From Serratia marcescens subsp. marcescens ATCC 13880 (lineage in GTDB: Bacteria > Pseudomonadota > Gammaproteobacteria > Enterobacterales > Enterobacteriaceae): a DNA stretch of 64,000 nt. Shown one piece after another: positions 1-64,000 of this stretch. The notes below the pieces were generated by a model, which was not told the DNA's origin, did no database searches, and worked only from the letters and a program-made list of their open reading frames with translations. The first letter of the stretch is position 1; each line of letters starts with the position of its first letter. The translations under genes were made by a program, and so were the position numbers. The stretch covers positions 310,001-374,000 of the forward strand of contig NZ_CP071238.1 in NCBI RefSeq assembly GCF_017299535.1, in the 5' to 3' direction.

Positions 1-752
<752 letters not shown>

Positions 753-849
753 ACAACACCGAAGGTGTTTTTTAGAGAGATTTTCAGCGAAGTTCCGAGA
801 TTGGTTCTGATGGCTTGACGGAAGTGAAGCGGTTGGAATGAAACGAATT

Positions 850-969
850 TGCCTGGCGGCAATAGCGCGGTGGTCCCACCTGACCCCATGCCGAACTCAG
901 AAGTGAAACGCCGTAGCGCCGATGGTAGTGTGGGGTCTCCCCATGCGAGAGTAGGACACTGCCAGGCAT
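850..969 (+). rRNA. rrf: 5S ribosomal RNA
   Basis: A 120-nt gene starting TGCCTGGCGGC and ending CTGCCAGGCAT, so the two ends pair to form the terminal helix. It is nearly identical to E. coli 5S rRNA and lies 97 nt after the 23S 3' end, the usual rrn arrangement. No tRNA gene is visible between the 5S gene and the terminator. Confidence 0.97.
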
Positions 970-983
970 CAAACAAAGCCGAA

Positions 984-1012
984 AGCCCTGAACTGACGTT
1001 CAGGGCTTTTTG
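984..1012 (+). terminator. rrn operon terminator
   Basis: Ten-base-pair stem AGCCCTGAAC/GTTCAGGGCT with a TGAC loop, followed by a T run. It stands 14 nt after the 5S gene, as expected for a Rho-independent end of the rRNA operon. Confidence 0.9.
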
Positions 1013-1097
1013 CTATGCGTAAAACGCAAAAAAGCGCAGCTACGCTGCGCGGTTTTCCCCTCCTCCTTATTCTCCGCCAGCGAGCCAGAGAAAGAGA

Positions 1098-1118
1098 AAA
1101 GGCCCCGAAGGGCCTTTG
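1098..1118 (-). terminator. Terminator of the acs-yjcH-actP operon
   Basis: Hairpin AAAGGCC/GGCCTTT about 37 nt beyond the actP stop; read on the minus strand it ends in a run of T. A second short hairpin (GCGCAG..CTGCGC near 1035-1052) lies between this site and the rrn terminator. Confidence 0.7.
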
Positions 1119-1154
1119 ATTAGGGTGTGTTTGCTTTTTTCACTTATTATTCGA

Positions 1155-2807
1155 TCAATGCGAGCTGCCCTGAGAGATGCCCAGCCCGGTTTGCGAACGG
1201 ACAAACTGGGCCCGGAAGCGTTCCCGCTCCTGCTGTCCGGCCAGCGAGCTGTCGGTGATCGAGAACAGCCAGGTGCCGACAAAGGCCACGATCATCGAGA
1301 ACAGCGCCGGATATTCATACGGATAAATCGGTTTTTCATGGCCGAGGATCTGCACCCAGATTGTCGGGCCGAGGATCATCAGAATCACCGCCGTTAACAG
1401 ACCCAGCCAGCCGCCAATCATCGCGCCGCGGGTCGTCAAACGCGACCAGTACATCGACAGGATGATGATAGGGAAGTTACAGCTGGCGGCGATGGAGAAG
1501 GCCAGTCCGACCATAAAGGCGATATTCTGCTTCTCGAACAAAATCCCCAGGGCAATGGCGACCAGCCCCAATACCACGACGGTGATCTTGGAGACCTTCA
1601 GTTCATCGCGCTCAGTCGCCTTGCCGTTTTTAATCACGCTGGCGTACAGGTCATGGGACACGGCCGAGGCGCCGGCCAGCGTCAGGCCTGCGACGACTGC
1701 CAGAATGGTGGCGAACGCCACCGCCGAGATAAAGCCGAGGAAGAAGTTGCCGCCAACGGCATTGGCCAGATGCACCGCCGCCATGTTGGTGCCGCCCAGC
1801 AGCGCGCCGGTGGCGTCTTTGAACGCCGGATTGGCGCTGACCAGCAAGATGGCGCCGAAGCCGATGATAAAGGTCAGAATATAGAAGTAACCGATAAAGC
1901 CGGTGGCGTAGAACACACTCTTGCGCGCTTCCTTGGCGTCACTCACGGTGAAGAAACGCATCAGGATGTGCGGCAGACCGGCGGTGCCGAACATCAGCGC
2001 CAGGCCAAGCGACAGCGCGGAAATCGGATCGGAGACCAGCCCGCCGGGGCTCATGATGGCGATGCCTTTCGGGTGCACCTTCACCGCTTCGGCGAACAGG
2101 GTATTGAAGTCGAAGTTAACCGACTTCATCACCATCAGCGCCATAAAGCTGGCGCCGGCCAGCAGCAGCACCGCTTTGATGATCTGCACCCAGGTGGTGG
2201 CCAGCATGCCGCCGAACAGCACGTACAGCACCATCAGGATACCGACCAGGATCACCGCCACATGGTAGTTGAGCCCGAACAGCAGCTGGATCAGTTTGCC
2301 GGCGCCGACCATCTGCGCGATCAGATACAACGCCACCACCACCAACGAGCCGCAGGCCGAGAGGGTGCGGATCGGTTTCTGCTGCAGACGGTAAGAGGCG
2401 ACATCGGCGAAGGTATAGCGGCCGAGATTGCGCAGGCGTTCCGCGATCAGGAACAGAATGATCGGCCAGCCGATGAGGAAGCCGATGGAGTAGATCAGGC
2501 CGTCATAGCCCGAGGTATAGACCAGTGCGGAGATGCCGAGGAACGAGGCGGCGGACATGAAGTCGCCGGCGATCGCCAGCCCGTTTTGCAGACCGGTGAT
2601 GCGCCCGCCCGCAGTGTAGTAGTCCTGACGGGAACGGGTGCGTTTGGACGCCCAATAGGTGATGTAGAGCGTAGCGCCGACAAACAGGATAAACATCACG
2701 ATCGCCTGGATGTTCAGCGGCTGACGATGCACCTCGCCGCCAATGGCGTCGGCGCAGGCCAGGCCCGGCAGCAACAGCAGCGCGGCGGCGGACAATAAGC
2801 GCTTCAT
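1155..2807 (-). CDS. actP: Cation/acetate symporter ActP
   Basis: A sodium:solute symporter family protein of 550 residues that takes up acetate and other short carboxylates across the inner membrane. A longer reading frame (54 extra residues) exists. The ATG at 2807 is preferred: it gives a protein starting [13 protein letters not shown], with a signal-like N-terminus, and overlaps the yjcH stop in an ATGA, showing translational coupling. The length matches E. coli ActP. Many hydrophobic segments and SSF-type sequence ([30 protein letters not shown]) are present. It is the last gene of acs-yjcH-actP, which imports acetate and activates it to acetyl-CoA. Confidence 0.97.
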
Positions 2808-3115
2808 TGTTTCACCTCGCGCAGAATCTCTGCGGTGAGGCGATCGAATTCGCCGTTGGCGCGAAACACGTAGATCCCGGTCAAGACGAAAGAGATCACG
2901 ATCAGCCCGACGCCGACCGGGATCCCACGGGTGATGGTCGATCCGGCGGCGATCGGCGTGCCGAGCCATTGGGGATCGAAGGCGATCAACAAAATGAAGC
3001 CGACGTACAGCGCCAGCGTAATCAGCGAAAGCAGCCAGGCGAACCGGCCGCGTTTTCTCACCAGCTCTTTAAAGCGCGGGTTTTCTTCAATCCCTTGATA
3101 AATGGTGTCATTCAT
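2804..3115 (-). CDS. yjcH: Inner-membrane protein YjcH (DUF485)
   Basis: A 103-residue protein with two hydrophobic segments (about residues 27-47 and 61-83), the DUF485 family. In enterobacteria it always sits between acs and actP and is thought to help the acetate permease; its exact role is not settled. Its stop overlaps the actP start by 4 nt. It begins [19 protein letters not shown], close to the E. coli protein. Confidence 0.95.
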
Positions 3116-3206
3116 CAGAGTGTCTCCAGTCGGTATTGAGAGAGTACGCCGCGCCAGGGCCGCTCAACGGCGCGTTATCCGAATGAGCGGCCTGAAGCGG
3201 CGTAAA

Positions 3207-5165
3207 TTATGACGGTACTTTCATTGATTGTTTTTCTTCCAACAGCTTGTCGACTACGGCCGGATCCGCCAGCGTGGAGGTATCCCCCAGGTTGCTGGTG
3301 TCGCCGGCGGCAATTTTGCGCAGGATACGCCGCATGATCTTGCCGGAGCGCGTTTTGGGCAGCGAATCTGTCCAGTGCAACACATCCGGCGTAGCGATCG
3401 GCCCTATCTCTTTGCGCACCCAGTTGCGCACTTCGGTATAGAGCTCCGGCGTCGGTTCTTCGCCGTGGTTCAGCGTGATATAGGCGTAGATCGCCTGGCC
3501 TTTGATGTTGTGAGGAATGCCGACCACCGCCGCTTCGGCGATTTTCGGGTGCGATACCAGCGCGGACTCGATCTCGGCGGTGCCCAGACGGTGGCCGGAG
3601 ACGTTCAGCACGTCGTCGACGCGGCCGGTGATCCAGTAGTAACCGTCCTCGTCGCGGCGGGCGCCGTCACCGCTGAAGTACATGCCTTTGAAGGTCGAGA
3701 AGTAAGTTTGCTCGAAGCGATCATGATCGCCGAACAGGGTGCGCGCCTGGCCCGGCCAGGAATCGACGATCACCAGGTTGCCTTCGCAGGCGCCTTCCTG
3801 CGGCGTGCCGACGTTATCGACCAGCGCCGGCTGTACGCCAAAGAACGGCCGCGTGGCGGAACCGGCCTTCAGCTCAGTGGCGCCCGGCAGCGGGGTAATC
3901 ATGAAGCCGCCGGTTTCGGTTTGCCACCAGGTGTCGACGATCGGGCATCTTGCGTTGCCGATCTTGTTGTAATACCACTCCCAGGCTTCCGGGTTGATCG
4001 GTTCGCCGACCGAGCCCATGATGCGCAGCGAATCGCGTCGGGTGCCTTCGATCGCCTTGTCGCCTTCGGCCATCAACGCGCGAATGGCGGTCGGCGCGGT
4101 ATACAGAATGTTGACCTGGTGTTTGTCGATCACCTGCGACAGGCGATTGACGCCCGGATAGTTAGGCACGCCTTCGAACATCAGCGTGGTGGCGCCGCAG
4201 GCCAGCGGGCCGTACAGCAGATAGCTGTGGCCGGTGACCCAGCCCACGTCGGCGGTGCACCAGTAAATGTCGCCGTCGTGGTAGTCGAACACATACTTAA
4301 AGGTCATCGCGGCGTAGACCAGGTAGCCGCCGGTGGTGTGCAGCACGCCTTTCGGCTTGCCGGTCGAACCGGAGGTGTACAGGATGAACAGCGGATCTTC
4401 GGCGTTCACTTCTTCCGGCGGGCAGTCTGCGGAGACGCCCTGGGTCAGCTCATGCCACCACAGATCGCGCCCTTCCTGCCAGTAGCCCGGTTTACCGGTG
4501 CGTTTGAATACCACCACGTTGGCCACGCTGACCACGCCGGGATTTTTCAGCGCATCGTCGACGTTCTTTTTCAGCGGCACGGCGCGGCCGGCGCGCAGGC
4601 CTTCATCGGCGGTGATCACCAGTTTGGCGTTGGAGTCGATAATGCGCCCGGCGACGGCTTCCGGCGAGAAGCCGCCGAAGATCACCGAATGTACGGCGCC
4701 GATGCGCGCGCAGGCCAGCATCGCGACCGCCGCTTCCGGCACCATCGGCATATAGATGGCCACCACGTCGCCTTTTTTAACGCCGAGCTGTTTCAGCACG
4801 TTGGCGAATTGGCAGACATCGTGATGCAGCTGTTTGTAAGTTACCTTTTTGGATTGGGTCGGGTCATCGCCTTCCCAGATAATGGCGGTCTGGTCACCGC
4901 GCTCGGCCAGATGGCGGTCCAGGCAGTTGGCCGCCAGGTTCAACGTGCCGTCTTCAAACCAGCGAATGCTGACGTGGCCCGGATCGAACGAGGTGTTTTT
5001 AACTTTGGTATAGGGTTTGATCCAATCCAGGATTTTGCCATGCTCACCCCAGAAAGCCTCTGGGTCTTGAACCGACTGTTGATAATACTCTTGGTATTGT
5101 GCCGGATTAATCAGGGCGCGTTCTGCAATTGCAGAAGGAATAGCGTGTTTATGCAGTTGGCTCAT
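3207..5165 (-). CDS. acs: Acetyl-CoA synthetase
   Basis: AMP-forming acetyl-CoA synthetase of 652 residues, the same length as E. coli Acs. It turns acetate, ATP and CoA into acetyl-CoA, AMP and pyrophosphate through acetyl-AMP. The nucleotide-binding loop [10 protein letters not shown] lies near residue 265. The C-terminal motif [12 protein letters not shown] carries the catalytic lysine that is acetylated by Pat and deacetylated by CobB in relatives. A good ribosome site (AGGAGAA) precedes the ATG. First gene of acs-yjcH-actP; the long AT-rich upstream region presumably carries the catabolite-controlled promoter. Confidence 0.98.
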
Positions 5166-6066
5166 AGCTTTTCTCCTTGAAGTTGTTAATGATATGTCAA
5201 CTGAAGGTTAAGTATAGTTTGCTATGATTCTTTGTTTCTTTTTTGCGCGGCAGATCACGCAACAAAGATATTGATTTGTAATCATTCTGTCGCATTTGCA
5301 GGGCGTATCTATCTCTTTGGCGCTTAAATCCTCATAAACCCACGTTTTTAACCAAAAACACTTATATAAAGAACAAAAAAGAATAAACCAAAACGGGCTC
5401 AACTGCCGAGAAATTAATAGATACGATCAGGGCAGCCATTATTTCTCGCTATAAATCTTTTTGGATTATTTTTCGCTATTAATATTCTAAGTTGGCATTA
5501 GCACGATATAACGATGGACTGCACAGCGTGAAATAACGTTTTATTAACCTTTAATTCCTGATGAAAGCTCGGGTAATGCCCTATGGTATGCGCCCTGCGA
5601 TATCGTTCTTTTTTTAATCGAAATATAAAGTGGCACTGCATTTATGGGTGAAATTGTCACTCGGTCAATTCTCATTTGTTTGACTTTTGAGTAACAAAAT
5701 ATAAACATATCATGCGGATTAAATATGCAGAATGAGCGAAAAATAACGCATTTTAATAGCGTTCAAAAAATCGTCGTCGGTGCGGTTATGTACTTCATTG
5801 TATGAAAAATTATGTTTTTAATAACAACCAATTATGCCGTTTGAAATAGTTACGCGAATTTTTTGTGATTCGATTCAGCGCTCAACCCTGACAAATCAAG
5901 GCTTGCAGAGCATGCCGCCCGGATGATACAGATTTATACTGCGTTTCACCCAGGGCAGGTGAACGCTTCCGCTGAATTAACATAAGCCTGTAATAAATGA
6001 TTAAGTATTCTTTTCGTCGTGTTGCGACTTTGTACGGCGAAAAGAGTCTTTGAGGACTTTTTGGGT
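5166..6066. promoter_or_regulatory. Divergent acs / gltP intergenic region
   Basis: About 900 bp, AT-rich, with no gene I can support. It must hold the acs promoter (leftward) and the gltP promoter (rightward). The best CRP-like site is TGTGATTCGATTCAGC at 5864-5879, a good left half and a partial right half. In E. coli acs is CRP-activated and this space holds the nrf operon, so part of the region may be what is left of a deleted or never-acquired nrf promoter. A 64-codon reading frame at 5208-5402 looks random. Confidence 0.5.
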
Positions 6067-7383
6067 ATGAAAAGTGTAAAAATTAGCCTGGCTTGGCAAA
6101 TCCTGATCGCGTTGGTACTGGGTATTATTGTTGGCGCGGTATTGCACAACCAGACCGAATCTCGTGAGTGGCTGGTCAGTAATATTCTCAGCCCGGCGGG
6201 TGATATCTTTATTCGTCTGATCAAGATGATTGTGGTGCCGATCGTTATTTCCACGCTGATCGTCGGTATTGCCGGCGTGGGGGATGCGAAAAAGCTGGGC
6301 CGCATCGGATTGAAAACCATTATTTACTTCGAAGTGATCACCACGATCGCCATCGTGGTGGGGCTGACGTTGGCCAACGTATTCCAACCTGGCCACGGCA
6401 TTGATATGTCGACGCTGACCACGGTGGACATTTCGCAGTATGAGAAAACCACCGAACAGGTGCAAAGCGGTTCGCACAGTCTGGTGGCGACCATTCTGTC
6501 GCTGATCCCATCGAACGTCTTCTCGTCGATGGCCAAGGGCGACATGCTGCCGATTATCTTCTTCTCGGTGCTGTTCGGCCTGGGGCTGTCGTCGTTGCCG
6601 AAAGAGACCAAAGAGCCGCTGCTGAAGGTGTTCAAGGCGGTGTCCGAGAGCATGTTCAAAGTCACCCACATGATCATGCGTTATGCGCCGATCGGGGTGT
6701 TTGGCCTGATTGCGGTCACGGTAGCCAACTTCGGTTTCGCTTCGCTGCTGCCGCTGGCCAAGCTGGTGGTGCTGGTGTACTTCGCCATCGCGTTCTTCGC
6801 CCTGGTGGTGCTGGGGGCGGTCGCCCGGCTGTGCAACCTGCGCATCTGGACGCTGATCCGCATCCTGAAAGACGAACTGATCCTGGCTTATTCCACCGCT
6901 AGCTCGGAAACGGTGCTGCCGCGCATCATCGAAAAGATGGAGGCTTACGGCGCGCCCAAGTCGATCACCAGCTTCGTGGTGCCGACAGGTTACTCCTTTA
7001 ACCTGGATGGCTCGACGCTGTACCAGAGCATTGCCGCCATCTTTATCGCCCAGTTGTACGGCATCGAGCTGTCGTTGGGGCAGGAGATCGTGCTGGTGCT
7101 GACGCTGATGGTGACCTCGAAAGGGATCGCCGGCGTGCCGGGCGTCTCGTTCGTGGTGTTGCTGGCCACTCTGGGCAGCGTCGGCATTCCGCTGGAAGGC
7201 CTGGCGTTCATCGCCGGCGTGGACCGTATCCTGGATATGGCGCGCACCGCGCTGAACGTGGTGGGCAACGCGCTGGCGGTACTGGTGATCGCCAAGTGGG
7301 AGCACCAGTTCGATCGCAAGAAGGCGCTGGCCTACGAAACGGAGTTCCTGGCGCAGAAGGTGAAGCCGGCCAACCAGGCCTAA
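6067..7383 (+). CDS. gltP: Proton/glutamate-aspartate symporter GltP
   Basis: Dicarboxylate/amino acid:cation symporter (DAACS) family, 438 residues. It brings in glutamate and aspartate with protons through the inner membrane. Nearly every block of E. coli GltP is recognisable, including the substrate-site loop TGYSFNLDGSTLYQS and the re-entrant serine-rich stretch AYSTASSETVLPRI. The ATG at 6067 starts MKSVKISLAWQIL, matching the family; an upstream ATG at 6019 would add 16 unrelated residues. A GAGGAC ribosome site lies about 10 nt before. It is a single-gene unit with its own terminator. Confidence 0.98.
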   Translation: MKSVKISLAWQILIALVLGIIVGAVLHNQTESREWLVSNILSPAGDIFIRLIKMIVVPIVISTLIVGIAGVGDAKKLGRIGLKTIIYFEVITTIAIVVGLTLANVFQPGHGIDMSTLTTVDISQYEKTTEQVQSGSHSLVATILSLIPSNVFSSMAKGDMLPIIFFSVLFGLGLSSLPKETKEPLLKVFKAVSESMFKVTHMIMRYAPIGVFGLIAVTVANFGFASLLPLAKLVVLVYFAIAFFALVVLGAVARLCNLRIWTLIRILKDELILAYSTASSETVLPRIIEKMEAYGAPKSITSFVVPTGYSFNLDGSTLYQSIAAIFIAQLYGIELSLGQEIVLVLTLMVTSKGIAGVPGVSFVVLLATLGSVGIPLEGLAFIAGVDRILDMARTALNVVGNALAVLVIAKWEHQFDRKKALAYETEFLAQKVKPANQA

Positions 7384-7405
7384 TCACCGAGTATCGCCGA
7401 CGTTG

Positions 7406-7443
7406 AAAACGCCCCAGGCAGTTGTGCCGGGGCGTTTTGTTTT
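7406..7443 (+). terminator. gltP terminator
   Basis: Stem AAACGCCCC/GGGGCGTTT followed by a T-rich run, 25 nt after the gltP stop. It marks the left edge of the siderophore region. Confidence 0.85.
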
Positions 7444-7536
7444 TTATGGCTCTTCAACCTGCCACTTTCTTTTCTCTGCCTTACTGCGCGACTTGCATCC
7501 CCGCTTAACAGAATCTAAAGTGTTACCAAATTAATA

Positions 7537-7569
7537 GAAATGATAATAGATGTTATTATCATTTTCATT
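7537..7569 (+). promoter_or_regulatory. Fur box upstream of the VibH-like gene
   Basis: An interrupted palindrome TGATAATA-N5-TATTATCA at 7541-7561, flanked by further AAT/ATT repeats, closely follows the Fur consensus GATAATGATAATCATTATC. It lies 97 nt before the gene's ATG, so iron-repressed transcription is expected. Confidence 0.75.
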
Positions 7570-7657
7570 TGATGATGTATGGAGACACGCAAAGTCGTTG
7601 AACGGTGGGGTTACGCCCGTTCGGCGTCTTTATTCGGGCTTATCAAAGGTAGGTAAC

Positions 7658-9001
7658 ATGTCGGACACCGCTTTGGCCTCTGGATGGTTGCCGCTGGCGC
7701 CAGCGCAGCTTGATTTCTGGGAAGAACACACCTTGCACCCTGGGCGGACTCTGTCCACCGTCGCACATTGCATCGAACTGTGTGGCGCGGTAGAGGAAGA
7801 GACGCTCTGCCGGGCGATCGTCACCACTCTCGCCGAGACGCAGGCGTTTGCCTTGCGCTTTGGTGAGCGGCATGGCGACTCTCCCCCGTTGTTACGTTAC
7901 GATCCACAGCGTACACCGCCATTGCAACGCATCGATCTGCAAACGCACGGCGATCCCTGGCAGGCGGCGCAAAGCCTGATGCGCGAAGATATCGCGCAGC
8001 GCCGGGCGCTGCACAGCGAGCCGCTAGCCGCAGCCTGGCTGCTCAAACTGGGGCCGGAGCGCTACCTCTGGTACGTGCGTGCGCACCATATTCTGGTTGA
8101 TGGCTTCGGCATGGCCCTGATCGAACACCGCTGCGCCGCGTTATACGCGCACTATCTGGGTGAGGGCAGCGCGGGTATGCCCCTGGGTGCCTTTGACGCC
8201 TTTCAACAGGCTGAACTGGCCTACGCTGATTCTGAGCGATGCGAGCGCGATCGGCGCTTTTGGCAGACCTATCTGCCGCCGTCGCAGGCGCTGCCGACGG
8301 TGCGCAAGGGCGGTGAGGCCTATGGCGTACGGCGTTTGAGCGCCCACTACCGGCTGCCGGCGGCGGTGTCGCACTGTCTGGCGCAGTTGGCGGAGCGCAG
8401 CGGCATCAATTGGCCCGACTTGCTGGTGGCGCTGTCGGCGGCTTGGCTGTTTCAGGTGATGCCGCGCTGTACCCGGCAAGGCGATACGCTGCCGATGTGG
8501 ATGCCGGCGCTGAATCGTCGTGGACAGGCCGCCACCAACGTGCCTTCGCTGGCGGTCAACACTCTGCCGCTGCTGGTGTCACCGCCGCAAGCGGAGACGC
8601 TGGGGAGCTTTCTCACCACGCTGACGCAGCAGCTGCGCGAGCTGCGCAGCCACGGCGGCTACCGCCTGCGCCAACTGGCCGCCGATCGCGGCGTGGATCC
8701 GGACTCGCGCTTCTTTATTTCCCCTTTCATCAACGTGCAGCCCTTCGATACGCCCCGTTTTACCGGCTGCAGCGGTACGCGCAGCGTATTGGCCGGCGGC
8801 TCGGGCGACGGTTTCAACCTGACTTATCGCGGCCGCACCGACGCTCGCGATCTGCAGGTGGATATCGATATCTATCTGGAGCAGTTTCCGACGGAGGATG
8901 CGCTGGACTATGGCGAGGCGCTGCAAGAATTTCTGTTGCGTGCGCTGCAGCGGGAAGCCTGGGAGCAACCGCTGGCGGCCCTGACGGCGTTGCCCGCCTG
9001 A
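7658..9001 (+). CDS. Free-standing condensation protein, VibH-like (siderophore amide synthase)
   Basis: A 447-residue protein that is a single NRPS condensation domain with no adenylation or carrier part, close to the size of Vibrio cholerae VibH. The active motif HHILVDG is at residues 143-149, preceded by the N-terminal core LAPAQLDFW. VibH joins 2,3-dihydroxybenzoate held on VibB to a free polyamine, norspermidine. By analogy this enzyme would acylate a diamine (1,3-diaminopropane in serratiochelin); the amine used here is inference. The ATG at 7658 was chosen over the 36-codon longer frame because of the AAAGGTAGG ribosome site and because the Fur box overlaps the longer frame. It converges on the Cy-A gene. 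Confidence 0.85.
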   Translation: MSDTALASGWLPLAPAQLDFWEEHTLHPGRTLSTVAHCIELCGAVEEETLCRAIVTTLAETQAFALRFGERHGDSPPLLRYDPQRTPPLQRIDLQTHGDPWQAAQSLMREDIAQRRALHSEPLAAAWLLKLGPERYLWYVRAHHILVDGFGMALIEHRCAALYAHYLGEGSAGMPLGAFDAFQQAELAYADSERCERDRRFWQTYLPPSQALPTVRKGGEAYGVRRLSAHYRLPAAVSHCLAQLAERSGINWPDLLVALSAAWLFQVMPRCTRQGDTLPMWMPALNRRGQAATNVPSLAVNTLPLLVSPPQAETLGSFLTTLTQQLRELRSHGGYRLRQLAADRGVDPDSRFFISPFINVQPFDTPRFTGCSGTRSVLAGGSGDGFNLTYRGRTDARDLQVDIDIYLEQFPTEDALDYGEALQEFLLRALQREAWEQPLAALTALPA

Positions 9002-9008
9002 GAAAGTG

Positions 9009-9032
9009 CGGGCGGGAGGATGCTCCCGCCCG
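9009..9032. terminator. Hairpin between convergent siderophore genes
   Basis: Ten-base-pair inverted repeat CGGGCGGGAG/CTCCCGCCCG with a GATG loop, sitting between two gene ends that face each other. There is no strong T run, so it may act as a weak two-way terminator. Confidence 0.6.
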
Positions 9033-9044
9033 AGTGGTATGGCT

Positions 9045-12000
9045 TCAGCTGGCCAGCAACGCCGCCACTTCGCGCGCGTTCTTGCACGGCAAGAGCGAAC
9101 TGCTTACCAGACGGGTGCCGAAAGCGTCATTGAGGCGTGCCGCCACCTGTTTGATATGCGGCAGCTTCAGCCCCATGGCGATAAACGCCGTCTCTTCCCC
9201 CCATTCCGGGCGCGGCGTTACGCCAATTTCCTGCCAGTAAATGGCCAGGATCTCGGCGCTGCGCGCCAGCGGCGCGTTCGGCGGCGGGGCCGCGCAGGCG
9301 TTCAACGCCGGCGCGGTTTGCTGGTGGCTCAGGTCGGCGCGGATGCGATGGCGGTCGGTTTTACCGTTGGCGGACAGCGGCAGCGCCTCGGCATGGATAA
9401 AGCGCGTGGGAATATGGGTACAGGGCAGATAGCCGGTGGCGAAGGCGCGGATCTCGGACAGCGGCAGCGGTTTGCCGTCGCGGGTCAGATACAGGGCGCC
9501 GAGCGCCGCCTCGTTGTTCTCTCCGCTGGGATAATCCACCACCACCATATCCAGGATCGCCGGATGGCGGCGCAGCACGTCTTCGATTTCCGGCAGCGAG
9601 ACGCGCACGCCGCGGATCTTCACATAGCCGTTCACTCGGGTGGCGAACATGATGTTGCCGTCCGCACGGTAATAGCCCTGGTCGCCGGTGCGGAAAGCGC
9701 GCAGCGATTGCCCGTCCGGCCCTTCGAGGGTGACGAAATCGTGCTGCTTCAGTTCCCCCTGTTCCAGATAGCCTAACGCCAGGTTGACCCCGGCGGTGTG
9801 AATGCGGCCGACCACGCCCGCCGGGCAGTGGCTGCCGTCGTCATGGCAGATGAAGTAGCGGTTAGCCGGCAGCGGGCGGCCGTAAGGCACGGTGCCGCTC
9901 TCCTGTGGGGCGATCGGGTGCCAGATGCTCCAAATGGTGGTTTCGGTCGGCCCGCCGAGTGAGAACAGCGCGAGATCCGGGCGCAGGGTACGCAGGGTTT
10001 GCACCGTCGCCGGCTTGATGTAGTCGCCGCCCTGCGCCACCAGGCGCAGGGAGCGCAGGCTGTCGGCCGTTTTACAGGTGAGCAGCATCTCCAGAATGGC
10101 CGGCACCGAACACCACAGACTGACCCGATGTTTCTCCACCAATTGGTTCCAACTGATGGCGTCCTTTTCCTGATGCGACGCCGGCAGCACCAGCGTGGCG
10201 CCGGCGCACAGCGAACCGAATAGATCGAACATCGACATGTCATGGTGCGGCGGCGTGACGGAAATGAAGACGTCGTCAGCGGTAACCGCCCAGCGCACCT
10301 GGGTCTGGTGGATAACGTTGGCGGTGGCGCGGTTGTTGAGCACCACGCATTTGGGCTTGCCGGTGGTGCCGGAGGTATACAGATAGTAGCTTGCGGCCAG
10401 GCTGGCGCTGCGTTCCACCAGCGTCTGTTCATCCGGCAGCGCAGGCGTGCGATCCGTCGGCGTCAGCAGGGGCGCCGGCGTCACGCCGATCGGCGTCTCC
10501 AGATCGCCGCCGTGCACCACCAACGTCGGCCGGCAGTTCTCCAGCAGGTAGGCGGTGCGCTCCGGCGGCGAGTTGATGTCGACAGGCACCCAGATCACCC
10601 CCTGCAGGGCGCAGGCGAGGCTGAAGATGACCAGTTCCGGGCTGCGCGGCAGATACAGCGCCACCACGTTGCCCGGCTGCACGCCGCGGCTCTGCAGGTT
10701 GGCGATTGCCGTGGCGATCCGCTGGCCCAGTTCGCGGTAGGTCAGCGTCTGCTCGCCGCAGATCAGCGCATTGCCGCCGTTTTGCGCGCCAAACAGCCGC
10801 TCGGCCAGCTGCGCCAGATAAGGGTAAGGCGCGTAATTCGCTTCGCTGTCGTTGTGGCGGTAATGCGCCAGATCGATGAAGTCCCGCGGCGCGATCGCCA
10901 GGTCGGCCCGTTGGCAACTGTGCAGGATGCGTCGCTGCAACGCGGCCAGCATGGCTTCTACCTGCTCGCCGTGCAGCGCCTGTTCGGCGTAGTCCACGCA
11001 CAGCTGCAGATTTTTTTCGCTGTCCAGCGTCAGGCGAATGTCGATGGCGACCTGCGGCGTTTGGGTCAGGCCGTCGTGGAAGCGCACCGGCGCCTCGGCC
11101 GGCAGCGTTTCCCAACCCAGGCAGTTGGTCAGGATCACCGGCAGCGCCGGGCCGCCCTGGCTTTGGCCGAGCAACTGCCGCGCCAGATCGACGCCGGAAA
11201 ATGCCAGGTGGTCGAGCGCGCCGAGTACGTCGTCCTGCAGGGCTTGCGCGCGCTGAATAAAATCTTCGCCGTGGCGGGAATAGCGCACCGCCACGAAGCT
11301 GGAGGCGTTGCCCAGGGCGCCGTCGGCGGCGGGGAACGCCACCGGCACCCCGACGCACAGCTCGCCATCGGTGGTCCAGTGGGCCAGCGTATCGAGGATC
11401 AGCGCCGACAGCAGGCTGTTGCGCAGCAGCGCATGCGGCGATCCCAGGCGGCCAAGCTGTTTTACCGTATCGCGCGGTAGCGTCAAGGTGGCGCGGCGAT
11501 AGCGTGATGAGGTGAGATTGGCGAGCGGGGCGCGCCACGGCAGTGCCGACGGCGTGGTGACATCCTGCAGTTTTTCACGCCAGTAGGCGGCATCGGCCTG
11601 GCGCTGCGCCGCCGATGCGGCGGGGGGCGGCAGTGCGGCGGCGGTCGGCGCCAGAGGGCGATCGTCGAACAGGCGCGCGATCACGGTGGAGATCCCTTGG
11701 CCGTCGAGGATCAAGGCATCGAAGCTGGTGAAGATCAGCGTATCGTACGGCGATCCCGTCGGATCCTGCTGTTCGGCAAGTTGGATCACGGCGATGCGCC
11801 ACAGTGGCTGGCTCGGATCGTGGCGCTGGTGGGAGTAGCGATCGCGCAGCTGTTCAGTCTGGCGCTGCGCCGCTTCGCCATCAAGGGAGCGCAGATCGTG
11901 GCGATCCAGATGCAGCGTCACCTCTGGGCGTACGTGCTGCGTGGCGCGCTGCACATCGATGCAGGTGCGCAACGCCGGGTAGTGCTGTACCAGCTCGGCC

Positions 12001-12140
12001 AGGCGCGCTTCAAGGCGCGGTACATCCCGCTGCCGGGTGCGGTATTCGCGAAAGTCGTGCATCGCCACGCCGCCGAGCGGCCATCGATCGCTGCGGCCCA
12101 GAAGGTAGGCCTGCTGCAGTGCGGTTAATGGTGTCTCCAT
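9045..12140 (-). CDS. VibF-like NRPS piece: heterocyclization-adenylation with degenerate carrier
   Basis: A 1031-residue synthetase. Residues ~1-430 form a condensation-type domain with the heterocyclization signature DALILD at 141-146 in place of HHxxxDG, and the Cy opening LTALQQAYLLGR. Residues ~440-950 form an adenylation domain with core A3 YTSGTTGKPK, A5 GGPTETT, A7 FRTGDQGYYR and the lysine motif LSANGKTD. The order Cy-A matches the second Cy and the A domain of vibriobactin synthetase VibF, which activates threonine; threonine here is inferred from that. The last ~75 residues look like a carrier domain, but the serine motif is replaced by AMGLKLPH, so it cannot carry phosphopantetheine. 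GGGAAG ribosome site before the ATG. Second gene of a two-gene operon. Confidence 0.85.
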   Translation of the reverse strand: METPLTALQQAYLLGRSDRWPLGGVAMHDFREYRTRQRDVPRLEARLAELVQHYPALRTCIDVQRATQHVRPEVTLHLDRHDLRSLDGEAAQRQTEQLRDRYSHQRHDPSQPLWRIAVIQLAEQQDPTGSPYDTLIFTSFDALILDGQGISTVIARLFDDRPLAPTAAALPPPAASAAQRQADAAYWREKLQDVTTPSALPWRAPLANLTSSRYRRATLTLPRDTVKQLGRLGSPHALLRNSLLSALILDTLAHWTTDGELCVGVPVAFPAADGALGNASSFVAVRYSRHGEDFIQRAQALQDDVLGALDHLAFSGVDLARQLLGQSQGGPALPVILTNCLGWETLPAEAPVRFHDGLTQTPQVAIDIRLTLDSEKNLQLCVDYAEQALHGEQVEAMLAALQRRILHSCQRADLAIAPRDFIDLAHYRHNDSEANYAPYPYLAQLAERLFGAQNGGNALICGEQTLTYRELGQRIATAIANLQSRGVQPGNVVALYLPRSPELVIFSLACALQGVIWVPVDINSPPERTAYLLENCRPTLVVHGGDLETPIGVTPAPLLTPTDRTPALPDEQTLVERSASLAASYYLYTSGTTGKPKCVVLNNRATANVIHQTQVRWAVTADDVFISVTPPHHDMSMFDLFGSLCAGATLVLPASHQEKDAISWNQLVEKHRVSLWCSVPAILEMLLTCKTADSLRSLRLVAQGGDYIKPATVQTLRTLRPDLALFSLGGPTETTIWSIWHPIAPQESGTVPYGRPLPANRYFICHDDGSHCPAGVVGRIHTAGVNLALGYLEQGELKQHDFVTLEGPDGQSLRAFRTGDQGYYRADGNIMFATRVNGYVKIRGVRVSLPEIEDVLRRHPAILDMVVVDYPSGENNEAALGALYLTRDGKPLPLSEIRAFATGYLPCTHIPTRFIHAEALPLSANGKTDRHRIRADLSHQQTAPALNACAAPPPNAPLARSAEILAIYWQEIGVTPRPEWGEETAFIAMGLKLPHIKQVAARLNDAFGTRLVSSSLLPCKNAREVAALLAS

Positions 12141-12204
12141 GGTACTTCCCTATAGTCGCTAACCGATTAAAACGAGCCGGGCGCCGTGCGCCCGGAAACC
12201 GATC

Positions 12205-13815
12205 TCAGTGCTGCGGCGCCAGCGCGGCGAGCAGCGTTTTCGCATGCTTTCCTGCCTCGGGCGACCGTTGGCAGATCAACGCCGCCAGCGCAGCCGGGGA
12301 GGGATGCGCCGTCAGATCCTGCGCCGTCAGCGCCGCCGCCAGATACTTGTTGAGCACTGTCAGCAGCGCGTTCACCCCGGCATCCGGCAAGGCCAACCGG
12401 CGGATATCGTCGTGGTCGCGCAAGTCGGCCTCGGGAGCCACCCGCGCCAGCAGCCGGTGCAGCACCTGGCGCACCGGCGCCTGCTGCGCCAGCGCGTCGG
12501 GCGTGCATTGCGCCAGCAGCTGCGACAGCGGGCGATCGAACGCCCCCGCTTGCCGCGCGGCCAGGTGCAGCAGCGCCCGGTAACAGGCCAGCAGGCGCGG
12601 CAGCACCTGCTCGGGGAACGCGTCCAGCCGCACGTCCCAGTTGATCAGAATACCGTCGTCGACATGGGCGACCTGCGCATCCAGCGCCACCTGCGGCCCC
12701 TGAGAGATCACCCAGCCGAGACGGCCGAAGGTGTCGGTGACCCGTTCGGAAAACAGCGTTTTGCCGCGGATGCCGAAACCGGCGGTAAACACCACCGGCG
12801 AAGGTTGCAGGCTGCCGTGCAGGCGCGACAGATCGCGCATCACGCTGACGCCGGGGTAATCCGCATGCTCGATCAGCTCCCCCAGCTGCGTCATCAGGCG
12901 CCGGCAGAAGGCGTTCAGGTTTTCCGTCGGGTTCAGTTCCACGCCGAGCAGCACCAGGTTAGAGAAATCGCCGATGAGGCGATGTGCGTCTTCCCGTTCG
13001 CTCTCGCGGTGGAACAGCGGCACGTTGAGCCGGAAGCGTGTCATGTTCCAACCCTGGCCGACGGCCAGCGCGAACAGCGCCAGAAACAGCGTCGAGAGGG
13101 AGGTGTGATGCCGTTTCGCGACGTTTTCCAGCGCGCGGCTTTCTTCTGCATTCAACTGTATGGCCAAACGATCGCTGCGGCAGCGGTCCGGCGTGCGCAG
13201 CAGGCGCGGCGCCGGCGGCATCTGCGCCAGGCGTTCACGCCACCAACGCTGGCCGCGTTCGCGCCGTTGGCGCAGCGCCGCGTCGGCGTCGCGTCGTTCG
13301 AGGTGGTCGAAGTAGGCCGGCGGCGCGTCATGGGCTGGGGCCGGCGGGCACTGGTGATAAAACGCCGTCAGATCTTCCATCAACAGGCGAAAGCTCATGG
13401 CATCGCCGGCGATCATGTCGAGATCGACATGCAGGCGGCTGCGTCCCGCCGGCAACAGGCTCAGGCTGATATCGCAGGGAACGCCCTGTTCCAGCGGCAG
13501 CAACTGGGTGCTTTTCGCCTGGCGCTTGGCGGCGAGCGCGGCCGCCAGCGTCGCTTCATCGGCATGTCGCCAGTCGTCGAGATGCAAAGTATGCCGGGGG
13601 CCGGGAGGTGCGATCGTCTGCCTGCCATCGTCGGTAATGCGCAGGCGTAACAGCGGATGGCGCAGATACAGCGCCTCGACGGCCTGGCGCAGCCGAGCGA
13701 TGTTCAGCTCGCCGCTGTCGAATTCCGCATACAGGTGGGCGGCCATGCCGCCGAGAGGAGGAGCGGACTGTCGGCCTACCCAATAGGCGGCCTGCATCGT
13801 GGTCAAAGCTTTCAT
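12205..13815 (-). CDS. VibF-like NRPS piece: stand-alone heterocyclization domain
   Basis: A 536-residue protein with one heterocyclization (Cy) domain. It opens with LTTMQAAYWVGR and carries the full Cy motif DMIAGDAMS (D133, D138, S141). This corresponds to the first Cy domain of VibF, here a separate polypeptide. In VibF the tandem Cy domains split the condensation and ring-closure steps that make the methyl-oxazoline from threonine. Residues ~435-536 resemble a carrier protein (final helix pattern DLTAHPSPAALAALI) but the serine position region reads LALPDAGV with no serine. The ATG at 13815 follows GGA; a TTG-started frame adds 16 residues without a ribosome site. A Fur-like site lies just upstream; the gap to the Cy-A gene is 64 nt. 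Confidence 0.83.
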   Translation of the reverse strand: MKALTTMQAAYWVGRQSAPPLGGMAAHLYAEFDSGELNIARLRQAVEALYLRHPLLRLRITDDGRQTIAPPGPRHTLHLDDWRHADEATLAAALAAKRQAKSTQLLPLEQGVPCDISLSLLPAGRSRLHVDLDMIAGDAMSFRLLMEDLTAFYHQCPPAPAHDAPPAYFDHLERRDADAALRQRRERGQRWWRERLAQMPPAPRLLRTPDRCRSDRLAIQLNAEESRALENVAKRHHTSLSTLFLALFALAVGQGWNMTRFRLNVPLFHRESEREDAHRLIGDFSNLVLLGVELNPTENLNAFCRRLMTQLGELIEHADYPGVSVMRDLSRLHGSLQPSPVVFTAGFGIRGKTLFSERVTDTFGRLGWVISQGPQVALDAQVAHVDDGILINWDVRLDAFPEQVLPRLLACYRALLHLAARQAGAFDRPLSQLLAQCTPDALAQQAPVRQVLHRLLARVAPEADLRDHDDIRRLALPDAGVNALLTVLNKYLAAALTAQDLTAHPSPAALAALICQRSPEAGKHAKTLLAALAPQH

Positions 13816-13866
13816 CGGGTATCCATTTTGATTCAGCCAACGAGACTGCAAGAATATATCCAAATG

Positions 13867-13897
13867 TTAATAGGAATGAAAATTATTATTATTTGAT
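13867..13897 (-). promoter_or_regulatory. Fur box of the Cy / Cy-A operon
   Basis: AT-rich hexamer repeats AATGAAAATTATTATTATTT fit the Fur box pattern. The site starts about 50 nt before the ATG at 13815 on the minus strand, where a promoter would be. Confidence 0.6.
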
Positions 13898-14082
13898 TAA
13901 TTTGGCGCAGAGGTGCTATCTATAAGGGGTTTTAGCGATGCCGGGCAGGCAGGGCGTTGGGTGTGAATAATTTATCTATATTATTCTTAGCATTGAAATG
14001 ATTGCTTGTTATTGCAGCGCTTGTTTTTCCTGCAAAAATATAAGGGTTTCTGGCGGTGAACACGCCCGGCCTCACACCTTTA

Positions 14083-14130
14083 TTGATAATGATTTGCATT
14101 AAAAAATGCAAAATATTATCATTATTAACA
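14083..14130 (+). promoter_or_regulatory. Double Fur box, long inverted repeat, before the receptor gene
   Basis: Two Fur-like half regions, TTGATAATGATTTGCATT at 14083-14100 and AATATTATCATTATTAAC at 14112-14129, form an extended inverted repeat: TGATAAT..TTTGCAT pairs with ATGCAAA..ATTATCA. Such symmetry suggests more than one Fur dimer. It lies about 220 nt before the receptor ATG, implying a long leader. Confidence 0.7.
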
Positions 14131-14348
14131 CTATTTTACGTTTTTATACAAGCTGCCGGCCGCTTCGCCGGCGGCTTGGCTGTGGACGGGGCCGCGCCCG
14201 TTCGGCCGCAAAAGACATGGGTTCGCCGCAGGGATAAGCAACAGCAAGGCCGGGAAGGCCGCAGCGTCATGGTCTGTGTGAGTGTCGATGTAGGTTGTGT
14301 AAAAAAATCAAATTTTGTGCACCTCTGGGATGAAAGGAGAAGACATCT

Positions 14349-16442
14349 ATGGGCAAGCATTTTGCGGCTCAACGGCATGAAAGCGTAGGAAACGGGGAAA
14401 AAGCGGGGTTGAAAGCCATTGGGGCGTTTTCCTCCGTATTTTTAGGGGTTTGTTCACTGGCGATCGGTAACGTCAACGCGGCGGAAACCAAGAGCAACGA
14501 AACCTACCAGGACGCGGAAACGCTGCTGGTTACCGGTGAGAAGGTCAAACGTTCCATTTTCGACACCGGCTCCAGCGTCGAAGTGTTCGACAGCAACCGC
14601 ATCTCCTCTATGCCTAATGCGACACAGGTTCCCGATTTGCTGCGCATGACCCCCAACGTGGTGGATGTCGGCATCGGCAACGATCTGCCAACCGTGCGTG
14701 GCGTTGACGGCTCCGGCCCGACCACCGGTGCCGGCGCTTTCCTCAGCGGCACCAGGCCGCGCCTCAATCTGTCGTTGGACGGCCGTTCGCTGACCTATAA
14801 CGAACAAGCCTACGGACCGCAATCGTTGTGGGATCTGGATCGCGTTGAAGTGTTCCGCGGCCCGCAAAGTTACATTCAGGGGCGCAACGCCATCGCCGGC
14901 GCCATCGTCATGGCCAGTAAAGACCCGACCTTCGAATGGGAAAGCGCCTTCAAGGGCGGGGCCGGCAATCAGCACTCCTCTCAACTAGCCGCCATGGCGT
15001 CCGGCCCGCTGGTGGAAGACCAGTTGGCGTTCCGTGTCAGCGTCGATCGCCAGCGTCGCCGCAGCGATGCTGACCTGCCGGCCTATGAACCGGTGGGCGA
15101 TCCGCGTGAAGTGGAGGCCACCACCGCCCGCGCCAAGCTGCTGTTCAACCCGGCCGGTTTGCGCGATCTGACCACCAAGCTGACCTTTAACCACTTTGGC
15201 AGCACCGCACCGCAGAACGAAAGCCTCAACCCGCAGCCGCATCCTGCGAGTGCGCGTCACGACATCCGTCGGCCGGTGTTCAAAAGCAATGTGAACAGCG
15301 GGATCTGGGATCTGGCCTGGGAGGCCTCCGATGGCCTGGCGTTGGAAAACCGCGTTATCTATACCGATTTCAACATTAACCGCGCCACGGCTTATCAGCT
15401 GCCGTACGCCGACATCGGCGGTAAAGAGGTGCACGTAGAACCGGTGGTACGTTTCGGCGGCGCGGACAGCCGCCTGCACGGGCTGGCGGGGCTGCGTTAT
15501 TTCCACGCCAAGCAGGATGAGTTCGTCAATATCTTCGGCGGCGCGACTTTTAAAGATAAAACCGACACTAACTCGGCCTTCGCTGAGCTGACCTATGCGC
15601 TGACGCCGCAGGTGGACGTGACTGCCGCCAGCCGTTTGGAACGCGAACATCGCCAACGCAATGGCGGCAGCAAGGCGGTGCGCATCGACTTCGACGAAAC
15701 CTACACGGTGTTCCTGCCGAAACTGGACGTGGCCTGGAAACCGACGGACACCCAAACCTACGGTGCCAAGATCGCCCGCGGTTATAACGCTGGCGGTGCA
15801 GGCATTACTCTCAGCAGCCCGATCGTCAGTTACACCTACGGTTCCGAGTATGTCTGGAACTATGAGTTGTACACCCGCCATCACCTGAAAGACGCCAACG
15901 TGGTGCTGACCAGCAACGTGTTCTACAACGATTACAAAGACATGCAGCTGCCTTATTACCTGGGTGAAAATTCCAGCGTGATCCGCAACGCCGACAAGGT
16001 GGAAACCTACGGCGCGGAAATCGGCGCCACCTGGCAGCCGCGTTGGGACTTCGAGCTGTTCGGTAACGTTGGCCTGCTGAAAACCAAGATCAAAAAGTTC
16101 TCGGGCAGCGGCGTGGAAGGGCATGAATTGGGACGCGCGCCGGCTTACACCGCCAACATGGGCGCCAAATATCAGTTCCTGAAAGGGTGGGAAGTGAGCA
16201 CTAACGTGGCGTTCTCGGACTCCTATTACTCGGCGTATGACAACGATTCGCGCGGGCGTATAGGTTCTTACTGGTCGGCTAACGCCCAGCTGGCCTACAC
16301 CTTCGCCTATGGGCGCGCCACGCTGTTTGCGCAAAACCTGTTCGACTCCGAGCGTCGCATCATGGTTGGCGGCAACGATATCTACACCGCGACGCAGCAG
16401 CGCCCGCGCATGGTCGGCGCGGCGGTTGAGCTGAATTTCTAA
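14349..16442 (+). CDS. TonB-dependent catechol siderophore receptor
   Basis: An outer-membrane receptor of 697 residues. It has a signal peptide with an extended N-region (hydrophobic part ~23-41, likely cleaved after NVNA) and a likely TonB box ETLLVTG. A plug domain follows with DLLRMTPNV, VRGVDG and RVEVFRGPQS, then a beta-barrel ending in the terminal aromatic pattern AAVELNF. Such receptors take ferric siderophores into the periplasm using TonB-ExbB-ExbD energy. Its place among VibF-like genes, with an upstream double Fur box, suggests it imports the product of that pathway, as ViuA does for vibriobactin; the substrate is inferred. Strong ribosome site AAAGGAGA. Only 79 nt separate it from the next NRPS gene, so one transcript is likely. 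Confidence 0.88.
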   Translation: MGKHFAAQRHESVGNGEKAGLKAIGAFSSVFLGVCSLAIGNVNAAETKSNETYQDAETLLVTGEKVKRSIFDTGSSVEVFDSNRISSMPNATQVPDLLRMTPNVVDVGIGNDLPTVRGVDGSGPTTGAGAFLSGTRPRLNLSLDGRSLTYNEQAYGPQSLWDLDRVEVFRGPQSYIQGRNAIAGAIVMASKDPTFEWESAFKGGAGNQHSSQLAAMASGPLVEDQLAFRVSVDRQRRRSDADLPAYEPVGDPREVEATTARAKLLFNPAGLRDLTTKLTFNHFGSTAPQNESLNPQPHPASARHDIRRPVFKSNVNSGIWDLAWEASDGLALENRVIYTDFNINRATAYQLPYADIGGKEVHVEPVVRFGGADSRLHGLAGLRYFHAKQDEFVNIFGGATFKDKTDTNSAFAELTYALTPQVDVTAASRLEREHRQRNGGSKAVRIDFDETYTVFLPKLDVAWKPTDTQTYGAKIARGYNAGGAGITLSSPIVSYTYGSEYVWNYELYTRHHLKDANVVLTSNVFYNDYKDMQLPYYLGENSSVIRNADKVETYGAEIGATWQPRWDFELFGNVGLLKTKIKKFSGSGVEGHELGRAPAYTANMGAKYQFLKGWEVSTNVAFSDSYYSAYDNDSRGRIGSYWSANAQLAYTFAYGRATLFAQNLFDSERRIMVGGNDIYTATQQRPRMVGAAVELNF

Positions 16443-16521
16443 CGCTATCGCGATGATGGGGGGACGAATGTCCCCCGTTTTATGCGCTATCCCGGCACGG
16501 CCGGGCAGAGGAGATAACGCA

Positions 16522-18603
16522 GTGATCGGTGATTTTGACAGCATTCTGAGCGATGAAGAGGCCCAGCGGCTGGAGAGCGCGTTTCAGGCGCTGGGCGCGC
16601 CGTCGGCGAACGGCGAGCGGCCGGTAAGCGAAGCCGAAGAACGGGCATGGTTTGCCCATCTGCAGCAGGGTGACGCACGCGGGCAGCGGGCGATGGCCTG
16701 GCGCCTGACGGGAGAGGTGGATATCGCCCAACTGACGGCGGCGCTGCAAGCGCTGGTGCGGGAAACGCCGGGCGTGAACGTGCGTTACGTTTTTGATGAC
16801 GAAAACGGTCTGGTTAAACGCGCCGCCGATTCGGCGCCGTTGCCGGTGAGCCTGCGTCAGGTGGCGGATGAACAACACGCCATGGGTTGCCTGCTGCAAG
16901 CGCAGGCGGCGCCATTTGAACTGGAAAGCGAAGCGCCGCTGCGCTGCCTGCTGTTGCTCACGCCTGCCGATGACGTGATTTTGGGCGTGGTATTGCATGA
17001 CATCCTGGCGGAAGCGCTGCCGTGGCGCCATCTGCCGACGATGCTGTCCGCCCGTTATAACGGGGGTGCGATGCCCCTGTCTTTCGCGGCGGCGCCGGTC
17101 GAGCTGCCGGAAATCCCGGCGCCACAGCTGCCCTGGGCGCGCCAGGCGGTCTCGCTGCAGGATTACCGCAGCCCGGCGCAGCGTGCTGAAGCCTTGCCGC
17201 CGGTGGGCGCGCGCGTGGTCACACGCATTGATCGCTCGCTGTTGCCCGCCAACGACACACCGCGGGCCTTGCTGGCGGCGGTGGCGGCGCGGTTTGCCGA
17301 GTTCGTCGCCGCGCAGGCCGGTGGCCAAGCGGTGCAGCTGTGCGTGCCGGCCGCAGAAACGGCGGAGTGCGTCGGTCTGGAGCTGGGCCTGACGGCGGCG
17401 CCGCTGATGCGCCTGACCGTGCAGCATGGCGAGGGCGACATCGGGCAGCGGCTGCTGGCGCAGGCCGTGGCTGAACAGCCGGATCCGCAGCGGGCGCAGC
17501 TGCTGGTGGCCTGGCGTGACGATCTGGCTGCGGACTGGCGCATGGAAGGCGTTCACGCCGAACGCCTGTTGCTGCCGCCGCTGCATACGCCGTTTGAACT
17601 GGCGCTGCTGTTGGGCTTGCCGGAGGCAGAAACGCTGACGCTGGAGCTGGTCACCGACCCGCGCCTGTCTCCGCACGCGGCGCCTTTCCTGCTGGAGCAG
17701 TTCAGCGCGTTCCTGGCCGGGCAGCGAATTACCGTCGCATTGCCGGCGGCTGAATCCGCTTCCCCGGCGATGGCCGCGCCGGCGGCGAACAGCGACGTGG
17801 ATGAAAGCGTTGCGCCGCTGATATTGCAGGAGTTCCGTGAGGCGCTGGTGGCACCGGAAATGACCCTGGATGAAGACTTCTTCGATCGCGGCGGCCATTC
17901 GCTGGTCGCTACCCGGGTGATTGGCCGCTTGCTGAGCCTGCATCAGATCGAAATCAACATTAACGATTTGTTCAGCCATCCGACGGCGCGCGGGCTGGCG
18001 GGCTACGCCAAACGCCTGAACGTCGCGCAGCCGAATGCCGCGCTAGCCACCGCCGACGATCATGAGGGGGCGCAGGCGCCGCTGTCGCTGGCGCAGGAAT
18101 CGCTGTGGAAGGTGTATGAAGCCTTCGGCCATGACGAGATTTTCAACCTGCCGTTCTCTCTGCGCTTCTTCGATGCGGTGGACGAAACGGCGCTGCACCA
18201 GGCGTTTATCGACGTCATGACTCGCCATACCGTGCTGCGTTCACGCTTCGTCGAGCAGCAGGGGGAGGTGGTGCAGGTGGTGGTGCCGGCCGCAGAACTG
18301 CCGGATTATCAGTGGTTCCGCTTCTCTCACGAGACGCCGGCGGGTAATGCCGCCGCCCTGTTGGCCGACGCCGGCCAGCACCGGTTCGATCTGGCCGCCG
18401 AGCTGCCGCTGCGCGCCACGCTACTGCGAGATGCGGACAACGGCCAACAGCTGCTGTCGTTGCTGTTCCACCATGTGGTGCTGGATGAATGGTCGCTCAA
18501 TCTGATGATGGATGAGCTGGGCGTCGCCTATCGCCATCGCGTCGTCGGCCAGGCGCCGCAGTGGAGCGGGCAGCCGCCGCAGTTCCATACCTTCGCCCGG
18601 TAA
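16522..18603 (+). CDS. VibF-like NRPS piece: C(degenerate)-PCP-C, cut short by in-frame TAA
   Basis: A 693-residue protein starting at a GTG behind the ribosome site AGAGGAG; an upstream ATG at 16453 lacks one. Residues ~25-430 form a condensation domain whose motif HHxxxDG is degraded to HDILAEA (159-165), matching the vestigial first C domain reported for VibF. Residues ~435-495 form a carrier domain with an intact GGHSL, serine 460, the only functional carrier among the three VibF-like pieces. Residues ~510-693 start a second condensation domain with HHVVLDE at 650-656. The frame then stops at TAA 18601-18603, although coding continues in the same frame to 19431. This last domain would transfer the oxazoline acyl group to the amine, so loss should block or cripple the final step. 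Confidence 0.82.
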   Translation: MIGDFDSILSDEEAQRLESAFQALGAPSANGERPVSEAEERAWFAHLQQGDARGQRAMAWRLTGEVDIAQLTAALQALVRETPGVNVRYVFDDENGLVKRAADSAPLPVSLRQVADEQHAMGCLLQAQAAPFELESEAPLRCLLLLTPADDVILGVVLHDILAEALPWRHLPTMLSARYNGGAMPLSFAAAPVELPEIPAPQLPWARQAVSLQDYRSPAQRAEALPPVGARVVTRIDRSLLPANDTPRALLAAVAARFAEFVAAQAGGQAVQLCVPAAETAECVGLELGLTAAPLMRLTVQHGEGDIGQRLLAQAVAEQPDPQRAQLLVAWRDDLAADWRMEGVHAERLLLPPLHTPFELALLLGLPEAETLTLELVTDPRLSPHAAPFLLEQFSAFLAGQRITVALPAAESASPAMAAPAANSDVDESVAPLILQEFREALVAPEMTLDEDFFDRGGHSLVATRVIGRLLSLHQIEININDLFSHPTARGLAGYAKRLNVAQPNAALATADDHEGAQAPLSLAQESLWKVYEAFGHDEIFNLPFSLRFFDAVDETALHQAFIDVMTRHTVLRSRFVEQQGEVVQVVVPAAELPDYQWFRFSHETPAGNAAALLADAGQHRFDLAAELPLRATLLRDADNGQQLLSLLFHHVVLDEWSLNLMMDELGVAYRHRVVGQAPQWSGQPPQFHTFAR

Positions 18604-18618
18604 CAGCGGGCCTCGGGA

Positions 18619-19431
18619 GTGCAGCAGCAACATCTGGACTACTGGCTCGATGCGCTGCGCGGCGCGCCGGTCGGCCAGCCGATCTTCCGGCAAGAAGCGT
18701 CCACCCACCCGGCGGTGCCGGCGCCGGCGGACGTCAACGGCGGCTGGCTTGAGTTCGAGGTCGATCCTGCCGTGGCGGAAGGCTTGTATCAGCTTGCCCG
18801 CCGCAACAACGCGTCGCTGTTCAACGTGGTGTATGCCGGGATTACCTCGGCGCTGCGCCTGCTGGGCGGCCCGGCGGATCTGCTGGTGGGCACCTCGACT
18901 TCCGGCCGTAACGACGCCGAGTTCTTCGATACCGTCGGCTATTTCACCACCGTGGTGGTGCACCGCGTGCGCTTTGACGAGGGGCTGACGGTGGCCGGAT
19001 TGGTCAGCCAGGTGAAAAACACCATCAATGGCTCGCTGCCGTACACTGACATTCCGATCGATCTGGTGGAGGAAGGGCTGTTCGGCGTGGACGCCGACCG
19101 CAAGAACCACATGTTCGAAGTGTTTATCCAGATCCACAGCCGCATCAAGCTGAACGGCGAGTTCCGGCTGCAGGACGGCAGCGCGATCGCCTACCGTCAG
19201 GTGGAGCCGGAGAAAGCCGAATCGTTGCTCGGCCTGCAGTTTGAGGTGATGGAAGACGATCTGGCGGGGGCGAAATCCCTGCGGGTGATGATGACCTACC
19301 GCCAGGATCACTACAGCCGGGAGCAGGCCAATCTGATCGCCGACGGCGTTCAGCACGTCTTTACCCAGTTTGCGCAGCACATCGCTGGCGATATCGCTCT
19401 GGCGGCGCTGCCGCCCGGGCCGCAGGCATGA
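18619..19431 (+). CDS. C-terminal half of the interrupted VibF-like condensation domain
   Basis: 270 residues in exactly the same frame as the gene before it, starting at the first possible start (GTG) 15 nt after the TAA. It begins with QQQHLDYWLDAL, the region that follows the ...FARWQR... stretch in intact condensation domains, and goes on with VGTSTSGRND, VGYFTTVV and HMFEVFIQIH, typical of the C-terminal half. It has no active HHxxxDG of its own. The frame is clean to its natural end, so either the break is recent or the two halves are made separately and assemble. A weak GCGGG about 8 nt before the GTG is the only possible ribosome site. It could equally be called the 3' part of a pseudogene. 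Confidence 0.7.
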   Translation: MQQQHLDYWLDALRGAPVGQPIFRQEASTHPAVPAPADVNGGWLEFEVDPAVAEGLYQLARRNNASLFNVVYAGITSALRLLGGPADLLVGTSTSGRNDAEFFDTVGYFTTVVVHRVRFDEGLTVAGLVSQVKNTINGSLPYTDIPIDLVEEGLFGVDADRKNHMFEVFIQIHSRIKLNGEFRLQDGSAIAYRQVEPEKAESLLGLQFEVMEDDLAGAKSLRVMMTYRQDHYSREQANLIADGVQHVFTQFAQHIAGDIALAALPPGPQA

Positions 19432-19478
19432 CGTTGTTTCACTCTAACCGAAAGCATGATTTTCAAGGAGATAAAAGG

Positions 19479-20711
19479 ATGTCTGGAACCCTAGCAACCC
19501 CGCGCGCGTTACTGTCGCTGCTGGTGGCGGCCTCTCTGGTGGTCGCCGGCGCCGCGCAGGCCGACGATGCCGGCATCAAACCGCAGGACATCAAGCGCCA
19601 GGCGTTGTCGTCGACGGTGGTGGAGATGGCCTACAGCACCTCGCAACAGGCGCTGTTCGTCAGCGCGCCGGATTGGAAGGAAGAGGCGCGCTCCCGCGTG
19701 CTGCGGCTGGATCCCAACACCCTGGCGATCAAGGCGGAGATCCCGCTGCAGGTGAAAGGCTTCGGCGTGGCGCTGAACGACGCGGGCAATCGCCTGTACC
19801 TGACGCAGGCCTTCAACGGCGAAGTCGGGGTGGTGGACACCACCACCAACCACGCGCTGGGCAGCATCAAGCTGCTGGACAAGGCAGTGCTGGAGCAGGC
19901 TTACAAGCAGGCGGGCATCAGCGGCAAGCGTCTGGATTTCCTGTTGGCGGAGCTGAAGAAGTTTAAAATCACCGAGGACTACCTGTATCGCCTCCGCGAG
20001 ATCAAGTATGACGCGCAAAGCGGCCGTCTGTTCCTGCCGGGCCTGGGTTTCGGCGTCGACAGCGTGCTGTACGTGGTCGATACCAAGGCCGGCAAGCTGG
20101 AGAAAGTGATCCCGGGCTTCGGTTACAACGCGGTGGGCATCACGCTGGATGAGAAGGGCCGTCGGGTATTCGTTTCCAACATGCAGGGGCAGGTGATCAC
20201 CCTGAACGCCGACACGTTGGCGATCACCGCCACGCACGAAGTGCAGGCCGATCAACTGCTGAACCTGGTGTATGACCCGGCGGGCAATCGCCTGCTGGGC
20301 GTCGATCAGGGCATCGATCGCGACGACTATCGCAACCATCATCTGGGGCACGACTACGTGAAGCGCAGCAGCGGCCACCGGGTATTTGCGCTGGATGCGG
20401 ACAGCGGCAAGGTGCTGGCCAGCGAGCTGACGGATGAGGTGCCGATCGGCCTGTTGCTCGACGAGCGCAGCCAGCGGCTGTATGTCGCCAACCGCAAAGG
20501 GGTACGCGTGGATCACGGCGCCGGGACGCTGACGGTGTTTGACGCCAAAACGCTCAAGCGTCTGCAGACCGTGGATTTGCCGCCGCACCCTAACAGCCTG
20601 GCGCTGGATCCGAAAGGTGACGCGCTGTTCGTGACGGTGAAAAACGACGGCGCTTCCACCAAGGCCGGCAAGCCGGAAAGCGTGGTGCGTATTCAACTTC
20701 ATTCCAACTAG
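19479..20711 (+). CDS. Periplasmic YncE-like beta-propeller protein
   Basis: A 410-residue exported protein. The ATG at 19479 follows AAGGAG by 8 nt and starts a signal peptide likely cut after GAAQA. The rest is built of repeats such as ...LRLDPNTLAIKAEIPL..., ...VVDTTTNHALGSIKL... and ...HPNSLALDPKGDALFV..., the YVTN/seven-bladed propeller type of E. coli YncE. It is a longer, diverged paralogue of the yncE gene at 34296. E. coli yncE is Fur-repressed and adjacent to a TonB receptor gene (yncD), so an iron-uptake link is plausible, but its molecular task is unknown. It lies 47 nt after the NRPS gene and likely shares its transcript. Confidence 0.82.
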   Translation: MSGTLATPRALLSLLVAASLVVAGAAQADDAGIKPQDIKRQALSSTVVEMAYSTSQQALFVSAPDWKEEARSRVLRLDPNTLAIKAEIPLQVKGFGVALNDAGNRLYLTQAFNGEVGVVDTTTNHALGSIKLLDKAVLEQAYKQAGISGKRLDFLLAELKKFKITEDYLYRLREIKYDAQSGRLFLPGLGFGVDSVLYVVDTKAGKLEKVIPGFGYNAVGITLDEKGRRVFVSNMQGQVITLNADTLAITATHEVQADQLLNLVYDPAGNRLLGVDQGIDRDDYRNHHLGHDYVKRSSGHRVFALDADSGKVLASELTDEVPIGLLLDERSQRLYVANRKGVRVDHGAGTLTVFDAKTLKRLQTVDLPPHPNSLALDPKGDALFVTVKNDGASTKAGKPESVVRIQLHSN

Positions 20712-20724
20712 CTGAATATAAAGA

Positions 20725-20752
20725 TAAAAAAGGGCGCCGCGGCGCCCTTTGT
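20725..20752. terminator. Two-way terminator between the YncE-like gene and fepA
   Basis: Palindromic stem AAAGGGCGCC/GGCGCCCTTT with A-rich and T-rich flanks, between two convergent genes. It can serve both directions. Confidence 0.85.
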
Positions 20753-20767
20753 CGTTGGGACATGTCA

Positions 20768-23050
20768 TCAGAAGTGGGTGTTGATGCTCATGTAATAGGT
20801 ACGGCCCGGTTCGTTGTAGGTAGCCGCGCCCGCGCCGGCGATGTTGATCGCGCCGGTGTTCGGATCGCCCACGTTCTGCGCGTTGCCGGCGCGGAACTGG
20901 CGTTTGTCGAACAGGTTGTCGATGCCGGCGGTGAGGCTGACGTTTTTGGTCAGGTCATAGGTCGCGCTGGCGCCGACGACGGCGTAAGGGCTGACCTCGC
21001 GGGTTTCGCCGCCGGTGGCCGGTTTACCCTGGTAGTTGTACTTCTTCGGCTTCTGACGGCCGTACCAGGTCAGGGTGGACTGCATCGACAGATCTTGCGT
21101 GGCCTGCCAGCTGAGGGTCGAGTTGACGGTAAACTTCGGGATCACCGACAGGTAATCGCCGGTGGTCTTGTTCTTGTTCTCGATCATGTAGGTGGCGTTG
21201 TTGCTCCAGGTGACGGTCTCGCTGACCGGCACGTTCAATGAGCCCTCCAGCCCCTGCACCACCGCTTTCGGTACGTTTTCCCACTGATAGACCGCCGTGC
21301 CGGTGCTGCTGGTGGCGATGCGCGAGTTGCCCGCTTCGATCTTGTTGTGATAATCGTTGCGGAAGTAGGTCACGCCGGCCAGCCAGCCGTCGTTATGGAA
21401 CTCCAGCCCGATCTCTTTGTTAACGCTGGTCTCCGCTTTCAGATCGTCGTTGCCGAGCAGGTAGCAGCCGTTTTTGGTATCGCTGCCGGCACATCCCTGG
21501 CCTTTGCTGTACAGCAGGTAGTTGCCGTTGGTCTGGAACAGCGTCGGGGCTTTATAGGAACGCGCGATGCCCATCTTCAGCGTGAAGTAGTCGCCCAGTT
21601 CCTGCGACAGGTTCAGCGCCGGGCTCCAGTTGTTGCCGGATTCCGAATGCAGATCGTAGCGCAGACCCGGCGTCAGCATGGTGGTGTCGGTCAGTTCAAT
21701 GTTGTCTTCGGCGAACAGCGAGAAGATATGCGCGGAAGCGTAAGGGCTGCGCGTACCTGTGGTCATGCCGGGAATGGTGCCGCCCATCAGTGTTTGGCTG
21801 GTGGACGTGCCGTCTTTCATCCGCTGCTGGGTCCACTCGGTGCCCAGCGTGGCGGTTTGCGCGACGCCCAGCTCAAACGGCACGCTGACTTCGCTGTGCG
21901 CCAGGAAGTCGTCCAGCTTGGTGGTGCCGAAACCGGTGTTTTTGGTGTCGAAGATGCCTTCGGTGCCGCCGGCCAAGCCCTCGTTCAGGCGGGTGTTGCG
22001 GGTGCGTTCGAACTGCACGTAGTTGTTGGTGCTCACGCCGTTGTCCCAGGCGCCGCGATGGGTCAGGCCGAAGGTTTCACGGTAGATGCGGTTGGTCTCT
22101 TTGCCGTAGTTGCTCTGCACCAGGGCGTTGGTGTTGGTGTTCTGGGTATCGCCGGCGTACAGGTTGCCCTGGCGGCCATAGGCGTACTCGAACTCCAATG
22201 ACTGCAGATGGGCGAAATCCCAGTGCAGCAAGGCGTCGATGTTTTTATCGACCACCCCCTCGCGCCCGGCCGGGACGCTGTTGGCGTAGGCGCCGACGCG
22301 TTCGGATTTATGCGATTCGTTAATGTCCCAGGCGTCGGCCTGCGTTTTGCTGTAGCCGCCGAACAGGCGGAAGCTCAGGGAATCGCTCAGCGGGCCGGAC
22401 AGGCTGAAGTCGGTGCGCTTGGTGGCGCCTTCCTGCTTGTGCTGCGGCACGTTGAAGTAACCGTTCAGCGAGCCGTGCAGCGCATCGCCGGCTTTCTTGG
22501 TGATGATGTTGACCACGCCGCCCGCGGCGCCGTTGCCGTAGCGCGCTGCGGCAGGGCCGCGCAGCACTTCGATGCGCTCGATCATTTCCGGCGGCACCCA
22601 GGCGGTATCGCCGCGCGAGTCGCGCTCGCCGCGCCAGCCCTGACGCACCGAGTTGCGGCTGGAGGCCGGTTTGCCGTCGATCAGAATCAGGGTGTTTTCC
22701 GGGCCCATGCCGCGGATATCGATCTGGCGATTGTTGCCGCGCTGGCCGCTGGTGGAGTTGCCGGTCAGGTTAACCCCGGGCATGGTGCGGATCAGTTCGC
22801 TGATGTCGCGCGCCGGCGGGCGTTTTTTGATCTCGTCGGCGGTGATGGTGGACACCCCCGGCGCCTGCAGGTTCTGCCGGGCGGCGGTCACGACGATGGT
22901 GTCTTCGCCGCGCGGCTTTTTCTCCGTGGCGCCGCTGTTCTCTTCCGTGGTGGTGGTGTCGGTCTGCTGCGCGGCGTTGGCGAACGCGGACGCGCCCAAT
23001 CCCAAGCCGATAAGAGTGGCTAAAGAATAACGTGATAGCTTGCTTTTCAT
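20768..23050 (-). CDS. fepA: Ferric enterobactin outer-membrane receptor FepA
   Basis: A 760-residue TonB-dependent receptor with a signal peptide (about 1-26, cut near FANA). Its plug is almost E. coli FepA word for word: TIVVTAARQNLQAPG, RTMPGVNLTGNSTSG, NNRQIDIRGMGPENT and IEVLRGPAAARYGNGAAG. It ends RTYYMSINTHF like FepA. It brings ferric enterobactin and breakdown products into the periplasm. It is divergent from fes with a shared Fur-box region, the same pairing as in E. coli. The inner-membrane partners FepBCDG are not in the window. Confidence 0.96.
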   Translation of the reverse strand: MKSKLSRYSLATLIGLGLGASAFANAAQQTDTTTTEENSGATEKKPRGEDTIVVTAARQNLQAPGVSTITADEIKKRPPARDISELIRTMPGVNLTGNSTSGQRGNNRQIDIRGMGPENTLILIDGKPASSRNSVRQGWRGERDSRGDTAWVPPEMIERIEVLRGPAAARYGNGAAGGVVNIITKKAGDALHGSLNGYFNVPQHKQEGATKRTDFSLSGPLSDSLSFRLFGGYSKTQADAWDINESHKSERVGAYANSVPAGREGVVDKNIDALLHWDFAHLQSLEFEYAYGRQGNLYAGDTQNTNTNALVQSNYGKETNRIYRETFGLTHRGAWDNGVSTNNYVQFERTRNTRLNEGLAGGTEGIFDTKNTGFGTTKLDDFLAHSEVSVPFELGVAQTATLGTEWTQQRMKDGTSTSQTLMGGTIPGMTTGTRSPYASAHIFSLFAEDNIELTDTTMLTPGLRYDLHSESGNNWSPALNLSQELGDYFTLKMGIARSYKAPTLFQTNGNYLLYSKGQGCAGSDTKNGCYLLGNDDLKAETSVNKEIGLEFHNDGWLAGVTYFRNDYHNKIEAGNSRIATSSTGTAVYQWENVPKAVVQGLEGSLNVPVSETVTWSNNATYMIENKNKTTGDYLSVIPKFTVNSTLSWQATQDLSMQSTLTWYGRQKPKKYNYQGKPATGGETREVSPYAVVGASATYDLTKNVSLTAGIDNLFDKRQFRAGNAQNVGDPNTGAINIAGAGAATYNEPGRTYYMSINTHF

Positions 23051-23221
23051 CTGAGTGTCCTACCTTGCTGCCATCCCTCGCCGAATGGGGGGAAGGGCGG
23101 TTGTAGTTTTTGTGTAGTCGGAAATAGAAAATCGGCTGCGGCAAGGGATGCCATTGATGTATCCCCGATCCCTGTCCGTTGCGCGCAATACCAGCACGAT
23201 CTCCAAGCCTTACACACTATT

Positions 23222-23250
23222 GCAAATGCAAATTATTATCAATAGTATTT
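23222..23250. promoter_or_regulatory. Fur box in the fepA-fes divergent promoter
   Basis: AAATGCAAATTATTATCAAT at 23224-23243 fits the Fur pattern and sits between the divergent fepA and fes starts, where E. coli also has a Fur-controlled bidirectional promoter. Confidence 0.75.
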
Positions 23251-23334
23251 GGCGTACAGTGCGTTCGGGCGGTGGCCGGCGATAGGGAAAAGTCGACGTT
23301 CCCGGTGCCGCCAACTACAAAATGGGTAGGCGTT

Positions 23335-24714
23335 GTGAATACAGAACTACAGTCAGAAAGCAGCAGATTATTGGCCAGCAGCAATGCGGGCAGTCCAGGG
23401 TGGTGGTTGACGGTGGCACGACGCGGTACGCCATGGGTAGAACCGGCGGGTAACGGCCGGTGGCGCACCACCTTCTTCTGGCGCGATCCTCAGGGATGCG
23501 AATTGACCTCCGCCTACCGTCGCGTGTGGATCAACATTAACTGCCTGACCGACCATCATCAGCCGAATCCGCCGCAAAGCCTGCAGCGCTTGACCGGTAC
23601 CGACGTGTGGTACTGGCAGACCGAGCTGAGCGGCGCCTGGCGCGGCAGCTACTGCTTTATCCCCTGCTTTGACGAGCGGCCGCCGGCGTTCAGCGGCGAC
23701 GATGCGCACGCCAACATGCACAACCTGCGTCACTGGTGGCACCAGGTGTTCGCCAGCGCTACCCCCGATCTGCTCAACCCTTATCGCTCCTGGCAAAGCG
23801 CCAGCGGCCACAGCGTCTCCGGTCTGCACATGCCGGATGCGCCGCCGCAGCCGGTATGGCGCTCGTTCGACGAGTATGAGATCGCCAGCGGGCGCTGCAC
23901 GCCGCCACTGCCGGCGCGTTTGCAGCGCCATACCTGGCAGAGCGAACGCCTGGGCAACAGCCGCGATGTCTGGATCTACACCACCGGCGACAGCAAGCCG
24001 GCCGAGCGCCCGCTCGCGATCCTGCTAGACGGCCAGTTCTGGGCGAAGCAGATGCCGGTTTGGGAGCCGCTGATGCAGCTGACCCGCGAGGGGGCGTTGC
24101 CGGAAGCGGTGTATGTGCTGATCGACATCATCGATCTGCCGCACCGGGCGCGAGAATTAACCTGCAAGGACGATTTCTGGCTGGCGGTGCAGGAAGAACT
24201 GATGCCGCAGCTGGCCGACTGGGCGCCGCACAGCGACAAGCCGGCCGATACGGTGGTGGCGGGGCAAAGCTTTGGCGGCCTGGCTTCTCTGTACGCCGGG
24301 CTGCGTTGGCCGCAGCGCTTCGGCGCGGTGATCACCCAGTCCGGCTCCTACTGGTGGCCGCGGCGCGACATGCTGCAGCTGCCGAGCATTCCCGATGACG
24401 CCTGCTGGCTGATGCAGCAGGTAGAACGGCACGGCCTGGGCAACCACGGCGCGCTGAAGGTCTTTATGGAAGCCGGTTCGCAGGAAAAGCTGGTGCATCG
24501 GGTCAGCGGCGAAATGGCGGCGCGCCTGAGCGACGCCGGCCATCGGGTGCACTACCGGGTGGTGGAAGGCGGGCACGACGCGCTGTGCTGGCGCAGCGGC
24601 CTGACCGATGGGCTGCAGGCGGTATGGGCCTCCGCTTTCGCCACCGCTTATCCGGTATCGGCGACGGCAACGGCACGAGGAACACATGGTGGAAAGCCTG
24701 AATCCGTTCGATGA
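23335..24714 (+). CDS. fes: Enterobactin esterase Fes
   Basis: A cytoplasmic esterase of 459 residues that cuts the trilactone of ferric enterobactin to release iron. The N-terminal domain has FWRDPQG, VTDHHQ-like LTDHHQP and GTDVWYW; the alpha/beta-hydrolase part has LDGQFWA, the nucleophile motif GQSFGG (Ser312) and GGHDALCW (His414), all as in E. coli Fes. No ATG is available in a sensible place; the GTG at 23335 gives a family-like start (VNTELQSES) after GGGTAGG. It overlaps the MbtH-like gene by 29 nt. Because vibriobactin-type amides are not lactones, Fes implies that enterobactin-type ester siderophores are handled. Confidence 0.93.
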   Translation: MNTELQSESSRLLASSNAGSPGWWLTVARRGTPWVEPAGNGRWRTTFFWRDPQGCELTSAYRRVWININCLTDHHQPNPPQSLQRLTGTDVWYWQTELSGAWRGSYCFIPCFDERPPAFSGDDAHANMHNLRHWWHQVFASATPDLLNPYRSWQSASGHSVSGLHMPDAPPQPVWRSFDEYEIASGRCTPPLPARLQRHTWQSERLGNSRDVWIYTTGDSKPAERPLAILLDGQFWAKQMPVWEPLMQLTREGALPEAVYVLIDIIDLPHRARELTCKDDFWLAVQEELMPQLADWAPHSDKPADTVVAGQSFGGLASLYAGLRWPQRFGAVITQSGSYWWPRRDMLQLPSIPDDACWLMQQVERHGLGNHGALKVFMEAGSQEKLVHRVSGEMAARLSDAGHRVHYRVVEGGHDALCWRSGLTDGLQAVWASAFATAYPVSATATARGTHGGKPESVR

Positions 24715-24895
24715 TCAACAGCAGCGCAGCCTGGTGCTGCGCAACGTACAACAACAATACAGTTTGTGGCCGGATTTCCGCGCCATTCCGTCCGAGTGGA
24801 CGATCGTCTTTGGCCCGGCGGCGCGCTCCGCGTGCGACGAGTGGCTGGAACAGCATTGGCAAGATATTCTGCCGGTCGCAGCACGCGAGGCGTGA
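24686..24895 (+). CDS. ybdZ: MbtH-like protein YbdZ
   Basis: A 69-residue MbtH-family chaperone of NRPS adenylation domains. Signature words NPFDD, SLWPDFRAIPSEW and the pattern ...W...H are present. It binds and activates the EntF adenylation domain in E. coli. The ATG at 24686 lies inside the end of fes and is preceded by GAGGAA; entF starts 33 nt further on, so fes-ybdZ-entF form one unit as in E. coli. Confidence 0.95.
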   Translation: MVESLNPFDDQQQRSLVLRNVQQQYSLWPDFRAIPSEWTIVFGPAARSACDEWLEQHWQDILPVAAREA

Positions 24896-24927
24896 CCGGC
24901 GCCAGGTAATTACGGGAGCAATAAGCA

Positions 24928-28872
<3,945 letters not shown>

Positions 28873-28945
28873 TTACGCCCTCATCCCGCCGCCAGGCACG
28901 GGTATTGTCCCGCGTTTGGCGGCGTTTCTTGCGGTCGCTCACAAT

Positions 28946-28980
28946 TGAATATCAATGATTTTTATTATCATTATTGATTT
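28946..28980 (+). promoter_or_regulatory. Fur box upstream of entS
   Basis: ATCAATGATTTTTATTATCA continuing TTATTGAT forms overlapping Fur-type hexamers about 70-100 nt before the entS ATG. Confidence 0.75.
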
Positions 28981-29047
28981 CGTCATCTGTGCTAGCATAG
29001 CGCTCCGCAACTGAAGAATCCCCGTTTAAAGATGTGGTGAACAACCG

Positions 29048-30316
29048 ATGAGTAGCAAACCCTCCATCCTGCTTGATTTCAGCCTGCTGAAAACCAACCG
29101 GGCTTTCCGCGCGGTATTCTGCGCGCGTTTCATCTCCATTGTGGCGCTGGGGCTGATGGCGATCGCCATCCCGGTGCAGATCCAGGCGCTGACCGGTTCC
29201 ACCCTGCAGGTCGGGCTGGCGGTGACGCTGGCCGGCGGCGGCATGTTCGCCGGGCTGCTGATGGGGGGCGTATTGGCCGATCGCTATGAGCGGCGCCGGC
29301 TGATTCTATTTGCGCGCTCCACCTGCGGCGTCGGCTTCGTCGGCCTGTGCCTCAACGCCCTGTTGCCGTCGCCTTCGCTGGCGGCCATTTATCTGCTGGC
29401 GGTGTGGGACGGCTTCTTCGGCGCGGTGGGGGTGACGGCGCTGCTGGCGGCCACGCCGGCGCTGGTGGGCCGCGAAAACATCGTGCAGGCGGGCGCCATC
29501 AGCATGCTGACGGTGCGCTTCGGCTCGATTCTTTCCCCGGCGATTGGCGGCCTGGTGATCGCTCATATGGGCATCGCCTGGAACTACGGCCTGGCGGCGT
29601 TCGGCACCCTGCTGACGCTGTTGCCGCTGCTGAGCCTGCCGCAGCTGATGCCGCCGCCGCAGCCGCGGGAACATCCGCTGCGCGCGCTGGCGGGCGGTTT
29701 CGCCTTCCTGTTCCAGAACAAGGTGATCGGCATGGTGGCGCTGATCGGTGCGCTGCTGACCATGGCCAGCGCGGTGCGCGTGCTGTACCCGGCGATGGCG
29801 GAAAGCTGGCGCATCGATGCTGCCCACCTCGGTTATATGTACGCCGCCGTGCCGCTCGGCGCGGCCATCGGCGCGTTCACCAGCGGGCGCGTGGCGCACG
29901 TGGCGCGCCCCGGTTGGGTAATGCTGCTGACGGCGATCGCGGCGTTCGCCGCCATTGGCCTTTTCGGTCTGATGCCGTGGTACAGCCTGGCGTTGCTGTG
30001 CCTGGTGGCGTTCGGCTACCTGAGCGCGCTGAACTCGCTGCTGCAATACGGCCTGATCCAGAGCCTGACGCCGGATAACTTCCTTGGCCGCATCAACGGC
30101 CTGTGGACGGCGCAAAACGTGGTGGGCGATGCGCTGGGCGCGTTGCTGCTGGGGGCGATGGGCGCCTTCATGCTGCCGGCGATGAGCGCCAGCGGTTTCG
30201 GCTTCGGCGCTGCGCTGCTCGGCATCCTGTTGCTGTTCGCCATGACCGGTTTGCGCCAGGTCACGCTGCACAAACCGGAGCCGCATAACGAGGCGCAACC
30301 AGCCAGCGAAAAGTAA
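29048..30316 (+). CDS. entS: Enterobactin exporter EntS (MFS)
   Basis: A 422-residue major facilitator with about 12 hydrophobic segments. It begins [21 protein letters not shown], matching the E. coli EntS start, with the loop motif [14 protein letters not shown] after the second segment. It moves enterobactin, and possibly the mixed catechol product, from cytoplasm to periplasm. It has its own Fur-box promoter. Confidence 0.95.
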
Positions 30317-30472
30317 CGTCATGCGCTAATGCGACGCTGTGGGATCAAATAGCAATGCTTATCATCGGCATGCGTAAAACCCACAGCGTTTATGTCATGA
30401 TTTTGAAATGAAAGAAGTGCTTACGTTTATTGACATAGCAAATATCGGCGAGTAATTTAGCGCGGAATTAAC

Positions 30473-30500
30473 TCAAATGATAATCATTATTATATTGGTT
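30473..30500 (+). promoter_or_regulatory. Fur box upstream of entC
   Basis: AAATGATAATCATTATTATA at 30475-30494 matches 14 to 16 positions of the Fur consensus by eye. It lies ~40 nt before the entC ATG. Confidence 0.8.
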
Positions 30501-30528
30501 ATCACTTCAAATTATTGAGGGCGAAGCG

Positions 30529-31734
30529 ATGGATACTGCCGTGAACGACATCAATCGAAAGGAAATGCAGGAGCGCGAAGAACACCGGTTCGCCGCTGAT
30601 TTTTCTCCGGCGTCGGGCTTCTTCTTTACCTCCCCTTTCCGCAGCTTGACCACCACCGGTTGTTTCAGCCGCATTCGCCTGCCGGCCGCGGACGGCGCCG
30701 ATCTGAACGGCGAGTTCCAGCGCAGCGTACGGCAGGCGTTTGCCGAGGCCCGCCAGGCCGGCATCAAAAAACCGCTGCTGTGCGGCGCCATTCCGTTCGA
30801 TACCCGGCAGCCTTCGGCGCTGTTTATTCCCCAGCAGAGCCGCTGGTTCGATCGCGCCGCCTTTATGGCCGGCGTTAGGCCGGCGGCGGATGGGCCGGAG
30901 CTGGCCGGCGTAACGGAACTGCCGCCGCAGCAGCCGTTCATGAACATGGTCAGCGACGCCGTCGACGCGATGAAGGCCGGTGAGTTGGACAAAGTGGTCT
31001 TGTCGCGCCTGCTGGAGATCGAAACGCGCCAGCCGGTGGATCGCCATGCGCTGATGGCGCGCGTGATTGCCCAGAACCCGCACGGTTTCCATTTCCATGT
31101 GCCGCTGGAGCAGGGCGCGCTGTTGGGCGCCAGCCCCGAGTTGCTGCTGCGCCAGGACGGCGGCCGTTTCTATTCCAACCCGCTGGCCGGTTCCGCCCGG
31201 CGCGAGGCCGACCCAGAGCGCGATCGCGAAGTGGGAGAGCGGTTGATGGCCTCGGCGAAAGATCGCCACGAGCATCGCATCGTTACCGAAAGCATGCGTG
31301 ACGTGCTGGCCGGCCGCTGCCGCTACCTGAACGTGCCGCACACCCCTGAACTGTTGACCACCACGACGCTGTGGCATCTCTCCACGCCGATCGACGGCGA
31401 GGCGGCGTCTCCTGACGAAAATGCCCTGTCGCTGGCCTGCCTGCTGCACCCGACGCCGGCGCTGTGCGGCATGCCGACGGCCGAGGCGCACGCCTTGATC
31501 GGCAAGCTGGAGCCGTTCGATCGCGGCCTGTTCGGCGGCATCGTCGGCTGGTGCGACGACGAAGGCAACGGCGAGTGGGTAGTGACTATCCGCTGCGGCA
31601 CCGTTGACGGCAACCGGGTGCGGCTGTTCGCCGGCGCCGGCATCGTGGAAGACTCTTCACCCGAATCTGAATGGCATGAAACAGGCACCAAACTCAGCAC
31701 TATTCTGCGTGCCTTTGGTATAAATCAAGGATAA
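30529..31734 (+). CDS. entC: Isochorismate synthase EntC
   Basis: A 401-residue chorismate-binding enzyme that converts chorismate to isochorismate, the first step to 2,3-dihydroxybenzoate. Family motifs are [31 protein letters not shown], the RHEHR-like KDRHEHRIV, and CGMPTAEA followed by [14 protein letters not shown]. It is slightly longer than E. coli EntC at the N-terminus. It starts entC-entE-entB; gaps of 7 and 3 nt follow, so translation is probably coupled. Confidence 0.96.
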
Positions 31735-31741
31735 CGACAAG

Positions 31742-33370
31742 ATGAGCATTGCCTTTACCCCCTGGCCGGCGGAGTTCGCCAGCCGCTATCGCGAGCGCGG
31801 CTACTGGATAGACAAGCCGCTGACCGAGATCCTCGACCGCCAGGCCGACAACGACACCCCGGCGATTATCGATGCCCAGGGCAGCCTGACCTACCGCGAG
31901 CTGCAGCAGCGCGCCGATCGTCTGGCGGCCGCTCTGCTGCGCCGCGGCGTAAAATCCGGCGATACCGCGCTGGTGCAACTGGGCAACGTGGCGGAGTTCT
32001 ATATCGTGTTCTTCGCGCTGCTGAAAATTGGCGTGGCGCCGGTCAATGCGCTGTTCAGCCATCAGCGCAGTGAACTGAACGCCTATGCCGAGCAGATCAA
32101 ACCGGCGCTGCTGATCGCCGATCGCCAGCACGGGCTGTTTGCCGACGATCAATTCCTGAACGCCTTCCGCGCTGCGCATCCTTCGCTGCGCGTCGTGGCG
32201 CTGCGCAGCCAGCCTGAGGGCGAGCTGGCGCTGGCCGCCTGGCTGGACGAAGCGAGCGACGGTTTTGTCGCGCAGCCTTCCGCGGCCGACCAGGTGGCGT
32301 TCTTCCAGCTTTCCGGCGGCAGCACCGGTACGCCGAAGCTGATCCCGCGCACCCACAATGACTACTACTACAGCATTCGCCGCAGCGTGGAGATCTGCCG
32401 TTTCGACGCGCAGACCCGCTATCTGTGCGCGCTGCCGGTGGCGCACAACTACCCGATGAGTTCGCCGGGCGTGCTGGGCGTGTTTTATGGCGCCGGGCGG
32501 GTGGTGTTCGCCGCCGATCCGGACGCCGGACAGTGCTTTCGCCTGATCGAACAGCATCAAATCAACGTGACGGCGCTGGTGCCGCCGGCGGTCACGCTGT
32601 GGCTGCAGGCGATCGAAGAGTGGGGCGGCAATGCCCAGCTCGCCAGCCTGAAACTGCTGCAGGTGGGCGGCGCCAAGCTGGGCGAAACGCTGGCGGCGCG
32701 CATTCAGAACGAAATCGGCTGCCAACTGCAGCAGGTGTTCGGCATGGCGGAAGGGCTGGTGAACTACACCCGGCTGGACGACGACGAGCGCCACATTCTG
32801 ACGACGCAAGGGCGGCCGATGTCGCCGGACGACGAGGTGTGGGTGGCGGATGACGACGGCAATCCGTTGCCGGCGGGCGAGGTTGGGCGGTTGATGACGC
32901 GCGGGCCTTACACCTTCCGCGGTTACTACCAGAGCCCGGCGCACAACGCTGACGCCTTCGACGCCAACGGTTTCTATTGCTCCGGCGATCTGATCAGCAT
33001 CAGCGAAGACGGTTACATCACCGTGCAGGGGCGGCAGAAAGACCAGATCAACCGCGGCGGGGAGAAGATCGCCGCCGAGGAGATCGAGAACCTGTTGCTG
33101 CGTCATCCGGACGTGATCAACGCCGCGCTGGTGTCGATGCCGGATGCGCTGATGGGGGAGAAGAGCTGCGCCTATATCATCGCCAACGCGCCGCTGAAGC
33201 CGGTGGTGCTGCGCCGCCACCTGCGTGAGCAGGGCGTGGCGGACTTCAAGCTGCCGGATCGCTTTATTCAGGTGGACAGCCTGCCGCTGACCCCGGTCGG
33301 CAAAGTGGACAAAAAACGGCTGCGCCAGCAACTCGACGCGCAACTACAGACTCAGGCTCAGGGAGATTAA
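31742..33370 (+). CDS. entE: 2,3-dihydroxybenzoate-AMP ligase EntE
   Basis: A 542-residue stand-alone adenylating enzyme. It activates 2,3-dihydroxybenzoate and loads it on the carrier domain of EntB. P-loop-like motif [19 protein letters not shown], the aryl-acid pocket region [13 protein letters not shown], and the hinge and lysine motifs [15 protein letters not shown] and TPVGKVDKK are present. It would serve both EntF and the VibH/VibF-like enzymes. Confidence 0.96.
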
Positions 33371-33373
33371 TCG

Positions 33374-34234
33374 ATGGCCATTCCAAAACTTAATGACTAC
33401 GCGCTGCCGACGGCGGACGAACTGCCGCAAAATAAAGTCACCTGGCAGGTGGAGCCGCAGCGCGCCGCGCTGTTGATCCACGATATGCAGCAGTATTTCC
33501 TCAACTTCTGGGGCGAGGACAGCGCGCTGATTAAACAGGTGGTGGAGAACATCGCCAACCTGCGCCGCTACTGCAAGCAGCAGGGCATCCCGGTGTTTTA
33601 TACCGCACAGCCGAACCAGCAGAGCGATGAAGATCGCGCGCTGTTGAACGACATGTGGGGGCCGGGCCTGAACAAACACCCTGAGCAACAGGCAGTGACT
33701 GCCGCGCTGGCGCCGGACGAAGACGATACGGTGCTGGTGAAATGGCGCTACAGCGCCTTCCATCGCTCGCCGCTGCAGGAGATCCTGCAGGAGTCCGGCC
33801 GCGATCAGCTGATCATCTGCGGCGTGTATGCGCACATCGGCTGCCTGACCACCGCCATCGACGCCTTCATGCGCAACATCCAGCCGTTCATGGTGGCCGA
33901 CGGCCTGGCGGACTTCTCGCGCGACGAACACCTGATGGCACTGCGCTACACCGCCGGCCGTTGCGGCCGGGTGGTGACCACCGCGTCTCTGCTGCCGGCG
34001 GCCGGTATCGCCAGCATCGATGCGCTGCGTCAGCAGATCCTGCCGCTGCTGGACGAAGACAGCGAAGACATGGGCAACGATGAAAACCTGATCGATTACG
34101 GGCTGGATTCGGTGCGCATCATGGAACTGGCGACCCGTTGGCGCAAGATCCGCAGCGACATCGACTTTATCGCGCTGGCGCGCAACCCGACCATCGACAG
34201 CTGGTGGGCGCTGCTTTCCGAAGAGAAAGCCTGA
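33374..34234 (+). CDS. entB: Isochorismatase / aryl carrier protein EntB
   Basis: A 286-residue two-domain protein. The N-terminal isochorismatase has [10 protein letters not shown], the lysine region VKWRYSAF and the cysteine motif [10 protein letters not shown]. The C-terminal carrier has YGLDSVR with Ser246 for phosphopantetheine. It makes 2,3-dihydro-2,3-dihydroxybenzoate and then carries dihydroxybenzoate. In E. coli entA follows directly; here a hairpin and a yncE gene follow instead. Confidence 0.96.
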
Positions 34235-34249
34235 TTTTAATCACGAGCA

Positions 34250-34271
34250 GAGGGCGGCCGTTCGGCCGCCC
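34250..34271 (+). terminator. Hairpin after entB
   Basis: AGGGCGGCCG/CGGCCGCCCT stem with a two-base loop between entB and yncE; a weak T-rich tail follows. It may end or attenuate the entCEB message where entA would be expected. Confidence 0.65.
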
Positions 34272-34295
34272 TGTTGGCTCTATAAGGAGATTTTG

Positions 34296-35360
34296 ATGAA
34301 TACTTTGATCACCAAGGGAAAACGTGCGGCATTTCCGCTGATGCTGCTGTCTACGCTGCTGTTCTCCAACACCTTGCTGGCGCAGACCGCGCCGGAAGTG
34401 CTGCGCAAGCCGGTCGGCAAGGGCGCCTATGAAATGGCCTACAGCCCGAGCGAGAACGCGCTCTACCTGGCCACTTCGCAGAGCCGCAAGCTGGACAAGG
34501 GCGGCATCGTCTACCGTTTGGATCCGGCCACGCTGGACGTGACCCAGATTATCCATAACGACATCAAGCCGTTTGGCGCAGCCGTCAACGCCAAGACCGG
34601 CACGCTGTTCTTCGGCAACACCGTCAATAACTCGGTGACCGCCATCGACGCCAAGACCGGCGACGTGAAAGGCCGCTTGGTGCTGGACGCGCGCCAGCGC
34701 TCCGAGACCGTCAAGCCGCTGGCGCCGCGCGAGCTGGTGGCGGATGCCGACAGCGATACCCTGTACATTACCGGGCTGGGTGAATCCAGCGTGGTGTGGG
34801 TGGTGGACGGCAAGGATCTGACCCTGCGCGCCACCGTGACCGACACCGGCAAATACGGCACTGGCCTGGCGCTGGACGCCGCCGCCAAGCGCCTGTACGT
34901 CACCAACGCCGACGGCGAGCTGGTGACCATCGATACCCAGAGCAACAAGGTGCTGTCGCGCAAGAAGCTGGATGAGGCTAAAGAGCACTTCTTCCTGAAC
35001 CTCAGCCTGGATACCGCCACTCACCGCGCCTTCATCACCGATTCCAAGCAGCCGCAGGTGCTGGTGGTGGACACCCGCAACGGCAACATCCTGAGCAAGA
35101 TCGACGTGCCGGAATCGCTGGCGGTGCTGTTCAACCCGGCGCGCAATGAAGTTTACGTGACCCACCGCCAGGCGGGCGAAGTGAGCGTGATCGACGCCAA
35201 GAACTACAAGGTGCTGAACACCATCAAGACGCCGACCCACCCGAACAGCCTGGCGCTGTCGCCGGACGGCCAGACGCTGTATGTCAGCGTCAAGCAGGCT
35301 TCCAGCCGCGAGAAAGAAGCGACCGCGCCGGACGACGTGATCCGCGTAGCGCTGAAATAA
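34296..35360 (+). CDS. yncE: YncE, secreted beta-propeller protein
   Basis: 354 residues with a signal peptide (cut near LLAQ). It is very close to E. coli YncE throughout: EVLRKPVGKGAYEMAYS, LATSQSRKLDKGG, VKGRLVLDARQRSE, ITDSKQPQVLVVDTRNGN and THPNSLALSPDGQTLYVSV. The family forms a seven-bladed propeller in the periplasm, is iron-repressed in E. coli and has been reported to bind single-stranded DNA; its physiological role is unclear. The ATG at 34296 follows AAGGAG. This is the second YncE-type gene in the siderophore region. Confidence 0.93.
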   Translation: MNTLITKGKRAAFPLMLLSTLLFSNTLLAQTAPEVLRKPVGKGAYEMAYSPSENALYLATSQSRKLDKGGIVYRLDPATLDVTQIIHNDIKPFGAAVNAKTGTLFFGNTVNNSVTAIDAKTGDVKGRLVLDARQRSETVKPLAPRELVADADSDTLYITGLGESSVVWVVDGKDLTLRATVTDTGKYGTGLALDAAAKRLYVTNADGELVTIDTQSNKVLSRKKLDEAKEHFFLNLSLDTATHRAFITDSKQPQVLVVDTRNGNILSKIDVPESLAVLFNPARNEVYVTHRQAGEVSVIDAKNYKVLNTIKTPTHPNSLALSPDGQTLYVSVKQASSREKEATAPDDVIRVALK

Positions 35361-35385
35361 TCCCTCGCTGGTTAAGCGCACACCG

Positions 35386-35421
35386 AACAGGCGAAGCGGC
35401 GACGCTCCGCCTGTTTTTTTT
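35386..35421 (+). terminator. yncE terminator
   Basis: AACAGGCG..CGCCTGTT stem followed by eight T, 26 nt after yncE. It is the right end of the siderophore region. Confidence 0.85.
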
Positions 35422-35481
35422 CGCCGTGCGATCTGCGGTATAAAGAGGGGATTGCATTATTGACCCGAAGGAACGTTGGAT

Positions 35482-36102
35482 ATGCCCGTCTCACGCTCTC
35501 CGCTGTTGTTGTCCATTATCACCTTGCTGCTGCTGGCCGCGCTGATCCACAGCGGCATCAGCCCTTACGATCGCACCACCTGGCTGATGGAGGTGGCGCC
35601 GGTATTGATCGTTTTGCCGCTGCTGTGGCTGAGCCATCGCCGTTACCCGCTGACGCCGCTGCTCTACACGCTGATTTTCTTCCACGCGCTGATCCTGATT
35701 TTCGGCGGCATGTACAGCTACGCCCGCGTGCCGCTGGGGTTTGAGGTGCAGCAGTGGCTGGGGCTTGGCCGCAACCCATACGACAAACTGGGGCATTTCT
35801 TCCAGGGGTTGGTGCCGGCGCTGGCGGCGCGCGAGATCCTGCTGCGCGGCGGTTATGTGCGGGGCCGCAAAATGCTGGGCTTCATGGTGTGCTGTATCGC
35901 GCTGGCGATCAGCGCGGTGTATGAGCTGATCGAGTGGTGGGCGGCGCTGGCGCTGGGCCAGGGCGCCGATGAGTTTCTCGGCACCCAAGGCGACCCGTGG
36001 GACACGCAGTCCGACATGTTCTGCGCCTTGCTCGGTGCGATAGCCGGCCAGTGGCTGTTCGGTGGTTGGCAAGATCGGCAACTGCGGCGTTTAAAGGCGT
36101 AA
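35482..36102 (+). CDS. DUF2238 / YjdF-like inner-membrane protein
   Basis: A 206-residue protein with about six hydrophobic segments. The conserved block YDKLGHFFQGLVPALAARE and later GTQGDPWDTQSDMFCALLGA are typical of the DUF2238 (YjdF-type) family. The function is not known; the His and Asp residues in these loops are the obvious candidates for activity. The ATG at 35482 follows AAGGAAC; a TTG two codons upstream is less likely. It stands alone between two terminators. Confidence 0.85.
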   Translation: MPVSRSPLLLSIITLLLLAALIHSGISPYDRTTWLMEVAPVLIVLPLLWLSHRRYPLTPLLYTLIFFHALILIFGGMYSYARVPLGFEVQQWLGLGRNPYDKLGHFFQGLVPALAAREILLRGGYVRGRKMLGFMVCCIALAISAVYELIEWWAALALGQGADEFLGTQGDPWDTQSDMFCALLGAIAGQWLFGGWQDRQLRRLKA

Positions 36103-36143
36103 GCCCGGCGGCGGTTGGGCCTGGTGAAAATAGATATTTCTCG

Positions 36144-36175
36144 TGCCGCCCGGTATTTGCCGGGCGGCATTTTTA
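36144..36175 (+). terminator. Terminator after the DUF2238 gene
   Basis: GCCGCCCGG/CCGGGCGGC stem followed by ATTTTT. The next ~195 bases are strongly AT-rich with no supported gene and presumably hold the promoter of the ToxR-like gene at 36373. Confidence 0.85.
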
Positions 36176-36372
36176 ATGCCGACATGATAAAACAACAGCC
36201 ATCAGTTAAATATTTTGTACTCTGTAATAAAGCGCAATGTTATTTCCTATATTTATGTTTAATTAGTTTTTTATATGTTTTTATAAGAATTTTCTTAACC
36301 CATGCCGTGTGCTAGTATTCCCGTGTTTAACAAGGGCTAATTAGTATTGATTAGTTTTTTGAGCGGGGAATA

Positions 36373-37164
36373 ATGAGATACATTATTAATAATAAGATTA
36401 AATATCATGAAGATAGATCAGAACTGGTGGATCTCGACGCTGAGCTGCCGCCTCAACCGCTCACCGCCACGTTGAACCGCCTGCTGTCCGCGTTGGTCAG
36501 AAACAATAACCTTGTGATCTCTCGCGATACCTTGCTGACGCAGGTATGGGAAGCGCACGGCCAGGTGGCCTCCGGCAATAACCTCAATAACACCATTTCC
36601 ATTCTGCGCAAGATGTTCGCCGCCCTGGGCGAGGACGACATTATCGTCACGTTGCCACGCCAGGGATTCATGTTTACCGCCGCTTCGTTGAAGACGACGG
36701 ACAGCCAGGCGGAAGGCTTGCCGCAGGCGGAGACGCCAGCCACGGTGGCTGAGGGCGTATCTTCAGGGGTTTCGAGACGCCTCGCTCGCCTCAAGCGTTT
36801 TGGGTTGGCCGCTTTGCTGCTGCTGGCAACGGGGAGCGGGGTATGGGCCTGGCAGGATGCCGGCTATGCGCCGCTGAGTTCGGTAAGCGTCGGGAAAATC
36901 GGCAAATGTGACGTCAGGTTTGTGACTTCCTATCATAAGCCTGTTTCTGGGCAGGTGGATTTGACGCATTTGCAAAATATGCTGGCGCAAAGAAAATCAG
37001 ATCGATGCACGGAACCGGCGACGTTGCTTTATTACGATAGCAAATCGGTGTTGTCTGATGCCATTGGGCGAGTCAGAACGTCTTACTACTATTATTGCCC
37101 ACAGAACGCGATAGCTACGGGCCAAATGCAATGCGAGAACTACTATGAAGACCGCGCTCAGTAA
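36373..37164 (+). CDS. ToxR/CadC-like membrane transcription regulator, copy 1
   Basis: 263 residues. Residues ~1-105 form a winged-helix DNA-binding domain of the OmpR/CadC type: LLSALVRNNNLVISRDTLL, NNLNNTISILRKMF and the final strand pair IIVTLPRQGFMF. One membrane segment at ~142-160 (GLAALLLLATGSGVWAW) is followed by a periplasmic tail of ~100 residues with four cysteines (GKC, RC, YYYCP, QC). It probably regulates nearby genes, plausibly the fimbriae. Its end overlaps the FidL-like gene by 20 nt, as in Salmonella marT-fidL. AT-rich upstream DNA suggests acquisition. Confidence 0.85.
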   Translation: MRYIINNKIKYHEDRSELVDLDAELPPQPLTATLNRLLSALVRNNNLVISRDTLLTQVWEAHGQVASGNNLNNTISILRKMFAALGEDDIIVTLPRQGFMFTAASLKTTDSQAEGLPQAETPATVAEGVSSGVSRRLARLKRFGLAALLLLATGSGVWAWQDAGYAPLSSVSVGKIGKCDVRFVTSYHKPVSGQVDLTHLQNMLAQRKSDRCTEPATLLYYDSKSVLSDAIGRVRTSYYYYCPQNAIATGQMQCENYYEDRAQ

Positions 37165-37636
37165 GCGCTTTTGGCGTTATAGCTACGCTCTGTTGAGTCT
37201 CGTGGCGGTGTTAGGCTGTGGCATTTCCGCGTATTTTCTGTTTCTCAAACCGGGGATGCCCGAGTGTCGGGCGGTGCTGTACATGAGCGATCAGATATCC
37301 GATAAGTTGATACAGCGGGTTTTGTTGCTCAGCGTAGTGCCGGATGGGCCCCGAAAGGCGACTTTGTTAGTGAATGGCAGTCTGTTTGATGGTGACAGGC
37401 GTTATGTCATTGATCGGATTTTAGTGGTCGACTATCAGAAACAAGGGAGTAACTACAGGCTGCATTTGAAAGAGACAATAAGAAAGCCTTTGGATAATTT
37501 GGAGAAAGAAGACTTTAATCGACGATTGCCGATGTCCGCACCGGTATTCCATTGGCGGATAGAGCGAGTTGATCCGCGGCACTATCTTTTTACTGGTAAC
37601 AATGCCCCATTTTTTGTTTGTGCCACTGCAGCTTGA
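37145..37636 (+). CDS. FidL-like membrane-anchored protein
   Basis: 163 residues. One N-terminal membrane segment (~14-33, ALLSLVAVLGCGISAYFLF) is followed by a periplasmic domain rich in beta structure. It starts inside the regulator gene, so the two are co-translated. FidL-type proteins sit beside ToxR/CadC-like regulators (MarT in Salmonella) and may modulate them, like ToxS with ToxR; that role is inferred. No enzyme motif is seen. Confidence 0.7.
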   Translation: MKTALSKRFWRYSYALLSLVAVLGCGISAYFLFLKPGMPECRAVLYMSDQISDKLIQRVLLLSVVPDGPRKATLLVNGSLFDGDRRYVIDRILVVDYQKQGSNYRLHLKETIRKPLDNLEKEDFNRRLPMSAPVFHWRIERVDPRHYLFTGNNAPFFVCATAA

Positions 37637-37641
37637 AGGCT

Positions 37642-37671
37642 CCCCCGGCGTGCCGGGGGGCATTTGTTTCG
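37642..37671 (+). terminator. Terminator after the FidL-like gene
   Basis: CCCCCGGC/GCCGGGGG hairpin followed by a T-rich stretch, between convergent genes. Confidence 0.7.
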
Positions 37672-37698
37672 TTGGCCCTGGGGATAAATGGCGCAAGG

Positions 37699-38454
37699 TT
37701 AAGGCTGTTTATTATTGATGTAATTGTTAATACAAGGGCTATTACTGGCTCGCGGACAATAGGTTAACCATTGCTCTTCTTTTTCGGCGCTGTCATTACG
37801 CATGTTGTCATAGTAATAGACATCCGCCTGATATTGACAGTTGAATCCAGCCTGCCGTATCTCTCGCTTAATGCTTGCCAGGTCGCCACTGCCTAATCGC
37901 ATGGTATAGATTTGGCAATTTTGCTCATTGCCCAGCGGATAAACGCTGATGCGCGTGCTGTTTTGATAAAGCACAATCGCGGCAAACGGCACTAAACAAG
38001 CGGCCATAATCATAATTAAACGCTGCGCCGAGCGACGAAAGTTAGGCAACCGAGCCTTCGGTGGCGGCGTTGAGGCTATTTCGGTTTCGCTATAATCATT
38101 ACTTTTAATCTCATCTGTTTTTATATCCATCTGTTGAATGCTTAAGGCATTAAATTTGAACCCCTGACGGGGATAGGTGACAATAATATCCTCCGCGCCG
38201 AACTGCGCCAATGACTTGCGTAAGCCGGAAACGTAATTATTCAGGTTGTTATTGGAGGCTTTCAGCCCATGTTCAACCCAAACGTCATTAAGCAACCTCT
38301 CTCGTAGCAGCAGTTTGTCGTTATTACGAATAAACAACGAAAGCAATCTGCTGGTCGGTTTAAGTAAAGCTACTTTATTGCTGGCATTATCGATATGCAT
38401 CAATGTGCCTTCCTCCTCGTTATAGAGGATGCTCTCATTTATAATGAAAATCAT
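37699..38454 (-). CDS. ToxR/CadC-like membrane transcription regulator, copy 2
   Basis: 251 residues with the same build as the gene at 36373. The winged helix (~1-105) has LLSLFIRNNDKLLLRERLL, NNLNNYVSGLRKSL and IIVTYPRQGFKF; one membrane segment lies at ~146-164 (LIMIMAACLVPFAAIVLY). The periplasmic part again has four cysteines (NC, NC, TYCP, PC) and a YYYD block. It points away from the fimbrial operon, sharing its upstream region, so it may control the operon. An ATAATGAAAATCATTTCATT sequence overlaps its start and resembles a Fur box, with low confidence. Confidence 0.85.
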   Translation of the reverse strand: MIFIINESILYNEEEGTLMHIDNASNKVALLKPTSRLLSLFIRNNDKLLLRERLLNDVWVEHGLKASNNNLNNYVSGLRKSLAQFGAEDIIVTYPRQGFKFNALSIQQMDIKTDEIKSNDYSETEIASTPPPKARLPNFRRSAQRLIMIMAACLVPFAAIVLYQNSTRISVYPLGNEQNCQIYTMRLGSGDLASIKREIRQAGFNCQYQADVYYYDNMRNDSAEKEEQWLTYCPRASNSPCINNYINNKQP

Positions 38455-38869
38455 TTCATTTACCCGTCAACTTTCCTGTCGAGAGATTATTCTGAGACCT
38501 GCTTGCGCTTTTTTCAATCCCTTGGGGTGGTGGTAAATAGGATTTTTCTCTCTTTCTCTATAATTGGTGTGAAATAGTTGTATGCATACAAGTGAATTAA
38601 AATAAATATAGATAATTAAATGATAATTCTTGGCATTAAAATCTATATAAATGAATTTTATTTATATAATAAACTGTGTTTTTGTATTTTTACGACATAA
38701 CATTCCATTTTTGTAATGGGGAGTGTAAATTTGTTTCCACTGATACGGGGTGCGGAAACGCAACGTATTAGCCACGGAAGCTACGCCCAGAAATAATACG
38801 GTGCGTTGAAGATGTGACTCTAAGGATTTAATTTTCTCCACTACTTACTAAGGAATGTAAGGGATCTCT
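38455..38869. promoter_or_regulatory. Fimbrial operon promoter region with inverted repeats
   Basis: A 415-bp AT-rich gap between the regulator (leftward) and the major pilin (rightward). It contains a perfect 14-nt palindrome TTGTATGCATACAA at 38578-38591, an inverted repeat TATATAAAT-N7-ATTTATATA at 38644-38668 and GTTTCC...GGAAAC at about 38734-38760. These are candidate binding sites. No recombinase gene or long paired repeats typical of a phase switch are seen. Confidence 0.5.
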
Positions 38870-39409
38870 ATGAAACTGAATAAAATCATGCTGGCCGCCG
38901 TTATGGCTTTTGGTGTTTCTTCTCTGGCTAACGCGGCAGACCAGGGCCACGGTAAAGTGACCTTCTCGGGTTCTATTATCGACGCGCCTTGCTCTATCTC
39001 TCCTGAGTCAATGGATCAGACCGTTGAATTGGGTGCGATCTCTAACGTGGCGTTGAAAAACGGCGGTAAATCTACCCCGCGCAACTTTGATATCAAACTG
39101 GAAAACTGCGAGCTGACAACTGCTGTTCCTGGCAAGAACAACACCGTTTCTCTGACCTTCACCGGCGCCGTTTCCGCCATTGACAGCAAGCTGCTGGGCA
39201 TTACCGGTACCGCTAAGGGTGCGGGCATCGCTATCACCGACGGCTCCGGCAACGACATCGTGCTGGGTACGAAAACCAATGCGCAAACGCTGCAAAACGG
39301 CGCCAACACCCTGAGCTTCGCCGCCTACCTGCAGGGCGTTAATGCTTCTACCGGGGTTGTTCCTGGCGAATTCCAGTCTGTTGCAGACTTCACCCTGGCT
39401 TACCAGTAA
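38870..39409 (+). CDS. Major fimbrial subunit
   Basis: A 179-residue type-1/P-like pilin. The signal peptide (~1-22) is cut at LANA. The mature part has the pilin pattern GKVTFSGSIIDAPCSI with the first cysteine, the second cysteine in LENCEL, and the C-terminal strand FTLAYQ with the penultimate tyrosine used by the chaperone. It resembles MrpA-type major subunits. As the first and best-expressed gene of the operon it has the ribosome site GTAAGGGA and is followed by a strong hairpin that may protect or limit the message. Confidence 0.93.
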   Translation: MKLNKIMLAAVMAFGVSSLANAADQGHGKVTFSGSIIDAPCSISPESMDQTVELGAISNVALKNGGKSTPRNFDIKLENCELTTAVPGKNNTVSLTFTGAVSAIDSKLLGITGTAKGAGIAITDGSGNDIVLGTKTNAQTLQNGANTLSFAAYLQGVNASTGVVPGEFQSVADFTLAYQ

Positions 39410-39441
39410 TCATTCTCCCAATGATGGACGTCTGATTATCG

Positions 39442-39465
39442 GGCATGCGGGATCACCCGCATGCC
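39442..39465 (+). terminator. Hairpin after the major pilin gene (attenuator or mRNA stabiliser)
   Basis: Perfect 10-bp stem GGCATGCGGG/CCCGCATGCC with an ATCA loop, 33 nt after the pilin stop and without a proper T run. Similar hairpins in fimbrial operons lower downstream expression relative to the main pilin. Confidence 0.65.
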
Positions 39466-39502
39466 ATTTAGACCCTGTTACTTCACAGGGAAGGAAGAGA
39501 AC

Positions 39503-40039
39503 ATGATGAGACAAGGAACGGTGGCACCTTGCCTATTGTGCGCGTTGTTAGGTTTTAGCTCACAGGCTATTTCTGCCTCGCAGGGCTGGGGGCGCGTCAA
39601 TATGCAAGGAGCTATTCTCGATACTGCCTGCGCCATTGCCACGGAGAGTCGTGAACAAACAATCAATATGGAAATGGTTCCTTTCGCCGATATTATTCGC
39701 GACGGGCAGGGGCGGGCGGTGCCGTTCAGCATTGAATTAGTGAATTGCGTACTGGAGCGAGCAGATAAAACGCTGCCGGACTGGAAACAATTTCAAGTCA
39801 CCTTTGACGGTTTTGCCGACGGTGAATTATTCGGTGTAAAAGGCGAGGCTTCAGGAATAGCACTGAGAATCACTGATGCCGCCGGAAATATAGCCAGGCC
39901 GGGTGCGCCTATGCCGCCAATGAATATTATTCCGGGAAGTTATCGCCTGAATTACGCCATGACGTTAATCGGCAATAACCAGCCACTAAAAGCGGGTGAC
40001 TATTTCTCCGCGGTGCGTTTCAAAATGGATTACTACTGA
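39503..40039 (+). CDS. Fimbrial subunit, PapH/MrpB-like (anchor or terminator type)
   Basis: 178 residues. The ATG at 39503 follows GGAAGAG; an earlier ATG adds 14 residues without a signal peptide. The export signal is cut near AISA. Pilin cysteines are in TACAI and VNCVL; the C-terminal strand is FKMDYY. Its place between major pilin and usher is where mrpB and papH sit; PapH ends and anchors the rod. That role is inferred from position. Confidence 0.8.
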   Translation: MMRQGTVAPCLLCALLGFSSQAISASQGWGRVNMQGAILDTACAIATESREQTINMEMVPFADIIRDGQGRAVPFSIELVNCVLERADKTLPDWKQFQVTFDGFADGELFGVKGEASGIALRITDAAGNIARPGAPMPPMNIIPGSYRLNYAMTLIGNNQPLKAGDYFSAVRFKMDYY

Positions 40040-40085
40040 GGCGAGCGTTATTTACAAGGACTCTAATAAATAAAAGGTTGTGGAC

Positions 40086-42638
40086 ATGATGTTTTTGCCT
40101 GCAGGGAAGCCGTTTCGTTTTCATCTTCTGAGCACCGGTGTGGCGCTGGCGCTGGCGCTGGCGCTGGGGAGCGTCTGGGCGCCTGTCGCTAACGCGGAGG
40201 AGATTCAGTTCAATACCGATGTGCTGGACGTCAACGATCGTAAAAATATCGATCTGAGCCAGTTTTCGCGTGGCGGCTTCATTATGCCCGGCAGCTACAG
40301 CATGGTGGTGCACGTCAACAAGAACGATCTGCCGGAGCAATCGGTGGCGTTCTATGCTCCGGACGACGATGCCAACGGCAGCCGCGCCTGCCTTACGCCA
40401 GCGCTGGTCGAGCAGTTGGGCATTAAGGACGACATGCTCAAAAAGCTGACCTGGTGGCGTGAGGGGGCCTGTCTGGACGAGGCCAGCCTGCCGGGGATGG
40501 AAATGCGTGGCGATCTGGCCACCTCGGCACTGTACCTGAACATCCCCCAGGCCTACCTGGATTATGTCTCGGAGGATTGGGATCCGCCGGCGCGCTGGGA
40601 CGAAGGCATTCCCGGCATGCTGCTCGACTACAACCTGAACGCGCAGACACAGCGCCAGCTGAAATATGGCACGCAGGATTACAGCCTGAGTGGCAACGGT
40701 ACGGCGGGGGCTAACCTGGGTGCCTGGCGGCTGCGTGCCGACTGGCAGGCGAACCTGCGCCACCAGACCGGTTCCGGTCAGCCGACGGACAAGCGGCTGG
40801 ACTGGAGCCGTTATTACGCCTATCGGGCCGTGCCGGCGCTGCGTTCCAAGCTGACTCTGGGTGAAGACTATCTGGACTCCGGGGTGTTCGACAGCTTCCG
40901 CTTTGGTGGGGTGAGCCTGCGTTCCGACGACAGCATGCTGCCGCCCAACCTGCGCGGTTACGCGCCGGAGGTAACCGGGGTGGCGAAGAGCAACGCCAAG
41001 GTGACCATCAGTCAGCAGGGCAGGGTACTGTATGAAACCACCGTAGCCGCCGGGCCATTTCGCATTCAGGACCTCAACGATGCGGTCTCCGGTGAACTGG
41101 ACGTGCGGGTGGAGGAGCAGGACGGCAGCGTGCAGGAATTCAAAATGAGCACCGCCAGCATCCCGTACCTGACGCGGCCCGGTTCGCTACGTTACAAGCT
41201 GGTGGCGGGTAAGCCGTCGGACATGGATCACCGTTACCAGGGGCCGATGTTCGTCACCGGCGAATTCTCTTGGGGGGTGAGCAACGGTTGGTCGTTGTAT
41301 GGCGGTACGTTACTCGGTGGCGACTATAACGCACTGGCGCTGGGTATCGGGCGTGATCTGTTGCTGCTGGGGGCGCTGTCATTCGACGTTACCCAGTCGC
41401 GCGCCAAACTGCCGTACAACGACGAGACGCTGAGCGGCGGTTCGTACCGCCTCAGCTACTCGAAAAGCTTCGACGAGCTGGACAGCCAGGTGACCTTCGC
41501 CGGCTACCGCTTCTCGGAACAGAACTTTATGAGCATGGGCGAGTACCTGAACGCCCGTAGATACGGGCAGCGGTACGGCAGCAGCAAGGAGATGTACACC
41601 ATCACCTACAATCAGCAGCTGCGCGATCTGGGATTGAGTGCCTACCTCAACTACAGCCACCAGACCTATTGGGACCGGCCGGCCAACGATCGTTACAACC
41701 TGACGCTGTCGCGTTACTTCGATGTGGGAAACATCAAGAGCTTGAGCCTGTCGCTGTCGGCCTACCGCAACCGCTACAACGCGCGCAATGACGACGGCAT
41801 GTATTTGGGGCTCTCGGTGCCGTGGGGTAATGGCACCACGCTGAGCTATAACGCCACGCTGAACCGTGACGACAATACCCACCGTGTGGGGTATTACGAT
41901 CGCATCGACGATCGCAGCAACTACCAGATCAGCGCCGGCGGTTCGCGCAGCGGCGCCAATCTGAGCGGCTACTACAACCGCGACGGTGATTTGGCACGGA
42001 TGAGCGCCAACGCCAGCTACCAGCAGGACCGCTACAGCGCATTCGGCCTGTCGGCACAGGGCGGCATGACGCTGACTGCGGAAGGCGGGGCGCTGCACCG
42101 CACCAGCAGGGCGGGCGATACTCGATTGTTGCTGGATACCGAAGGCGTGGCCGGGGTGCCGGTACGTGGCTACGGCAGCGCGGTGGCGAGCAACCGCTGG
42201 GGCAAGGCGGTGGTGACGGATATCAACAGCTACTACCGTAACAACGCCAGCATCGATCTGGACAAGCTGGGCGACAACGCCGAAGCGATTAAATCGGTAG
42301 TGCAGGCGACGCTGACCGAAGGCGCCATCGGTTACCGCAAGTTTGCGGTGATTGCCGGGGAGAAGGCGATGGCCGTGATCAAGCTGGCGGACGGCAGTGA
42401 ACCGCCGTTCGGCGCGACAGTGCTGAATGCCCGTAAACAGGAGACCGGTATCGTCAACGACGGCGGCAGCGTCTACCTGAGCGGCATCAACGCCGGCGAG
42501 CGCATGACGGTGCGCTGGGACGGCGCCGTGCAGTGTGAGGTGCAAATGCCGACGCCGCTGCCGGCTGAGATGTTGGCGACGAATTTACTGCTGCCGTGCC
42601 GGGCATTAAGCGCCGGTGCGAACGGCGAAGAACACTGA
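40086..42638 (+). CDS. Fimbrial outer-membrane usher
   Basis: About 850 residues, PapC/FimD family. After a signal peptide containing a run of Ala-Leu repeats comes the periplasmic N-domain (IQFNTDVLDVNDRKNIDLSQF) and the 24-strand barrel with plug. Characteristic words are YRAVPALRSKLTLGE, GYAPEVTGVAKSNAKVTI and ATVLNARKQETGIV; the final domain has a cysteine pair (VQCEV and LLPCR). It receives chaperone-subunit complexes and threads the fimbria out. The ATG at 40086 is 8 nt after AAAGG; a GTG two codons earlier is too close to it. Confidence 0.93.
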   Translation: MMFLPAGKPFRFHLLSTGVALALALALGSVWAPVANAEEIQFNTDVLDVNDRKNIDLSQFSRGGFIMPGSYSMVVHVNKNDLPEQSVAFYAPDDDANGSRACLTPALVEQLGIKDDMLKKLTWWREGACLDEASLPGMEMRGDLATSALYLNIPQAYLDYVSEDWDPPARWDEGIPGMLLDYNLNAQTQRQLKYGTQDYSLSGNGTAGANLGAWRLRADWQANLRHQTGSGQPTDKRLDWSRYYAYRAVPALRSKLTLGEDYLDSGVFDSFRFGGVSLRSDDSMLPPNLRGYAPEVTGVAKSNAKVTISQQGRVLYETTVAAGPFRIQDLNDAVSGELDVRVEEQDGSVQEFKMSTASIPYLTRPGSLRYKLVAGKPSDMDHRYQGPMFVTGEFSWGVSNGWSLYGGTLLGGDYNALALGIGRDLLLLGALSFDVTQSRAKLPYNDETLSGGSYRLSYSKSFDELDSQVTFAGYRFSEQNFMSMGEYLNARRYGQRYGSSKEMYTITYNQQLRDLGLSAYLNYSHQTYWDRPANDRYNLTLSRYFDVGNIKSLSLSLSAYRNRYNARNDDGMYLGLSVPWGNGTTLSYNATLNRDDNTHRVGYYDRIDDRSNYQISAGGSRSGANLSGYYNRDGDLARMSANASYQQDRYSAFGLSAQGGMTLTAEGGALHRTSRAGDTRLLLDTEGVAGVPVRGYGSAVASNRWGKAVVTDINSYYRNNASIDLDKLGDNAEAIKSVVQATLTEGAIGYRKFAVIAGEKAMAVIKLADGSEPPFGATVLNARKQETGIVNDGGSVYLSGINAGERMTVRWDGAVQCEVQMPTPLPAEMLATNLLLPCRALSAGANGEEH

Positions 42639-42652
42639 ATTGAGGAGTTTTT

Positions 42653-43411
42653 ATGATGAAGCAACGTAATGTTATCGGTCTGTTGGCCACGACCACTTTA
42701 TTGGCCGGCGTCCTGGCACCGACGGCGCAGGCAGCCATCGCATTGGACCGTACCCGAGTGATCTTCGATGGCGGCGTGCAGTCGGTGAGCCTGAGCGTGA
42801 GCAATCAGAACAAGCAGCTGCCGTACCTGGCCCAGGGCTGGCTGGAGGATGAGCAGGGCAACAAGATCCAGAGCCCGCTGACGGTACTGCCGCCGGTGCA
42901 GCGCATCGAGCCGGGCAAGCCGAGTCAGGTGAAGATCCAGGCGCTGCCGGCGGCGAAAATGCTGCCGCAGGACCGCGAGACGCTGTACTACTTCAACCTG
43001 CGCGAGATCCCGCCGAAGAGCAACAAACCGAACTCGCTGCAAATCGCATTGCAGACGCGTATCAAACTGTTCTACCGCCCGGCGGCGATCGCGCCGGAAC
43101 GCAACGCGGCGCCGTGGCAGGAACAGCTGACGCTGAGCAAGCAGGGTGACAAGTACATCGTCAACAACCCAACGCCGTACTACGTCACTATTGTAGATGC
43201 CGCCAATCGCAAGGGCGTTGAAGGTGCCAAAGGCTTCGAGCCGTTTATGGTGCCGCCGAAGGGTAGCACGCCGTTAACGGTAAGCGCGGGCAGCGTGGGC
43301 AACAGCCCGGTGCTGACCTACATCAACGACTACGGCGGCCGGCCGCCGCTAAGTTTCAACTGCAGCGGCAGCGCCTGCACGGTGGTGCCAGAGAAGAAGG
43401 CGGCGGAGTAA
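42653..43411 (+). CDS. Periplasmic fimbrial chaperone (PapD family)
   Basis: 252 residues with a signal peptide (cut near AQA). It has the chaperone words IALDRTRVIFDGG, the conserved PP and arginine region LPPVQRIEPGKPSQ, YYFNLREIPPKS and IKLFYRP, and the second-domain motif NPTPYYVTI. It caps pilins by donor-strand complementation in the periplasm. GAGGAG lies just before the start; it follows the usher by 14 nt. Confidence 0.93.
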   Translation: MMKQRNVIGLLATTTLLAGVLAPTAQAAIALDRTRVIFDGGVQSVSLSVSNQNKQLPYLAQGWLEDEQGNKIQSPLTVLPPVQRIEPGKPSQVKIQALPAAKMLPQDRETLYYFNLREIPPKSNKPNSLQIALQTRIKLFYRPAAIAPERNAAPWQEQLTLSKQGDKYIVNNPTPYYVTIVDAANRKGVEGAKGFEPFMVPPKGSTPLTVSAGSVGNSPVLTYINDYGGRPPLSFNCSGSACTVVPEKKAAE

Positions 43412-43442
43412 TACGCCAGGGCGTTGAGCGGGAGGAGGCGGC

Positions 43443-43973
43443 ATGAAGAGCAAGCGACTGGGATGTGTGCTGGCGCTGGTGGCAGGGATGGCAGCCGGAT
43501 CGGTGATGGCGGCGGACAATATGTTGTTTCACGGTGCGCTGGTGGCGGAGCCTTGCACGCTTAAACCGGGAGATGAGGACATCCGTTTGGATTTTGGCAC
43601 GGTCATCGACAAGTACCTTTATGCCAATGGCCGTACGCCGACCAAGCCGTTTACTCTGACGTTGCAAGATTGCGATCTTAGTCTCGGTCAAACGGTAAAG
43701 ATAACCTTCAGCGGCAATAAGAGTCTTGAATTGCCTGACCTGCTGGCGCTGGATGGCGGCAGCCAGGCCAGCGGTATCGCATTGGGGTTGGAAACGGCGG
43801 AAGGTAAGCCGGTGGCGCTCAATAAGCCCAGTCAGGAGATGACGCTGGCCAGCGGCAGCACTAGCCTGGCCCTGCGGGTTTATGTGCAGGGTGAGCCGAC
43901 GGCGCTCGCACAAAAGAGCATCGGTCTCGGCGCATTTTCCGCCGTCGCCACCTTTGGCCTGGAATATGAATAA
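43443..43973 (+). CDS. Minor fimbrial subunit 1
   Basis: 176 residues with a signal peptide (cut near VMA). Pilin features: GALVAEPCTL, second cysteine in LQDCDL, and C-terminal FGLEYE with the penultimate tyrosine. It corresponds in position to MrpE-type subunits. The ribosome site GGGAGGAGG is strong. Confidence 0.85.
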   Translation: MKSKRLGCVLALVAGMAAGSVMAADNMLFHGALVAEPCTLKPGDEDIRLDFGTVIDKYLYANGRTPTKPFTLTLQDCDLSLGQTVKITFSGNKSLELPDLLALDGGSQASGIALGLETAEGKPVALNKPSQEMTLASGSTSLALRVYVQGEPTALAQKSIGLGAFSAVATFGLEYE

Positions 43974-43993
43974 ACCGACAAGGAGAACGGCGG

Positions 43994-44650
43994 ATGGCAG
44001 GTAAAGGATTGATAACGGACGACAGGCGGCAGCTGTGTGCCGAGCTGCGCTACTACGCGGTGCTGGGCGGGTTGGCGCTGATGGCGCCGCTGAGCCTGAC
44101 CGCGCTGCTGTGGTTGTTGCCGGCGGCGCAGGCGGTGGACAACTGGGAGGTCGAGGGGGCTAACGGTGTGCTCTACGTGCATGGTTCGTTGGCGGTAAAT
44201 GCCTGTCGTCTGGAGATGGACAGCGCGCGGCAGGACATTGCTCTGGGCGAAGTGACTACAGGGCGGTTGGCCCAGTTGGGCGATCGCGGCACATCGGTGC
44301 AGTTTGAGCTGCGGCTGCGCGACTGTCTGAACTCTCGGGCTGCCAGCCGGGATGAACGAACCGGAGCGCTGAGTTGGGCGGCGGATCAGCCTGCGGTGCG
44401 GGTGAGCTTTAAGGCGCCGGCCGATAAAGATGATTCGCACCTGGTGAGAGTGGCGGGGGCCACGGGGTTTGGCCTTCGACTGTTGGATCAATACGGCCGG
44501 GATGCCCGTTTAGGCAGCAGAGGGGCGCCGCTATGGGTAAAGCCGGGTACCGACGTTTTAACCTACACGATTATTCCTGAACGTACGCTGTCGCCGCTAA
44601 GAGCAGGAGTTTATCAGGCAAGAATAGATTTTAACCTTAGTTATGACTAA
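43994..44650 (+). CDS. Minor fimbrial subunit 2
   Basis: 218 residues. The signal sequence has a long polar start (~22 residues) before the hydrophobic part YAVLGGLALMAPLSLTALLWLL, cut near AQA. Pilin cysteines are in NACRL and RDCLN; it ends DFNLSYD. It has an insertion (residues ~105-135) compared with its neighbours. Likely a rod or adaptor component. Confidence 0.8.
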   Translation: MAGKGLITDDRRQLCAELRYYAVLGGLALMAPLSLTALLWLLPAAQAVDNWEVEGANGVLYVHGSLAVNACRLEMDSARQDIALGEVTTGRLAQLGDRGTSVQFELRLRDCLNSRAASRDERTGALSWAADQPAVRVSFKAPADKDDSHLVRVAGATGFGLRLLDQYGRDARLGSRGAPLWVKPGTDVLTYTIIPERTLSPLRAGVYQARIDFNLSYD

Positions 44651-44700
44651 GCACGGTGGAAATAGCGTGCCCAATGCGGCGGAACAGGCAAGGAGGACAT

Positions 44701-45204
44701 GTGAAGACGCGTTTAAGTAGAAGAGAGCTTTCTTGCCTGCTGATGTTCACGGGCATGCTATGGGGGGGCAATGGCAATGCAGAAACACCGATAACGGTTA
44801 AAGTGACGATTATGGCGCCATTGCCCTGCATATTGAACGAGAAGCAGCAGATATACGTGAATTTTGGCGACGAGATCATGACCACCCGTATTGATGGGGA
44901 TGCATATCGCAAGAAAATAGATTATAGCCTGAAATGTGATGAGCAGGCTAAGAACGCCATGAAGCTGCAAATTAAAGGGGATGGCGCGGTCTATGACGGC
45001 ACGGTATTAAGAACCAGCAGGGATGGGTTAGGGATCGCCTTTGAACAGCAGCAGCCGGGAAAGAAGTTGCCGATCAACAGCTGGGTGAATTTTAACTATC
45101 CCAATCTTATCGATCTCTATGCGGTGCCGGTAAAAAAGAGTGGAGCCGATTTAAAAACGGGAGAATTTACCGCTTCCGCCATGCTGTATGTCGATTATCA
45201 ATAG
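44701..45204 (+). CDS. Minor fimbrial subunit 3 (tip adaptor-like)
   Basis: 167 residues from a GTG that follows AAGGAGG; an ATG 15 codons upstream lacks a ribosome site and a clean signal. Signal peptide is cut near GNA. The pattern PCILNEKQQIYVNFGDEI, IDGDAYRKKIDYSLKC and AMLYVDYQ is shared with the next gene, so the two are paralogues. Such short subunits (MrpF/PapF type) usually link the adhesin to the shaft. Confidence 0.82.
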   Translation: MKTRLSRRELSCLLMFTGMLWGGNGNAETPITVKVTIMAPLPCILNEKQQIYVNFGDEIMTTRIDGDAYRKKIDYSLKCDEQAKNAMKLQIKGDGAVYDGTVLRTSRDGLGIAFEQQQPGKKLPINSWVNFNYPNLIDLYAVPVKKSGADLKTGEFTASAMLYVDYQ

Positions 45205-45216
45205 CAAGGATAAGAG

Positions 45217-45705
45217 ATGAATAAGAACGTGACAGCGGTTTATTTATTTTTGTTGGTAGCGCCATATGTCTCCCTTGAGGCTGCTGAAGGGGTAAACATG
45301 ACGTTTCGCGGCGGGCTTATTGCTCCGCCGCCCTGCACGATTAACGGCGGAAAAAAAATTGATGTCGATTTCGGTGACCGGGTGGGGGTGAATAAGGTTG
45401 ATGGGAAGATTTATCGCCAGACTATTGATTATAGCATCACCTGTGAACGCGGCGCTTTGCCCTGGCAAATGACGTTGACGTTAAAGGGTGGCGTCAGCTT
45501 TGAGCGCGCCGCGCTACAGACCAATAAACTCGATCTCGGCATCCGAATTTACCAAAATAATACGCCATTTATTATCAATACGCCGTTAAACATTGTACCC
45601 GGTGATTTACCGCTGCTGGAGGCGGTACCGATAGCCAAGCCGGGCTCGACGTTGATCGAGGGCGCGTTTTCCGCCACGGCGACCTTACAGGCTGATTATC
45701 AGTAA
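45217..45705 (+). CDS. Minor fimbrial subunit 4 (tip adaptor-like)
   Basis: 162 residues with a signal peptide. PCTINGGKKIDVDFGDRV and VDGKIYRQTIDYSITC parallel the gene before it; the C-terminus is TLQADYQ. It is placed directly before the adhesin gene, as MrpG is, and probably forms the joint to the adhesin. Confidence 0.82.
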   Translation: MNKNVTAVYLFLLVAPYVSLEAAEGVNMTFRGGLIAPPPCTINGGKKIDVDFGDRVGVNKVDGKIYRQTIDYSITCERGALPWQMTLTLKGGVSFERAALQTNKLDLGIRIYQNNTPFIINTPLNIVPGDLPLLEAVPIAKPGSTLIEGAFSATATLQADYQ

Positions 45706-45822
45706 GGGATTTTTCTTGCGGTAGGCCTCTTATATTACTAGGTGTCAGTTAAATTTCATCTTGTAATCAATGATAAGCGATATTCTTTGTATTCACTAAT
45801 TTATATGATTTTGTGAGGGCTT

Positions 45823-46629
45823 ATGAAAAAGGTCGTAAGATGCATTATTATGCTAAGTACGCTCTTGCTAATAACTAATCAAGTAAGAGCTGCCTGGGAA
45901 ATGGATATAAAACTTTATCCACAGCAAAAAATATTTAAGGTGAAAGTCATCCGCTGGGATGAGGATGACCCAGCTAAGAATATACTTTTCGGATGTAGGA
46001 CTTCCGGTATGGGGTGTATGCTGGGAATTTATGGGATTCGTGATGGCGCCTATTTTTACGACGACAATTTTCCCATGCCGGATAGGGTTTCTGATATGCG
46101 GACTATGGGGGAGCTGGCTAGAGTATTTAGGGAGCAGGGATATTTGAATAAAGAAATTCGGCGTAGCGCTTGGTATCCATACATTGATTATTGTTTTTAT
46201 ATTGGATATTACGTTATCACTGGACCAAGCACGGCATCGATGGTTCCAGTGCCCGGTGGCGTATCGGAGTGTCCTAAAACTGAAATATTGCCAACTTTTT
46301 GCAGTATTACTGAGCCTTATATTGAGCTTAATCATGGTTCCTTAAGTGGCGACTCGGTTAACGGTAATACCGTCAGTAAACCAATTCATGTGACCTGCAA
46401 CAATGACTTTAATTTAGCGATTAAGTCAAAAAATTCCCAGGGGCAATTGTCTCTTGGTGGTGGGTTAATAAGTCAGTTAAAAGTGAATGGTACCGATCTG
46501 GGGCAGGGATATAGTGACGTGGTTGGTCCGTCTGGAAAAACGTTTACGCTCTCTTCCACCTTAAGTGGATATACCGGCGCGACAGGCGATTTTCAGGGAT
46601 CAAGCGTTATTATCTTGGGTCTGCCGTAA
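45823..46629 (+). CDS. Two-domain fimbrial tip adhesin
   Basis: 268 residues with a signal peptide (cut near VRA). The N-terminal ~140 residues are an unrecognised lectin-like domain with cysteines in FGCRT, GMGCML, DYCFY and SECPK. From TFCSITEPYIELNHG on there is a pilin domain ending VIILGLP, as in MrpH/PapG-like adhesins. No histidine occurs before LNHG, so it cannot use the zinc-binding histidines reported for Proteus MrpH. Base composition is clearly more AT-rich than the usher and chaperone genes. The receptor is unknown. Confidence 0.78.
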   Translation: MKKVVRCIIMLSTLLLITNQVRAAWEMDIKLYPQQKIFKVKVIRWDEDDPAKNILFGCRTSGMGCMLGIYGIRDGAYFYDDNFPMPDRVSDMRTMGELARVFREQGYLNKEIRRSAWYPYIDYCFYIGYYVITGPSTASMVPVPGGVSECPKTEILPTFCSITEPYIELNHGSLSGDSVNGNTVSKPIHVTCNNDFNLAIKSKNSQGQLSLGGGLISQLKVNGTDLGQGYSDVVGPSGKTFTLSSTLSGYTGATGDFQGSSVIILGLP

Positions 46630-46800
46630 AATCAGATAACTGTGTGGGGTGTTAGAATGGTGTTACAGCACCTCAGTTTTAGATAATCAAATGCTTTCAA
46701 GGTCACATAAGGGTTTAATATAAATTAACAAGAATATTAAATTTAAAATAACACTTTGCCAAATGAGTGAGGTGCTATTTTACGCCAGGAGGGATATATA

Positions 46801-47346
46801 GTGAAGTCAATTAGTTTTCTTATTGATGACGAAAACCGTTATTTTGCCGCCGGCCTGCGGTACAGCATTATGCAATATGCGCAAGCCAACCATCAGGCAG
46901 TACGCTTTTTAGCGCCCGGCGGTGCGGTGCAGCCGGATGTGGTGATCGCTTCCGCGAGCCGGCGCGCTCAGCGCTGGCGCAGAACCGGCTATAGCGAAGC
47001 GGCGGCGCCTGTCGTCACCATCAAAGAGCGATATTTTGCCGCGTCGAAAGCGAATCGAGTGCTGTATCGCACCGACGATCGCCAGCGTCTGTTCGAATTG
47101 CTGAGCGAGATGCTGGAGGGCGCGCATTCTGCAGGCCAGCTTGAGCGCTGTAAGCTTACCTGCCGCGAACGCCAGGTGGTGAATTATCTGAGAAGCGGCC
47201 TTGATCAATCACAGGCTGCCAGAATAATGGGCGTGAGCGTCAAAACGGTGCACAGCCATAAGCGTTCCATAATGAGTAAGCTGATGCTAAATCGGAGCCA
47301 TGACTTTATTTATTGGCTGTTATCCTATGAGGGAGAATATTCCTAA
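46801..47346 (+). CDS. LuxR-type HTH transcription regulator
   Basis: 181 residues from a GTG behind AGGAGGG. The C-terminal LuxR-type helix-turn-helix (~115-175) has LTCRERQVVNYLRSG, QAARIMGVSVKTVHSHKRSIMSKL. The N-terminal ~100 residues start SFLIDDENRYFAAGL, a receiver-like shape lacking a clear phosphorylation aspartate. It resembles fimbria-linked regulators that end such operons (a place taken by MrpJ in Proteus, a different family). It likely tunes fimbriae or motility; target genes are not known. Confidence 0.82.
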   Translation: MKSISFLIDDENRYFAAGLRYSIMQYAQANHQAVRFLAPGGAVQPDVVIASASRRAQRWRRTGYSEAAAPVVTIKERYFAASKANRVLYRTDDRQRLFELLSEMLEGAHSAGQLERCKLTCRERQVVNYLRSGLDQSQAARIMGVSVKTVHSHKRSIMSKLMLNRSHDFIYWLLSYEGEYS

Positions 47347-47462
47347 CTTTGATGAGGGATATTCTCTTCGCTGAAATTTGTTATTCTCTCCTCGGACCAG
47401 ATACTTGTTCATAGTTATGCAGTTCACTCAGAGCTGGTTAATAATATAAAGGAGATTAATTC

Positions 47463-47747
47463 ATGGGAAGAATGATTGTTTCACTGATTGGTGCCTGCGT
47501 TTTGGTGGCCTCCTATGCGCAGGCCGGTTTTAATGGCAATCAACATGTGCAAGGGAATCAGGGCAGCACCAATGGCGCAGGCAATAGCAATATCGGCCAG
47601 TGTATAGCGGGCAACGGCCAGAACGCCGGACAGTGCATCGGGGAAAATAACGGCGTGGCAAACCCTAAAGAGAAAGAAAAGAACGACAGGATTATATCCC
47701 TTTGCAGCTCACCGTTTATGAAGAAGTATGCCGCCATTTGTCAATAA
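47463..47747 (+). CDS. Small secreted Asn/Gly/Gln-rich protein with four cysteines
   Basis: 94 residues. The signal peptide MGRMIVSLIGACVLVASYAQA gives a mature part of ~73. The first half is repetitive: GNQHVQGNQGSTNGAGNSN, then two near-copies around GQCIAGNGQ and GQCIGENNG; the tail is charged and ends with two further cysteines (SLCS, AICQ). The start is well supported by AAGGAG. I do not recognise a family. The N/G/Q spacing recalls curli-type repeats, which is only a resemblance. It follows the LuxR gene and has its own terminator. Confidence 0.7.
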   Translation: MGRMIVSLIGACVLVASYAQAGFNGNQHVQGNQGSTNGAGNSNIGQCIAGNGQNAGQCIGENNGVANPKEKEKNDRIISLCSSPFMKKYAAICQ

Positions 47748-47757
47748 ATCGTCAGGC

Positions 47758-47789
47758 GAAAAAGCAGGGAGATAATCGCCTGCTTTTTT
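47758..47789 (+). terminator. Terminator after the small secreted protein gene
   Basis: AAAAAGCAGG/CCTGCTTTTTT stem with a T run, just after the stop. Confidence 0.85.
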
Positions 47790-47900
47790 GTGTCTTGCCG
47801 TTAACTCCCGCATCACATTAACGACAGGCGTACTTTTATTAGTGATTTATTTGGGTGCGTTAGCTCTCGATGTCTGCTGAATAAACCCAAGGACGGTGAA

Positions 47901-48044
47901 GTGGATCTGTTTTATCTGGCGCTCGGGCTACTGGCGTTGAGTCTTTATTGTTTTTATCAGCATGCGAAGCGTATGCGGAAAAGGCGGCTGGCCATTCAAG
48001 AAGATTTTTACCACCGGGTGGTTCGGCTAATCAGCCACAGATAG
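47901..48044 (+). CDS. Possible small membrane protein (47 residues)
   Basis: A GTG-started frame with the good ribosome site AAGGA 7 nt before. It encodes one hydrophobic segment (LFYLALGLLALSLYCFY) followed by a basic stretch (KRMRKRRL). The shape is that of a single-pass inner-membrane microprotein with its basic end in the cytoplasm. No family recognised; a chance frame cannot be excluded. Confidence 0.45.
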   Translation: MDLFYLALGLLALSLYCFYQHAKRMRKRRLAIQEDFYHRVVRLISHR

Positions 48045-48131
48045 CAGCGGGAGACTGTGCTTTTGGCGAATGTAGTCTCCCGCGGTAAGGCATTGTGCTA
48101 ATGCACCGCTCTCACCGGCATAGTGGCAGCG

Positions 48132-48346
48132 CTATTCCGGCCAACGATTAAGGCGCGACAAGGGCTCATTGACGGCGAAGATATTTGCGTTGATATCAAC
48201 GATGCCGAAGCTCTTGAGGCGAGCGCTGTGCATCGCCAGATAAGCCTCGGCGCTGGCGAGATCGCGAAACAGATAAACGCCGCCGGCTTCCCCAACTGAC
48301 TGATTTTCCAAATCAAACCCGGTTATTCGGCGATGGAATGGGCCAG
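48132..48346 (-). pseudogene. Broken ydhR-like monooxygenase gene
   Basis: The last ~50 codons (ENQSVGEAGGVYLF, AYLAMHSARLKSFG, FAVNEPLSRLN) clearly match the C-terminal half of YdhR, a ~100-residue cytoplasmic protein of the ferredoxin-like monooxygenase type. Upstream the match moves to another frame (LAHSIAE stop PGLIWKI), with a TAA at 48323-48325 and a frame change near 48303-48311. The 5' part is not recognisable and the tRNA-Phe terminator lies close by. The gene is inactive. Confidence 0.75.
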
Positions 48347-48456
48347 CCCGGCGCTGGCGCCGCGTTGAACAGCGCTTGAGCGCTGGCCCGCAGGGTGAGG
48401 TCTTCAGACCGCATAATCGAACGTAGTTCGATGGAGAGTCCGTACCCCAGAAAGCG

Positions 48457-48482
48457 AAAAACCCGCCATAGGCGGGTTCTTC
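48457..48482 (-). terminator. tRNA-Phe terminator
   Basis: Read on the minus strand: GAACCCGCC/GGCGGGTTTTTC hairpin and T run, directly after the tRNA 3' end. Confidence 0.85.
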
Positions 48483-48488
48483 TGAATA

Positions 48489-48564
48489 TGGTGCCCGGAC
48501 TCGGAATCGAACCAAGGACACGGGGATTTTCAATCCCCTGCTCTACCGACTGAGCTATCCGGGC
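48489..48564 (-). tRNA. tRNA-Phe (anticodon GAA)
   Basis: 76 nt including an encoded CCA. On the minus strand it starts GCCCGGATAGCTCAG and has the anticodon loop ATTGAAAAT, and the T-arm GGTTCGATTCC. Acceptor GCCCGGA pairs with TCCGGGC. It lies beside yjdC-dsbD-cutA, the position of pheU in E. coli, a known integration target for mobile DNA. Confidence 0.97.
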
Positions 48565-48695
48565 AACGCGCAGCATTAAACCGTATTGGCCGAAAGCCGT
48601 CAACGGCTTTATGCGTGAAAGACGTTAAAATGCCTCCGGTTGCTGGCTTTTCAGGCAAAGGGCGCAAAAAATGCGCCTGTTCTGGCTATCACCTT

Positions 48696-48717
48696 GGGTT
48701 GGCTGCGCAGCCAACCC
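48696..48717. terminator. Perfect palindrome after yjdC
   Basis: GGGTTGGCTGC/GCAGCCAACCC, 22 nt with no loop bases, 8 nt past the yjdC stop. A second hairpin GGCGC-AAAAAAT-GCGCC lies at 48661-48677. Together they may end yjdC transcription. Confidence 0.55.
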
Positions 48718-48724
48718 GGCCGAT

Positions 48725-49300
48725 TCAGCTCAACGCCCCGTTGCGGCGGCACTGCGCCACCTGCAAGATGTCTTCCGCCAGCCGTTTGGCGACCGATACG
48801 TCCTGGAGCTGACGTTTTACCAGCAGTTTGCTCAGGCAGCCTTCCTGAATCAGCTCCATTTGCTGCGCCACCATGTCGGCGTCGTCGGCGTCCATGTCGC
48901 GCAGCAGTTCGCGGGTCAGCTCCAGCGAGGTCAGCTTTTGCTGCTCCGCCAGTTGGTGGATCGGGTGATCCGTTTCTGGGAAGAAGCTGCAGGCGGCGAT
49001 AAACAGGCAGCCGGGATAGCGGTCTTGCTGCACGTATTCCGCCAGTACGTCATAGCGCGCCAGCAGCTTTTGCTGCGGGCTCAGGTTTTCATCCAGCAGC
49101 AGCTGGCGGCGCCAGGTGTCGATCTGCTGGCCGTGGTAGCGCAGGCAGTCGTACAGCAGCGCTTCGCGATCCGGCCAGAACCGTTTGAGATCGCCGGGCT
49201 GAACGTCGAGTTTTTCCGCCAGCATCTCTAATGTGGCGGTCGCCAGGCCCTGTTGTTCCAACAGGCCCAGCGCGGTATCAAGGACGTGTTCACGTTGCAC
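48725..49300 (-). CDS. yjdC: TetR-like regulator YjdC
   Basis: 191 residues, the same length as E. coli YjdC. The N-terminal TetR-type DNA-binding domain ([27 protein letters not shown]) is followed by an all-helical domain. Target genes are not established. It sits directly after dsbD as in E. coli. Confidence 0.92.
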
Positions 49301-49339
49301 TTGTGCTTCCTCCCATTCACTTCCGATCTTCAGTGTCAG

Positions 49340-51064
49340 TTATCGCATCACTTTCTGCAAATGCGCGTTGAAGGCTTCCGCCTTCATAAAACCGGTGACC
49401 CGCTCGGCCGTCAGCTCGCGGCCTGCCGGATCGAAGAACAGGATCGTCGGCAGCCCCAGCACCTGCAGGTGCTTCAGCAGCGCCGCCTGTTCGGCGCTGT
49501 TGGCGGTCACATCCGCCTGCAGCAATACTGCGTTGGCCAGGCTCGCCTGCACCGCCGCATCGCTGAAGGTGTATTTCTCGAACTCTTTGCAGGCTACGCA
49601 CCAGTCGGCGTACAGGTCCAGCATCACCGGTTTGCCCCGCGCCTGTTGCAGCGCCAGATCGAGCTGTTCGACGTTGTTGATGCGGGTAAAGGCCAGATGC
49701 GGTTGAGCCGCCTGCTGCGCCTGGTCGGCGCCGAAAGCCCAGTCCTGCAGCGGCCGCGCGGCGATCACCGCTGCCGCCAGCAGCAGCAGTTGCAGAGCGC
49801 GCGTCCAGCCGCGCGTGCTTCTCAGGCTCAGGGCGAAGGCCCAGCCGAAGAACGCCAGGCCGAGCAGGCTCCACAGGCGCAGGCCCCACAGATCGCCGAT
49901 CACTCGCTCCAGCAGGAACACCGGCAGCGCCAGAATGACGAAGCCGAAGGCTTCTTTCACGTACTGCATCCACGGGCCGCTGCGCGGCAGCAGGCGGTTG
50001 CCGAACAGGGTGACGATCACCAGCGGGATCCCCATCCCCAGCGCATACAGGTACAGCGTGCCGCCGCCGGCCCACAGGTTACCGCTCTGGGCGATATACA
50101 GCAGGATGGCGCTGAGCGGCGCGGTGGTGCAGGGCGAGCAAATCAATCCGGCCAGAGCGCCCATCAGGAACACGCCGGTCAGCGAGCCGCCGCGCTGGGT
50201 ATTGCTCCAGTTCGCCAGCCGGGTTTGCAGCGCCGAGGGCAGCTGCAGGGAATAGAGGCCGAACATCGACAGCGCCAGCGCGATGAACAGCACCGACAGG
50301 CCAATCAGGACGTAAGGATGCTGCAGCGCCGCCTGGAACTGCAATCCGGCGGCGGCCACCACCAAGCCCAGCAAGGTGTAGGTGAGCGCCATGCCCTGCA
50401 CGTAAACCACCGCCAGCGCCAGAATGCGGCCGCTGCTTTGCGGCCGGTCGTGGCCGAGGATGATGCCGGAGATCAGCGGGTACATCGGCAGCACGCACGG
50501 GGTGAAGGCGATGCCGATGCCGATCAGCAATGCCCACAGCGGCGAGAACGGCAGGCTGGCCGGTGTTGCGGATTGTTCGGCTGGTTCAGAGGCAGCCGCC
50601 GGACGCGGGGCGTCAGCGCCGGCGCTGACCGCATCCAGCGGGATGACCCGGGTTTCCGGCGGGTAGCAAAAACCGGCTTCGGCGCAGCCCTGATAGGTGA
50701 CGTTGAGGCTGGCGTTGGCCGCCGCCTGTTGCAGCGGCACCTGCAGACTCAACTGCTGTTTGAAAATCGCCACTTCGCCGAAGAACTCGTCCTTGTGGCT
50801 CAACCCTTCGGGCAGGGTAAAGGCGCCGAGCGTCGCCTGCTGCGGCACCAGTTTGATCTGCTGGCGATACAGGTAGTAGCCGGGGCGGATCTGCCAGTTC
50901 AGCGTTACCTGGTTGCCTTGCTGTTTGAAATCGAAAGCGAAGGCCCGATCGACGGGCACGAACTGGCTGCCGCCCTTCGGCGCGAACAGCGAAGCCTGTG
51001 CCGCCTGCGGCAGGAAGCACAGGCTGCAGAGCAGCAAAATCAGTTTAAGGAAGCGTTGATCCAT
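49340..51064 (-). CDS. dsbD: Thiol:disulfide interchange protein DsbD
   Basis: 574 residues with a signal peptide. The N-terminal periplasmic domain has the cysteine pair in [13 protein letters not shown]. The membrane domain of eight segments has cysteines in FTPCVLPM and LICSPCTTA. The C-terminal thioredoxin-like domain has [13 protein letters not shown]. Electrons pass from cytoplasmic thioredoxin through these three pairs to DsbC, DsbG and CcmG. Its start overlaps the cutA end by 25 nt. Confidence 0.97.
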
Positions 51065-51363
51065 AACAGGTAGTCTTTATCTCCGGCCATCACCGGCAAG
51101 ACCAGCAGCTCGGGCGTCTGGTAAGGGTGATGTTGTTTCAGGGTGTCGAGCAGGGCTTGCTGACGGCGGCGATCGCTTTTGAACAGCATCTGCACTTCGT
51201 ATTCCTGTTCCAGTTTCCCTTCCCAGTAATACAGCGAGGTGGCGCCGGGCAGCAGCGTGGCGCAGGCCGCCAGCTTATCGCCCAAGACCCGCGCCGCCAG
51301 TTCCTGGGCGCTGGCTTCATCGGGTGCGGTACAGAGTATGACGACAGCTTCGCAATCAGACAT
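51040..51363 (-). CDS. cutA: Divalent-cation tolerance protein CutA
   Basis: 107 residues of the trimeric CutA family: [52 protein letters not shown] longer frame from 51378 adds MRGLK, but that start codon overlaps the AGAGG ribosome site for the ATG at 51363. Linked to copper tolerance historically; its exact function is unclear. First gene of cutA-dsbD-yjdC. Confidence 0.94.
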
Positions 51364-51447
51364 CTTCAGCCCTCTCATCGGTTTGAATGGGCACTATACC
51401 CTGAAGGCGGATTGGCTAGAAGGCGAGTTTATCGCCAAAAGGAAAAC

Positions 51448-51467
51448 CGGGGCCGCAGCCCCGGTCG
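51448..51467. terminator. Terminator after dcuA
   Basis: ACCGGGGC/GCCCCGGT hairpin with CGCA loop between dcuA and cutA; A-rich before and few T on the minus strand after it. Confidence 0.65.
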
Positions 51468-51472
51468 AAGCG

Positions 51473-52774
51473 TTACAGCATGACGCTGCCGAGCAGGAAG
51501 CCGAATACCACCGCGAAGATCACGCCCATAGTGCCGGGAATGAAGAACGGATGGTTGAACACGAAGCGGCCGATGCGCGTGGTGCCGGTATCGTCCATCT
51601 GCACCGCGGCGACCAGCGTCGGGTAGGTCGGCAGGATGAACAGGCCGGAAACGGCGGCGAAGGAGGCGACGGCGGTCAGCGGCGACACGTTCAGCGCCAG
51701 CGCCATCGGCATCAGCGCCTTGGCGGTGGCGGCCTGCGAGTACAGCAGCGCCGAGCAGAAGAAGAAGATCACCGCCAGCAGCCACGGGTGCGCCTGAATG
51801 ACGCTGCCGGCCGTCTCTTTGATCCAGTCGATGTTGGCCTGTACGAAGGTGTCGCCCAGCCAGGCGACGCCGAGGATACAGATACAGGCGCTCATGCCGG
51901 CCTTGAAGGTGCTGGAGTTCAGCACCATGTCAGTGTCGACGCGGCACAGCAGGGTGGTCAGCGTGGCGACGCTCAGCATGATGATCAGGATGGCGTTGGT
52001 GGTGTTCATCAGCGGCTTGGCCACCAGGCCCAGGCCCGGGCTGTTGATGATGGCGTAGGCGACCACGCACAGCACGCCCAGCAGGAACAGCAGCACCGAG
52101 GTTTTGGCGCGCGGCTTGATCGCCAGCGCGTTGTTGCCGCGCAGGGTGATCAGACCCTCTTCCAGGCGTTTCAGGTACACCGGGTCGTTAGACAGTTTGG
52201 AGTCGAACAGCCAGGTCACCAGCAGCGACATCACCAGCACCGCGCAGAAGGTGGACGGGATCACCACCATCAGCAGATGCAGGTAGCTGACGCCGTGGCC
52301 TTCCATCACCGAAGACATGTACACCACCGCGGCGGAGATCGGCGAGGCGGTGATGGCGATCTGGGCGGAGACGACGGCGGTCGACAGCGGCCGGCAAGGT
52401 TTAATGCCCTGTTCTTTCGCCACTTCGGCGATCACCGGCAGCGCCGAGAGCGAGATGTTGCCGGTGCCGGCGAAGATGGTCAGGAAGTAGGTGACGATAG
52501 GAGCGAGAATGGTGATGTGCTTGGGGTTCTTGCGCAGCAGCTTTTCGGTCTGCTGCACCAGGTAGTCCATCCCCCCGGCGACCTGCATCGCGGAGATCGC
52601 CGCGATCACCGCCATGATGATGGAAATCACGTCGAAGGGAATGCTGCCTGGCTTGACGCCGATCAGCGCCAGGACCAGAACGCCCAACCCCCCCGCGAAC
52701 CCGATACCGATACCGCCCAACCTGGCCCCTAAAAAGATGGCCAGCAGAACGATAACCAATTCTACGGCTAGCAT
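51473..52774 (-). CDS. dcuA: C4-dicarboxylate transporter DcuA
   Basis: 433 residues with 10 or more hydrophobic segments, the Dcu family. It matches E. coli DcuA across the length (MLAVELVIVLLAIFLGARLG, LSALPVIAEVAKEQGIKP). It exchanges aspartate, fumarate and succinate. It lies right after aspA, which makes fumarate from the imported aspartate. Confidence 0.97.
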   Translation of the reverse strand: MLAVELVIVLLAIFLGARLGGIGIGFAGGLGVLVLALIGVKPGSIPFDVISIIMAVIAAISAMQVAGGMDYLVQQTEKLLRKNPKHITILAPIVTYFLTIFAGTGNISLSALPVIAEVAKEQGIKPCRPLSTAVVSAQIAITASPISAAVVYMSSVMEGHGVSYLHLLMVVIPSTFCAVLVMSLLVTWLFDSKLSNDPVYLKRLEEGLITLRGNNALAIKPRAKTSVLLFLLGVLCVVAYAIINSPGLGLVAKPLMNTTNAILIIMLSVATLTTLLCRVDTDMVLNSSTFKAGMSACICILGVAWLGDTFVQANIDWIKETAGSVIQAHPWLLAVIFFFCSALLYSQAATAKALMPMALALNVSPLTAVASFAAVSGLFILPTYPTLVAAVQMDDTGTTRIGRFVFNHPFFIPGTMGVIFAVVFGFLLGSVML

Positions 52775-52843
52775 AGTGTTTACTCCTTAAAATGAGAGAA
52801 ATTGAAAATCAAACGTTAAAATTTTGTGGGCGCCGGAAAGTAA

Positions 52844-52878
52844 AAAGGCACGCTATCCAGAGGATTTAGCGTGCCTTT
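52844..52878 (-). terminator. Terminator between aspA and dcuA
   Basis: AAAGGCACGCT/AGCGTGCCTTT stem, 22 nt after the aspA stop on the minus strand. E. coli also has a separate dcuA promoter in this gap. Confidence 0.8.
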
Positions 52879-52899
52879 CAGGGCTACCGGGTAGGTCTG

Positions 52900-54336
52900 T
52901 TATTGTTCATTTTCATCCGTATAGCGTTTGGCTTTATAGGCTGGGTGCATCAGGTTCTCCACGGAGAAGATGTCATCCAGCTCGGCTTCGGTCAGCAGGC
53001 CGCGTTCCAGCACCACTTCGCGCACGCTCTTGCCGGTTTCGGCGCAGATCTTCCCGACGATGTCACCGTTGTGGTGGCCGATGAACGGGTTCAGATAGGT
53101 GACGATACCGATCGAGTTGAAGACGTAGTGTTCGCAGACTTCTTTATTCGCGGTGATGCCGTTAATGCATTTTTCCAGCAGGTTATAACAGGCGTTGGTC
53201 AGGATGTGGATCGACTCGAACATCGCCTGGCCGATCACCGGCTCCATCACGTTCAACTGCAGCTGGCCCGCTTCGGCCGCCATGGTAACGCAAGTGTCGT
53301 TGCCAATCACCTTGAAACACACCTGATTGACCACTTCCGGCACCACCGGGTTCACTTTGGCCGGCATGATGGACGATCCCGCCTGCAGCTCCGGCAGGTT
53401 GATTTCGTTCAGGCCGGCGCGCGGGCCGGAGGAGAGCAGGCGCAGGTCGTTGCAGATTTTGGACAGTTTCACCGCCAGGCGTTTGAGCGCGCTGTGCACC
53501 ATCACGTAGGCGCCGCAGTCGGAGGTGGCCTCGATCAGGTCTTCCGCCGGCACCACCGGCAGGCCGCTGACTTCCGCCAGTTTTTGCACCGCCAGCGGCT
53601 GATAGCCTTCCGGAGTGTTGAGCGCGGTGCCGATGGCGGTGGCGCCCAGGTTCACTTCCAGCAGCAGCTCCGCGGTGCGGTGCAGGTTGCGGGTCTCTTC
53701 ATTCAGCAGCACGCTGAAGGCGTGGAATTCCTGGCCGAGGGTCATTGGCACCGCGTCCTGCAGCTGGGTGCGGCCCATTTTCAGAATGGTTTCGAACTCT
53801 TTCGCCTTGCGATCGAAGCCTTCGCGCAGCTGGTTGATGGCGTCGATCAGTTTCTGGTTGGAGGCGTACACCGCGATGCGGAATCCGGTCGGGTAGGCGT
53901 CGTTGGTGGACTGGCATTTATTGAGGTGATCGTTCGGATTCAGGTACTGGTATTCGCCTTTTTGATGGCCCATCAGCTCCAGGCCGATGTTCGCCAGCAC
54001 TTCGTTGGTGTTCATGTTCAGCGAGGTGCCCGCGCCACCCTGGAATACGTCCACCGGGAACTGATCCATGCACTTGCCTTTATCCAGCACCTCGTCGCAG
54101 GCCTGGATGATCACGTCGGCGATTTTGCGCGGGATGGTTTTGAGTTCTTTGTTGGCCATCGCCGCGGCCTTTTTCACCATCACCATGCCGCGAACGAACT
54201 CGGGGACATCGCTGATTTTGCTGTTGCTGATGTAGAAGTTTTCAATCGCACGCAGAGTGTGAACTCCGTAGTAAGCGTCTGCGGGGACTTCACGTGTTCC
54301 TAACAGGTCTTCTTCGATACGAATGTTGTTTGACAT
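52900..54336 (-). CDS. aspA: Aspartate ammonia-lyase
   Basis: 478 residues, the length of E. coli AspA. It splits aspartate to fumarate and ammonia in the cytoplasm. The fumarase/aspartase signature [11 protein letters not shown] holds the catalytic serine loop. It starts [17 protein letters not shown]. The fumarate can feed the fumarate reductase at the right end of the window during anaerobic growth. Confidence 0.98.
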
Positions 54337-54704
54337 GAGAACCTTCTCTATGTGTTGCTGCCGAATTAATAATTTGTCAGGTCAAGGCTAAAGGGCACAG
54401 CCTAAATTAATATTGCCGAAGGCTTGGGGCGTGAAACGATTAACCAAATCGCCCGTTGCTGCCCAGATCATATGCTGGTTGATAAGAAATGACTGAATCC
54501 AGATCACCTTATGGCGTTTAAGGATATGCCCTTTTCCGGTTCTGTGACTTCTTTCACGTTTGTGAACTTTAGCAATAAAAACCGGCTCTCGGTTGAAATG
54601 GTGGGGGGATGCCCTCATTGTAATGGTGTCGGCCGTTTACGGCCTCTTTTTTCGCGCCGTCGCCCCCGTGGCGGCCGCGCTTTACCTACCGATAGGAGAA
54701 CCAG
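54337..54704. promoter_or_regulatory. Divergent aspA / fxsA promoter region
   Basis: 368 bp with no gene I can support. It contains a near-perfect CRP site (listed separately) and must hold promoters for both genes. Confidence 0.55.
54543..54558. promoter_or_regulatory. CRP binding site upstream of aspA
   Basis: TGTGA-CTTCTT-TCACG matches the CRP consensus TGTGA-N6-TCACA at 9 of 10 positions. It is about 207 nt from the aspA ATG; E. coli aspA is CRP-activated. Confidence 0.65.
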
Positions 54705-55193
54705 GTGCGCTGGTTACCGCTACTGCTGATATTTCTGCTGGCTTACATAGAAATATCCATCTTTATCAAAGTCGCCGCCGTGCTCGGCGTGGCTGTCACC
54801 CTGTTGCTGGTGGTGTTCAGCTCCTGCGTCGGCATTTCGCTGGTGCGCAATCAGGGCATGAAAACCTTCGTCCAGATGCAGCAAAAACTGGCGGCCGGCG
54901 AAAGCCCGGCGGCGGAAATGGTGAAAAGCGTTTCGCTGGTGCTGGCGGGCTTCCTGCTGCTGATTCCGGGCTTCTTCACCGACTTCCTCGGCCTGCTGCT
55001 GCTGCTGCCGCCAGTGCAAAAATCGCTGACGCTGAAGCTGATGCCGCATCTGTCGGTGTATCGCCCCGGCGGTTGGACGGGCGGCGACGCCGCCAACGGC
55101 AACACCTTTGACGGCGAATTCCAGCGTAAGGACGACGAGCGCCCGGTGCTGGAACACCGCCCGGACGAGGATCGCAAACCTCACGATCGTTAA
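54705..55193 (+). CDS. fxsA: Inner-membrane protein FxsA
   Basis: 162 residues from a GTG behind TAGGAGA. It has the pattern RWLPLLLIFLLAYIEISIF, VRNQGMKTFVQMQQKLAAGE and PGFFTDFLGLLLLLPPVQ, the same as E. coli FxsA, with membrane segments followed by a polar tail (NTFDGEFQRKDDER). Overproduction in E. coli relieves exclusion of phage T7 by the F plasmid; the normal role is unknown. Confidence 0.94.
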   Translation: MRWLPLLLIFLLAYIEISIFIKVAAVLGVAVTLLLVVFSSCVGISLVRNQGMKTFVQMQQKLAAGESPAAEMVKSVSLVLAGFLLLIPGFFTDFLGLLLLLPPVQKSLTLKLMPHLSVYRPGGWTGGDAANGNTFDGEFQRKDDERPVLEHRPDEDRKPHDR

Positions 55194-55197
55194 GCAA

Positions 55198-55220
55198 ACG
55201 CGGCCCAGGCCGCGTTTTTC
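55198..55220 (+). terminator. fxsA terminator
   Basis: ACGCGGCC/GGCCGCGT hairpin and T run after fxsA, before the groE promoter. Confidence 0.8.
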
Positions 55221-55272
55221 ATCTCTGCGGCACTCGCCGAACCAAAAATGCGAAATTTTTTTCGTTAGCCCC

Positions 55273-55300
55273 CTTGAAGGGGGCTGGAACGCCCCCATCT
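55273..55300 (+). promoter_or_regulatory. Heat-shock (sigma-32) promoter of groSL
   Basis: CTTGAA at 55273-55278 and CCCCATCT at 55293-55300 with a 14-bp spacer match the sigma-32 consensus CTTGAA-N13-15-CCCCATNT. It lies 83 nt before the groS ATG. Confidence 0.88.
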
Positions 55301-55382
55301 CAAATGCCACGAGGCCGGTAATAACAACCATCCGGTGTACAACCCTAAATCTGATAGAGACCTTCTTACAGGAGAGCGTTCA

Positions 55383-55676
55383 ATGAGTATTCGTCCATTG
55401 CATGACCGCGTTATCGTCAAGCGCAAAGAAGTTGAATCAAAATCTGCTGGCGGCATCGTCCTGACTGGCTCTGCTGCGGGTAAATCCACTCGCGGTGAAG
55501 TGGTTGCAGTGGGTAAAGGGCGTGTGCTGGAAAACGGCAACATCCAACCGCTGGATGTGAAAGTTGGCGATATCGTGATTTTCAACGACGGCTACGGCGT
55601 GAAAGCAGAGAAGATCGACAATGAAGAAGTGTTGATCATGTCCGAAAGCGACATTCTGGCAATTGTTGAAGCGTAA
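55383..55676 (+). CDS. groS: Co-chaperonin GroES
   Basis: 97 residues starting [18 protein letters not shown]. The mobile loop region [12 protein letters not shown] that docks on GroEL is present. A frame 16 codons longer is not used: the ATG at 55383 follows AGGAGAGC and fits the family. Seven subunits cap the GroEL chamber. Confidence 0.98.
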
Positions 55677-55708
55677 TTGCGCTTTATCTTCTGAACTGAA
55701 CGAGTTGA

Positions 55709-57367
<1,659 letters not shown>

Positions 57368-57393
57368 TCATCCCCCACACGCTTGTGTGCTGA

Positions 57394-57425
57394 GAACCCC
57401 GGTCAAGTGACCGGGGTTTTTTTAT
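57394..57425 (+). terminator. groSL terminator
   Basis: AACCCCGGTC/GACCGGGGTT stem followed by seven T, just after groL. Confidence 0.88.
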
Positions 57426-57611
57426 GCCTGAGCGCCGCCGCACTGTATTTGATGATATTTTTGCCGCCGGAGGCGATTTAACTGGTAAACTGGTAAGTCA
57501 TCAGCTGTCGCTCAAGACGTTGGCCCGCTAGCCGTGGCAACGGATGCTTAAGAGATGGCATCGCTTTCTGATAAGCTTTTGCGTAATTCTCAACATCGAA
57601 TGGGGAACAAG

Positions 57612-57956
57612 ATGCGGATTAAAGCCTTACTGGGTCTTTCGGCAGCGATGCTGCTGGCGGGTTGCAGCACCACTCATGAACTGACCGCTGCGGGTCAGCA
57701 GATCAAGTTCACCGACAGCAAGCCGGCGGCGGAATGCCAGCTGCTGGGGGAAGTGACCGGCACCCAGAGCAACTGGCTGTCCGGCAACGGCGGTGAGGGC
57801 AGCTCCATGCGCGGTGCGGCCAACGATCTGCGCAACAAGGCGGCGGCGATGGGCGGCAACGTCATTTACGGCGCCAACAGCCCAAGCCAGAACCTGCTCT
57901 CCAGCTTCGCGCCGCTGGACAGCAAAATGGTCGGCCAGGTTTACAAGTGCCCGTAA
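57612..57956 (+). CDS. yjeI: Lipoprotein YjeI (DUF4156)
   Basis: 114 residues with a lipoprotein signal; the lipobox LLAGC sets the mature N-terminal cysteine. The conserved block ECQLLGEVTGTQSNWLSG and MRGAANDLRNKAAAMGGNVIYG match E. coli YjeI. The ATG at 57612 (after GGGGAA) gives a compact signal; upstream starts are possible. Function unknown. Confidence 0.9.
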   Translation: MRIKALLGLSAAMLLAGCSTTHELTAAGQQIKFTDSKPAAECQLLGEVTGTQSNWLSGNGGEGSSMRGAANDLRNKAAAMGGNVIYGANSPSQNLLSSFAPLDSKMVGQVYKCP

Positions 57957-57990
57957 GGCGCTGAGGCCAAACGCCGCACAGAGATAAAAA

Positions 57991-58018
57991 AAGAGGAATG
58001 CCACGGCATTCCTCTTTT
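57991..58018. terminator. Two-way terminator between yjeI and epmB
   Basis: AAGAGGAATGCC/GGCATTCCTCTT hairpin with A-rich and T-rich flanks between convergent genes. Confidence 0.85.
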
Positions 58019-58044
58019 CGTTCCATCGGGCCATGTGGCGCGCG

Positions 58045-59073
58045 TCATTCCTGCATCAGGCGCAGGTCGATCGGCGTTTTGCTCGGTTCGCCGCCCACTT
58101 CACGCGTCAGGCGCGGCACCAGATAACCGGACACCTTGCTCAGCAGCGCCTGCATGATGACGCGCGCTTCATCGTCGCTGACCATGAAGTGCGCCGCGCC
58201 CTGCACCTTGTCCAGCACGTGGATATAGTAGGGCAGGATGCCGGCGTCGAACAGCGCGTTGCTGAGCGCCGCCAGCGTGTCGGCATCGTCGTTGACGTCG
58301 CGCAGCAGCACGCTTTGGTTGAGCAGCGTGACGCCGGCGAGGCGCAGCTGGGCCATGGCGCTCCGCAGCTCGCGGTCGATTTCGTTGGCGTGGTTGATGT
58401 GCGTGACCATCAGCACCTGCAGGCGCGAGGCTGACAGCAGACGGCACAGCGCCGGCGTAATGCGCGCCGGGATCACCACCGGCAGACGGGTGTGAATGCG
58501 CAGGCGTTTCAGGTGCGGGATGGCCTCCAGTTCGCCGACCAGCCACTCCAACTCGCTGTCTTTGGCCATCAGCGGGTCGCCGCCGGAAAAAATGATCTCG
58601 TCGAGTTCCGGGTGTTGGCGGATATAATCCAGCGCCTGCCGCCAGTTGTTCTTGTTGCCCTGATTATCCTGATAGGGGAAGTGGCGGCGGAAGCAGTAAC
58701 GGCAGTTGACCGCACAGCCGCCTTTGACCAGCAGCAGCGCGCGATTGCGGTATTTGTGCAGCAGTCCCGGCACCACGCTGCGCTGCTCATCGAGCGGATC
58801 GGTGGTGAACCCTGGGGCGTTGATGAACTCTTCTCTGGCGGTCAGCACCTGGCGCAGCAGCGGGTCGTTGGCATCGCCGGGGCGCATGCGCGCAGCGAAG
58901 GCGCGCGGCACGCGCAGGGCAAACAGCCGGCGGGCATCGCGCCCCTGCGGCAGTTCCGGATGCGTATTCAGTGACAAAAGCTGCAGTAATTCATCGGGAT
59001 CGGTAATAACATCGGCGAGTTGATGCAACCAATCTTCTCTATGTGCCGTACTTTGGGTTATAATGTGTGCCAT
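58045..59073 (-). CDS. epmB: EF-P lysine 2,3-aminomutase EpmB
   Basis: 342 residues, radical SAM enzyme. The iron-sulfur motif is in KGGCAVNCRYCFRRHFPY (CxxxCxxC). It makes (R)-beta-lysine that EpmA attaches to elongation factor P. It is divergent from efp, the gene of its target pathway, with 42 nt between the starts. Confidence 0.96.
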   Translation of the reverse strand: MAHIITQSTAHREDWLHQLADVITDPDELLQLLSLNTHPELPQGRDARRLFALRVPRAFAARMRPGDANDPLLRQVLTAREEFINAPGFTTDPLDEQRSVVPGLLHKYRNRALLLVKGGCAVNCRYCFRRHFPYQDNQGNKNNWRQALDYIRQHPELDEIIFSGGDPLMAKDSELEWLVGELEAIPHLKRLRIHTRLPVVIPARITPALCRLLSASRLQVLMVTHINHANEIDRELRSAMAQLRLAGVTLLNQSVLLRDVNDDADTLAALSNALFDAGILPYYIHVLDKVQGAAHFMVSDDEARVIMQALLSKVSGYLVPRLTREVGGEPSKTPIDLRLMQE

Positions 59074-59115
59074 TTTTTTGGCTAAGCTACCAGTTCAAAT
59101 ATTCAGAGGGCCATC

Positions 59116-59682
59116 ATGGCGACTTATTCTAGCAACGATTTCCGTCCGGGTCTTAAAATCATGTTCGAGGGCGAACCTTACGCCGTCGAAGCCAGTGAGT
59201 TCGTTAAGCCGGGCAAAGGCCAGGCGTTTGCACGCGTGAAAATGCGTCGTCTGCTGACCGGCACCCGCGTGGAAAAAACCTTCAAGTCTACCGATTCTTG
59301 CGAAGGCGCAGACGTGATGGACACCAACATGAACTACCTGTACAGCGACGGTGAGTTCTACCACTTCATGCACCCTGAGTCTTTCGAACAGCATCAGGTT
59401 GACGGCAAAACCGTCGGTGACGCGGCCAAATGGCTGCAGGATAACGCAGAGTGCATCATCACCCTGTGGGATGGCCGTCCAATCGCCGTTCAGCCGCCGA
59501 ACTTCATCGAAGCGGAAATCACCGATACCGATCCTGGCCTGAAAGGCGATACCGCAGGGACTGGCGGCAAGCCGGCGACCCTGAGCACCGGCGCCGTGGT
59601 GAAAGTGCCGTTGTTCGTCCAGATCGGCGAAGTGATCAAGGTTGACACTCGCTCTGGCGAATACGTCTCTCGCGTTAAATAA
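59116..59682 (+). CDS. efp: Elongation factor P
   Basis: 188 residues. The modified lysine is in KPGKGQAF (residue 34). EF-P helps ribosomes make proline-proline bonds. The full family sequence is present, ending [10 protein letters not shown]. Confidence 0.98.
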
Positions 59683-59687
59683 GTTTC

Positions 59688-59720
59688 AAAACAGAGGAAC
59701 CCTGGCGGTTCCTCTGTTTT
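59688..59720 (+). terminator. efp terminator
   Basis: AAAACAGAGGAACC/GGTTCCTCTGTTTT stem right after efp. Confidence 0.85.
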
Positions 59721-59752
59721 ACCCCATCCCCGTTCGTTGGCAGAAAATCCGC

Positions 59753-59884
59753 ATGTTCAAGAAAACGTTGTTGGCCGTGCTCTCCCTGTTGTTCCTTTTC
59801 TCCCTCAGCAGTTGCAATACGTTTCGCGGTTTCGGCGAAGACGTTCAGCATCTCGGCGGCGCCATTTCGCGCACGGCCAGCTGA
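59753..59884 (+). CDS. ecnA: Entericidin A (small lipoprotein)
   Basis: 43 residues: a lipoprotein signal with lipobox LSSC, then NTFRGFGEDVQHLGGAIS. In E. coli EcnA is described as the antidote to EcnB. The 38-codon longer upstream frame has no signal-like start. It is followed by its relative ecnB. Confidence 0.9.
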   Translation: MFKKTLLAVLSLLFLFSLSSCNTFRGFGEDVQHLGGAISRTAS

Positions 59885-60004
59885 CCCGGCCCTTAACCCG
59901 ATGTATTCGCGCCACAAAGCCGGTGGCGATTCCACTCTCTGCGCCAATTTTGACTACGCTTAGAAAGCCGTACTTTTTCATCAACGACAAATAAGGACTT
60001 TCTT

Positions 60005-60136
60005 ATGCTGAAGAAAAGTATTATCGCGATCTTCTCTTTGATGATTTTGAGCTCGCTGACCGCCTGCAACACCACCCGCGGCGTGGGTGAAGACATTCAG
60101 GCCGGCGGCAAGGCCATTCAGCGCAGCGCGGAGTAA
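60005..60136 (+). CDS. ecnB: Entericidin B (small lipoprotein)
   Basis: 43 residues starting [16 protein letters not shown] with lipobox LTAC, then [20 protein letters not shown]. It matches the bacteriolytic entericidin B family, induced by sigma-S in E. coli in stationary phase. ACTTTCTT before the ATG is a poor ribosome site except for AAGGAC at ~59992. Confidence 0.9.
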
Positions 60137-60263
60137 TCCGTTCTCCACCCGGCGGCGTTCCCGCTGCGGAGGGCCGCCGCATTTCCACCTCTTGCCTGCG
60201 CGTTCACGCTGTTGCTATTCTGCCGCAGTGCGGGTGAGGTTGCCCGCCATTCATCACTCAGCT

Positions 60264-60308
60264 GAACGGGACGACCCGTTTACGCGTCATTTTATCGGGG
60301 ACGACCCC
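60264..60308 (+). ncRNA. Guanidine-II riboswitch (mini-ykkC)
   Basis: Two small hairpins with ACGA loops: AACGGG-ACGA-CCCGTT at 60265-60280 and GGGG-ACGA-CCCC at 60297-60308, 16 nt apart. This is the defining form of the guanidine-II class. The second hairpin ends 5 nt before the GGGAGG of sugE, so guanidine binding is expected to free the ribosome site. Confidence 0.92.
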
Positions 60309-60328
60309 AGTGGTAGGGAGGCCGTCTC

Positions 60329-60646
60329 ATGGCCTGGATTATTTTGCTTATCGCCGGTTTGCTCGAAGTGGTTTGGGCTATCGGTCTGAAATACACCCAC
60401 GGTTTTACCCGGCTGACGCCGAGCATCATCACCATCGCCGCAATGGTGGTCAGCATGTTGCTGTTGGCCAACGCCATGAAAACGCTGCCCGCCGGCACCG
60501 CCTATGCGGTGTGGACCGGCATCGGCGCGGTGGGCGCGGCCATCATGGGCATGGTGTTGTTGGGCGAATCGACCAATATTGCGCGCATCATCAGCCTGTG
60601 CCTGATCGTGGTCGGCATACTCGGGCTGAAGTTCAGCAGTCACTGA
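60329..60646 (+). CDS. sugE: Guanidinium exporter SugE (Gdx)
   Basis: 105 residues, small multidrug resistance family, four membrane segments. The key glutamate is in [18 protein letters not shown]. Members under guanidine riboswitches export guanidinium; the riboswitch upstream supports this. The end overlaps the convergent blc gene by 7 nt. Confidence 0.95.
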
Positions 60647-61173
60647 TCGGCGGACTGCTGCACCCAGATCAGCGCATCGGTGGCGAAACCGTAGCCCTTG
60701 GCTGTCTGCAATAAACGGTCGCGTACGCTGGCGTCAAGCGTCGGCGTGCGCGACAGGATCCACAGATAGTCGCGGTTAGGGCCGCAAACCAGCGCGTAGC
60801 GATATTCCGGATCCAGGGCTATCACGTTGTAGCCGCCATAGAAGGGACCGAAGAACGACACTTTCAGCGCCGCGACCTGCGGTGAACCGATAAAGTAGGC
60901 TTTGCCTTCGCTTTCTTGCCATTGCTGTTTTTGCGCATTGAAGCCGCGATTGATGACTTTCAGTCCGCCGTCGGCACGCGGGCCGTAATGGGCGGTCACC
61001 TGCTGCAAACCGCGTTCAAAACGATGATCCAGACGAGCGATCTCATACCAGGTGCCGAGATAGCGCTGGCTGTCGAAAGGGGTCACGACCTTGATGTCTT
61101 TAGGCGGGGAGACGCTGCAGGCGACGGAGAGCAGGGCGGAAAGCATGACGCTAAGCTTTGACCATAAACGCAT
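60640..61173 (-). CDS. blc: Outer-membrane lipoprotein lipocalin Blc
   Basis: 177 residues with lipobox LSVAC. The lipocalin signature [19 protein letters not shown] and later [19 protein letters not shown] are as in E. coli Blc. It binds lysophospholipids at the outer membrane. ampC, which lies between blc and frdD in E. coli, is absent here. Confidence 0.95.
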
Positions 61174-61225
61174 CGGTGACTCCTGTTTACCGGGGGCGAG
61201 TAGACAGTGTAGCCGATGAGAAAAG

Positions 61226-61249
61226 GGCGGCCAACGGGCGTTGGCCGCC
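61226..61249 (-). terminator. frd operon terminator
   Basis: GGCGGCCAAC/GTTGGCCGCC stem between frdD and blc. Read on the minus strand it lies 8 nt past the frdD stop. In E. coli this position holds an attenuator before ampC. Confidence 0.8.
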
Positions 61250-61257
61250 TGAGCGGT

Positions 61258-61617
61258 TTACAGCGTGACGACGCCGATGACGGTGACGACGCTGAGTATC
61301 GCCGCCAGACCGTAGAACACCCACTTGCCGGCTGGCACGTGGATCTTCAGATCGTGCATCGCATGGTGGATGCGGTGCAGGCCGCACCACAGCGGCAGAA
61401 TGATCATCAGCAGCAGGAACAGACGGCCTATGAGGCTCTGGCAGAACGCCAGCACGCGCTCATAACCCAGCGCTTCACCGGGGAACAGCCCCAGCGGCAG
61501 CAGAATGCCGACCAGCAGCACGATGGCCGGCGCGACAATCGCGCCCCACATGCCGCCGGCGCCGAACAATCCCCAGAAAACCGGCTCGTCGGAGCGTTTA
61601 GGTGCTTGATTTATCAT
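61258..61617 (-). CDS. frdD: Fumarate reductase membrane subunit FrdD
   Basis: 119 residues with three membrane segments; starts [21 protein letters not shown] as in E. coli. With FrdC it anchors FrdAB and binds menaquinol. Last gene of frdABCD. Confidence 0.97.
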
Positions 61618-61629
61618 GATTCCTCCGGA

Positions 61630-62022
61630 TTAGAACAGGGCCACGGCCAGGATGACCACGCTGACGACGATCGTGACGGCCCACAGCCCTTTCACGATGG
61701 GGCCCGGTCCCATTTTCTCGCTGTTGACCACGATATTGGCGGCCTTCGGCGCCAGATCGAACCAGGTTTTGGTGTGCAGCGCCGCCGCCAGCAGGGCGAC
61801 GACGTTGATTAACAGCACCAGCGGGTTCTGCAAGAAGCCGACGAAGCCGGCCCAGCTCTCGGCGCCGCCCTTCAGCGCGAACACGCCGTAGAGCAGCACG
61901 ATGCTGAACCAGACCGCCAGCACCGAGGTGCCTTCACGCAGCATGTAGAAACGGTAGAAGCCGAGCTTTTGCCACCAGGTGGGCGTCATGGTGCGCACAT
62001 AGGGCTTACGTTGAGTTGTCAT
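61630..62022 (-). CDS. frdC: Fumarate reductase membrane subunit FrdC
   Basis: 130 residues with three membrane segments. The ATG at 62022 gives the family start [17 protein letters not shown] after GGGAGAA; a 40-codon longer frame overlaps frdB and is not used. It contains the conserved LREGTS and [14 protein letters not shown]. Confidence 0.97.
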
Positions 62023-62036
62023 GGCAATTTTCTCCC

Positions 62037-62771
62037 TTATTGCGGCTTCAACATGGCGATCATGAAGTCTTTGGCGCTCTCCACCTTGCCTTGCTGGATA
62101 GCGGCGGCGGGATCGACGTGTTTCGGACAGACTTCGGAGCAATAGCCGACGAAGGTGCAGCTCCAGACGCCGTTTTGGCCGTTGAGCTGCGGCATGCGCT
62201 GTTTCTTGCCGTGGTCGCGGTTGTCCAGGTTATAGCGGTGCGCCAGCGTGATCGCCGCCGGGCCGATAAACTCGGGGTTGAGGCCGAACTGCGGGCACGC
62301 CGCGTAGCACAGGCCGCAGTTGATGCAGCCGGAGAACTGGTGGTACTTGGCCATCTGCGCCGGGGTCTGCACGTTCGGGCCATCCTCCGGTTTGCGATCG
62401 TTGCCGATGATGTACGGTTTGATCGCCTCCAGGCTTTCGATGAAGTGGGTCATGTCGACCACCAGATCGCGCTCGATCGGGAAGTTGCCCAGCGCTTCGA
62501 CCTTCATGCCGCCGACGTAGTCGCGCAGGAAGGTTTTGCACGCCAACTTCGGCACGCGGTTGACCATCATGCCGCAGGAGCCGCAGATCGCCATGCGGCA
62601 AGACCAGCGGTAGGAGAGATCCGGCGCCAGGTTATCCTTGATATAGCCTAGCGCATCGAGCAGCGAGGTCTGTTCGTCGTAAGGCACGGCGTAAGTGACG
62701 AAATGCGGTTCGGCGTCGCTTTCCGGGTTATAGCGCATGACGTCGATCTTCAGGGTTTGCATCTCAGCCAT
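62037..62771 (-). CDS. frdB: Fumarate reductase iron-sulfur subunit FrdB
   Basis: 244 residues with three cluster motifs: [14 protein letters not shown] for 2Fe-2S, and [12 protein letters not shown] and [13 protein letters not shown] for 4Fe-4S and 3Fe-4S. It passes electrons from menaquinol to FrdA. It overlaps the end of frdA by 8 nt. Confidence 0.98.
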
Positions 62772-64000
62772 TTGCCTGCTCCTTATTCTTTTTCTCCTGC
62801 GCTTCGGCTTCTGCGCCGTAGACGCGTTTGGCCGGCGGCAGCTTGGTGATTTTCACGTCGCTGTATTCGAGACGCGGCGCGCCCTGCGGGTTATGGAACG
62901 CCAGCGTATGCTTGAGGAAGTTGACGTCGTCACGCTCGGTGCAGCCTTCGTCCAGGCGCTGATGGGCGCCGCGCGACTCTTTGCGGTTAAACGCGGAGTG
63001 CGCCATACATTCGGCGACGTCCAGGCCGTAGCCCAGCTCGATGGTGTACAGCAGATCGGTATTGAACACGCTGGAGTTGTCGGTGATGTTGACGCGTTTG
63101 AAGCGCTCTTTCAGCTCGGCCAGCTTATCGATGGTTTTTTGCATCAGCTCCGGCGTGCGGTAGATGCCGCAGCCTTCTTCCATCGACAGCCCCATTTCGT
63201 CGCGGATCTTCGCCCAGTTTTCGTTGCCTTCCTGCTTCATCAGGTTGCTCAGGCGGGTTTCGACGTCGCGGGTTTGCGCATCCAGCGCGCTGCCGTTGGC
63301 CGGCGCGGTTTCCAGCGCGCGGCGCGCCGCGTGCTCACCGGCGACGCGGCCGAACACCACCAGTTCCGCCAGCGAGTTGGAGCCGAGGCGGTTGGCGCCG
63401 TGCAGGCCGACGGAGGAGCACTCGCCGACCGCGAACAGCCCCTTGATGCGGGTTTCACAGTTCTGGTCGGTTTCAATGCCGCCCATGGTGTAGTGCGCGG
63501 TAGGGCGCACCGGGATCGGATCTTTCACCGGATCGACGCCGACGTAGGCCTTGGCCAGTTCGCAGATGAACGGCAGCCGCTCCAGCAGCTTTTTCTCGCC
63601 CAGGTGGCGCAGATCGAGGTAAACCACGTCGCCGCGCGGGGTGGCGATGGTGCGGCCTGCGCGCCATTCGTGCCAGAAAGCCTGCGACACCTTGTCGCGC
63701 GGGCCCAGCTCCATGTATTTGTTCTTCGGTTCGCCCAGCGGGGTTTCCGGGCCCATGCCGTAGTCTTGCAGGTAGCGGTAGCCATCCTTGTTCACCAGGA
63801 TGCCGCCTTCGCCGCGGCAGCCCTCGGTCATCAGGATGCCGGAACCGGGCAGGCCGGTCGGGTGATACTGCACGAACTCCATGTCGCGCAGCGGTACGCC
63901 GTGGTGGAACGCCATGCCCATGCCATCCCCGGTCACAATGCCGCCGTTGGTATTGTAGCGGTAAACGCGCCCGGCGCCGCCGGTGGCCATCACCACCGCG
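62764..64000 (-). CDS. frdA: Fumarate reductase flavoprotein FrdA (5' part outside window)
   Basis: About 412 C-terminal residues; the gene continues beyond position 64000. Active-site and FAD regions are visible: [50 protein letters not shown] and [19 protein letters not shown]. It reduces fumarate to succinate in anaerobic respiration. The missing part should hold the N-terminal FAD site and covalent-flavin histidine. Confidence 0.98.

What the first reader, a model, noticed from the sequence alone, without database searches (positions are those of the whole stretch)
18595..18630. In-frame TAA cuts the last condensation domain of the VibF-like synthetase
At 18601-18603 the frame reads FAR-stop-QRASG...LDYW. 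Intact condensation domains have Trp at this place (the common AxWQR pattern), and coding continues without other defects for 275 codons. TGG to TAA needs two changes, so this may not be a single sequencing error. The result is either a broken siderophore gene or a natural split with restart at GTG 18619. The domain is the one expected to join the oxazoline acyl group to the amine.
Basis: partly seen in the sequence, partly recalled or inferred. Interest (0 to 1): 0.8.

Follow-up and report, generated by a model that had tools for sequence, protein, structure and literature searches.

The report
Nonsense mutation in Serratia siderophore gene
A stop codon cuts one gene of an otherwise complete-looking iron-scavenger (serratiochelin-type) pathway in this Serratia genome, most likely an ordinary strain-level loss of one of its two catechol siderophore routes.

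Summary
In detail: TAA at 18601-18603 lies in frame in a gene matching schF3 of the Serratia serratiochelin cluster, and the frame continues to 19431. The gene occurs once in the genome. The frame is open across the site in 21 of 21 loci from the species collection and in 25 of 25 other matching same-genus genomes; the sets overlap. "Two changes" holds as a count, but the codon lies in a cluster of otherwise silent differences, so an older silent change plus one nonsense change suffices. Restart at GTG 18619 has an unremarkable ribosome site; a better one precedes GTG 18772, where an unresolved 75-member protein cluster also begins. The cut removes the C-terminal part of the last condensation domain. 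Published schF3 disruption in S. plymuthica V4 stops serratiochelin and photobactin but not enterobactin; entF and entE look intact here. The VibF counterpart is already split into F1, F2 and F3 in Serratia; this break is not that split. Best reading: a recent inactivating mutation, ordinary. Function as two chains is not excluded and has no positive evidence.

The parts
16522..18603 (+). schF3-like gene, 5' piece (693 aa): N-terminal condensation-like region, carrier protein, first part of the last condensation domain with motif HHVVLDEWS; ends at the stop
   Evidence: ORF; Pfam PP-binding, and Condensation to profile position 179 of 456; start by relatives' start and ribosome-site score
18601..18603 (+). 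in-frame TAA; not seen in the relatives whose DNA was read
   Evidence: sequence; frame open in relatives
18619..19431 (+). remaining 3' frame, 270 aa from GTG: C-terminal part of the last condensation domain
   Evidence: ORF; Pfam Condensation 192-440 of 456; 0 nonsynonymous and 6 synonymous codon changes specific to the window
7550..9001 (+). schH/VibH-like stand-alone condensation protein, looks intact
   Evidence: Pfam Condensation; frame compared with relatives; the name schH is inferred from the cluster
9045..12140 (-). schF2-like: condensation/cyclization-type part plus adenylation domain, looks intact
   Evidence: Pfam; same open frame in 8 of 8 relatives compared; the name is inferred from the cluster
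12205..13863 (-). schF1-like: condensation/cyclization-type domain, looks intact; start codon uncertain
   Evidence: Pfam; same open frame in 7 of 8 relatives compared, the eighth (L059) not resolved; the name is inferred from the cluster
14349..16442 (+). TonB-dependent receptor just upstream of the broken gene
   Evidence: Pfam
24928..28872 (+). entF-like enterobactin synthetase (C-A-T-TE), full length
   Evidence: Pfam; end-to-end best match to NCBIfam EntF, 1879 bits, below that model's cutoff of 2400
31742..33370 (+). entE, 2,3-dihydroxybenzoate-AMP ligase, full length
   Evidence: NCBIfam equivalog above its cutoff

Best explanation
The stop is a genuine, recent nonsense mutation in the schF3-like gene of a Serratia serratiochelin cluster. 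It removes the C-terminal part of the final condensation domain, the domain expected to join the dihydroxyphenyl-oxazoline acyl group to the amine made by the SchH-like enzyme. The strain should fail to make serratiochelin/photobactin-type siderophores but keep enterobactin. Shown here: the stop, the open frame downstream, open frames in relatives, a single copy in the genome, neighbouring genes without stops. Inferred: loss of activity, the age of the stop and the siderophore phenotype.
For: The frame is open across the site in 21 of 21 loci of the species collection (L019 is cut by its contig end 33 codons upstream of its match, which is still beyond the site) and in 25 of 25 other same-genus genomes with a match (4 of the 30 genomes searched lack the stretch). 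Only one copy in the own genome. Of 44 ORFs kept from one relative's corresponding region, 20 match the window at 70% or more, and this is the only one of the 20 with a stop or a broken match. The piece after the stop shows 0 nonsynonymous and 6 synonymous changes specific to the window, against 5 and 12 for the piece before, as expected if the break is young. Disruption of schF3 in S. plymuthica V4 abolished all catecholate siderophores except enterobactin (PMC7962358, passages).
Against: No second isolate known to be of the same species and no raw reads could be examined, so fixation in nature is not shown. Close relatives differ from this codon at two or more bases, so one very recent single event explains it only if another difference is older and silent. 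The clean downstream piece would also fit continued function of both halves. A 219-aa cluster (P0080, 75 members, source not given) begins at the residue of GTG 18772, so separate C-terminal pieces may exist in other strains; whether these are broken genes, contig-end fragments or real genes was not resolved.
Confidence: 0.8

Rival explanations
1. Sequencing, assembly or laboratory-passage artefact: the natural strain has an intact gene.
For: Only one genome read here shows the stop, and the downstream frame is pristine.
Against: The genome is in 2 contigs at completeness 100; no other stop or broken match in the 20 comparable ORFs; the codon differs from relatives at more than one base in 45 of 45 located loci, which a single miscall would not give unless one difference is old. 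None of this speaks against a laboratory mutation.
Confidence: 0.12
2. Natural split: the C-terminal part is made separately, by restart at GTG 18619 or a later GTG, and reassembles with the first part into a working condensation domain.
For: The break falls between the two parts of the Pfam match (179 and 192 of 456) and at about residue 162-192 of the 436-residue VibH chain 1l5a by weak sequence matches, near where I recall the two lobes meeting. GTG 18619 begins 15 bases past the stop. No decay downstream. GTG 18772 has a ribosome-site score (-6.6) equal to that of the entF start, and the 75-member cluster P0080 begins there.
Against: The score at GTG 18619 (-3.4) is equalled or beaten by 34% of 2926 ATG/GTG/TTG triplets in the window, while the gene's own start is in the top 1.4%. 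That GTG also stands in 6 of 6 close relatives with an unbroken gene. Restart at GTG 18772 would lose 51 more residues of the domain. In the DNA read, 0 of 21 and 0 of 25 relatives have the break.
Confidence: 0.05
3. Readthrough or suppression of the TAA gives some full-length enzyme.
For: No tRNA survey of the whole genome was done, so a suppressor is not excluded; the window holds one tRNA, for Phe.
Against: Relatives have no stop here, so nothing points to programmed recoding; I ran no search for recoding signals.
Confidence: 0.03

Closest known systems
SchF3 of the serratiochelin pathway (Serratia plymuthica V4; homologue reported in S. marcescens SM6)
   Same: Similar cluster content (F1, F2, F3 and H-type genes, and enterobactin-type genes in the genome); Serratia relatives align over both pieces
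   Different: This copy is cut by a stop; the relatives' copies read here are not
VibF of vibriobactin synthesis (Vibrio cholerae)
   Same: Published homologue of SchF1F2F3 (51% protein identity per PMC5635690, passages)
   Different: VibF is the product of one gene; in Serratia the counterpart is three genes already, independent of the stop reported here
VibH (PDB 1l5a), stand-alone condensation enzyme
   Same: The first part of the cut domain matches residues 3-162 (E 5.6e-5)
   Different: Intact single domain that acts on a different step (recalled)

Membership tests
SchF3 / VibF-type terminal synthetase | carrier protein domain followed by a terminal condensation domain | tested here: met
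   Pfam PP-binding then Condensation in the first piece, continued in the second piece
SchF3 / VibF-type terminal synthetase | active-site motif HHxxxD of the condensation domain | tested here: met
   HHVVLDEWS in the first piece; the two His and the Asp are invariant in the 14 aligned family proteins
SchF3 / VibF-type terminal synthetase | one uninterrupted reading frame through the condensation domain | tested here: not met
   TAA at 18601-18603; frame open in relatives
Serratiochelin gene cluster | F1, F2, F3 and H-type genes plus enterobactin-type genes supplying dihydroxybenzoate | tested here: met
   by domain content, gene names inferred; not every enterobactin-type gene was searched. 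schF0-F3 homologues are reported in S. marcescens SM6 (PMC6498229, passages)
Serratiochelin gene cluster | production of serratiochelin | not testable with these tools
   needs chemistry
Naturally split condensation domain | the same break conserved in related strains | tested here: not met
   0 of 21 and 0 of 25 relatives share it; these are one genome per species, so strains of the same species were not tested
Naturally split condensation domain | translation signal for the second piece | tested here: inconclusive
   unremarkable ribosome site at GTG 18619 but close to the stop, so reinitiation is possible; better site at GTG 18772

The most novel reading that the evidence does not exclude
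The stop falls near the junction of the two lobes of the condensation domain, and the second lobe, made by reinitiation just past the stop, joins the first in trans to give a working two-chain condensation domain: a fourth piece of a VibF-type enzyme that is already in three genes.
Probability: 0.04. Interest if true: 0.5.

Novelty: new member of a known kind. Interest (0 to 1): 0.15.

Why it matters
It is a small, clear example of siderophore repertoire loss: one of two overlapping catechol siderophore routes is cut at its last step while the other biosynthetic genes examined stay full length. It also warns that a cluster can be scored as present although its product is probably not made. If the two-chain reading were true, it would show that a condensation domain can work when split at its lobe junction.

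Tried and rejected
Rejected: Trp as the residue expected at the site. Rejected: that this break is the known F1/F2/F3 split; the F1-like and F2-like genes are separate and on the opposite strand (F1-F3 named as separate genes in PMC6498229 and PMC7962358, passages). Rejected: that the SchH-like gene is frameshifted; the one-base difference from relatives lies at about 7591-7594, before the condensation domain.

Considered: clusters P0082 and P0083, which begin at the residue coded by GTG 18619, as other strains with the same stop; both carry frameshifts further on, and a frameshift upstream would give the same start, so I do not count them as evidence either way. P0080 (219 aa, 75 members) begins at the residue of GTG 18772; not resolved. 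No N-terminal piece of about 693-716 aa ending at the stop is recognisable by length and coverage among the 79 proteins listed, but only 7992 candidates were scored and clusters are at 90% identity, so members could be hidden; P0045 and P0049 were not inspected.

A literature search for premature stops in Serratia siderophore synthetases (10 of 22 papers listed, titles and starts of abstracts seen) showed none on this gene; the passages of one of them (PMC4231636) do not mention one. The serratiochelin search listed 20 of 45 papers. This is no proof that it is unpublished.

Full report
What is there. The stop codon TAA at 18601-18603 is in the sequence and ends the ORF 16453-18603; the same frame continues to 19431. 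Relatives such as P0001 and P0002 begin at the residue coded by GTG 16522, which has the strongest ribosome-site score of the six starts ranked (top 1.4% of 2926 start triplets in the window), so the first piece is probably 693 aa. Pfam finds a carrier protein domain and the first part of a Condensation domain (profile to 179 of 456) in the first piece, and the rest (192-440) in the second. The active-site motif HHVVLDEWS is in the first piece.

Which gene. The window's genome has 5.16 Mb in 2 contigs; the closest named matches to the second piece are Serratia bockelmannii, S. marcescens, S. ureilytica and S. nevei at 99%. The surroundings are a SchH-like stand-alone condensation protein, an F2-like and an F1-like synthetase on the opposite strand, a TonB-dependent receptor, the broken F3-like gene, and further on entF and entE. 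This matches the serratiochelin genes; schF0, F1, F2 and F3 homologues are reported in S. marcescens SM6 (PMC6498229, passages). SchF1F2F3 are described as homologous to VibF (PMC5635690, passages). The founding paper on serratiochelin biosynthesis was not held. So the VibF-type enzyme is three genes in Serratia in any case; the stop is a further break inside the third.

Is the stop shared? In 21 of 21 loci from the one-genome-per-species collection the frame is open across the site (L019 reaches only 33 codons upstream of its match before its contig ends, which still covers the site). In the same genus, 30 genomes including the own were searched; 26 hold the stretch, and all 25 others are open across the site. 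Seven weak second hits (four fetched as L048-L051) were left out of these counts. The own genome has one copy. Strains of the same species could not be examined. In the protein collection a 219-aa cluster of 75 members, P0080, begins at the residue of GTG 18772; its origin is not given, and it could reflect broken genes in other strains, contig ends, or gene-caller choices.

The Trp argument. Of 54 loci examined, 45 could be placed by the simple anchor used and 9 could not; in 45 of 45 the codon is a sense codon other than Trp, differing from the window's at two bases in 40 and three in 5 (several rows are the same genome fetched twice). Among 14 aligned family proteins none has Trp at that column. 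Two changes against relatives is therefore correct as a count. But within 601 bases there are ten positions where the window differs from all six close relatives; five lie within 31 bases around the stop (probability about 0.005 for such clustering in random draws, the test chosen after seeing it), and the eight outside the codon are all third codon positions. An older silent difference followed by one nonsense change is enough.

Age and decay. Codon changes specific to the window, against six close relatives, nonsynonymous and synonymous: second piece 0 and 6 in 266 codons; first piece 5 and 12 in 692; F1 4 and 18; F2 5 and 25; H 7 and 9 (its first codons are out of frame against relatives); receptor 0 and 1; the next gene 1 and 17. 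The piece beyond the stop shows no sign of decay, which fits a young break; it would also fit continued function, and the numbers are too small to separate the two. Of 44 ORFs kept from one relative's region, 20 match the window at 70% or more, and only this one has an internal stop or a broken match, so the assembly is not generally faulty here.

Could it still work? GTG 18619 begins 15 bases after the stop, so reinitiation is possible, but its ribosome-site score is ordinary (34% of start triplets in the window are as good or better) and the same GTG stands in 6 of 6 close relatives with an unbroken gene. GTG 18772 scores better (top 6.5%, equal to the entF start), as do several GTG codons further in, but a start there would lose 51 or more residues of the domain. 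The break lies near where the two lobes of the domain should meet: the first part of the cut domain matches VibH residues 3-162, and an intact relative matches VibH as far as residue 192 (weak matches). That the lobes meet about there is recalled. The review PMC11546977 (passages) describes two subdomains forming a V, with latch and floor loops reaching over from the C-terminal one; from this I infer that the missing part is needed. A structure prediction to locate the site did not finish.

Consequence. In S. plymuthica V4, disruption of schF3 abolished all catecholate siderophores except enterobactin (PMC7962358, passages). Here entF and entE are full length (entF scores below the NCBIfam cutoff but matches end to end). 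The expected phenotype is enterobactin yes, serratiochelin/photobactin no. This is inferred, not shown. PMC12193787 (one passage) states that S. marcescens mutants lacking the serratiochelin cluster were outcompeted in a mouse bacteremia model, so the gene was treated here as virulence-associated and its pieces were searched apart.

Verdict. It is an ordinary inactivating mutation in a known gene. What would change this is proof that the two pieces are made and work together.

Noticed in passing
protein P0033, aligned to window 16522-18603: A protein named from Serratia marcescens is 789 aa long and lacks an internal stretch of the N-terminal condensation-like region while keeping the carrier and last condensation domains; shorter N-terminal regions also occur in P0055 and P0057. 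The first region may be dispensable.
   Followed up: no
protein P0056: A protein named from Serratia plymuthica keeps the carrier domain but its ends look frameshifted; either another broken schF3 or sequencing error.
   Followed up: no
protein P0080; window 18772: A 219-aa cluster of 75 members begins at the residue of GTG 18772, which has a fair ribosome-site score (-6.6). Origin not given; could mark other strains with a broken or separately started C-terminal piece.
   Followed up: partly
proteins P0081, P0083, P0086: Three protein clusters share the same altered spelling (VSR) at one place that overlaps a CCAGG in the gene; this looks like a systematic long-read error at a methylated motif (recalled, not tested).
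   Followed up: partly
window 14349-16442: The receptor gene is 99.6% identical to the closest relative but 84-89% to the seven others compared, unlike its neighbours: a hint of recent exchange of this gene.
   Followed up: no
window 16458-16476: A terminator-like hairpin lies between the receptor gene and GTG 16522 (the number of such sites in the stretch is near chance).
   Followed up: no
window 19428-20711: A YncE-like beta-propeller gene (weak NCBIfam match, below cutoff) has an ORF that overlaps the end of the broken gene (start uncertain); a stop upstream could lower its translation.
   Followed up: no
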